DNA from: a virus
Reading direction: 5' to 3' (one strand)
DNA length: 31,478 nt
Virus record (IMG/VR): IMGVR_UViG_3300042376_000760
Coordinates: 1 to 31,478 of that record
The translations under genes were made by a program, and so were the position numbers. This document shows positions 1-31,478 of the stretch, piece by piece. Each line of letters opens with the position of its first letter. Position 1 is the first letter of the stretch. The notes beneath the pieces were generated by a model. The model was not told the origin of the DNA. It ran no database searches and saw only the letters and a program-made list of their open reading frames with translations.

Positions 1-240
1 TATCGAAATGCTTGTCGATGTTGCCGCCGGCCTGAACCATTCTGTTAAAACGTAGTCATTCACGCCATCAAAGTCTAAAGCGTATCGCCCATCGTCGACT
101 ACCCAATCAGTAGCCGCGTCCATATCAGTCAGCGTGCCGTGATTATTGCGTCCGCTGCGATCAAGCAAGCGATAACCGCTAGGCCCTGCCGAAGCGGACC
201 AAAAACCAACGACGCCATTCCAAAGGTTTGAACTTCTCAT
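1..240 (-). CDS. LamG/concanavalin-like tail or fibre protein (N-terminal part)
   Basis: This is the first 80 codons of a gene that runs off the left edge. The start ATG at 240-238 overlaps the stop of the preceding gene by ATGA, so the two are probably translationally coupled. The protein reads MRSSNLWNGVVGFW, then LLDRSGRNNHGTL, then YALDFDGVNDYV. The pair 'D-x-S-G-x-x-N-H-G-T-L' and 'A-L-D-F-D-G-V-N-D-Y-V' is the characteristic N-terminal signature of LamG/concanavalin A-like lectin domains found in phage tail fibres and bacterial surface proteins. Its place at the distal end of the structural operon suggests a receptor- or glycan-binding virion protein. The ligand cannot be told from the sequence, and the fold assignment rests on this short pattern. 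Confidence 0.75.
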   Translation of the reverse strand, partial: MRSSNLWNGVVGFWSASAGPSGYRLLDRSGRNNHGTLTDMDAATDWVVDDGRYALDFDGVNDYVLTEWFRPAATSTSISI

Positions 241-737
241 TGGATTTGCGGATAAGTTCCTTGCAATCGCAATTCGTGATTGCCAGCAGTACTATTAAGG
301 TTTACTCCGGTGTTGTGAACGATAAAAAGCACAACCTTTGACGGAAGAACGTTTCGAAAAACTTCTCGCAAGCTAACGCCAGTAAACGGATAGGTTCGAT
401 CGCTTGTATTATTTGTCGACATGATCGCGACCGGTTTGCAAATCGAGTTCTTTATATCGCTGCTGGTAATCGTTTCCGTTGAACTTGTTCCGTCGAAAAC
501 ATCCGGCCAGCCATTGGAGTCCCAAGCAACCGCCCACACTTCAATCTGTCGTGCGGCTGTTGGGCTCGTTCCGGTCGTTATCTTGCCGCTGAGGATGATA
601 TCTTCAAAACCGTCTGTCGTGTTGTCGATCACGTCAGACTCAAGACCCGCAAGCAGGTTTGTGTCACTTGCCAAGCTCGCAAGCGAAGCGGTGATAGCTG
701 TCGTCGCGCCGTACTTTTGTAAAACGTTTTTTGCCAT
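237..737 (-). CDS. Putative virion protein, unknown function
   Basis: A 166-residue protein without signal peptide or membrane segment. It starts MAKNVLQKYGATTAITASLASLASDTNL and is rich in Thr, Ser, Asn and beta-branched residues, the composition of a beta-rich virion protein. The ATG overlaps the stop of the upstream gene by one base (TAATG), and its own stop overlaps the LamG gene start, so it lies in a tightly coupled run. Conserved-looking Trp residues (VWAVAWDSNGWPDVF) sit around residues 67-81. From its position before a LamG fibre protein it may be a tail or fibre adaptor, but this is inference from context only. Confidence 0.6.
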   Translation of the reverse strand: MAKNVLQKYGATTAITASLASLASDTNLLAGLESDVIDNTTDGFEDIILSGKITTGTSPTAARQIEVWAVAWDSNGWPDVFDGTSSTETITSSDIKNSICKPVAIMSTNNTSDRTYPFTGVSLREVFRNVLPSKVVLFIVHNTGVNLNSTAGNHELRLQGTYPQIQ

Positions 738-1198
738 TATTTTTCACCCATCTGCTTTCGGGCGTTGATCACTAGGCCGATTCCGACTTCAGGAAGCCCG
801 TTGTGCAATGTCCAAGGTATCGTTGAGTTACCAAGGGCCATGAACTCCGACGCTTGGGATTGAGTTGCAAGTCCAAAGTCGACAATCGCGTCAATCATCG
901 AAACTACGCTTTGACGATCTAGGTCGACCGACTGAACCTTGCCAGATGAGTCGTCAACCCAGTCAATAATCGACAGACACACTCCTCTAATTTCCCTCGG
1001 AGACTGTTGATCAATTCCTGCCATGCGGATTGCTGACCAAAGACCACTCTCGATTAGCCACCTTTTTAGAACCGAAGTGCTAACTTCATTCCTAATTAAA
1101 ACTGACTTCTTGTTGACCTTTTCCGCAGCCTCCGCATCAGTAAGAAGTGCGTATTCTGGATTGCTCAACTCTTGGACCAGAGGAGATATGTCATTCAT
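737..1198 (-). CDS. Hypothetical phage protein in the structural operon
   Basis: A 153-residue soluble protein. The N-terminal half is helical and charged (LTDAEAAEKVNKKSVLIRNEVST); the C-terminal half contains a hydrophobic IPWTLHNGLPEVGIGLVINARKQ segment. The segment around residues 19-60 resembles small phage proteins of unknown function placed next to tail genes; I do not recognise a named family. The start overlaps the stop of 1195-1452 by ATGA and the gene ends in the start of the next one, so it is part of the coupled left end of the structural operon. Confidence 0.6.
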   Translation of the reverse strand: MNDISPLVQELSNPEYALLTDAEAAEKVNKKSVLIRNEVSTSVLKRWLIESGLWSAIRMAGIDQQSPREIRGVCLSIIDWVDDSSGKVQSVDLDRQSVVSMIDAIVDFGLATQSQASEFMALGNSTIPWTLHNGLPEVGIGLVINARKQMGEK

Positions 1199-1452
1199 TC
1201 TTTTTTGTTCTCCTGCTTCCTCAAGCAGTCAATCCTTGATTTAACACAATCGTTGATAATCAACTGATCAGAACACATAGACTCAAGATCGTAGAGCCTC
1301 TGTTCGACTCGTGAGAATCGACGGCCAAGGTTACAAAGAAGGCAGAATAGGAAAATCGACAGGCCGATATACCAGATCGCCGTCAAGTCACCGCTGGATG
1401 CTCGCGACAACTCCTCATAGAGTTCCGGGCTCGACTGGCTCTGCTGCTGCAT
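1195..1452 (-). CDS. Small single-pass membrane protein (holin- or spanin-type candidate)
   Basis: An 85-residue protein with one strong transmembrane segment near residues 26-42 (AIWYIGLSIFLFCLLCNLG), followed by a basic, heptad-like helix (RRFSRVEQRLYDLESM) and a charged tail ending KKE. GGGGAGG lies only three bases before the ATG. A single TM followed by a coiled-coil helix is seen in some phage lysis accessory proteins (holin or inner-membrane spanin type), but no diagnostic motif is present. The first 38 bases overlap the end of another small gene (1415-1573) in a different frame. Its stop is coupled to the next gene by ATGA. Confidence 0.55.
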   Translation of the reverse strand: MQQQSQSSPELYEELSRASSGDLTAIWYIGLSIFLFCLLCNLGRRFSRVEQRLYDLESMCSDQLIINDCVKSRIDCLRKQENKKE

Positions 1453-1573
1453 GATCCTCCCCTTTCCACCAATGAAGCATCTTTAACATAAGATTGATTG
1501 GATTCATGTCGTAAGTCGGTGCTGAAAGCAACGGCTCAAAAACCCATTCGTAGACAACTTGTACTATGTTCAT
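1415..1573 (-). CDS. Short overlapping gene, 52 aa, unknown
   Basis: This short reading frame fills the gap between 1570-1878 and 1195-1452. Its ATG (1573-1571) overlaps the upstream stop as ATGA, the same coupling used throughout this operon, and it ends within the beginning of 1195-1452. The product starts MNIVQVVYEWVFEPLLSAP and continues through NPINLMLKMLHWWKGEDHAAAEPVEPGTL, an amphipathic, Trp-rich peptide with an acidic tail. Amphipathic helices of this size occur among phage lysis and membrane-active proteins, but the function is not identifiable. Support comes from the ATGA coupling, from a gap that fits exactly and from sensible composition. Confidence 0.6.
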   Translation of the reverse strand: MNIVQVVYEWVFEPLLSAPTYDMNPINLMLKMLHWWKGEDHAAAEPVEPGTL

Positions 1574-1878
1574 TGCAGTTTCAACTGGTCCTCAAGTTTC
1601 TTGATGCGATCCTCGTTATTGTTGCACTTTTCTTCCAGCCTTGCCCTGTGCTTTTCACAGTCGATCGTGGCCTTGGTCAGATCGTCGATTACTTTCTTTC
1701 GCTCGGAATTGTCGTTGGCAAGTTCTTCGATTCGATCCCTCATCAGAGAGACATTGGACTTGTACAAGTGGCCCACTATCGTACTCACTCCGACAGAGGC
1801 ACCGCCGACCAACCAGCCGATCCACTCCCAGAATCCTTCGACAGTTTCCGGAGGAGAAGTAGGGACCTCTTGCATCAA
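1570..1878 (-). CDS. Small membrane-anchored coiled-coil protein
   Basis: A 102-residue protein. Residues about 15-38 (GFWEWIGWLVGGASVGVSTIVGHLY) form a hydrophobic, Gly-rich segment, followed by a long charged helix with heptad spacing (MRDRIEELANDNSERKKVIDDL through RIKKLEDQLKLQ). This is the topology of phage proteins sometimes annotated as holin-like or inner-membrane spanin-like. With the two small neighbours downstream it may form a lysis or membrane module at the end of the structural operon. No family motif is recognised. The stop overlaps the ATG of the 52-residue gene. Confidence 0.55.
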   Translation of the reverse strand: MMQEVPTSPPETVEGFWEWIGWLVGGASVGVSTIVGHLYKSNVSLMRDRIEELANDNSERKKVIDDLTKATIDCEKHRARLEEKCNNNEDRIKKLEDQLKLQ

Positions 1879-1879
1879 A

Positions 1880-2398
1880 CTATCTCCCGATTAAATCGTG
1901 GAAGGTATCGGCGCTCATAAAGCCAGTGTATGTGATTTTCCTCCCCCGATACTCGATCTCGATCCTTGGCGCTGCTCCGAGAAACCCTTCGGCTGAAACC
2001 TCCCTGACAGGACCAATGTCATATCCCTGCTGCTTCAGGGCTGGCAACGTCTCCTTTTTGAGCCTCTCGCACGGAGGACAGCCTGGTATGGTCGTGACAG
2101 TGACCTTGCCCAGCGGCCTTGATGGAGTCGGTGTTGGTGGCTGTCCAACGATCCCATCGCCACCACACTCTTGGCACACCGCCGAGACAACTCCGTCCCC
2201 AACCCTTCCTGTGCCATTGCAGTTCTCGCACTTCCCAGATGGGCTAGGTGCTGGATCGGGAGCAGGTGACTGCTCAAGACCTGTAGCGCCAACGAGTGCC
2301 CATGCCCATCCCATCGACTGACCTGTCGGCTGTTGCCCGATCGCAATCGATGACAAGTACGTCAACGCGAAGGCGATGATCGCTGCTACGACTCTCAT
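1880..2398 (-). CDS. Exported protein: DnaJ-type zinc repeats plus thioredoxin-like domain
   Basis: The start is placed at the ATG at 2398, which overlaps the upstream stop (ATGA) and directly begins a signal peptide or anchor (MRVVAAIIAFALTYLSSIAIG). A Pro-rich stretch follows, then two CxxCxGxG-type repeats (CENCNGTGRVG and CQECGGDGIVG), the zinc-binding motif of DnaJ central domains. After a second Pro/Thr linker comes a thioredoxin/glutaredoxin-like domain with CPPC (TTIPGCPPCERLKKETLPALKQQ) and a C-terminal YRGRKITYTGF strand. The CPPC pair suggests a redox-active domain acting outside the cytoplasm. Role inferred: disulfide chemistry on envelope or virion proteins. The combination in one short phage protein is unusual. 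Confidence 0.7.
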   Translation of the reverse strand: MRVVAAIIAFALTYLSSIAIGQQPTGQSMGWAWALVGATGLEQSPAPDPAPSPSGKCENCNGTGRVGDGVVSAVCQECGGDGIVGQPPTPTPSRPLGKVTVTTIPGCPPCERLKKETLPALKQQGYDIGPVREVSAEGFLGAAPRIEIEYRGRKITYTGFMSADTFHDLIGR

Positions 2399-3393
2399 TG
2401 TCCAGTGACTTCCCATCCCGTGCTCCAATTGATGATTCGTGGTTGGAATCCGTTGATGCCCGTCACGGCGTAACTATCGCCTTGAGAGAGCATCCTGTTA
2501 GCTGTCGATCGACTGACCCACCAAGAGCACTTGGCTACCTCCGGATTGGCTCCGAACTCGGCAGCGTTATCCTCGCCTTCGGAGTTGCCCCAAGACTGCA
2601 TACAGGCCACGGCTATGGCCTCTCCGTCGTCGTTGTACTTGACGCCGAAGAACGTCATGCAGTGATACCAAGTCCCCCTGGCATCCTTGAATCCGTCGCT
2701 TCGCCTCTTGCCGTCGAACCCGACGTTCGAGCAGACTGCGATCGCATATCCCGACTCAAGCATCCGGACTGCATCGTCGAACGTCTTGACCTGAATGACT
2801 TCACGAGCAGGATACTTCTTGGCGATGGCATCGAGCTTCCCCTCATCTCGCTCGCCGCCGCATCCAAAGTTCCCCCAGTTCTTGGCCTTCTTGGCGTCGT
2901 AGCGAACCAGATTGTGCTCGTTGATTCCGGTGAACTTCGAGTAGTCTTGGCGAGCGATGTAGCCCCACTTGCTAGCCCATTTGGCAGCAGCAGCGCCGTA
3001 AGATCCGTCGCTCCATCCACCGCGACTCTTGCCGACAGCCTCGACCCTCGATCCGCCGTAGATCGGTTCGGTCGCCATGACGCCAGGCCATTCGATGCTC
3101 ACCGACTTGGTGACGATGTCCACCGCCACGACCAGAGTCCCAGCAATCTCCCAGCCCCACGAGACGCAGTCGCCAATGCCTTGTGCAAAACGCTTCCACC
3201 CTGGCTCTAGTTTGAGCAGTGCGTCCGTCAGCAGGAACGTTCTCTTGGTTCCACGGAACCGAAGTCCGTCGAGGGCGACCCTCTGCTCCTGCGTCATCCG
3301 ATTGACCGCTGTCAAAGGATCGTCAAGGATTCGCTCGACGCCTTCCGGATTGGGAACCCAGCCTTGTGGCTTGTTCAGGATGTCCATACTCAT
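2395..3393 (-). CDS. Papain-like (C1-type) cysteine peptidase homologue
   Basis: A 332-residue protein. The motif QGIGDCVSWGWEIAG (residues about 71-85) matches the papain active-site region, with the oxyanion Gln six residues before the Cys nucleophile. A later GTWYHCMTFFGVKY supplies the His, and MQSWGNSEG supplies the polar/Trp element corresponding to papain N-S-W-G. All three active-site positions therefore appear present. No signal peptide is seen. Within a phage operon it could process virion proteins or cleave host cell-wall peptides (NlpC/P60 and CHAP share the fold), but the substrate is unknown. It is coupled to the upstream gene and to the zinc/thioredoxin gene by ATGA overlaps. 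Confidence 0.65.
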   Translation of the reverse strand: MSMDILNKPQGWVPNPEGVERILDDPLTAVNRMTQEQRVALDGLRFRGTKRTFLLTDALLKLEPGWKRFAQGIGDCVSWGWEIAGTLVVAVDIVTKSVSIEWPGVMATEPIYGGSRVEAVGKSRGGWSDGSYGAAAAKWASKWGYIARQDYSKFTGINEHNLVRYDAKKAKNWGNFGCGGERDEGKLDAIAKKYPAREVIQVKTFDDAVRMLESGYAIAVCSNVGFDGKRRSDGFKDARGTWYHCMTFFGVKYNDDGEAIAVACMQSWGNSEGEDNAAEFGANPEVAKCSWWVSRSTANRMLSQGDSYAVTGINGFQPRIINWSTGWEVTGQ

Positions 3394-4106
3394 CGGCTTA
3401 CCTCGTCGAGAACTGCGGCTGAGCCGAGGAGCACCTTTGCGATCGCAAGCCTGCGTCCGGATTGATCGACCTGATCGCCTGCTGAACCTAACGCAGCGAA
3501 GGCTGGTCCAATTGCAGACCCAATCACGTCGCCTCCACTGACTGGCTGTGAAGGTGCTCGGACTATCAACTCCCTAAGACGGTCGATGTCGCCCATCGTC
3601 TTGAGCCTTGGACCGGAAGCCTTGGTCGCATCCTGCTCTATGACACGAGCCATGCCAAGAAGCATCCCAGACCAGATTGCAGCGTCAGCCTTGCGTGCAG
3701 AGAAGCCATTGGTGAGCGTCTGGCGGATATTCGGGTCTACGTCAACCGGAGGCAACGGGGGAGGCTTTGGTGGCCCTGGAGGCTTCGGCGGCTCCGGAGG
3801 TAACTCCTCTCCAATCTTCACCGCGACAGAGGCTTGGTCGATGTTCGCTGTCCTGTCAGCAACAATAACCTGAACGCGATACGTTCCTGGCGTTCGAGTT
3901 GCAAAGATGACCTGCTTCCCGAACACGAACGATCGACCCACCAACCGCTCGTCAACAACGAACCGGAAGCCTTCCCCGACAGAAGGCTCGGCGTTGATCA
4001 CGACGAGGTCTCCGGGCTCTGCCTGAGTTGGACCGTCGACGACAGCCTTGGCCTGTGCGAAGCAGACCGAAGGCAAGAGCAGCAAGACTGACAGGAACCG
4101 GAGCAT
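3390..4106 (-). CDS. Exported Ig/PKD-like protein with proline-rich linker
   Basis: A 238-residue protein with a clear signal peptide (MLRFLSVLLLLPSVCFAQA). Residues about 20-100 look like an Ig- or PKD-like beta-sandwich (GPTQAEPGDLVVINAEPS, then TPGTYRVQVIVADR). A Pro-rich hinge (PPEPPKPPGPPKPP) leads to a helical C-terminal part of about 120 residues with no recognised domain. The build suggests a periplasmic or surface protein made by the phage or expressed from a prophage. It overlaps the downstream peptidase gene by ATGA, so the two are probably co-produced. Confidence 0.6.
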   Translation of the reverse strand: MLRFLSVLLLLPSVCFAQAKAVVDGPTQAEPGDLVVINAEPSVGEGFRFVVDERLVGRSFVFGKQVIFATRTPGTYRVQVIVADRTANIDQASVAVKIGEELPPEPPKPPGPPKPPPLPPVDVDPNIRQTLTNGFSARKADAAIWSGMLLGMARVIEQDATKASGPRLKTMGDIDRLRELIVRAPSQPVSGGDVIGSAIGPAFAALGSAGDQVDQSGRRLAIAKVLLGSAAVLDEVSR

Positions 4107-4153
4107 GATGACCTTCTGTTGTTAAGCTTGGAGGTTTAGGCGGTATGCACAAT

Positions 4154-4169
4154 GCGACCCCGGGGTCGC
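4154..4169. repeat. Iterated palindrome GCGACCCCGGGGTCGC, copy 1
   Basis: A perfect 16-bp palindrome, extended here to 18 bp by flanking T and A. It lies in the intergenic gap directly after the stop codon of 4171-4578. Identical copies are at 21486-21501, 28694-28709 and 31237-31252. Confidence 0.9.
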
Positions 4170-4170
4170 A

Positions 4171-4578
4171 TCACACTCCTATTAACAACTTGAGGATGAT
4201 CGGCAGAACCTGCTCTATCAGGATTTTGAGGATTGCGTTCCAGTCGATGGCGGCAATAACGTTCCCGCTGTCATCCACTCCGATCGCATCGGACTCGACC
4301 AGTTCCGCTCTAGCTCGCTCCATGATGGCCTTCTTCTGCATCTTTCGCAGAGGACCATTCCCTTTCATGATCCGCTCTAGGCGACCTCGCTTGAACTCCG
4401 AGATGTCTGCATCCTTGATCGCTTGACTGAGCAGCACTTCGAGTCGATCGTCGCTGAATTGGTTGTCGCCGAAGATCTGTGGATTTTCCGTGACTTGAGG
4501 CTGTAGAACGACACTGTCTTGAGCAATCGCAGAGCAAGCCGTACAGGCCAAGATCAAGGCCAAGAGCAATCTGAACAT
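4171..4578 (-). CDS. Small exported or lipid-anchored protein
   Basis: The start is placed at ATG 4578, with GGGAATATC upstream, because it immediately begins a signal peptide (MFRLLLALILACTACSAIAQ). A longer frame upstream would put about 30 non-signal residues in front and would begin inside the predicted promoter. The LxxC spacing (LILAC, CTAC) leaves a lipoprotein possible. The mature part contains a charged helical region (KDADISEFKRGRLERIMKGNGPLRKMQKKAIMERARAEL) and a hydrophobic C-terminus (AILKILIEQVLPIILKLLIGV) that could be a membrane or amphipathic helix. Function unknown. It appears to have its own promoter at 4636-4664. Confidence 0.6.
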   Translation of the reverse strand: MFRLLLALILACTACSAIAQDSVVLQPQVTENPQIFGDNQFSDDRLEVLLSQAIKDADISEFKRGRLERIMKGNGPLRKMQKKAIMERARAELVESDAIGVDDSGNVIAAIDWNAILKILIEQVLPIILKLLIGV

Positions 4579-4635
4579 GATATTCCCGATGTTTGAGAAG
4601 CATCCTCGGGCAACGGTTGTGCCCGACTCAACATG

Positions 4636-4664
4636 AGGATAAGTGTCTGTCCAGTTCGTGTCAA
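4636..4664 (-). promoter_or_regulatory. Sigma70-type promoter for 4171-4578
   Basis: On the minus strand the sequence reads TTGACA, 17 bases, TATCCT, followed after about 58 bases by the ATG at 4578. The -35 is perfect and the -10 matches 4 of 6. The -35/spacer (TGACACG-AA-CTGGACA) weakly resembles the inverted repeat found at other promoters in this window. Confidence 0.5.
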
Positions 4665-4677
4665 TCAATTCACGAAA

Positions 4678-5181
4678 CTAACGTCCGGTTTTAATGGCGA
4701 AGTTTATGTCGTGAATTGCGTTTCGGAACTGATGATTCGGGAATCCAGTTGCAGGATATTCCCTGATCGACACCGATGCTCCCGATCGCTTGAGCGTTTC
4801 GTAGGCCTGACCGCTGGATCGGTACGTCAGCCTGTCTCCTTGGGTCCGGTAGATCGTGACCTTGGCTGAAGTCGATCTCGGAAACTGAATCGGTCCACCC
4901 GGAGAATGGGCGTGAATAGCGACAACATTGTCGTACTTCCCCATCTCGATTGCTCGCCTTGCTCCGAACGAGAACCCGACGATCGTGACGGGTCCGTTAT
5001 GGCTCCGAATTGCCGCCTCTAATCGCTTGGCATCGAGCAGCGGCCGAAAGTGCCTAACTCCTGGCAAGTGGCTTGAGATGGGCGTTCCTAGCCCTCCAAC
5101 CGCAAAGACAACGGGCTGCCCGGGTTGTTGTGCCCGAGCAGCCCACGGTGTCAGCAGGACCAGCAGAATGGCTAGCCTCAT
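4678..5181 (-). CDS. Exported alpha/beta hydrolase (esterase/lipase-like)
   Basis: A 167-residue protein with a signal peptide (MRLAILLVLLTPWAARAQQ). The nucleophile elbow is G-F-S-F-G (VTIVGFSFGARRAIEMG, residues about 66-82). A later TQGDRLTY could give the acid and FPNHQFRNAIHD the catalytic histidine, so a Ser-Asp-His triad is plausible. At about 145 mature residues it is short for the fold. Exported esterases made late in infection include LysB-type enzymes that cut cell-envelope lipids, and a role in envelope disruption is conceivable here, but specificity is unknown. The ATG overlaps the stop of 5178-5462. Confidence 0.65.
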   Translation of the reverse strand: MRLAILLVLLTPWAARAQQPGQPVVFAVGGLGTPISSHLPGVRHFRPLLDAKRLEAAIRSHNGPVTIVGFSFGARRAIEMGKYDNVVAIHAHSPGGPIQFPRSTSAKVTIYRTQGDRLTYRSSGQAYETLKRSGASVSIREYPATGFPNHQFRNAIHDINFAIKTGR

Positions 5182-5462
5182 GGTGCAGCCAACGCTGCTG
5201 CAATCTCGGCAGCGGCTGGTCGACTGTTGCAGATCATCCCGAGGATCGTCTGCTGCTGGCCTGACAATGCAGTACCGGCTTCGACCGCAGTCTCGATCCC
5301 CAACCCGATCGCTCGGTTGGCAGACATGAACTGAAGCCTTCGAGCGGTATCCGTTTTCAGGGTTCCGCTACCGGCATCGACGACATCGGCAACGTCGTCT
5401 CCGGCAGCCTCCGACTTGAGTCCGTAAGCAAGTCGGCGACGAGCATAAACTGACAATGGCAT
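5178..5462 (-). CDS. Small Ala-rich helical protein, unknown
   Basis: A 94-residue protein, MPLSVYARRRLAYGLKSEA at the start, Ala-rich and without a signal peptide. It contains a DVVDAGSGTLKTDTARRLQFMSANRAIGLG segment and an Ala-rich C-terminus. No family is recognised. It sits two bases after the stop of 5465-6154 and is coupled to the exported hydrolase gene by an ATGA overlap. The position among late genes suggests a minor virion or assembly component. Confidence 0.5.
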   Translation of the reverse strand: MPLSVYARRRLAYGLKSEAAGDDVADVVDAGSGTLKTDTARRLQFMSANRAIGLGIETAVEAGTALSGQQQTILGMICNSRPAAAEIAAALAAP

Positions 5463-5464
5463 GG

Positions 5465-6154
5465 CTACCTCTGAGGTCCGTGTTTGGCAATGACTTTCTC
5501 CCGCAACTCTGACTTCTTCAGTCGTTTGAGCGACGGGTCCTGCTTGATCATCTTATCAGCATACTGCTTGACAATGTCGTCTGCCAACGGAACGCAGTTT
5601 TTCGGGTCTAGCGGGTCCTTGTCAGGCTGCCTGCCAGTGGCTCGAACGCCGCCCTCTGACGACCAACCCCGCTTGTCCAAGAGTTTCTTGATATACGACC
5701 GACCCTGTGCCCGAGAGACGTATGCCTCTGGATCGCCCTTGAATCGGGCAAGGTTTGGGAAGTAAACCGCGTTCTTGTCTGGGACGAACCCGTGTCGCTT
5801 GCTGGCCTGAAGGTTCCTGTCCAGCGCCTTCTGGCTGCCGAATTGCTCGTACAGTGGCTGCATCCCCTGGAAGAACGTATCGTCCGTCGAGAGCACCGGA
5901 CCCTTCCGTAGCGACACCATCGAAGCCAATTTGTCACCTTCCCCGGACATCCTCATCCGTAGGTACTGTGCCCCACGGGTGACGATCCCGGTCAGCGGCT
6001 CCATGCAGCGAGACAGCAACTCCCGGTCTGCGTCCGGGTAGCCTTTCAGGATTTCCTCAGCGTCCGGTGGTGCGAGCAATAGGTCCCTGAACTCTATCCA
6101 GTCTGGGTTGGACTTGATGAACTCGCTGTAAAACTTCTTGGCTGACTTTCTCAT
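5465..6154 (-). CDS. Portal-adjacent protein, unknown
   Basis: A 229-residue soluble, charged and helical protein (MRKSAKKFYSEFIKSNPDWIEFRDLL). The middle carries MRMSGEGDKLASMVSLRKG; the C-terminus is Lys/Arg-rich (KRLKKSELREKVIAKHGPQR). Its ATG overlaps the portal stop (ATGA), so it is made with the portal and may be a head-completion or ejection-related protein. That is inference from order; no motif identifies it. Confidence 0.55.
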   Translation of the reverse strand: MRKSAKKFYSEFIKSNPDWIEFRDLLLAPPDAEEILKGYPDADRELLSRCMEPLTGIVTRGAQYLRMRMSGEGDKLASMVSLRKGPVLSTDDTFFQGMQPLYEQFGSQKALDRNLQASKRHGFVPDKNAVYFPNLARFKGDPEAYVSRAQGRSYIKKLLDKRGWSSEGGVRATGRQPDKDPLDPKNCVPLADDIVKQYADKMIKQDPSLKRLKKSELREKVIAKHGPQR

Positions 6155-8352
6155 TGTGCTTTCCTTGGCATCTGTTGTGCCTGTCGGAGTTTCGCTTCAT
6201 GGATCTCTCGCCCCTGCTGCATCATCGCCATGTGCTTGGCCTGACCCTGGAGGATCTCCGAGAGGGTCCTGGCTTCGCCCGAGCGAAGTTCCAGTTGGTT
6301 CTTGGCTGCGTCGGCTTCCATCTGCATCTGGGCCTTCTGGGCCTCAATTGCAAGTTCTGCCTCAGACATCTGGCCTGACGCCATTGCGGCCTGTGCCTCC
6401 GCTGCGGACTTCTGGGCATCGGCCTCGACCTGTGCCAACTGGGCTTGCTGCATCCTCTGCTGCATCTCTGCCTGCATCGGGTCAGGTTCCTGCGGAGGAG
6501 GAATCTCTGCACCCTCAAGGTCCGCATCGTGGTACTCAGCCCACTTCCGCATCAGGAAGTTGAACGGTTCGTAGTTTCCGGACGCCGCTCCGTACTGCTG
6601 CATGATCGGCAGGAACATCCCGGCAATCTGCTGGAAGTTGGCGATGTCTCGGTCTCGGTTTGGCCTACGGATCGAGGCCGACTCGATCGTGTACTCGAAC
6701 TGGCGAGTCACCAGTTCCACGTCCGTATTGACGATCAACTGGTCCCACAACGCTGCGCCGTACTGGCCGAACATCGGAGCCACGTCCTCGCCCCGGACGA
6801 ACCATCGGGTCACGAATGCTTCGCTCTGGGCGGCCCTGCCCTGCCATTTAACCACCTGCTTCTGCATGAACTCCGGGCGAGCAGACACGGCACGGGACTT
6901 GGCGACCGTCTCCTCGGCTGTTCGGTTCTGCGTCCCGTCTTGGTTCAGTCCGTAGACGAACTGGGTTAGCCCAACCCGCTTGTCGAACATGTCCGAAATG
7001 AACGCGATCAACTTGGACATGTCCTGTCTGGTTTCCGGCTGCTGCAGGACGGTGATCGCCTTACTGATGTCGTCTACCCCGAACGGTGTCGGGATGATCT
7101 GCTGATCCTCGCCGTTCATCAAGTAGTCGCGGTAGTGCTCGACGTGCGGAGAGGCCACCGCCCAGAAGTCTCGGCTGCTGGTCCACACTCGATTGGCAAG
7201 CCACGAGACCAAGAAGTTCAGCAACTTGAGTTCTCCCAGTCCGGGAGCCAACGGTGCGATCGGCCAGGATGATTCAGGATTGTGGTAGAAGTCAAGAAAC
7301 TCGACCGGCCATCTGCCGTCAGCCCATAGTGGGACTGGCCACGAGAAGGCGTTCCTAACGTCGTCGTCCGTGGCTCCTGCCCGGAACTTAGACGTGGGCA
7401 TGTTCAACGGCCACGGAACGTCAGGACTGATCGCCAGATAGGCGTACTGCTTAACCACGTCCTCCATGTGGTTCTTGATGCCTTCCTCCATCGACGTGTA
7501 TCTCGCTCCACACCCAGCCTTGGAGTAGATCTCGTACCAGACGATGTTGTCTCCGGTTTGACCTGCCTGCCGTCTGGCATCGCCTTCGTAGTCCGTACCC
7601 CACTCAGAGTGAGACCACGAACTCTCCAGCGTTGACTTGTTCTTGAGACTTCCTCGCTCTAGCCCAAATCGCTCCTCGACTTCGTAATGAGGCTGGACGT
7701 GTCGGATAGCCATCCACCGACACTCGTCGATCTGATTGAAATCTGGATCGGTCAGAACGTCGTAGGGATCGATGTAGAACGCTCCGGTCAGGGTTCGGCC
7801 CGAACCAGGCATCTTGTAGTTTCTCGGGGCTAGGCATCCTCTGCCCTTGATTAAAGCGTCGATGACCGCTCGCTCCGAGTGACCCTCAAGCCCACCGGAA
7901 GGCATCTCTCGCGGCGTGTAGTTCAGCCAGCCCGACATCAGCGCTGCGATAGTCTCGTCCCTGGCATTCTCTGCCTGCTGGGCCTGCTGGAACTGCTGGT
8001 AGGCCATCATGCCTTGTTCGTCAGCACCGAAGATCCCCGGTGGGAGTTGCAACTTCCTCTTGGACTTGACCGTCCGGTGCGGAGATTCCCACATCAGGTT
8101 CGGCCCGAAGATAGCAACCAACTCGAACGCCTTGTTGATTGTGATCCTGAACCTTGGCAACTTGACGTTCTTCCAGAACTTCTTGCTGTATTCAGGGTCC
8201 CACATCGCCTGGGCCGAATTGGCGTAGAACATCGTGCATTCCTCCGCGATCTCCATCCATTGAGATCTACCCTCTTTCGCCCTCTCGATCTTAGAGATCC
8301 AGCCAGCGACAACAGGTCGAAGGAAGTCGTATTCTAGTACCTTCTTGTCCAT
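6151..8352 (-). CDS. Portal protein
   Basis: A 733-residue protein downstream of the large terminase gene, the usual place and size for a podovirus or P22-like portal. Visible features are an N-terminal FLRPVVAGWISKIERA region, a central Trp- and Tyr-rich core (GELKLLNFLVSWLANRVWTSSRDFW), TPFGVDDISKAITVLQQPETRQDMSKLI, and RTAEETVAKSRAVSARPEF, which resembles the segment of portal proteins facing the channel. The last 120 residues are a long Gln/Ala/Met-rich coiled coil (for example MQQRMQQAQLAQVEADAQKS), reminiscent of the helical barrel of P22-type portals. It forms the dodecameric DNA-entry ring bound by terminase. Confidence 0.85.
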   Translation of the reverse strand: MDKKVLEYDFLRPVVAGWISKIERAKEGRSQWMEIAEECTMFYANSAQAMWDPEYSKKFWKNVKLPRFRITINKAFELVAIFGPNLMWESPHRTVKSKRKLQLPPGIFGADEQGMMAYQQFQQAQQAENARDETIAALMSGWLNYTPREMPSGGLEGHSERAVIDALIKGRGCLAPRNYKMPGSGRTLTGAFYIDPYDVLTDPDFNQIDECRWMAIRHVQPHYEVEERFGLERGSLKNKSTLESSWSHSEWGTDYEGDARRQAGQTGDNIVWYEIYSKAGCGARYTSMEEGIKNHMEDVVKQYAYLAISPDVPWPLNMPTSKFRAGATDDDVRNAFSWPVPLWADGRWPVEFLDFYHNPESSWPIAPLAPGLGELKLLNFLVSWLANRVWTSSRDFWAVASPHVEHYRDYLMNGEDQQIIPTPFGVDDISKAITVLQQPETRQDMSKLIAFISDMFDKRVGLTQFVYGLNQDGTQNRTAEETVAKSRAVSARPEFMQKQVVKWQGRAAQSEAFVTRWFVRGEDVAPMFGQYGAALWDQLIVNTDVELVTRQFEYTIESASIRRPNRDRDIANFQQIAGMFLPIMQQYGAASGNYEPFNFLMRKWAEYHDADLEGAEIPPPQEPDPMQAEMQQRMQQAQLAQVEADAQKSAAEAQAAMASGQMSEAELAIEAQKAQMQMEADAAKNQLELRSGEARTLSEILQGQAKHMAMMQQGREIHEAKLRQAQQMPRKAQ

Positions 8353-8357
8353 GTTCT

Positions 8358-8786
8358 TTACTTGGTTTTCGCAGTGACCGCATCGTTATGAGCGAGGTTA
8401 CGTTCAGCCTCGGCTCGCTGTGCAGTCAACTCTGCTAGGTGGAGATGGTAGTGCTCTTTGGGCGGCTTGGTGCCTTGCGGGTAGTCCCACGAACCGGAGT
8501 CGATCGAGACGCTGTTTGCCCGCTGTAGGTGGATCGGGTGCGAGACGTGGTGCGACGATCGCTTGTGGGACGGCATCCCGAACGGAGGGAACACGACGAG
8601 CGTCACCCGTCCTGGTCCGTCAATTCGATTGACAATGCCTGGAACAGCATCCTCGAACGGACGCTCAGGATTCTGCCTCGCAGCATTGAACCAGACGACC
8701 GTCGTGCCAACCGGAGGGGTCGGGTACGGCGACTGTTCCAATTGCTTCAGTTCTTCGATTCGACGCTTGATTGCTTCGGACGACAT
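8358..8786 (-). CDS. Small protein between terminase and portal, unknown
   Basis: A 142-residue protein with an excellent ribosome site (GAGG five bases before the ATG). An N-terminal helix (SSEAIKRRIEELKQLEQ) is followed by a beta-rich core with PVGTTVVWFNA and GPGRVTLVVFPPFGMP, a cluster of His residues (KRSSHHVSHPIHL, EHYHLHLAELT) and a helical end. His-rich patches could bind metal. No family is recognised. Genes in this slot often encode head accessory or head-tail joining proteins; that is context, not evidence. Confidence 0.5.
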   Translation of the reverse strand: MSSEAIKRRIEELKQLEQSPYPTPPVGTTVVWFNAARQNPERPFEDAVPGIVNRIDGPGRVTLVVFPPFGMPSHKRSSHHVSHPIHLQRANSVSIDSGSWDYPQGTKPPKEHYHLHLAELTAQRAEAERNLAHNDAVTAKTK

Positions 8787-8833
8787 GATTACCTCGATTG
8801 TTACGAAAGTTACAAAACCTGAACGGATACAAA

Positions 8834-10597
8834 CTAGACTCCAGCACCGAGCGTGACAACACCTTGCTCCTCGGTTTGGCCTCGAATTAACTGCATGGCT
8901 TTTCGGTACGCACTCGACCCCTGGCGTCTGTAGAGCGTTGGCTCGACGTAGGCTGTGCCCTCGATAAATAGTTGCTCCATGTGCGCTGCGGCGTATTCCG
9001 TGCAGGCCATCAAGTCATACAGCCTCGGATTGGCAGGCTCGTCCAGCACGGCATCGGAGTCAACGACGCGAGAATCCCGCTTCTTCATGTACTTGGTGAA
9101 CTCACGCTTCGTCTCCGGACACTTGTCGTCAATGATCATCAGCGACGGAATGCCTACACCAGCCACAGGCTCCATCAAGTTCCTGACCGCTCGATACCGA
9201 GTCGTAGGAACGTCGCACCCAGGCATGAAGTCGTAACTCGTTTGGCGAGACACTAATCCAGCACCCCTGAATGCCATCGAGAAGTGCATCCTCGTGTTCG
9301 TGTCTCTACCCGCGTGTGTCTGCCTACCAGCCCGATTGTCGATGATGTGGCACTCGTAGTGCTTCGATCCACGCTTGTTCAATATGGCCTGTGCAATCGC
9401 CTCGGCGGTCATTCGCTTACATACCAACTCCCACTCGCAGATCATCACGTTGCCGACGAATACACCATCGATTTCATGCGGAGGAATGGCCCACGACTGT
9501 ATCCCTGTTCGGGTGTGAGAAGGGTCCATGATCAGGTATCGAGTCCAGTCGTTCGGCAACTCGCCAAGCAACTCGTAGATGCTCCTCAGTTTCAGATAGG
9601 CATTGGACCTCGTGGGTTCGTAGATGTGCGAGTCGTTTTTTCTCCTGAGACAATGGACGTGATTGTCGAACGTGTACATGGAGTACGCATCCATGTTGAC
9701 TTCACCACGGTCTCGACGTGCAATCTCCTCCTCGCTTCCCATTCGCTCCAGAGACGCTTCTTTGTTCTCCTGCGATATGAACGGGTTCTTGGTCATGATC
9801 AACTGAACCCGCTGAATCCTTGGGTTCTCTTGGATCGAGCAGAGTTCCGCACGCTCGATCAGCGAGATCAAGGCAGGGTTCTTCATGTGTGGCCAGACTG
9901 ACCACAAGAGCCACCCGTTCTCATCAGTCAGGCGGTCCTGCCACTCCTTGACGTGCTCAGAGAACGCAACGTCCTCGTCGATCCATATCCCAGAAACAGC
10001 GTCACCCATCTTCGGCTGCGGACTTGTGGACGGGTATGCGTAGATCTTCGCCCCGTTTGTGAGTTGCACACTCTTGAACTTGTTGCCTCGCTTGTCCTCC
10101 CATTCCCAAGAGTCCTCAACGATCATTCGATGTGGGATCAATGGTTCGGTCAGATCGGATTCTCCAATCCGAGCGGCATCTGACTTGTCCGCACGATTGA
10201 ACGCCCTCCACAGACCCGTCTTTTCATCGCGGATACAACGGAACTGACCGCCCATGCCAGGCTGGAACAGCAACCTGTGGATCGTCTGGCCTATGTGGTT
10301 CAAGTCATAACCAATGACCCAGTAGATTCTCGGGTAGTTCTCGTTTGCGATAGGCCACCGTGGCTTGAACACCCTGCCGGTAGAGTCCTTGATCGGGATG
10401 CCCGTGACACGGCTGGCAAACTCCATCGCAACGCTCACGGACTTGCCGCTCCGCTTGCCCCCAGACACCAACAACTCGATCGCCGTGCTGCTGTGGATAG
10501 GCTCCTGTTGCTCGTAAGGAGTGTAGACCCGAACTCCCTCGCGAGCACGCCTGTTCTGCTCGATGCTGATCTCGGCTAGGCGTCGGAGGTCTGTCAT
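8834..10597 (-). CDS. terL: Terminase large subunit (ATPase and nuclease)
   Basis: A 587-residue DNA-packaging motor. The Walker A loop is GGKRSGKS (residues about 46-53); Walker B is GIWIDED (residues about 205-212). The C-terminal RNase H-like nuclease begins with IMDPSHTRTG, giving the first metal-binding Asp, and continues with HIIDNRAGRQ. Length and motif order are normal for large terminases. The start overlaps the upstream gene by ATGA, supporting that gene as its small-subunit partner. The protein would dock on the portal, translocate DNA into the prohead and cut it at the end of packaging. Confidence 0.93.
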   Translation of the reverse strand: MTDLRRLAEISIEQNRRAREGVRVYTPYEQQEPIHSSTAIELLVSGGKRSGKSVSVAMEFASRVTGIPIKDSTGRVFKPRWPIANENYPRIYWVIGYDLNHIGQTIHRLLFQPGMGGQFRCIRDEKTGLWRAFNRADKSDAARIGESDLTEPLIPHRMIVEDSWEWEDKRGNKFKSVQLTNGAKIYAYPSTSPQPKMGDAVSGIWIDEDVAFSEHVKEWQDRLTDENGWLLWSVWPHMKNPALISLIERAELCSIQENPRIQRVQLIMTKNPFISQENKEASLERMGSEEEIARRDRGEVNMDAYSMYTFDNHVHCLRRKNDSHIYEPTRSNAYLKLRSIYELLGELPNDWTRYLIMDPSHTRTGIQSWAIPPHEIDGVFVGNVMICEWELVCKRMTAEAIAQAILNKRGSKHYECHIIDNRAGRQTHAGRDTNTRMHFSMAFRGAGLVSRQTSYDFMPGCDVPTTRYRAVRNLMEPVAGVGIPSLMIIDDKCPETKREFTKYMKKRDSRVVDSDAVLDEPANPRLYDLMACTEYAAAHMEQLFIEGTAYVEPTLYRRQGSSAYRKAMQLIRGQTEEQGVVTLGAGV

Positions 10598-11178
10598 ATC
10601 GAAGTCTCCACGCCGACAGTCTTAGCAATCGCTTCCAACTGCTCGTCGCTCGAAGTCTCCTCGATCTTCAGCCCCAATCGCTTCATACTCTGGTTGATCG
10701 TGGACATCTTGGTCGGATCACCGGACGCCTCCAGCAACATCTGCATGAAGGCCAAGTCCTGCTCCCTGCGGATCTGCTCGTCCGTCAGCCTGCGTATGTC
10801 ACTCTCGCTATCGTTCGCTTCGACGTTCAGGTGCAACTTAATGATCTGTGCCATCAACGCAGCAGCAGATGCCGGGACCTGCTTCCGCTCGCACAACTGG
10901 TCAACGATCCACACGAACTTGGATGCGAACCCCGTAGGACCGCCGTAGAGTTTGTAGATCTCTGCGATCAGGTCCTTAACCTTCGGCATTGCAGCCACAG
11001 AGCCTGTGGCGTTGACCAACTGATCTGCGATGTCCTTCGTCTGTGCTTCGAGTCGCTTCTTGACCTTGGCTATGTCGGCTCCAGTCAAGCAATACTCGCA
11101 AACGTCACCGTCGTCGATCGCTGGGAACTTGTCGATAGGCCACTGGTTCCCACAGGACTCGCAGGTCTGCAAAGCCAT
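10594..11178 (-). CDS. Putative terminase small subunit with N-terminal zinc ribbon
   Basis: A 194-residue protein directly upstream of and overlapping terL by ATGA. The N-terminus is a four-cysteine zinc ribbon (CESCG at residues 6-10, CEYCL near 28-32). The remainder is helical with charged coiled-coil character (DIAKVKKRLEAQTKDIADQL, then RRLTDEQIRREQDLAFMQMLL). DNA recognition plus a helical oligomerisation region fits a small terminase subunit, and gene order supports this. No helix-turn-helix is obvious, so the assignment leans on synteny. AAGGA lies nine bases before the ATG. Confidence 0.55.
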   Translation of the reverse strand: MALQTCESCGNQWPIDKFPAIDDGDVCEYCLTGADIAKVKKRLEAQTKDIADQLVNATGSVAAMPKVKDLIAEIYKLYGGPTGFASKFVWIVDQLCERKQVPASAAALMAQIIKLHLNVEANDSESDIRRLTDEQIRREQDLAFMQMLLEASGDPTKMSTINQSMKRLGLKIEETSSDEQLEAIAKTVGVETSI

Positions 11179-11184
11179 TGGACA

Positions 11185-12723
11185 TCATCCTTGTCGGTTG
11201 ACCTGAATGTGGACGATGCTGCCCTCTGCAACGCACTCGCAGTGCTTCAGATTCCACGTAAGGAAGTCGTCTGAAAAAGCCTTGGCGTGCTCATCGCTCT
11301 TAGTGAGCACTAGCATCTTGCCACCTTCCTTGACGTGCTTGAGTGCCTCAATGGCGTCAAAGGCGTTCTCTGGCTGGATCTTGGAGTAAGAATAGACAAT
11401 GAGGTCGACATCCTGCGGATCGAACTGGTCGTAATTAACCCTCTTGATCTCTGCATACCTGCCTCCGTCTTTTGTCGATATCGAGCCTGTTATTGTTTCG
11501 TGGTCGACAATTCTATAGCAGAGTGTGTTTTTGTTTTTGTAGACAACGGAATTCGAGACGATGCCTGTCTGGTCGTTGAGCGTTATCACCCTCGCATGAC
11601 CAGACGCTGCAATGCCTGAAGCAATCTGGTTGACTCGCTCCAGCGACTCCTTCGAGACGCCCTCCTTTGACAAGTCCACCTTCTTGCCAAGGACAATCTC
11701 GGTCTGTTGGACAGGCTCCTGCTTCGGCTCGTCCTCTCGAATCTCCATGATCGGCCCTTCATACGGAGGCAAGGAATCGGTCGTGTCAACGTAGATGCCC
11801 CTGTCGTGGACAGAGACGTTGCTCTCGACTGCGTGCCTGAACATGTTGCAGACCGCCTCGATCGGAAGGTTCGTTGGCTTGCCGACACACTTCGGCTTCC
11901 AGTGACCTGCCCATGCGTCCCAGTTGCAGAACACGACAGGCTCGTGGTGCTTGAGCACGCCTGCCAACTGGATCTCCCGAGTGTTCGTCACGTCCTCGGT
12001 ACTCTCCTTCTTCGTCCTGCGGTGGTCGGTCTCGTAGAAGAACCAACCCTGACGATTGAGCAACTGAATCGCTCGCTCCTTCGTGTGTTTGCCTGAGAGC
12101 AACTCGTCGAGGATCTGCTCCTTCGGATACGTCGGAGGGAACAGGTCAAAACTGTCCATCGAGTACATGATGACCCCAGTTGGACCCGCTCCGATCGGAT
12201 GAATCCCAGTCATCATCGCCGCATGGTCACGGCTGTACGGCATCAGTTCGATCGGTCCCAGCGGAGCATCAGGATCTCGCGTCTCCTTGTTCCCGAAGTA
12301 AAAGACGTAGACGTTCTCCAACCCGCCTCGGATGTCGTCCGGTGGAGGTCCGCAGTACGGACAGCAGACCACCGTGGGCAGCCCGTGGATCTTCCTCTGG
12401 TACAGGAAGTGGAAGCTCGAATCCCAGAATGGCTTCGCCTCTGGATTGTGACCGACGTACTTGTCGATGAAGTTGTCTGAGTCGAGCATGATCAGAACGT
12501 CGTAGCCGTTGTCCTTGGCGTACTGAGCGATCTTGTTTCGCTCTACGTCCAGCGGAATGTCGCCGAACCTACCCCAGTCAAAGCGTCCTACACGCTCGTC
12601 CTTGCTGGCCTTGAGTGCCGTCTCGGCGAGCCAGTCGGAATGGGATGGGATGATCGTTGAAACGCTACCGTTCCCGCCGAAGGTGAGGAACGCAACGAAC
12701 ACGTCTAACTTAGGAACCTGCAT
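11185..12723 (-). CDS. GT-A glycosyltransferase-like protein with C-terminal Rossmann-like domain
   Basis: A 512-residue protein with two apparent domains. The N-terminal half (residues 1 to about 320) has VFVAFLTFGG, DVERNKIAQYAKDNGYDVLIMLDSDN, then a CPYC pair and AGPTGVIMYSMDSF; the DSDN after a beta strand matches the metal/nucleotide-sugar DxD motif of GT-A glycosyltransferases. The C-terminal half (about 370-512) has DVDLIVYSYSKIQP and EALKHVKEGGKMLVLTKSDE, resembling a class I methyltransferase-like Rossmann core, but its glycine-rich SAM loop (IASGIAASGHARVITLND) is degenerate. Lying among head genes, it may glycosylate a virion protein or DNA. The fusion is inferred from motifs only. 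Confidence 0.6.
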   Translation of the reverse strand: MQVPKLDVFVAFLTFGGNGSVSTIIPSHSDWLAETALKASKDERVGRFDWGRFGDIPLDVERNKIAQYAKDNGYDVLIMLDSDNFIDKYVGHNPEAKPFWDSSFHFLYQRKIHGLPTVVCCPYCGPPPDDIRGGLENVYVFYFGNKETRDPDAPLGPIELMPYSRDHAAMMTGIHPIGAGPTGVIMYSMDSFDLFPPTYPKEQILDELLSGKHTKERAIQLLNRQGWFFYETDHRRTKKESTEDVTNTREIQLAGVLKHHEPVVFCNWDAWAGHWKPKCVGKPTNLPIEAVCNMFRHAVESNVSVHDRGIYVDTTDSLPPYEGPIMEIREDEPKQEPVQQTEIVLGKKVDLSKEGVSKESLERVNQIASGIAASGHARVITLNDQTGIVSNSVVYKNKNTLCYRIVDHETITGSISTKDGGRYAEIKRVNYDQFDPQDVDLIVYSYSKIQPENAFDAIEALKHVKEGGKMLVLTKSDEHAKAFSDDFLTWNLKHCECVAEGSIVHIQVNRQG

Positions 12724-12752
12724 TGTTGGCAGCCTGTGTTGGTGAAGTGAAA

Positions 12753-12977
12753 CTAATCTCCGAACCTAATTGCGTCGAAAGCACTGCACATGGCCTCTCG
12801 GACCTTGCGGACTGCTACCGACTGGTCTGAACTTGGCTTCGAGTTGGAGACGATCGTCAAAGCAAAACGCTTGGCATCCATCCGGATCTGCTCCACTTCG
12901 AGACAGTCCTTCTGTGCAATGTTCGGCTTGGACTTGTCACCAAACCATTCGTCGATCTGTTGTCGCGAAATAGCCAT
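12753..12977 (-). CDS. Acb2/Tad1-like small helical protein, candidate cyclic-nucleotide sponge
   Basis: The start is placed at ATG 12977, giving a 74-residue protein beginning MAISRQQIDEWFGD. An upstream extension of the frame is unlike the rest. The pattern FGD-x-K-P-x(n)-E-x-x-QIRMDAKRFALTIVSN followed by PSSDQSVAVRKVREAMCSAFDAIRF closely follows the layout of Acb2-type proteins: R-x-x-A-K-x-x-A hydrophobic helix, a P-x-S turn, then A-x-x-K-x-x-E-A and a helix ending in A-I. Known family members are short helical-hairpin proteins that bind cyclic oligonucleotides and blunt CBASS or Thoeris immunity; they are often encoded inside head operons, as here. Assigned from pattern memory, not alignment. 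Confidence 0.55.
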   Translation of the reverse strand: MAISRQQIDEWFGDKSKPNIAQKDCLEVEQIRMDAKRFALTIVSNSKPSSDQSVAVRKVREAMCSAFDAIRFGD

Positions 12978-13056
12978 CTCGAAACCTAAGTTAAAACCCC
13001 GAGGGGGCCTGTACCGTCTGGCGATACAGACCCCCTCACCCGTCAAGAGTACAGGA

Positions 13057-13662
13057 TCAGCGAACGTCCGTGTAGACCAACATATTTGCGTTGGTCTGAG
13101 CCGTGGTCATCGCTGAAACAACCCGAGCGAATCGGTTGACGATCGCCGCTGCGGTGTTCGTAGTCGCTGCGGTCGCAAGGACAGCGGGACGACCGGCAGT
13201 CGTTGCACCGCTCGTAACCGCAGTCAACGCCACGACAATGTCACCGGCAGAAAAGACGTTTCCACTGTCTCCGGCGAGAGGCGTCTTGATCAAGGCGTGA
13301 CCCTTAACGATCAGCCAGAACAGGTCGTTGTTGGCAACGCCGGTCGATGGCAACTGATCGTCAACGACACCGGCCACTTCGCCTGCCGTGGCATTGGTGT
13401 AGCCGTCAACCTCTCGCCTTCGAGACCCGGACTTCCACCGAACGAGCCTGCCTGGCAACAGTGCTGCGCCAGAGGTGTTCCGAACCAAAATCGCTTCGAC
13501 AACGTCGTCGCTTCGCTTGATCCGAACACCAGGACCGTCCGGGTAATCGTCGGCAAAGGCCATCGGGTGGCCCTCGATCGCCTTCGATCCGTCAATGTTT
13601 GCAGGGGTCCCGCCGTGGTAAGTGTACCCTCGCTTCGGCAGGCCCGTGACTGTATCAGCCAT
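13057..13662 (-). CDS. Head decoration/stabilisation-type protein
   Basis: A 201-residue beta-rich protein following the major capsid gene in transcription order. The run ILVRNTSGAALLPGRLVRW, AGVVDDQLPSTGVANNDLFWLIVKGHALI, GNVFSAGDIVVA and GRPAVLATAATTNT is typical of small head proteins that contain a DUF2190-like or decoration fold ('G-x-L-V-x-W', 'V-x-G'). No signal peptide. GAGGAA lies upstream of the ATG with good spacing. It probably cements the capsid surface; the exact family is uncertain. Confidence 0.65.
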   Translation of the reverse strand: MADTVTGLPKRGYTYHGGTPANIDGSKAIEGHPMAFADDYPDGPGVRIKRSDDVVEAILVRNTSGAALLPGRLVRWKSGSRRREVDGYTNATAGEVAGVVDDQLPSTGVANNDLFWLIVKGHALIKTPLAGDSGNVFSAGDIVVALTAVTSGATTAGRPAVLATAATTNTAAAIVNRFARVVSAMTTAQTNANMLVYTDVR

Positions 13663-13724
13663 CGTAAAATTTCCTCTTTTGAATGAACTTGAAACAAAAG
13701 GTCAGTATCGACCGACCTGCCTGC

Positions 13725-14840
13725 TTATGCGTAAGACTTGATCTTCGCGAAATGCTTCGGCTTGTATTCCACGTTGCCGTAGAAGCCGATGCCCCACAGG
13801 TACGACCAGTTGCTGCGTGGGTCCTTGTCAGGGCCTTCGTACCAGAACAACTGCGGCGTCAAGGCGTGGATCTTCATCTGGTTGACGTTGATGAAGTATC
13901 CGGTCCCGACTGGGCAGTCGAAGTCCGGGTACAGTCCGACGCCGTCTTGGTTGAGCGTCATGCCGAACCCGAGGTCCTGCGACTCCTTGTGGGGAACCGT
14001 GATCCGAGTCTTGACTTCCTGGGCGTTCTTGTAGCCCTGGAACAAGTCCGAGGCCATCGCTCCGAGCGTCGGCATTCCGTCGTCACCACCGGTCGTGGTG
14101 AGCCAGGTAATGGCCTGAGAAACGACTCGCCAAGCATTGGCTTCCCAAGTCGTCGCACCAGTGCCCCAGTTCGAGGACGACCAGTTGATCAACTTCGGTG
14201 CGTTGAAATCGTACTCGGAAGTACCCGAACCGTCAGGCCAGTCCGTCGCGATCGTCGAGTTCGGCTTGGTGCTCAACGCACTCGACCACGAGCCGCCGTA
14301 AGCACCGAGTTGGGTCGACAACTGACCCAAGCCGTAGGTGTCGCTCGGGACTGCAATCCGGTCGGTCGCCGCACAGGTGCCTGCACCCATGAAGGTCTCC
14401 AACCCGTGGATCGCGTTCTCGCGACCGGCAGTACTTCCGTCGCGATACAACTCGCCAGCGAACGTGTCGGTGATCGATTTTCGCAGGTTGTTCGTCTTGG
14501 ACTGGAACAGGTTGACCAACTGCTCAGTACCTCGGTTCATGAGGTTCTGCTTCGTGGTCAGCGTGTCAGTCCCGACGTACCCACCCCATTCGATCGACAC
14601 CTGTCGGTACGCTCGGTGGTTCGAGAAATCGAGGACGGAGCCGTCGCCGTTCTGCGTGATCGGAGGCTGACTGAACTCCAACTGCCAAACGAGTTCGGTC
14701 CCGCTCGCATTGAACGCGACTCGGCCTCGCTTCTGTGCCTGTGCAAGCAATAGTCGCTTGCGCATAGTCATGTCCGAAGCACCCTTCATGAACTTCGGCA
14801 TTGTGGTTTCGACTATGCCAACCCACTCGTCTGCTGCCAT
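13725..14840 (-). CDS. Major capsid protein
   Basis: A 371-residue protein immediately downstream of the scaffold-like gene and upstream of the decoration protein, the classic slot. Features include an N-terminal arm with MRKRLLLAQAQKRGRVAFN, then an E-loop-like region (LVWQLEFSQPPITQNGDGSV, DFSNHRAYRQVSIEWGGYVG) and NLMNRGTEQLVNLFQSKTNNLRKSITDTFAGELYRDGS, a pattern common in HK97-fold coat proteins of environmental phages. The central part has a Gly/Ala/Ser-rich domain (GLGQLSTQLGAYGGSWSSA). Assigned by position, size and this pattern. No protease gene is seen nearby and nothing suggests an N-terminal delta domain. Confidence 0.8.
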   Translation of the reverse strand: MAADEWVGIVETTMPKFMKGASDMTMRKRLLLAQAQKRGRVAFNASGTELVWQLEFSQPPITQNGDGSVLDFSNHRAYRQVSIEWGGYVGTDTLTTKQNLMNRGTEQLVNLFQSKTNNLRKSITDTFAGELYRDGSTAGRENAIHGLETFMGAGTCAATDRIAVPSDTYGLGQLSTQLGAYGGSWSSALSTKPNSTIATDWPDGSGTSEYDFNAPKLINWSSSNWGTGATTWEANAWRVVSQAITWLTTTGGDDGMPTLGAMASDLFQGYKNAQEVKTRITVPHKESQDLGFGMTLNQDGVGLYPDFDCPVGTGYFINVNQMKIHALTPQLFWYEGPDKDPRSNWSYLWGIGFYGNVEYKPKHFAKIKSYA

Positions 14841-14850
14841 CTTTTAATCC

Positions 14851-16008
14851 TTACCTGGAGAGTAATAGAGACCGGGTGAACAAAGTATCCAGATCAGCTT
14901 CGTTGTTGATCTGAAGGCCCGGGTCCACACCCGGTCCAGTAGCGTTTGGCGAGTATGCGTTTGCATTCCTCGCCTTCTCCAGAAACGATTGTTGCGGACT
15001 CTGGCTTGGTGGAGGCACTGCTGGTGCGACAGGTGCCGGTGCAGGGGCTGCCTGCTTGCTTGTTCGGTTGTTGAGGCCCGTGATGAACAAGGCCTGCTGG
15101 ATCGCCTGGCTAGGCTCTAGCCCCTGGGCGTACATAGCCTGAACGGCACTGATGAGCCTTTCGCCATCCTGGGTCGGGACCTGCTGCTTCGTGACCGGAT
15201 CTTGCGTGTAGATCCACGAGGCGTTCTCCGACTCGAACTTTTCGACCACGTTTTGACTTGTGGTCCGGCTCTGGATCTCTGCGATCCTCTGCTGGACAAT
15301 TCGATCGACTTCTCGAAGGATCGGGTCCTTGGTGACGTTGTAAACGTCTTTGTAAAAGTTGCTGCGGGTGATTCCTTGCCACTTCTGGCTGATCGCCCGA
15401 GCGGACTCGTTCATCTTGGGCAGGATCGGGTTGGCAACGCTCTCGAACCCGGGCTTGGCAATGTACATGCCAGTCGCTGGGTCCTGAGTAACGATGCCGC
15501 TCGTGATCGCCTGATCGTATTCCGGCGACCAACTGACTCCCCACTTCTCACCGAAGTAGGCGTCTGGGTCAAATTCGTCCGACTTCTTGACCGGATCTGC
15601 CTTTGCGGGCTCTGGAACGGGCTTCTGTGCAGCCATCTGCTGCTGTGCCACCTTGAGTGCGTGCATGTTCTGCAACGCCACCAAAAGGGCTTCCTCGGCA
15701 CTGGATTCGTCTGCGATGTCGAGGCCCATCTGGCGAGCAGACTTCCTCAGAATCGACAGCGTATCGTCCTGTCTTTGCTGCGGAGGCTCGACGGCACGAG
15801 GCGGTTGTGCCGGAGCAGGGTCCGGAGTCGGCGGAGCAGGGTCTGGCTGGGCTGGAGGAGGCTGGACTGGCTCAACTGGGGGAGGACTCGAAGGAGCAGG
15901 CGTAGGGTCAGCGACCGGAGCCTGTGGTGCAGGTGCCGTAGCAGTCGCAGCAGCAAGTGCATCGGTGAACTCGCTTCCGCTCAACGTCGAATCGTCATCA
16001 AGTCCCAT
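14851..16008 (-). CDS. Scaffolding protein
   Basis: About 385 residues. ATG at 16008 is chosen; a TTG at 16020 would add four residues. Residues about 20-100 are Ala/Pro-rich and disordered (APAPQAPVADPTPAPSSPPP). A helical middle follows (LSILRKSARQMGLDIAD, then NMHALKVAQQQMAAQ), and another Ala/Pro-rich linker precedes a C-terminal helix (NNEADLDTLFTRSLLLSR). A disordered, low-complexity protein with a C-terminal helix directly before the major capsid gene is typical for internal scaffolds. It would direct prohead assembly and then leave or be degraded. It is the first gene of the leftward structural run. Confidence 0.75.
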   Translation of the reverse strand: MGLDDDSTLSGSEFTDALAAATATAPAPQAPVADPTPAPSSPPPVEPVQPPPAQPDPAPPTPDPAPAQPPRAVEPPQQRQDDTLSILRKSARQMGLDIADESSAEEALLVALQNMHALKVAQQQMAAQKPVPEPAKADPVKKSDEFDPDAYFGEKWGVSWSPEYDQAITSGIVTQDPATGMYIAKPGFESVANPILPKMNESARAISQKWQGITRSNFYKDVYNVTKDPILREVDRIVQQRIAEIQSRTTSQNVVEKFESENASWIYTQDPVTKQQVPTQDGERLISAVQAMYAQGLEPSQAIQQALFITGLNNRTSKQAAPAPAPVAPAVPPPSQSPQQSFLEKARNANAYSPNATGPGVDPGLQINNEADLDTLFTRSLLLSR

Positions 16009-16020
16009 CAGATTACCCAA

Positions 16021-16209
16021 AGTGTGCGGTTGTTACGCAAATCATTACGCGACTTTCAATTCGCGAATCAGATGTATTTAACACACTTGAACAGTGGTGT
16101 GCAACTATCTTGGGAATTTCTAGGAAAAATCGCTTGATTAAATTTGTTGTCGCGAATATGACATTGAGTATCAGTCTTTTCGTTACTCAACCCGTAAATT
16201 GGAATTACA
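16021..16209. promoter_or_regulatory. Divergent control region between scaffold and recombinase genes
   Basis: This AT-rich 189-bp gap separates leftward late genes from the rightward recombinase. The rightward signals and operator are annotated separately. On the minus strand TTGCAC, 18 bases, TAAATA is a weak candidate for a late promoter. The element TCGCGAAT occurs twice, near 16065 and 16151, in the same orientation. Confidence 0.45.
16147..16174 (+). promoter_or_regulatory. Candidate promoter and operator for the recombinase gene
   Basis: TTGTCG (16147-16152), 16-base spacer, TATCAG (16169-16174), about 35 bases before the ATG at 16210. An imperfect inverted repeat TGTCGCG-AA-TATGACA (16148-16163) begins at the second base of the -35 box, the same geometry as at 18534 and 26492. 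Probable repressor operator. Confidence 0.5.
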
Positions 16210-17238
16210 ATGATAGCCGTCGATAAATTGTTTGACCCGAAAGCAGCACAGAAGATGATTTCTGAGGCTGCGTTGCACGACGCTCCGATGAAACGACGCA
16301 AGGTCACGGCGTTGCCCACCATCAATACCCGTCGCGAGGGTCCTCCTGTGGCCTTCGCATACGGTCGCGTCTCCTCGTTCTCGCAGTACGAGAAGGACAA
16401 CTCGATTCCAGACCAGAAAGTGCGTGCAAATCGGTACTACGAGATGTACCTGAAGGACGACGGTGTCGTCTGGGGTGATTTCCACGAGGACGGCAAGGGG
16501 ATGTCAGCCAGCAAAACCCCGTTTGTGGACCGCCCTGCCGGAAGAAGGCTTGTCAATCAACTCCGACCAGGAGACCACCTGATCATCGACAAGATCGACC
16601 GGATGTGGAGGAAGGTCTCAGACTTCTGCCGGATGACCGACTGGTTCGCGGAGAACAGGATCACCCTCCATATCGTCAATATGAACGGCGTTTCGCTCAA
16701 TAGCGACACTCCGATGGGCAAGGTGATCCTAACCATGATTGCGAGCTTCGCAGAGGCTGAGGCCACCATGTTGTCCCAGCGTATCCGGGACGGATTGTCG
16801 TCCAAGAAGATGAACGGCGAACCTACCCAGTTGATGCACGGGACTATGTCCATCAAGAAGAACGAACGGGAATACGTTGTCTGGGACATCGAGAAACGCA
16901 AGGTCATGAAAGAAGTTGTCCGACTGCGTGACGAGGAACACTACACGTTCGTCGAGATCGCAATCGAAATGGAGAATCGTCGCAGGGTCGAGGCTGGACT
17001 CTGCAAGATGACTCCAATCCTCAAGAAGATGTGGATCACCCAGCCCAGGAAGATGATGTGGGTCAGGCCCTACTGGATCGAGAAAGGCATTAAGATCCTC
17101 GGGATTACCGATCCGTCTCAGTTGCCGAGGTACTCGAACCTGTTCTCGGTGGCAAAGAAGTTCAACGCAGAGACCATGCCTGACTGGGAGAACGTCAGGC
17201 TCTCAAAACTAGCAGGACGCAAGTCAATGATCAGCTAA
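16210..17238 (+). CDS. Serine recombinase (resolvase/invertase/integrase family)
   Basis: A 342-residue protein. The catalytic motif Y-G-R-V-S-S-F-S-Q is at residues about 50-58; the first Ser of that motif should attack DNA. Next come FHEDGKGMSAS, RPAGRRLVNQLRPGDHLIIDKIDRMWRK (the D-x-L-x-R-like segment of the catalytic domain) and GKVILTMIASFAEAEATMLSQRIRDGLS, the long E helix. The remaining 150 residues contain a recombinase-type DNA-binding region (VVRLRDEEHYTFVEIAIEMENRRRV). It is shorter than typical large serine integrases and longer than resolvases. It lies on the strand opposite the late genes and may integrate or invert phage DNA. The 3' end overlaps the RuvC-like gene tail-to-tail. 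Confidence 0.88.
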   Translation: MIAVDKLFDPKAAQKMISEAALHDAPMKRRKVTALPTINTRREGPPVAFAYGRVSSFSQYEKDNSIPDQKVRANRYYEMYLKDDGVVWGDFHEDGKGMSASKTPFVDRPAGRRLVNQLRPGDHLIIDKIDRMWRKVSDFCRMTDWFAENRITLHIVNMNGVSLNSDTPMGKVILTMIASFAEAEATMLSQRIRDGLSSKKMNGEPTQLMHGTMSIKKNEREYVVWDIEKRKVMKEVVRLRDEEHYTFVEIAIEMENRRRVEAGLCKMTPILKKMWITQPRKMMWVRPYWIEKGIKILGITDPSQLPRYSNLFSVAKKFNAETMPDWENVRLSKLAGRKSMIS

Positions 17239-17691
17239 GTGATCAATTGCGTACTGCGCAACAGCCAGGGCTGACCATGCGTGCGACTTGACACGGTAGA
17301 GCGGCCCTGGCTCATTCTTGGTTCCAATCGCTTTAGATCCGCCGTACATGTCGATTAACGCCTGTCTGATGTTGCCGTCTTTGGCCCTGGTGGTTCCGCA
17401 CAAATTAACCTTGATCTGGTTGCGATAGACCAGCTTGGTCACTCCTGGCCAAGCCTCCATAAACCTGCCTATCCAAACACAGGTCTCGAATACTTCCTTG
17501 CCGACTGCCATCCCCATTGATCCGATCATTTCCATTACTAAGACCGTCGTAGGAATACGGTCGAAGTGCTCGCGGATCATGAGTTTCAACTTGAAGTTGT
17601 CTATGACCCCGCAGTCGTGGATGAGGCCTACGTCGTTATCGATGATGACGTAGCCGCTCTGGGATGTTCCTGGGTCTATTGCGAAGATCAT
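17224..17691 (-). CDS. RuvC-like Holliday-junction/RNase H-fold nuclease
   Basis: A 155-residue protein with RuvC-family layout: FAIDPGTSQSGYVIID at the N-terminus gives the first catalytic Asp and the Gly-rich strand; VLVMEMIGSMG (residues about 50-60) gives the Glu; SHAWSALAVAQYAID near the C-terminus corresponds to the last catalytic helix, where many RuvC proteins have D-x-x-D-A. Here the expected Asp is replaced by His/Ser, so activity with the full metal site is not certain. It likely resolves branched DNA before packaging. It overlaps the Nudix-like gene by 4 bp and the recombinase 3' end by 15 bp in opposite orientation. Confidence 0.75.
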   Translation of the reverse strand: MIFAIDPGTSQSGYVIIDNDVGLIHDCGVIDNFKLKLMIREHFDRIPTTVLVMEMIGSMGMAVGKEVFETCVWIGRFMEAWPGVTKLVYRNQIKVNLCGTTRAKDGNIRQALIDMYGGSKAIGTKNEPGPLYRVKSHAWSALAVAQYAIDHLADH

Positions 17692-18332
17692 GGGATAAAT
17701 TCACCTATGTCCTTGAGGAATCCTTCGATCACCATCTGGCTCCATGTCTCGTAAAGATCAATCTCACTGACGACCTTGCTGACTGGCTGAAGTCCAGCGT
17801 CCACGATGCTCGTATCTCTTGGCTTAATGAAATCTGTCCGCAGTTCTACCACTGCAAGAACGCCAAGGTGGACTCGTCCCACCTCACTAGATGGGTCATA
17901 TATCGTACCTACCCCAGTGTGATTCCAAGCGAGATCGAACTCGACTTCCTCTCTGATCTCTCGTAGCATTCCGATGCTAAATGTATCGAAATTCTTTGAA
18001 CCCATCTTCATTGCATCGTCTGCACTGTTGACGTGTCCACCGATGCCTATCGATCTTTTGGCATGAAGCCTGGACTCTCCACCTTTTGAGCCACGGCAGT
18101 ACGAGAAAACCTTTTCTTCAGAACCGTCGAATGGACGGATGAAGAATACTACATACGGAATGATCTGGAGATGCGACGGGTCGTGCTCTGCAACAGACCT
18201 CGGAATGAAGGTGTCGGCAGAATATATGCGATCAATTCCTCTTGGGCTGAAAAACGACAAGCCAGCATTCTTCGTAAAGACCTCGGCTTCCTTCGCCGGT
18301 ATCACCAATACCTGTTCTTCCGACTCCATCAT
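17688..18332 (-). CDS. Nudix-hydrolase-like protein
   Basis: A 214-residue protein. The Nudix box G-x5-E-x7-R-E-U-x-E-E-x-G-U is recognisable as GGHVNSAD...FSIGMLREIREEVEF (residues about 98-133), with the R-E-x-x-E-E core intact but an insertion of about ten residues after the Gly part, and Phe in place of the usual Gly. Flanking strands IIPYVVFFIRPF and VHLGVLAVVEL fit the fold. Such phage proteins are often annotated as phosphoesterase or nucleotide hydrolase. The substrate could be a nucleoside diphosphate derivative. GGGAGA precedes the ATG. It overlaps the RuvC-like gene by ATGA, suggesting joint expression in nucleic-acid metabolism. Confidence 0.65.
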   Translation of the reverse strand: MMESEEQVLVIPAKEAEVFTKNAGLSFFSPRGIDRIYSADTFIPRSVAEHDPSHLQIIPYVVFFIRPFDGSEEKVFSYCRGSKGGESRLHAKRSIGIGGHVNSADDAMKMGSKNFDTFSIGMLREIREEVEFDLAWNHTGVGTIYDPSSEVGRVHLGVLAVVELRTDFIKPRDTSIVDAGLQPVSKVVSEIDLYETWSQMVIEGFLKDIGEFIP

Positions 18333-18356
18333 TCTCTCCCGTTAGATTGTGTAGAT

Positions 18357-18390
18357 AAAAAGCGATGCCAAGGTTATTAGCCTTGGCATC
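18357..18390 (-). terminator. Rho-independent terminator of the early leftward operon
   Basis: On the minus strand GATGCCAAGG, a 7-base loop and CCTTGGCATC form a perfect 10-bp stem, followed after GC by TTTTT. Leftward transcripts from 18875 and beyond would end here, just before the Nudix-like gene, after running antisense through 18608-18820. Confidence 0.75.
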
Positions 18391-18516
18391 ACGGTCCATT
18401 CTCTGGGCGTCCTGGAAGTACCGACGCTGAATGGTGGGGAGTGCTTGTTTACCTTGTCTCGCTACCCGTAGTTAGCAAGGGGCTCCGGTGCCAGCATTCC
18501 ACGACAGTCGGACTTT

Positions 18517-18531
18517 GTGACGCAACGTCAC
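18517..18531. repeat. Inverted repeat GTGACG-CAA-CGTCAC
   Basis: A perfect 6-3-6 inverted repeat immediately upstream of the -35 box of the excisionase-like gene. Its half-site GTGAC resembles the half-site of the operator family in this window, so it may be an additional protein-binding site. Confidence 0.5.
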
Positions 18532-18533
18532 GA

Positions 18534-18561
18534 TTGACTCGTTTGCGACACTAGGTATCAT
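18534..18561 (+). promoter_or_regulatory. Strong promoter for 18608 with overlapping operator
   Basis: TTGACT, 16-base spacer, TATCAT (5 of 6 matches in each box) is the best sigma70-type promoter in the window. The inverted repeat TGACTCG-TT-TGCGACA (18535-18550) begins at the second base of the -35 box. Transcription would start about 25 bases before a short leader ORF. Confidence 0.7.
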
Positions 18562-18590
18562 ATCAACTGTTTCAGGATAGCAAGACCTCC

Positions 18591-18611
18591 ATGACGTTTT
18601 TTTACAAATGA
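18591..18611 (+). CDS. Six-codon leader ORF coupled to the excisionase-like gene
   Basis: ATG ACG TTT TTT TAC AAA TGA encodes MTFFYK, and its stop overlaps the ATG at 18608 as ATGA. The 18608 gene has no good ribosome site of its own, while a purine/pyrimidine-mixed GACCTCC lies directly before this mini-ORF. Translation of the leader could therefore deliver ribosomes to the main start. It could also be chance. Confidence 0.35.
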   Translation: MTFFYK

Positions 18612-18820
18612 CCAAACTTTACTCCATCTCCGAAGCCGCTCGGATACTCAGCCAGTCTCTCGGTCGACGGATCGTTCCTCGATCCCTGCATCGGTCCATA
18701 AAGAGAGCCAACGTCGATACCGTTGTGATTGGCAACTCCTACGGGGTCACGATGGCCGACGCTAGGAAGGCTGCACTTGCGATCAGAGAGATCAAGAAGA
18801 AGTCCGACGAGAAGGATTAA
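18608..18820 (+). CDS. Excisionase-like/MerR-type small DNA-binding protein
   Basis: A 70-residue basic protein starting MTKLYSISEAARILSQSLGRRI, which matches the N-terminal helix-turn-helix opening (S-I-S-E-A-A-R-I-L) of excisionase and MerR-like winged-helix proteins; PRSLHRSIKRANVD and YGVTMADARKA follow. The size suits a recombination directionality factor or small repressor. It is the only gene on the plus strand between the recombinase and the control region, with a strong promoter carrying the shared operator, so it may act with the serine recombinase or regulate the operators. Which of the two cannot be decided. The early leftward transcript is predicted to run antisense across it. 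Confidence 0.6.
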   Translation: MTKLYSISEAARILSQSLGRRIVPRSLHRSIKRANVDTVVIGNSYGVTMADARKAALAIREIKKKSDEKD

Positions 18821-18874
18821 AGGCTCGGTTTCTTTGAGTTCCAACACCGGCAAACGAACTTAGGCCGACTACAA

Positions 18875-19093
18875 TCAGCCGTAACTCTTTTTGCCCTTAC
18901 AGCCCCATCGCTTTCTGGAGATGTCGTTCGGGCACGGAGGGTTGTCACACTTAGGGATGCCTGCGGATCTTGCGCAGTACGCATCACCCTTCGCTGTCCC
19001 CGGTTGTGGAGTTCGGCCTGCTTGGCCTACGCTCCTCGTCTTGCCATCGACAGTCACTCGGACTGCCTTGCCTTTGTTCGGCTTGCCTGCCAT
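18875..19093 (-). CDS. Small Cys-containing phage protein (DUF6321-like pattern)
   Basis: A 72-residue basic protein: MAGKPNKGKAVRVTVDGKTRSVGQAGRT, then GTAKGDAYCARSAGIPKCD, NPPCPNDISRKRWGCKGKKS. The layout 'G-T-x-K-G-D-x-Y-C-A-R-S' followed by 'N-x-x-S-R-K-x-W-x-C' recurs in small phage proteins of unknown function; four Cys residues could bind zinc. It is the last gene of the leftward early run before the terminator at 18357-18390. I recall the pattern from phage small proteins; the DUF name is tentative. Confidence 0.6.
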   Translation of the reverse strand: MAGKPNKGKAVRVTVDGKTRSVGQAGRTPQPGTAKGDAYCARSAGIPKCDNPPCPNDISRKRWGCKGKKSYG

Positions 19094-19144
19094 CTCGATT
19101 GCCTTGTGTTGGCGTTGTGGACTCGTTTGAGAAGCCTAGCGAAA

Positions 19145-19282
19145 CTACTTCTTCTTGCAGTTCGACTTGGCCTTGGTGCTCATCGCAGCAGCGACAGCGA
19201 CTTTCTGAGGCCTGCCAGACTTGATCATCTCTCGGATGTTCCCTGACACGACCTTTGAACTACAACCTTTCTTTAGCGGCAC
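19145..19282 (-). CDS. Small basic phage protein (DUF6496-like), GTG start
   Basis: This 45-codon gene starts with GTG at 19282-19280, with GAGG five bases upstream, and ends TAG. The product reads MPLKKGCSSKVVSGNIREMIKSG, then RPQKVAVAAAMSTKAKSNCKKK (with the GTG read as Met). The layout 'M-P-L-x-K-G-x-S-x-K-x-I-S-x-N-I-R-E-M-I-x-S-G-x-P-x-K-Q-A-V-A-x-A' is a widespread small phage protein of unknown function. It follows directly after the cloverleaf-shaped terminator at 19299-19370, so it may depend on read-through. Confidence 0.75.
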   Translation of the reverse strand: MPLKKGCSSKVVSGNIREMIKSGRPQKVAVAAAMSTKAKSNCKKK

Positions 19283-19298
19283 GATCACCTCAGATTGT

Positions 19299-19370
19299 AA
19301 AAAAAAGGCTGGTCGCCCTCGTTAGAGGAGTGCCCGGGAGGAAAGCACTTGCATCTATGCAACGACCAGC
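19299..19370 (-). terminator. Cloverleaf-shaped rho-independent terminator
   Basis: On the minus strand an 8-bp closing stem GCTGGTCG/CGACCAGC encloses three small hairpins (TTGC-ATAGAT-GCAA, GTGC...GCAC and CCTC-TAAC-GAGG) and is followed by C and eight T residues. Overall it is a four-way junction ending in a U tract. It separates 19382-19480 from 19145-19282. Confidence 0.7.
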
Positions 19371-19381
19371 GATCTATTCGG

Positions 19382-19480
19382 CTACTTGCAGCTTCCCTTG
19401 CCGCCTTTTCCGCCCTTCCCGCCTTTGCCACCTTTCATCCCGCCCTTCATGCCAGCGGGGTAAGCAGTCCCTTTCTTCAT
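19382..19480 (-). CDS. Tiny Gly/Lys-repeat protein, 32 aa
   Basis: The start is placed at the ATG at 19480, with GAGG eight bases upstream, rather than at an upstream extension with no ribosome site. The product begins MKKGTAYPAG, continues with MKGGMKGG, then three GKGGK-type repeats and ends GSCK. Low-complexity MKGG/KGG proteins of this size occur in phages beside the DUF6321-like and DUF6496-like small genes seen here. The function is unknown; a very basic Gly-rich chain could bind nucleic acid. Confidence 0.55.
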   Translation of the reverse strand: MKKGTAYPAGMKGGMKGGKGGKGGKGGKGSCK

Positions 19481-19563
19481 CGAATCGTCCTCGTTTGCGT
19501 GGGTAATTGAACAGTCCAACAGTTTGGATGTCGGTTTCAGGCTACGGGAATACCAAGTGCAAG

Positions 19564-20049
19564 TCAAGCATCAGGAACCGGCTCTATCACTCTGGCAAGA
19601 ACCAGTTTGTCGTAGTTCTGGATGTGGAACTCACGCAACGCCTCTCGATTGATTGGCTTGGGATACGAGACAGCGTAGCCCTCGAAAGTCATGATTGTGG
19701 TCAACGGCCACAAGGACTGATTCGTCGTGGCTCCGTTCCTTGTGACCCAGAAGTCCGCAACGTAGCGCCCAAACTTCTCTTGTTCCTCCTTGTTCCTAAT
19801 CTTGTGCGTCTGGATCATGTACTCCTGACCGATCACAAGCATCTTCTGGACAAAGGCCTTGGCAGCCTCTCCTACAGCCCTGATCCTTGGGTCTGGATCG
19901 TCCGTCTCTGCTGTGTCAATCTTCCTCAGCCTCAGTGGAACGTCGTGCTTCCAGTCGCTGAAGCCTTTGTCGATGTCCACAACGATCGTGTCACCGTCCT
20001 TGTGGCCCTTGATGATGCAAGGATATTCCCTGGTTTTCATTATTGACAT
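19564..20049 (-). CDS. Staphylococcal-nuclease-like (thermonuclease) protein
   Basis: A 161-residue protein. The SNase active-site residues are all present in order: DGDTIVVDID near residue 18 supplies the calcium-binding Asp; VPLRLRKIDTAET (about 37-49) gives the first catalytic Arg and Asp; AVGEAAKAFVQKML provides the Glu; and EKFGRYVADFWV (about 91-102) provides the second Arg. No signal peptide, so it should act inside the cell, for instance on host DNA or RNA. GGGAG lies before the ATG. It stands between two terminators, 20073-20110 upstream and 19299-19370 downstream, and so may form its own transcription unit or rely on read-through. Confidence 0.8.
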   Translation of the reverse strand: MSIMKTREYPCIIKGHKDGDTIVVDIDKGFSDWKHDVPLRLRKIDTAETDDPDPRIRAVGEAAKAFVQKMLVIGQEYMIQTHKIRNKEEQEKFGRYVADFWVTRNGATTNQSLWPLTTIMTFEGYAVSYPKPINREALREFHIQNYDKLVLARVIEPVPDA

Positions 20050-20072
20050 TGCGTCTCCCTGTTAAAGTAAAA

Positions 20073-20110
20073 CCCATCCCGAGCCAGCCGTTCACTGGCC
20101 CGGGATTGGG
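20073..20110 (-). terminator. Rho-independent terminator
   Basis: On the minus strand CCCAATCCCGGGCCAG pairs with CTGGCTCGGGATGGG through a 7-base loop, with two small mismatches, followed by TTTTACTTT. It lies between 20152-20451 and the SNase gene. Confidence 0.75.
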
Positions 20111-20151
20111 CTGCAACTACGGAGTCATGAGACTCACTTCGAGTTGCAAAG

Positions 20152-20451
20152 TTACTTTTCGCCCAATTGACTCTTTGCCATCTCCAGACCAGTCATTTTT
20201 GGGCAAAGCATCTGCTCGGCCATGCTGTCAAACGCTCGCTTGTAAATTGACTGATCGACAGCCTGCTCTGCGGCCGAATCCATTGCGTCTTCTACGGTTT
20301 TATTGATCGCCCCAATTATCGCATCACGCAAACGAAAATCAGAAACATCAAGTCTAGCTGCTCGCATCGCCTCCTCTGCGACTCGTCGAGAAAGCGAAAT
20401 ACAGCGAGACTCATCATTCATCCAAACACCGCCATCTGATTTCGTCGCCAT
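20152..20451 (-). CDS. Small helical protein, unknown
   Basis: The start is placed at ATG 20451 (AAGGAAA upstream), giving 99 residues from MATKSDGGVWMNDESRCISL. A longer frame would run through the tRNA-like element and is disregarded. The protein is helical and acidic-basic mixed: RRVAEEAMRAARLDVSDFRLRDAIIGAINKTVEDAMDSAAEQAVDQS. No motif identifies it. It is the first gene after the tRNA-like element and the last before the terminator at 20073-20110. Confidence 0.5.
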   Translation of the reverse strand: MATKSDGGVWMNDESRCISLSRRVAEEAMRAARLDVSDFRLRDAIIGAINKTVEDAMDSAAEQAVDQSIYKRAFDSMAEQMLCPKMTGLEMAKSQLGEK

Positions 20452-20470
20452 AAAGTTTCCTTGAGCAAAA

Positions 20471-20579
20471 TGGATCGGGCAGGATTCTAACCTGCTGTGC
20501 GTTTGCGTCACTAATCGCAATCTTTCACTAAGCCGCACACAACCTAGCCATCTGCGTGTTCCCACCACGCCGCCGATCC
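20471..20579 (-). tRNA. tRNA-like element (anticodon arm not canonical)
   Basis: On the minus strand the 5' heptamer GGATCGG pairs perfectly with a 3' CCGATCC followed by A. Directly before that 3' strand is a T-arm-like hairpin, GCAGG-TTAGAAT-CCTGC (5-bp stem, 7-base loop close to TTCGAAT), and after the 5' strand comes a D-arm-like GCGTG-GTGGGAA-CACGC. The total length is 109 bases, too long for a standard tRNA; the central part folds into TGTGCG...CGCACA enclosing TTGCG...CGCAA and gives no convincing 7-base anticodon loop. It may be a decayed tRNA, an interrupted tRNA or a tRNA mimic. Confidence 0.4.
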
Positions 20580-20587
20580 CTAGCCGA

Positions 20588-20950
20588 CTACCTGCAACGC
20601 CCAAAGCGAAACAGCCTTGTGCCTACCGATCTAATGGCATTCCGTGGCGCAAGAACAGTCTGACTGGACGATTGAACGCAATTTGACCCAGTAACCGGAT
20701 CTCGGTTCACAATCGCTCCTGCGGCCCGATACGCGGTCCTGGCGACGTTGGACGCAATCTGGACCGGAGCCTGAACGATGACCGCTGCTCCATCCACAAC
20801 GCGAGTAACGCCATTCAGGACCGGCGCCTGACTTCGCACGACCGTCTGCTGAGGCCCGCCGTAGCACTTCCCGTCCAAGCAGAACTGTGCCTGGGCCTGA
20901 CTTGTCATGAACAAGAACAGCAGGGCAATCAGATAAGTTGGGGTACGCAT
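20588..20950 (-). CDS. Small exported protein, unknown
   Basis: A 120-residue protein with a signal peptide (MRTPTYLIALLFLFMTSQAQA) and a mature part beginning QFCLDGKCYGGPQQTV. It contains Val/Ala-rich segments (GVTRVVDGAAVIVQAPVQIA), three Cys residues and a basic C-terminus (RLFRFGRCR). No domain is recognised. Exported proteins encoded in early operons may act at the envelope, for example in superinfection exclusion, but nothing specific supports this. It has a good promoter at 21008-21036. Confidence 0.55.
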   Translation of the reverse strand: MRTPTYLIALLFLFMTSQAQAQFCLDGKCYGGPQQTVVRSQAPVLNGVTRVVDGAAVIVQAPVQIASNVARTAYRAAGAIVNRDPVTGSNCVQSSSQTVLAPRNAIRSVGTRLFRFGRCR

Positions 20951-21007
20951 CTTTCAACATCCTTTATTTAGAGTTCTCAATCCTATCTAACAAACTGAAG
21001 TGGTCGA

Positions 21008-21036
21008 ATTGTCTCAATCGGGACAGCGAGTGTCAA
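21008..21036 (-). promoter_or_regulatory. Promoter with operator for 20588-20950
   Basis: On the minus strand TTGACA, 17 bases, GACAAT. Five bases after the -35 begins the inverted repeat TGTCCCG-AT-TGAGACA (21025-21010), which runs into the -10 box. The same operator/-35 geometry occurs at 22950-22978 and 24046-24074. Confidence 0.65.
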
Positions 21037-21332
21037 GAGGTTTCTATGCTTGGCCTTAACTTTTCCCACAACTCAACCATAACGCAATGGACCTCCTCTG
21101 CGCTTGCCAAAAGAAGCGACTGATTGCGAATCAATTTGTCCCTGTCCTCGGAAGAAAGTCTCCTATATGAGTAGCAGTTCTTGTCGACTGGAAAAATCCA
21201 TGTCCTCTTTCCAGGCTTGCACCAGTCAACGGAGAAGTGCCAACTAAAACCTTGGAGGTCAACCATTAGGCTGACCTTGATCCTGACTCGGAATCCGTCT
21301 GGTCGCTTAACTATCTTCTCGTGCTGCATCAT
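21033..21332 (-). CDS. Unknown early protein, 99 aa
   Basis: A basic protein starting MMQHEKIVKRPDGFRVRIKVSL, with aromatic strands (GFSWHFSVDWCKPGKRTWIFPVDKNCYSYR) and a helical end. AGGAGGT lies eight bases before the ATG. It begins inside the end of 21307-21672, so the genes overlap by 26 bases. Its stop overlaps the -35 region of the next promoter. No family is recognised. Confidence 0.5.
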   Translation of the reverse strand: MMQHEKIVKRPDGFRVRIKVSLMVDLQGFSWHFSVDWCKPGKRTWIFPVDKNCYSYRRLSSEDRDKLIRNQSLLLASAEEVHCVMVELWEKLRPSIETS

Positions 21333-21672
21333 CTGCTGCTACCTCCTCCGCCTTCTTGATCCTGACCTTGACCAGCCACTCACCTGCGATCTTCTTAGCA
21401 CTAGCAGCCCAGCCCTTGCTCCTCAACTGCTTCGCCCTGTCGATTGCTGGTTCGGCTTCCTTGTGCTCTGAGTCAATTCGCCACAGCGACCCCGGGGTCG
21501 CCTTCGGATCGGCTTGCTCGATGGCCTCGTCGATCGCGTCCAGCATCTCGAACATCATCAACGAATCCCACGACTCTGCGTCCATGAGCCTGAATTTTAG
21601 CTCCCTGAGTAGGGCAAGCATGTTTCTTGCTGATGACTGGGAGATGACTGGTTCTGTTTGTTGTTCGTTCAT
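21307..21672 (-). CDS. Unknown early protein with internal palindrome
   Basis: The start is placed at ATG 21672 because it overlaps the upstream stop (ATGA); this gives about 121 residues from MNEQQTEPVISQSSARNMLALL. The protein is helical and acidic (SWDSLMMFEMLDAIDEAIEQ) with a C-terminal AEPAIDRAKQLRSKGWAASAKK region ending in acidic residues. The palindrome GCGACCCCGGGGTCGC lies in frame here and codes for Ala-Thr-Pro-Gly-Ser. No function is recognised. Confidence 0.5.
   Translation of the reverse strand: MNEQQTEPVISQSSARNMLALLRELKFRLMDAESWDSLMMFEMLDAIDEAIEQADPKATPGSLWRIDSEHKEAEPAIDRAKQLRSKGWAASAKKIAGEWLVKVRIKKAEEVAADDAAREDS
21486..21501. repeat. Iterated palindrome GCGACCCCGGGGTCGC, copy 2
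   Basis: Perfect 16-bp palindrome inside a coding region, identical to the copies at 4154, 28694 and 31237; here it is translated as part of A-T-P-G-S. Confidence 0.9.
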
Positions 21673-22070
21673 TGCGTCACCTCCAGCCCTACCGCAGCGA
21701 TTTCTTCGGGTGTGGCACGTCGGGCAAGCCTCCAGCACCCATATACTCCTTTCTTAGGCCAGTCTTTTTGAGGCCAAACAACAATGTATTGGGGTGTGCA
21801 GTCCAAGCAAAAAGCCAGAGTCCCAAGACCTAGCCACGGCTCCATTTCTCCATTCCGCACCATTACTAACACACGCTTTTGGGCATCCTCGTCCGTTAGC
21901 GGAGGCTCGACGCATGGGCGGCCGTCGGTGGTGTTGTGGGTTAGCATGTCCTGCAAAAGCATTCGGCAGTTTTCCGTTGCCGAGTTGTCTAGCCCTGGCG
22001 GAAAGCCAAGTAACGCACCGTAAGCATTGGCGATCCTTTCAGTTTCGCCGCCTGTCAATCGTCTATTCAT
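21669..22070 (-). CDS. Unknown early protein, 133 aa
   Basis: Starts MNRRLTGGETERIANAYGALLGFPPGL. It contains a CLDCTPQYIVVWPQK segment (two Cys) and GVYGCWRLARRATPEEIAAV. GAG-rich sequence precedes the ATG (CTGGAGAGGGTTAAG). Its stop overlaps the next gene by ATGA. No recognised domain. Confidence 0.5.
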   Translation of the reverse strand: MNRRLTGGETERIANAYGALLGFPPGLDNSATENCRMLLQDMLTHNTTDGRPCVEPPLTDEDAQKRVLVMVRNGEMEPWLGLGTLAFCLDCTPQYIVVWPQKDWPKKGVYGCWRLARRATPEEIAAVGLEVTQ

Positions 22071-22086
22071 CTTAACCCTCTCCAGT

Positions 22087-22524
22087 TTATTGGACTGAAA
22101 TACCGCTCATCAACTCCATGATCTGACCCCGCATGGAGTAGACCTCTCCGTTCCTATCCAAGCACCTTGCAGTGCATACCCAAAGGAATGGACCCTTTTT
22201 CGTGTCGTAGTGCAGGAACTCCTCCCAGTGGTGAACAAGTCCGTCCTTGAAGATCGGGAACACCTTCGACAGCGTCATGTTGCATTCAGAGGCGTCGTCC
22301 ACTCTGTTCGGAAACGTTCCGTATGCAGGCTTGAGTTCGATCCTGCAATACTCGTCCATGATGTGCCATCGATCGAGTGCCGTTGTTCGGCCTTGATACA
22401 GGTAGGCAATCTCCTCGTCTGCATTGCCTGCCTCTTGCTCGACCAACTTCTCGATGTCGCGAAGGCTAGGAGACGAATAGGTTGGCTCCCAGCGTCCTCT
22501 AACGAACAGTAGTGCTCTGTGCAT
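22087..22524 (-). CDS. Unknown early protein, 145 aa
   Basis: A soluble protein starting MHRALLFVRGRWEPTYSSPSLRDIEKLVEQEAG. Aromatic-rich with two regions, DRWHIMDEYCRIELKPAYG and HHWEEFLHYDTKKGPFLWVCTARCLDRNG. No signal peptide or known motif. GAGGTAAC lies upstream of the ATG, a ribosome site nearly identical to that of the preceding gene. Confidence 0.5.
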   Translation of the reverse strand: MHRALLFVRGRWEPTYSSPSLRDIEKLVEQEAGNADEEIAYLYQGRTTALDRWHIMDEYCRIELKPAYGTFPNRVDDASECNMTLSKVFPIFKDGLVHHWEEFLHYDTKKGPFLWVCTARCLDRNGEVYSMRGQIMELMSGISVQ

Positions 22525-22526
22525 TG

Positions 22527-22919
22527 TTACCTCCAGCCTGGCGATTTAATGAATCTCGAACTAGCCACTTCATTCCTAACCCTTCTGCCGAGTTCTTCGG
22601 CAAGCATCATCATTTCTTGCCCATGCGCTCCTGCAACAAGTGGATAGTGGATCTGCACCTGGACTGCGTAGATGTCACATCTATCACGATTCAAACAGCC
22701 CACCGTCGACATTCGCTCGACAAAGTCCTTGACTAACTTCTTGTCGTCAGCCACTCGCTTTTCAATCAAATCATAAGCCAGGTCTCTCTCTTGTCTCAAA
22801 GCATCTGCAACCCTGGCATCAGCAGCCAACCGCTCTTGTCTCTGCGCTTCGTTCACTGCGTCATCGATCCGCTTCTGGATCTGAGGGAATATCTTCATGA
22901 GTAAGTCTAGGATCGACAT
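22527..22919 (-). CDS. Coiled-coil early protein, unknown
   Basis: A 130-residue protein: an N-terminal amphipathic helix (MSILDLLMKIFPQIQKRID), then a long Arg/Ala/Glu-rich coiled coil (AVNEAQRQERLAADARVADA, ERDLAYDLIEKRVADDKKLV), and a C-terminal domain with CLNRDRCDIYAVQVQIHYPL. GAGGTAACA lies before the start. It is the first gene after the promoter at 22950-22978. Function unknown. Confidence 0.5.
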   Translation of the reverse strand: MSILDLLMKIFPQIQKRIDDAVNEAQRQERLAADARVADALRQERDLAYDLIEKRVADDKKLVKDFVERMSTVGCLNRDRCDIYAVQVQIHYPLVAGAHGQEMMMLAEELGRRVRNEVASSRFIKSPGWR

Positions 22920-22949
22920 TGTTACCTCCAGTGGCTAAGTGATTTATGA

Positions 22950-22978
22950 AGTGTCGCAAATGAGACAGGCGGTGTCAA
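22950..22978 (-). promoter_or_regulatory. Promoter-operator element upstream of 22527-22919
   Basis: On the minus strand TTGACA, 17 bases, GACACT (weak -10), with the inverted repeat TGTCTCA-TT-TGCGACA starting five bases after the -35. The 30-base stretch is almost identical to 24046-24074. Confidence 0.6.
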
Positions 22979-22981
22979 GCA

Positions 22982-23767
22982 TTACTCAAATAAAAGCCCT
23001 TGGCTTTCTTGGTGGCACTTAACCCAGACAGAAGCTGCCGCGTGAGATTCAATTCTGTGCGCAATGATGTCACCTCGCACCGCCTTGCTTATCTGCCCGG
23101 CATACTTAAAACTCTCCCACTGCTTGTCTATCCCAATGTTCCTTGCAACATTGCAAGAATCGACGCTTGAAAATGGGTATCTACTGAACAACTTCGGGTC
23201 CATCATCCTTAGTCCGTGGACCTTTACTCTTGGCCTGCCTTCTGCATCACAAATTACATCCATGACCTCGCTCATCCTAAACTCCCACTCGTCAGACCCT
23301 GGGACGCTGTAGTCTCCAGAAGATCCAATCGCTATCCTTTTTAGACCAAGATTAAATGCCATTTCATGAAGCCAGCCAAGAGATTCATGAAGATGCCACA
23401 CTGGAACGCTCTGGTGCTTTATTGAAGCGTTTCTGCTAATCCAGTCTTTTATTAAATCAATGTTATCTAACTCGCTTCCATCAATAACGTCCGGTATCAA
23501 GCACCAATCAAAACCTGGATGCAGGCTCCATTCTTCTATCCATTCTTCGTAAGCGTCGATGTCAATCACCCCCATCCCCTGCTTCCAGTGAGAAAAAGCA
23601 CCGTTGTCAAGAACGAAGGACTGACAGATTTCAGCAACCATCCCTATCTGGTCTGGGTGTTCAAAACTCACCAGACCATGCCTGCCGCTCAATATCTGAA
23701 CGGCAGAGCAAGATGGCGTTATTGGTGTCCCGTGGTATCTGATCAATTTACTATCCAGTAATTTCAA
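22982..23767 (-). CDS. TGT/DpdA-like TIM-barrel protein (tentative)
   Basis: A 261-residue protein. The succession RYHGTPITP, VLDNGAFSHWKQG, DWCLIPDVIDG, VPVWHLHES, KRIAIGSSGDY, RVKVHGLRM and SRYPFSSVDSCNVARN spaces short strand-end motifs like a TIM barrel; the D-N-G-A-F, I-P-D and S-V-D-S signatures resemble phage proteins related to tRNA-guanine transglycosylases and the DNA-modifying DpdA group. Those enzymes exchange guanine for a 7-deazaguanine. If so, Asp of IPDVID or DNGAF would be the nucleophile candidate. No 7-deazaguanine biosynthesis genes are in the window, so the enzyme would use host-made base, or the function has drifted. The assignment rests on pattern memory. Confidence 0.4.
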   Translation of the reverse strand: MKLLDSKLIRYHGTPITPSCSAVQILSGRHGLVSFEHPDQIGMVAEICQSFVLDNGAFSHWKQGMGVIDIDAYEEWIEEWSLHPGFDWCLIPDVIDGSELDNIDLIKDWISRNASIKHQSVPVWHLHESLGWLHEMAFNLGLKRIAIGSSGDYSVPGSDEWEFRMSEVMDVICDAEGRPRVKVHGLRMMDPKLFSRYPFSSVDSCNVARNIGIDKQWESFKYAGQISKAVRGDIIAHRIESHAAASVWVKCHQESQGLLFE

Positions 23768-24002
23768 GCCTTCCGTTCGATCCGTGCCTTCCAGTCACAG
23801 TGACCCTGCAAGACCTATTCAGTTTGCTCCTGATCTCCCTCATGACATTCTCTTGAGTCATCTCAAGTCCTCGAACTTTGTCGCAGATCGACTGAAGATC
23901 CTCGCATTTCAGGAAGTCGGGAGTCCTGACGACAACCTTGTAATAGTCCCACACCGGAGCAAATGGACATCTCGTGTGGACGTAAACTGTATGAATGTTC
24001 AA
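23751..24002 (-). CDS. Unknown early protein, TTG start
   Basis: A TTG start at 24002 with GGAG seven bases upstream is chosen (83 residues beginning M-N-I-H-T-V-Y-V-H-T-R). The frame remains open to 24122, but an operator-bearing promoter at 24046-24074 lies inside that extension, so translation should begin downstream of it. The product has APVWDYYKVVVRTPDFLKCE, a helical QSICDKVRGLEMTQENVMREI region and a basic end (NRSCRVTVTGRHGSNGR). No family is recognised. It overlaps the TIM-barrel gene by 17 bases. Confidence 0.5.
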   Translation of the reverse strand: MNIHTVYVHTRCPFAPVWDYYKVVVRTPDFLKCEDLQSICDKVRGLEMTQENVMREIRSKLNRSCRVTVTGRHGSNGRLEITG

Positions 24003-24045
24003 TGTGTGTCTCCATTTAGAGTCAAATAACAAACGACGCAGAGTA

Positions 24046-24074
24046 AGTGTCGCAAATGCGACAGGTGGTGTCAA
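24046..24074 (-). promoter_or_regulatory. Promoter-operator element with perfect inverted repeat
   Basis: On the minus strand TTGACA, 17 bases, GACACT. The spacer contains a perfect inverted repeat TGTCGCA-TT-TGCGACA (24063-24048), the best copy of the shared operator, beginning five bases after the -35. Confidence 0.65.
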
Positions 24075-24122
24075 GTGCTTGGCTGGTTTTATCGCTTCTT
24101 GCTCCCAAATTCCTTCAGCCAC

Positions 24123-24347
24123 TCAAACGAAACCTCCTCGCTTATTGGCCTTTCTTAAAATTGCAAGTCGCTTCCTCCTCTCCTTTCGACTGGGCAAACT
24201 CGGAGGAGGCTGAAGATTGTTCTTGATATTACCCATCGAGTCGGCAGTGTACTCGGTTGTGTACAACGATGCGTAAGCGACTTTCGATACAAAGTCCGTC
24301 CACAGACGGGCATTCGCCTCGGCCCTCCTAGATCGTTCGCTGTTCAC
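24123..24347 (-). CDS. Small basic protein, unknown
   Basis: A 74-residue protein: MNSERSRRAEANARLWTDFVSKVAYAS, then QPPPSLPSRKERRKRLAILRKANKRGG. The basic C-terminus could bind nucleic acid. It is three bases from the upstream gene stop, so it belongs to the same run. No domain recognised. Confidence 0.45.
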   Translation of the reverse strand: MNSERSRRAEANARLWTDFVSKVAYASLYTTEYTADSMGNIKNNLQPPPSLPSRKERRKRLAILRKANKRGGFV

Positions 24348-24350
24348 TTG

Positions 24351-24611
24351 CTACGTCCTCGGATCAGAGTGTGGGTCCTTCATGACCTGATCCTCCCAGT
24401 GCTCGTCGCTGGCTGGCAGGACGCAGCCTACTTCAACCTTGGTGTTGCCGATCTGAATGTCTTTGTTGAGCAACTCTGACCATATCCTGTCAATGTCTGC
24501 GATGATCCAGTCGAAAGCCTGCTTCTGATCTTCCGTCAGTTCGAGTCCCGCCGCTCTGGAGACAGCAGAATCGATCTGGTCTCTAGTCACTCCGGCTCTG
24601 CTTAACATCAC
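24351..24611 (-). CDS. Small acidic protein, unknown
   Basis: An 86-residue protein starting MMLSRAGVTRDQIDSAVSRAAGL, with LTEDQKQAFDWIIADIDRIWSELLNKDI. Its start overlaps the stop of the SPFH-like gene by ATGA. No recognised family. Confidence 0.45.
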   Translation of the reverse strand: MMLSRAGVTRDQIDSAVSRAAGLELTEDQKQAFDWIIADIDRIWSELLNKDIQIGNTKVEVGCVLPASDEHWEDQVMKDPHSDPRT

Positions 24612-24994
24612 TTACCCCCTGATACGCGACCTGACTCAACTATCGGAATGCCTGCCTCGGTCGGAACGTAGATGATCTGGTCGATCTTCCCGTCCTTGAT
24701 GGCCTCTGCAAACGCTCCGATGAACTCCTGAGTACGATACTCCGGATACTTCTTAGCAGCCTCTCCGATGAGCATGATAGCCTCAGCACGGAGTTTGGCA
24801 GCCTCTAGTTCGGCTCGGGCCTGCTCGACCTGGATCTGCTTCTCGTACTTGGCTCGTTCTAAATTTCCGCGTCCAATGAGTTCCATTATGAATCCGTATA
24901 TCGCAGGCCCTGCAATGACCACCGCTAGAATGAAAACGAAAGTAATAACAAACCCAGCGACTGGGAACGGTTCATTCTTAGTCTGCGACATCAC
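24608..24994 (-). CDS. Membrane protein with SPFH/prohibitin-like C-terminal region
   Basis: A 128-residue protein with one N-terminal transmembrane helix (VAGFVITFVFILAVVIAGPAIYGFIM, about residues 13-38). The helix is followed by an Ala/Glu-rich coiled coil (AKYEKQIQVEQARAELEAAKLRAEAI) and AKKYPEYRTQEFIGAFAEA, then DQIIYVPTEAGIPIVESGR. The final pattern 'I-I-Y-x-P-T-E-x-G-I-P-I-x-E' is the C-terminal signature of prohibitin/HflC-like (SPFH) proteins, but the SPFH domain itself is missing. It could be a phage mimic interfering with or joining host SPFH/FtsH complexes, which control protease activity. This is inference. Confidence 0.6.
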   Translation of the reverse strand: MMSQTKNEPFPVAGFVITFVFILAVVIAGPAIYGFIMELIGRGNLERAKYEKQIQVEQARAELEAAKLRAEAIMLIGEAAKKYPEYRTQEFIGAFAEAIKDGKIDQIIYVPTEAGIPIVESGRVSGGK

Positions 24995-25014
24995 TTACTC
25001 CAAAATTTAATTGT

Positions 25015-25587
25015 TTAATCTTTTGACTCGGTGCCAGACAACAATCCTATCAAGTCGATCCCGAAGCACTTCCGAAACTCACAAGAGATATCCTGCTCGA
25101 TTCGCTCGACAGTCCTTTCAAGAACTATGTCGTTGTCGTACAGTCCGCGACGAGTAATGTAATGCTCAAGATCTTTAGCGATTCCTACGACTCGCTGAGG
25201 GAACCTGGCCATCTCCAGTTGCCTTCGATGAGGCGACTTGCGTATCGAATCCCGAATGCTTCTATCACGCATGGAATTAGCGTCAGCCATCTCTCGCATG
25301 AAGTCGTAGGCAGTCTTATCGGCGAAGTGGCCAAGAGGGTCGCCAGTGTCGTCCTTGTCTCGAACACCCTTGTACTCCTCGTAGTCGTCATCCCAGTAGT
25401 CGTCAGAATTGACAACCTGTGGAGTGGGTTCTCCAATGGATTTCTGCGCCTCCCTTTCGTACAAGTGCGCAACTGGGTACAGGCCGACTTGAGCGTCGTA
25501 ACCTAACTTCAGGTAGGCAGTCGGGGTTATCCAAGTCTTTCTTCTGACCCTGATGATCCCAGCCTTTACCGCTTCTAGCAATGTCAT
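25015..25587 (-). CDS. Unknown early protein, 190 aa
   Basis: The start is placed at ATG 25587 because AGGAGG stands six bases upstream, giving MTLLEAVKAGIIRVRRKTWITP; the longer frame starting eleven codons earlier has no such site. A very acidic patch (DDYWDDDYEEYKGVRDKDD) is followed by a basic helix (RDRSIRDSIRKSPHRRQ). No domain is recognised. The start lies almost at the stop of the zinc-ribbon gene, suggesting co-translation. Confidence 0.55.
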   Translation of the reverse strand: MTLLEAVKAGIIRVRRKTWITPTAYLKLGYDAQVGLYPVAHLYEREAQKSIGEPTPQVVNSDDYWDDDYEEYKGVRDKDDTGDPLGHFADKTAYDFMREMADANSMRDRSIRDSIRKSPHRRQLEMARFPQRVVGIAKDLEHYITRRGLYDNDIVLERTVERIEQDISCEFRKCFGIDLIGLLSGTESKD

Positions 25588-25588
25588 C

Positions 25589-25852
25589 TCAATCCTCCTT
25601 CCTAACAGCTTGCCAAGCATACGAAACCTGTACCGATACCGAGAACTCCCGACCGCATTCGCCGCAGTCGTACTCGTCGGTGCCCTCGTTGTAGAGAATC
25701 CCGTCCGAGTCGCACGCTCGGTTCATATTCCCGCAGTACGGACAGATCGCACCCTCGCCTACGTCATACGTCTCCGTAGCCCCGCAAGAGCACTCGCTTA
25801 ACAGATCGTTGCAGTTAAAGCACGTCTGATCCTCGTCGCAGTGACGTGGCAT
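25589..25852 (-). CDS. Zinc-ribbon protein
   Basis: An 87-residue, acidic, Cys-rich protein: C-x2-C and C-S-C near the N-terminus (CFNCNDLLSECSC), then CPYCGNMNRAC and CGECGRE. CPYCG and CGECG form a classic zinc ribbon of about 28 residues spacing; the first Cys group may form a second site. Phage zinc ribbons of this size often modulate RNA polymerase or ribosomes, but no target can be read here. Confidence 0.6.
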   Translation of the reverse strand: MPRHCDEDQTCFNCNDLLSECSCGATETYDVGEGAICPYCGNMNRACDSDGILYNEGTDEYDCGECGREFSVSVQVSYAWQAVRKED

Positions 25853-25881
25853 AAAGAACCTCCCAGTTCAAGTGTTAAAAC

Positions 25882-26427
25882 TCAATCCAACTCAACGTCA
25901 AACGTCCCGACACCGAACGGATCGTATCCGATCCACTTAATCCCGGTGATGAGATACTCCCTGCCCAAGTAGTCATTGATCTTACGCATCGTCTCCGGAT
26001 TAGGAGGGCACTCCGCACAGTGGAACTCGATCAGCACCGGATACCCGTCTCCATGCAATTCCGTCAAGGAAGTCCAATAGGTTCCACCTGAAGTACCCCA
26101 ATGCCTGAGACTCCACTCGCACCAATCCGCTGCGCCGTACTTGGACTCCAACTCCAAGACCTCGTCATCCGTGAGATTGACACGATCCCAATTACTGCTG
26201 GAAGGATATGATCGACTGTATATTTCGCCTGCCCATAACTCACCGGTACGCTTGTTTCTGTACCTGAAACGACCCTGGTCGTTGATAGCAATGCCGATCG
26301 TGATCCCGACCAGGTCCTTGGGCATCGGGTCGACCAACTCGCACAGGTTGGCCTTTTGGAGAGGGCTGTAACTAGGGCCTCTTGACTCGCCCCCGCCTAG
26401 CCCGACTACCGTAATGTGATTCGGCAC
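25882..26427 (-). CDS. YubB/Api92-like (DUF1281-type) protein, GTG start
   Basis: A GTG start at 26427 (GGGAG upstream) gives a product beginning M-P-N-H-I-T-V-V-G-L-G, matching the characteristic M-P-N-H-V-x-N opening of YubB/Api92-type ferredoxin-like proteins. The core WCEWSLRHWGTSGGTYWTSLTELHG, followed by VLIEFHCAECPPNPETMRKINDYLG, matches the family's W-x-x-x-H-W-G-T and F-x-T-x-x-x-P-P elements. Members occur on phages and plasmids with unclear roles. The predicted promoter at 26465-26492 would begin transcription inside the open frame upstream, consistent with the internal GTG. It is the first gene of the leftward early operon. Confidence 0.75.
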   Translation of the reverse strand: MPNHITVVGLGGGESRGPSYSPLQKANLCELVDPMPKDLVGITIGIAINDQGRFRYRNKRTGELWAGEIYSRSYPSSSNWDRVNLTDDEVLELESKYGAADWCEWSLRHWGTSGGTYWTSLTELHGDGYPVLIEFHCAECPPNPETMRKINDYLGREYLITGIKWIGYDPFGVGTFDVELD

Positions 26428-26464
26428 AATCCACTCCCAGTTCGAGAAACCCAACACGAACCAC

Positions 26465-26492
26465 ATCCTAGCGACTGTCGCAATCGTGTCAA
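26465..26492 (-). promoter_or_regulatory. Promoter of the leftward early operon with overlapping operator
   Basis: On the minus strand TTGACA, 16 bases, TAGGAT. The inverted repeat TGACACG-AT-TGCGACA (26491-26476) begins at the second base of the -35 box, the same geometry as at 16147 and 18534. TSS is expected near 26458, about 30 bases before the GTG at 26427. Confidence 0.65.
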
Positions 26493-26873
26493 CTGCTGCT
26501 GTCCAGTTTCTAAGCTAGAAGGAGAGTTCCGGATCGAGGAGCAATCCAATAGACCGTTGGCCAGAAGAACCTCTGAAGGGAAACAACACCCTGACCAACC
26601 CCGAAGTCAACTTTGCCCGTGCGGATACAACGAAGGAGATGTCTTGAGGTGTCTCGTTTTGAGAGGACTGTTTTGGGCAAAAAAGGTCCAGGGGGAATGT
26701 AACCTAACCTGGGCTGCCGATGGGGTTCCACCCCGGGTCTCGCTACACCCTTGCCATTGCCTACGTTTTCACGTGATTGCCTAGTAATTCTTCGACCATA
26801 CGCTATCGACTACCGTAAACGTCACTAAAAAGGCCCATAAAACCCCGTAAAATGCGGCATTTCTTTGATCCAT

Positions 26874-26895
26874 GTGTACCACCCTGCTAGTACAC
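26874..26895. repeat. Inverted repeat GTGTAC-N10-GTACAC
   Basis: Perfect 6-bp arms with a 10-base centre in the divergent control region; shape fits a dimeric regulator site. No other copy was seen. Confidence 0.45.
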
Positions 26896-26952
26896 TGTTG
26901 GGGTATTGTCGACTATCAACCCGATAGGTCAGGTGTTGTCGCTTCACGTCGA

Positions 26953-26962
26953 TTCCCCTCGT
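26953..26962 (+). repeat. TTCCCCTCGT element, copy 1
   Basis: First of six copies of the decamer, all on the plus strand. This one precedes the sigma-like gene by about 125 bases. Confidence 0.6.
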
Positions 26963-26997
26963 GTTGGTGGATCGTCTGAGGTTTTATCAAGTTACAC

Positions 26998-27042
26998 TTG
27001 ACACGTTCCGATAGTCTGTCACAATCTGTCGCGATCGTGACA
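26998..27042 (+). promoter_or_regulatory. Rightward promoter and operator of the sigma-like gene
   Basis: TTGACA (26998-27003), 16-base spacer, CACAAT (27020-27025). The inverted repeat TGTCGCG-AT-CGTGACA (27027-27042) lies over the expected start of transcription, and a TGTCAC half-site overlaps the -10. The ATG is at 27088. Confidence 0.6.
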
Positions 27043-27087
27043 ACTCCGTCCCGATCGTATCCTGTTACCCTTTTGGAAGTCTAAACC

Positions 27088-27834
27088 ATGCAAACAATCG
27101 AACTAAAAGACACCCTAGGCGAACCCGTCGCCATTGCTACACAACGAACCCCCCGACAGTGTCAACGTGACGGTTTCACCGGTCTTATCCAACACCCCGA
27201 AGCATACGACATTGATCTGCTATCAACGGTTTACGGGATACCGTTTCCTATTGTCCCCTACGAATACGATCCACCCGCAAGTGTCGATCCTATCCCCGAC
27301 GAATCTGATGAAGTGTGCGACTATCTTCTCGCATTTCACGAATCGGCGAGACGTATCGCCATGCACCCGCGAATCGTCGATAGGCTACAACGTCGCTCGC
27401 CATGGTTCGACCCCGAAGATATGCCACAAGAAGCGCTAGAACGTATTCTGAGCAACCCGGAGCGTTATGCCCTAGTCGACCCCCATCAAGGCGCTAGGCA
27501 AGCTGTTCGCGACATTTTGGACGATCTGAGAAATGGTCACCGAACGTTGATTGACGGCGCCCGAATTGATCGTAAACAAGTTATGCTTCGCGAATCGATG
27601 CCCGACGATCGTCCGGATTATGTCGACCCCGATGACGAAGCGGAAAGGCTCATATCGTCGGGCATTGTGTCCGCACGATCGGCATATATCGCCCTAGCAA
27701 TGTCCACAAGCGCGACACGCCCCATCGTTGCAGAATCCCTCGGAATATCGGAACGGGCGCTTTACCGTTACCCATCGCGCATTGCTGCTGAAGTGCTAGT
27801 AAATTCATCTCTGGCAGTGCTATTCCCCTCGTAA
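27088..27834 (+). CDS. Sigma-factor-like regulatory protein
   Basis: A 248-residue protein at the head of the rightward block. The middle resembles sigma region 2: an aromatic/acidic helix SPWFDPEDMPQEALERILSN, the counterpart of D-x-E-D-x-x-Q-E in ECF sigma factors, followed by ARQAVRDILDDLRNGHRTLIDG. The C-terminal part, SARSAYIALAMSTSATRPIVAESLGISERALYRYPSRIA, contains a helix-turn-helix (VAESLGISERALYRY) where region 4 would be. The first 100 residues are unusual. It could be a divergent phage sigma factor or a transcription activator of the rightward genes, several of which carry a common upstream element. GGAAG precedes the ATG. Confidence 0.45.
   Translation: MQTIELKDTLGEPVAIATQRTPRQCQRDGFTGLIQHPEAYDIDLLSTVYGIPFPIVPYEYDPPASVDPIPDESDEVCDYLLAFHESARRIAMHPRIVDRLQRRSPWFDPEDMPQEALERILSNPERYALVDPHQGARQAVRDILDDLRNGHRTLIDGARIDRKQVMLRESMPDDRPDYVDPDDEAERLISSGIVSARSAYIALAMSTSATRPIVAESLGISERALYRYPSRIAAEVLVNSSLAVLFPS
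27823..27832 (+). repeat. TTCCCCTCGT element, copy 2
   Basis: Overlaps the last codons of the sigma-like gene and is followed by AAGGTGTCCGCTTTT; 57 bases before the ATG of the next gene, at 27889. Confidence 0.6.
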
Positions 27835-27888
27835 GGTGTCCGCTTTTGTCCGTTTCTTGTTTCTCTCTCAATTTGGAAGGTTTTTAAA

Positions 27889-28236
27889 ATGTCGAATGTA
27901 CGCAAATTGTCCGAGGTTGTCGGTTCGTGCGGCATGTTTTCACCCGATGGCTTCGTCGATAAGTATGGCAGGTTCGTGCCGATGGTTAGGGTTGCCAATG
28001 CAAAACACGCGATAAGTATCAAAACGATACGCGCCATCCAGGACGATCCGGAGTCGTTTTTCAATGCCGCATGGGATGCAATCGAACTAGAAGGTAAGGT
28101 TCGAGCAGCGCATGCCGATAAGCAAGCGCGGGAAGCGCAAGCAGCAAAAGAGGAAGTTAAAGAGTCGACCAAGCGCGACGCTCCACTTGCGGACACGATA
28201 GCAGCGTCGACGCGACGTGGTAAGCTTCCCGCATAG
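27889..28236 (+). CDS. Unknown protein with Lys/Ala/Glu-rich tail
   Basis: A 115-residue protein. The N-terminal half is globular-looking (MSNVRKLSEVVGSCGMFSPDGFVDKYGRFVPMV); the C-terminal half is a charged helix (RAAHADKQAREAQAAKEEVKE) ending TRRGKLPA. No family is recognised. AAGG lies eight bases before the ATG. The strong terminator at 28265-28296 follows directly, so it closes the first rightward transcription unit with the sigma-like gene. Confidence 0.55.
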   Translation: MSNVRKLSEVVGSCGMFSPDGFVDKYGRFVPMVRVANAKHAISIKTIRAIQDDPESFFNAAWDAIELEGKVRAAHADKQAREAQAAKEEVKESTKRDAPLADTIAASTRRGKLPA

Positions 28237-28264
28237 TCGCCCACAATCTAACGACAATCGCCAA

Positions 28265-28296
28265 CCCCATGAGGTCAATTCCTCATGGGGTTTTTT
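28265..28296 (+). terminator. Strong rho-independent terminator
   Basis: CCCCATGAGG, a 6-base loop and CCTCATGGGG form a perfect 10-bp stem, followed by six T residues. It ends the 27088-28236 unit. Confidence 0.92.
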
Positions 28297-28497
28297 CGTT
28301 TCTATTCCGATCGATCCTAGGCCAACCCGGCCCCATCTATTCCCGATCGATTATCACCCGAAGCCTCTACGCTTCGCGCCGTTCTGGTGTCAAGCTTGTC
28401 ACCAGTATTCTCCCCACCGATTCTATCGGGTTCGATTCTTAGCCCCCAAATTAGCCCCGCCTACGCTTCCGATCGATCCGGGTGGGTTTCACACCGT

Positions 28498-28507
28498 TTC
28501 CCCTCGT
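28498..28507 (+). repeat. TTCCCCTCGT element, copy 3
   Basis: Embedded in GTTTCACACCGTTTCCCC and followed by TCGTTTGG; no gene starts within 100 bases downstream. Confidence 0.6.
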
Positions 28508-28573
28508 TTGGAAGCGTAGCAGACCCGTTTTTCGACCCCGTAGAGGGTATCGTGCGGATAGTCTAGCGATAGG

Positions 28574-28607
28574 TATTCGCGACTAGATTTTACCCTAGTC
28601 GCGAATA
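28574..28607. repeat. 13-bp perfect inverted repeat
   Basis: TATTCGCGACTAG (28574-28586) and CTAGTCGCGAATA (28595-28607) around an 8-base centre. No T tract follows on either strand, so it is not a standard terminator. It could be a protein-binding site or an origin hairpin. Confidence 0.7.
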
Positions 28608-28673
28608 ACCCGTCACGGAGGGGATGGGGATGGGATTGACCAGTGCTGCCAGAGACGGTCGATTTCACGGTCG

Positions 28674-28683
28674 TTCCCCTCGT
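28674..28683 (+). repeat. TTCCCCTCGT element, copy 4
   Basis: Preceded by GATTTCACGGTCG and followed after ten bases by palindrome copy 3; about 115 bases before the ATG at 28798. Confidence 0.6.
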
Positions 28684-28693
28684 TAGGTTGGAT

Positions 28694-28709
28694 GCGACCC
28701 CGGGGTCGC
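28694..28709. repeat. Iterated palindrome GCGACCCCGGGGTCGC, copy 3
   Basis: Perfect 16-bp palindrome just downstream of a TTCCCCTCGT element, the same arrangement as copy 4 at 31237-31252. Confidence 0.9.
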
Positions 28710-28739
28710 CTGTTTGTTCGTACACTACTTTTGTGCTGT

Positions 28740-28748
28740 TGTGGATAA
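28740..28748 (-). promoter_or_regulatory. Perfect DnaA-box match TTATCCACA
   Basis: The minus strand reads TTATCCACA, identical to the consensus DnaA box. It forms one arm of an imperfect hairpin (TGTGG, AAAAA, 7-base loop, TTTTT, CCACA). Only one box was seen, so an origin is not established. Confidence 0.4.
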
Positions 28749-28797
28749 AAATGGGTAGTTTTTCCCACAGTCCGTACACTACTTTTGGAGTATCGCT

Positions 28798-29016
28798 ATG
28801 TCAGGTGACAGTAAGATTCAGTTCAGCGAAAGGGAACAGAATGCACTCGCAATGATCTGCGAGATGATGTCTCACGCCAAGCATGAGTCTCGACTTGGGG
28901 ATGACTTCGACACTGAAGCTGTGGTGGATAGCGTTGCCAGAGTTCTGGATAGCTTCCTGTCAGTGAGGTGGGACGATCTTTACGATCGGTTCCATCGTCA
29001 GGGTGTCAATCGGTAA
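28798..29016 (+). CDS. Small acidic protein, unknown
   Basis: A 72-residue protein: MSGDSKIQFSEREQNALAMICEMMSHAKHESRLG, then DTEAVVDSVARVLDSFLSVRWDDLYDRFHRQG. Helical and acidic; no domain recognised. The start context CTACTTTTGGAGTATCGCT-ATG recurs at the neighbouring genes 29109 and 29337. The last 29 bases of the gene are repeated almost exactly after 29639 (29640-29669), a sign of cassette duplication. Confidence 0.55.
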   Translation: MSGDSKIQFSEREQNALAMICEMMSHAKHESRLGDDFDTEAVVDSVARVLDSFLSVRWDDLYDRFHRQGVNR

Positions 29017-29025
29017 TCGCAGAGC

Positions 29026-29081
29026 AGCGCCCTCCGGGGCGTTAATGCGGCCTGCCCTACGGCAGACGGTTGCAAGCCCGT
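29026..29081 (+). ncRNA. Three-hairpin leader, copy 1
   Basis: Stem 1 (29026-29043): AGCGCCC, UCCG loop, GGGCGUU, 7 bp. The linker AATGCGGC follows. Stem 2 (29052-29065): CTGCC, CTAC, GGCAG. Stem 3 (29066-29081): ACGG, loop TTGCAAGC, CCGT. The same architecture recurs before the paralogous gene at 30778, with compensatory changes in all stems. CGCAGA precedes stem 1 in both. Confidence 0.65.
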
Positions 29082-29108
29082 TTTATACCCCTCTACTGGA
29101 GTATCGCT

Positions 29109-29297
29109 ATGCGTTATCAAGTCACCGTCGAACGTGTCGAACGGTTCTTGGAGACTGTCACTGTTGAAGCCGAATCGTCTGAGTCAGCCATTGATAAGGT
29201 TGAACTGACGACCAAGGATGGTGAGTCGGTCCTGTATGCCGAATGCCAATACTGCCTAGACAACGGCACTGGTGCCTGTCAGGGCTATGGTTGCTAG
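29109..29297 (+). CDS. Small beta-rich protein, paralogue of 30778-30963
   Basis: A 62-residue protein, MRYQVTVERVERFLETVTVEAESSE, then AIDKVELTTKDGES and a Cys-rich end (CQYCLDNGTGACQGYGC). The first 35 residues align with 30778-30963 (MQYIVTVERIDRYTKRVAVEAES), so the two genes are paralogues, yet only this one has the four-Cys tail, which may bind metal. The start is taken at ATG 29109, after the CTCTACTGGAGTATCGCT context. Function unknown. A three-hairpin leader precedes both copies. Confidence 0.65.
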   Translation: MRYQVTVERVERFLETVTVEAESSESAIDKVELTTKDGESVLYAECQYCLDNGTGACQGYGC

Positions 29298-29336
29298 ATT
29301 CCCGTCCGTTTCACCCTTTTATTGGAGTATTGCTAA

Positions 29337-29639
29337 ATGAGACACACACCTGGACCTTGGATGTTTCACCTCGGACGTGGAGCCAATCCAAGATTTCACG
29401 TTCAAACGACAAGTGGATACCAAATTGCCAGCACGACAGAACTGAACAGTCACCCTCAAGCCAAGGATGAAAACGAGCAGCGACAAGCAAACGCTAGGCT
29501 GATCGCCGCAGCGCCAGACCTTCTGGAAGCGTGTGAACTGGTGCAGAAGTGGATGCTTGGTGGGCAACCTGCTCCATTCAGCGACTCGAAGGTCTTGGAA
29601 GCTGTCGGCGAAGCGATATCCAAAGCCAAGGACGCCTAA
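29337..29639 (+). CDS. Phage protein of the 'HTPGPW...ARLIAAAPDLLEA' type
   Basis: A 100-residue protein. It starts MRHTPGPWMFHLGRGANPRFHV and continues ENEQRQANARLIAAAPDLLEACE, a pattern very widespread in phages and prophages, whose members have no established function. Length is normal for the group. The start context CCCTTTTATTGGAGTATTGCTAA-ATG follows the local consensus. It is the last gene before the large non-coding stretch. Confidence 0.8.
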   Translation: MRHTPGPWMFHLGRGANPRFHVQTTSGYQIASTTELNSHPQAKDENEQRQANARLIAAAPDLLEACELVQKWMLGGQPAPFSDSKVLEAVGEAISKAKDA

Positions 29640-30337
29640 CGGTTCCATCGTCAAGGTGTCAATCGGTGATTTTCATCGCTTCCCTATTGACTCCTTCGGG
29701 ACAGTAGATAGAGTGTTAATGTCGCCCTTAGACAAGGCGGCAAAGGAACCCAATTCATGACACTCTTAACGATCAACCGAATCTTGTTGTGCGTTGGGTT
29801 CCGCCACAACAGTCTACGCCAACAGCCAGGTGAGCAATCACTTGGCTGTAAGCGTTTCACGGATCGAGTAATCGACAATTGCGTTGTCTAGGTGATAACA
29901 AAGCCTTCGGGGATCGGTTGACCGGCTGTAGCACCCGAGAAAGCAGAGCCGGAAAGTGATAGTGAGCGGTGTTAATCCCACCGTCAAGGAAGCCTAGAGT
30001 ATCGGTCACGACCGAGACGGGCTAGGCGAATACAGAGGTGAAATATGGCTTCTCCATCAGGAGTTTTTCCCGGCAACGAACGAGTAGTTGATCTCGTAAA
30101 GCACGCCAGCGTCCGGGTCCACAGACGATTCCAGCAAAAAGCCGTAGCATAAGCCCGAGTTACCTGAGTCACTGATACAACGCAATTGAAGTCAAGCAAT
30201 CGCCAACCTGATGATACCCGGTCTTTATAGGCTGGTATCGTCGGGGATGGCGTGCGTGTTGTCCGAGGTCGGTTTCACGCCGTTTCCCCTCGTTTGGTGT
30301 CGGTTTTTCGAGTTCCTCGTTTTCGGGAGTAGATTTC
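29640..30337 (+). ncRNA. Candidate large structured RNA (core about 29705-30252)
   Basis: About 700 bases without a convincing gene. Pairings visible by eye: GAGTGT/ACACTC (29711/29760); GTCGCC/GGCGGC (29721/29736); GTTGTGCG/CGCCACAAC hairpin (29786-29810) whose loop TTGGGTT is complementary to AACCCAA at 29747, a possible pseudoknot; an 11-bp hairpin CAGCCAGGTGA-GCAA-TCACTTGGCTG with GNRA loop (29823-29848); a perfect 12-bp long-range helix CAATTGCGTTGT/ACAACGCAATTG (29876/30177) extended after a 4x4 loop by GTGA/TCAC; CGGTG/CACCG near 29969; and a terminal stem CGCCA, GATGATACC / GGTATCGTC, TGGCG (30201-30252). A 44-codon frame at 29757-29891 lies across these stems and is probably incidental. 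Size and style recall giant phage RNAs such as GOLLD or ROOL, but identity is untested. Confidence 0.55.
30284..30293 (+). repeat. TTCCCCTCGT element, copy 5
   Basis: Within GGTTTCACGCCGTTTCCCC followed by TCGTTTGGTGTCGGTTTTT, nearly identical over 35 bases to copy 6; the ATG at 30338 is 45 bases downstream. Confidence 0.65.
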
Positions 30338-30649
30338 ATGTTAGATGATAAGTTTGGACACCTTGCAAAAGAGGCAGTCGATGTCCAGGACGCATGTAAC
30401 CCGCTAGGCATTGTCCGTAGTTTTGTCTTTGCAATGGATGAACTCAGGCTCCTTGGAGTCACCGCAACGGATGACATCTGTAATCACCCTGTCGGCATCC
30501 TCTGGGCGCACAAGTTGGCAGACCTGTTCGGCGTTGCTTCTTGTGGAATCGACGACGATCGCTATGCCGTAGCGTTGTCCATGTGCATCGAGTGTGGAAG
30601 CAAGTGGGAGCAGATGGACCTTGAGCGAAGGACTGGTGTTGGTAGTTGA
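30338..30649 (+). CDS. Small protein, unknown
   Basis: A 103-residue protein, MLDDKFGHLAKEAVDVQDACNPLG, RSFVFAMDELRLLGVTATDDICNHP, GILWAHKLADLFGVASCG, ending with ALSMCIECGSKWEQMDLERR. The order of a HLAKEAVDVQDACNPLGI helix with Asn-Pro followed by H-P-x-x-x-L-W-x-x-K-L recurs in small phage proteins of the same type, without known function. Two C-terminal Cys residues. GGGAG lies nine bases before the ATG. Confidence 0.55.
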   Translation: MLDDKFGHLAKEAVDVQDACNPLGIVRSFVFAMDELRLLGVTATDDICNHPVGILWAHKLADLFGVASCGIDDDRYAVALSMCIECGSKWEQMDLERRTGVGS

Positions 30650-30650
30650 A

Positions 30651-30706
30651 CGCAGATGACATCAATTTCCTCGTTTTATGGAGTAGATCATGCGACGAAA
30701 CTAAAC
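30651..30706 (+). other. Cassette remnant: truncated leader and four-codon ORF
   Basis: CGCAGATGACATCAATTTCCTCG is followed by a start context (TTATGGAGTAGATC) and ATG CGA CGA AAC TAA, after which CGCAGATGACA repeats and begins the next leader. This looks like a gene start left behind when a cassette was lost, or a very short leader peptide (MRRN). Confidence 0.45.
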
Positions 30707-30713
30707 GCAGATG

Positions 30714-30768
30714 ACACCCTTCGGGGTGTAATGCGGCCTAGCACTTCGCTAGCCAGTTCAAAGCCTGG
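30714..30768 (+). ncRNA. Three-hairpin leader, copy 2
   Basis: Stem 1 (30714-30729): ACACCC, UUCG loop, GGGTGT. Linker AATGCGGC. Stem 2 (30738-30752): CTAGC, ACTTC, GCTAG. Stem 3 (30753-30768): CCAG, loop TTCAAAGC, CTGG. The GG of the 3' strand of stem 3 is also the start of GGAG, the ribosome site of the ATG at 30778, so folding could hide it. Confidence 0.65.
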
Positions 30769-30777
30769 AGATTGGTT

Positions 30778-30963
30778 ATGCAGTACATCGTGACAGTTGA
30801 GAGGATCGATCGCTACACAAAGAGGGTGGCTGTCGAAGCCGAATCAGGCGATGACGCTTGGGAAAAAGTCAATGAAATGCTTGAATCTGGAGAAGTCTTG
30901 TTCAATTCTCCTCCAGTAGAGTGTGACGAAGAAATCCTGCTCGTGGAGCCATCTGGAGATTGA
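30778..30963 (+). CDS. Small beta-rich protein, paralogue of 29109-29297
   Basis: A 61-residue protein, MQYIVTVERIDRYTKRVAVEAESGDDAWEKVNEML. The first 35 residues match the 29109 product; the C-terminus differs and has an acidic VECDEEILLVEPSGD end with a single Cys. ATG 30778 is chosen because GGAG lies seven bases upstream; an upstream TTG in frame is less likely. It is preceded by the second three-hairpin leader and followed two bases later by the next gene, so they are probably one unit. Confidence 0.65.
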   Translation: MQYIVTVERIDRYTKRVAVEAESGDDAWEKVNEMLESGEVLFNSPPVECDEEILLVEPSGD

Positions 30964-30965
30964 TA

Positions 30966-31190
30966 ATGCCTGCAAAGATAGACCTAGATCAGCTTGAGGA
31001 CACGATCAAGCGTATCAACTGGCAGTACGGACGTGGCAATGTCCGGTCGATCAACCTTGACAAAGACACTGTCGAGGTTGAATACGGATGGGGAATCAAG
31101 AATGTTGAACACGTCAAGTTTCGTATCGTTGGCAACAAAGTCAGGTTCCGTGGCGTGACGCGGACGATCGGCTACAAGAACCGGCTCTGA
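30966..31190 (+). CDS. Small basic protein, unknown
   Basis: A 74-residue protein starting at ATG 30966 (GGAG seven bases upstream): MPAKIDLDQLEDTIKRINWQYG, VRSINLDKDTVEVEYGWGIKNVEHVKFRI, RFRGVTRTIGYKNRL. The alternation suggests a small beta-barrel or alpha-beta fold. No family is recognised. Confidence 0.5.
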   Translation: MPAKIDLDQLEDTIKRINWQYGRGNVRSINLDKDTVEVEYGWGIKNVEHVKFRIVGNKVRFRGVTRTIGYKNRL

Positions 31191-31207
31191 GGCCGACTTC
31201 ACCCCGT

Positions 31208-31217
31208 TTCCCCTCGT
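31208..31217 (+). repeat. TTCCCCTCGT element, copy 6
   Basis: Within CACCCCGTTTCCCC followed by TCGTTTGGTGTCCGGTTTT; 64 bases before the ATG at 31281. Palindrome copy 4 lies 20 bases downstream. Confidence 0.65.
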
Positions 31218-31236
31218 TTGGTGTCCGGTTTTCAAT

Positions 31237-31252
31237 GCGACCCCGGGGTCGC
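31237..31252. repeat. Iterated palindrome GCGACCCCGGGGTCGC, copy 4
   Basis: Perfect 16-bp palindrome between a TTCCCCTCGT element and the start of 31281-31478. Confidence 0.9.
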
Positions 31253-31280
31253 GTCCATTCCCTTGTTCTGGAGTTTTAGT

Positions 31281-31478
31281 ATGTCCAAGACTGATTATCG
31301 CGGTATTGACTACGGCATGGGTATGTCAAACATCGACCGAGACGCCGATATTCGATACGGTGTCATCCCTCACCATGCTGTTGGCAGTGCGTGGTACGAG
31401 TCTGCTGAAGGGTTCTACGGCAGTCCAGCGTGTCCCAATTGTGGCGGTGATGCAGTGGAGTACGACGAGTCAAAGCAC
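31281..31478 (+). CDS. Small zinc-binding-type phage protein (N-terminal part)
   Basis: The first 66 codons of a gene that runs off the right edge. The product starts MSKTDYRGIDYGMGMSNID, then DADIRYGVIPHHAVGSAWYE and ACPNCGGDAVEYDE. The opening 'D-Y-G-x-G-x-x-N-I-D...I-R-Y-G-V-I-x-x-x-A' is common in small phage proteins, usually followed by zinc-binding Cys pairs such as the C-P-N-C seen here. Function unknown. CTGGAG lies seven bases before the ATG. Confidence 0.7.
   Translation, partial: MSKTDYRGIDYGMGMSNIDRDADIRYGVIPHHAVGSAWYESAEGFYGSPACPNCGGDAVEYDESKH

Follow-up and report, generated by a model that had tools for sequence, protein, structure and literature searches.

The region at approximately 29721-30255 on the plus strand of the DNA stretch analysed here (the window, 31,478 nucleotides in total) is likely the gene of a stand-alone structured RNA, non-coding and ~540 nt long, which presumably acts as a folded scaffold. 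The window is part of the genome of a phage from an environmental metagenome, with genes for a terminase, a portal, a major head protein and a serine recombinase, and it corresponds, in reversed orientation, to positions 7519-38996 of the 66.9-kb IMG/VR contig 3300044911_000926 (G001), where a tail tube protein is encoded as well. One other version of the element is known, 96% identical, in the contig 3300043772_001034 (G005). The candidate is probably a real, hitherto unclassified structured RNA that is restricted to a phage lineage and would represent a new family. The fold, the individual helices and the lack of a gene on the plus strand lend good support to the central idea of a preliminary description, namely a large structured non-coding RNA in a phage.

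When 560-nt segments are tiled over both strands of the 66.9-kb contig, the candidate ranks first out of 222 with a z-score of -6.5, and a 601-nt fold of the region scores -6.9. At 250 nt the candidate ranks third out of 1068, after both strands of a single segment in the head-gene region, and short-range folding alone therefore does not set the region apart. The segment in question, positions 14747-14996 at the start of the major-head gene, is among a few further segments with a strong fold and scores z -5.9 and -5.3 on its two strands. A perfect Watson-Crick stem of at least 12 bp appears in one of 150 dinucleotide shuffles of the region, in line with the earlier judgement that such a complement is unlikely to arise by chance, and three stems of at least 12 bp, with G-U pairs counted, appear in three of 150. 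The inverted repeats could also be thought to act as cruciforms at the DNA level, in a replication origin or a packaging or recombination site, and the location is suggestive of such a role, as the region has many inverted repeats and no genes and is situated within a rightward group of small genes ~1.2 kb from the cumulative GC-skew minimum (position 10456 in G001, 28541 in the window), with the leftward and rightward operons diverging near 27 kb. However, the skew minimum falls outside the candidate, and RNA is favoured by the strand bias, the opposite strand reaching a z-score of only -3.1 at 560 nt, and by 17 G-U pairs among the 163 of the predicted fold; a DNA element is accordingly unlikely. 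The plus strand is indeed free of genes, as had been claimed, with 11, 11 and 13 stop codons in the three frames and no credible ORF within 29640-30337. Two ORFs of 64 and 71 amino acids run on the minus strand; neither has a Pfam match, and the 64-residue one is missing from the ORF list of the second phage.

In the predicted fold of the RNA, two hairpins at the 5′ end are followed by the GCAA hairpin, then by a large domain that a 12-bp helix holds together, and finally by a 3′ stem-loop (Table 1). The perfect helix closing the domain is present as first described, with 29876-29887 (CAATTGCGTTGT) paired to 30177-30188 (ACAACGCAATTG). The internal loop and the second helix behind it also exist, although the loop is 3x3 and not 4x4 and the helix (29891-29896/30168-30173) has six base pairs instead of four. 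Likewise, the GCAA hairpin is real but consists of 12 bp with one G-U pair (29822-29833/29838-29849) rather than 11, and is extended by ACGC/GCGT. The long two-part terminal stem was recovered as well, with no U tract after it. Further inside the large domain the helices at 30038-30150 have mostly low pair probabilities (0.2-0.56), and the interior has a different predicted fold in G005. Finally, the pairing AACCCAA/TTGGGTT is genuine, but instead of the proposed loop-to-upstream pseudoknot it forms, together with CATGACA/TGTTGTG, one long hairpin (GGAACCCAAU.CAUGACA/UGUUGUG.GUUGGGUUCC). The pseudoknot is the less likely reading on stereochemical grounds, as only about 2 nt would remain to span a helix of 9-10 bp if the rival hairpin TGTTGTG/CACAACA formed. 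A 6-bp AGAGTG/CACTCT pairing, which is broken in G005 and overlaps the promoter, was also discarded.

Table 1 Predicted features of the candidate RNA and its putative promoter (window coordinates).
Feature	Position	Strand	Remarks
Putative promoter TTGACT-16-TAGAGT, +1 at G29721	29687..29714	+	sequence scan
UUCG-loop hairpin	29684..29707	+	overlaps promoter; in the RNA only given a further-upstream start
5′ hairpin (hairpin A) GUCGCC/GGCGGC	29721..29741	+	identical in both phages
Long hairpin, middle stem replaced in both arms in G005, pairing kept	29745..29802	+	
16-bp hairpin, GCAA tetraloop	29816..29855	+	mean pair probability 0.94-0.99
Large domain, perfect 12-bp closing helix, then 6-bp and 6-bp helices	29876..30188	+	
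Stem-loop with the sole core substitution, C29923 to T in G005 (C-G to U-G)	29913..29960	+	
Hairpin GCCUAG/CUAGGC with UCGGU/ACCGA	29992..30027	+	pair probability 0.95-0.99, two main helices
Terminal stem-loop, probable 3′ boundary	30196..30255	+	12+5 bp on top of 5+3 bp

Homologues were sought by exact-pattern scans of IMG/VR and by blastn against phages, plasmids and bacterial genomes. In the IMG/VR scans only two phage contigs carry the RNA, and the other matches fail to align past the seed; blastn gave only short chance matches in phages and nothing in plasmids, and a 20-base match in a bacterial genome, apparently within a coding gene and without further similarity, was set aside. A 146-nt covariance model found no further copy in related phages, and searches based on the terminase, the flanking genes and the repeat returned additional contigs from this phage or its relatives, none of them spanning the locus.

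Between the two versions, 17 positions differ over 29721-30259, and none of the differences breaks a predicted helix. Fourteen of these substitutions lie in or beside the two arms of the long hairpin, two are in its apical loop and the last one turns a C-G pair into U-G. A stem section of 9-10 bp has been swapped in both arms with the pairing retained (GGAACCCAA/TTGGGTTCC versus GAGGGCAAA/TTTGCCCTC). The replaced stem in G005 is an 11-bp helix, with G-U allowed; when the 3′ arm is shuffled 100,000 times, 72 of the shuffled arms do as well, and arms taken from different phages do not cross-pair (at most 4 bp). RNAalifold reported no double-sided changes in the two-sequence alignment; a one-base shift of the new stem hides the replacement from such column-wise covariation programs. 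In this hairpin the shape would matter and not the sequence. The replaced stem might instead stem from templated correction of an imperfect palindrome through strand switching in replication, and the matching arms would then be no sign of selection on RNA. Such an origin is rather unlikely: while both arms did change together inside an otherwise identical stretch, as quasi-palindrome templating would give, it leaves the other helices, the strand bias and the agreement between the promoter and the +1 position unexplained. All variation but one base is confined to one part of 65 nt, and in the remaining ~450-nt core the two sequences are identical except for C29923T, so that compensatory change is seen only in the variable hairpin. 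The high identity of the core was dropped as a sign of selection, since the genomes are mosaic and 4% of equal-sized segments compared between both phages also differ by at most one base. A TTGATCG/CGATCAA pairing found only in G005 (8 bp with G-U, p about 0.01) has no counterpart in the window, and the variable arms have few other matches in the phage, at a level near that expected by chance.

The first hairpin begins at G29721, seven bases past the end of the promoter-like site, which places +1 at that G in both phages, the version in G005 being TTGACT-16-TACAGT. Over both strands of the 66.9-kb genome there are six sites of the form TTGACN-16..18-TANNNT, the putative promoter included, and a looser promoter scan returns site numbers at chance level. 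The five changes upstream of G29721 in G005 are found in the third base of the -10 element and in the spacer to +1, which in a promoter of this kind would be weakly conserved positions. At the opposite end, the identity between the two contigs stops just past the 3′ stem-loop. The unit 29669-30259 is intact in both phages although the upstream gene differs, with the window having an extra gene at 29337-29639 followed by 31 bases that duplicate the end of ORF 28798-29016, and G005 running directly on from the gene that ends at window position 29297. Therefore, the RNA is not the 3′ UTR of the upstream gene, and the boundaries together with the swapped neighbours suggest an independent unit that is presumably transcribed. 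The two copies of the 31-nt repeat (94%; 28987-29017 and 29640-29670) place a duplicate of the end of ORF 28798-29016 after ORF 29337-29639, and the repeat beside the RNA reads as a trace of gene insertion or recombination. A regulatory leader or 3′ UTR of adjacent genes, devoid of independent function, would fit the co-directional placement within an operon of small genes that has twister ribozymes between them; however, apart from the change of the upstream neighbour, the candidate far exceeds known leaders in size and a repeat element stands between it and the next gene, and we judge such a role quite unlikely.

The twister ribozymes of the window, both of the Twister-P5 family (RF02684), are located one on each side of the candidate at 29018-29081 and 30706-30768, whereas the candidate itself fails the twister model. 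There are five Twister-P5 copies in G001 and seven in the related contig G005, placed between small genes of the operon and immediately 5′ of small ORFs, two of which resemble DpnD-PcfM, one above and one below the Pfam cut-off. The intergenic repeat TTCACnnCnnTTCCCCTCGTT(T)GG is found at window positions 28481, 28657, 30267 and 31191 (also 26943 and 27806); it stands before many genes and marks contigs of the same phage group, and it could serve the phage as a promoter or a regulatory site. Elsewhere in the window, 22982-23767 encodes a protein related to queuine tRNA-ribosyltransferases (phrog_887, E 7e-59) that possibly takes part in DNA or tRNA base modification, and the product of 17688-18332 matches phrog_8902, whose function is unknown, and shows what looks by eye like a Nudix motif. 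The terminase gene of a relative (3300034101_004521, 823-3153) contains an in-frame insertion of ~570 bp inside the Walker A motif (GGKR/CISGDT...VHHN/SGKS, slashes marking the insertion ends), which looks like an intein.

To our knowledge, phages have so far yielded very few large structured RNAs. GOLLD and ROOL both turned out to be RNA-only cages, with ROOL assembling into a multimeric one. The candidate is similar to GOLLD (RF01998) and ROOL (RF03087) in being large, elaborate, phage-encoded and non-coding and in having a GNRA loop, but the earlier suggestion that it belongs with them was not borne out, as neither family matches either version at E≤5. The proposed Rfam search for GOLLD, ROOL and group I and II introns placed none of these above the gathering score, and more generally no Rfam family reached it in the region or matches either version; therefore, the RNA is not GOLLD, ROOL, OLE or a recognisable intron. 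A new class, also proposed at the outset, is compatible with the evidence, but two sequences do not suffice to establish a class backed by covariation. GOLLD often exceeds 800 nt and lies near tRNA islands (PMC12286853), whereas the candidate is shorter and no tRNA gene is present in the window or G001; G005 has a tRNA-Thr gene at 35320-35388. A more variable 5′ part is common to the candidate and GOLLD (PMC12286853). The two families (PMC12286853) are the closest in kind, though not in sequence or Rfam model. OLE, which is found in Gram-positive extremophilic bacteria (PMC11332333), is likewise a large ornate non-coding RNA, but the candidate has no Rfam match to it.

The only Rfam match at E≤5 is a sub-threshold one to group-II-D1D4-7 (RF02012) at 29792-29871 (24.2 bits versus a cut-off of 34, E 0.011), which overlaps the variable hairpin. 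As in domain I of group II introns, the loop of a hairpin is complementary to an upstream stretch, and the region could accordingly be imagined as a degenerate group II or other catalytic intron with base pairing between an EBS1-like loop and an IBS1-like sequence upstream of it, guide and target having changed in concert between the phages. However, the match is gone in G005, no intron domain V/VI family matches either version at E≤5, neither phage contig encodes a reverse transcriptase (PF00078), the group I intron model has no match in either version and no ORF is interrupted, which leaves an intron highly improbable.

Most likely, the candidate RNA would work as a folded scaffold, binding either itself or a partner. 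Its own promoter would drive transcription within what appears to be a rightward, early-type operon, the 3′ stem-loop would protect or end the RNA, and the rigid scaffold may use the conserved core to bind a partner from the phage or the host, or more copies of the same RNA. By analogy with GOLLD and ROOL, a bolder and rather doubtful proposal is that the two versions are the first two members of a new class of large ornate RNAs in phages, which would assemble or act as an RNA machine, with the hypervariable stem setting identity between related phages. Several twister ribozymes surround the candidate, and the phage has an unusual wealth of structured RNA. If the candidate is truly a third phage giant unrelated to GOLLD and ROOL, its defined ends and its variable stem, which compensates for its own changes, would make it a new test case.
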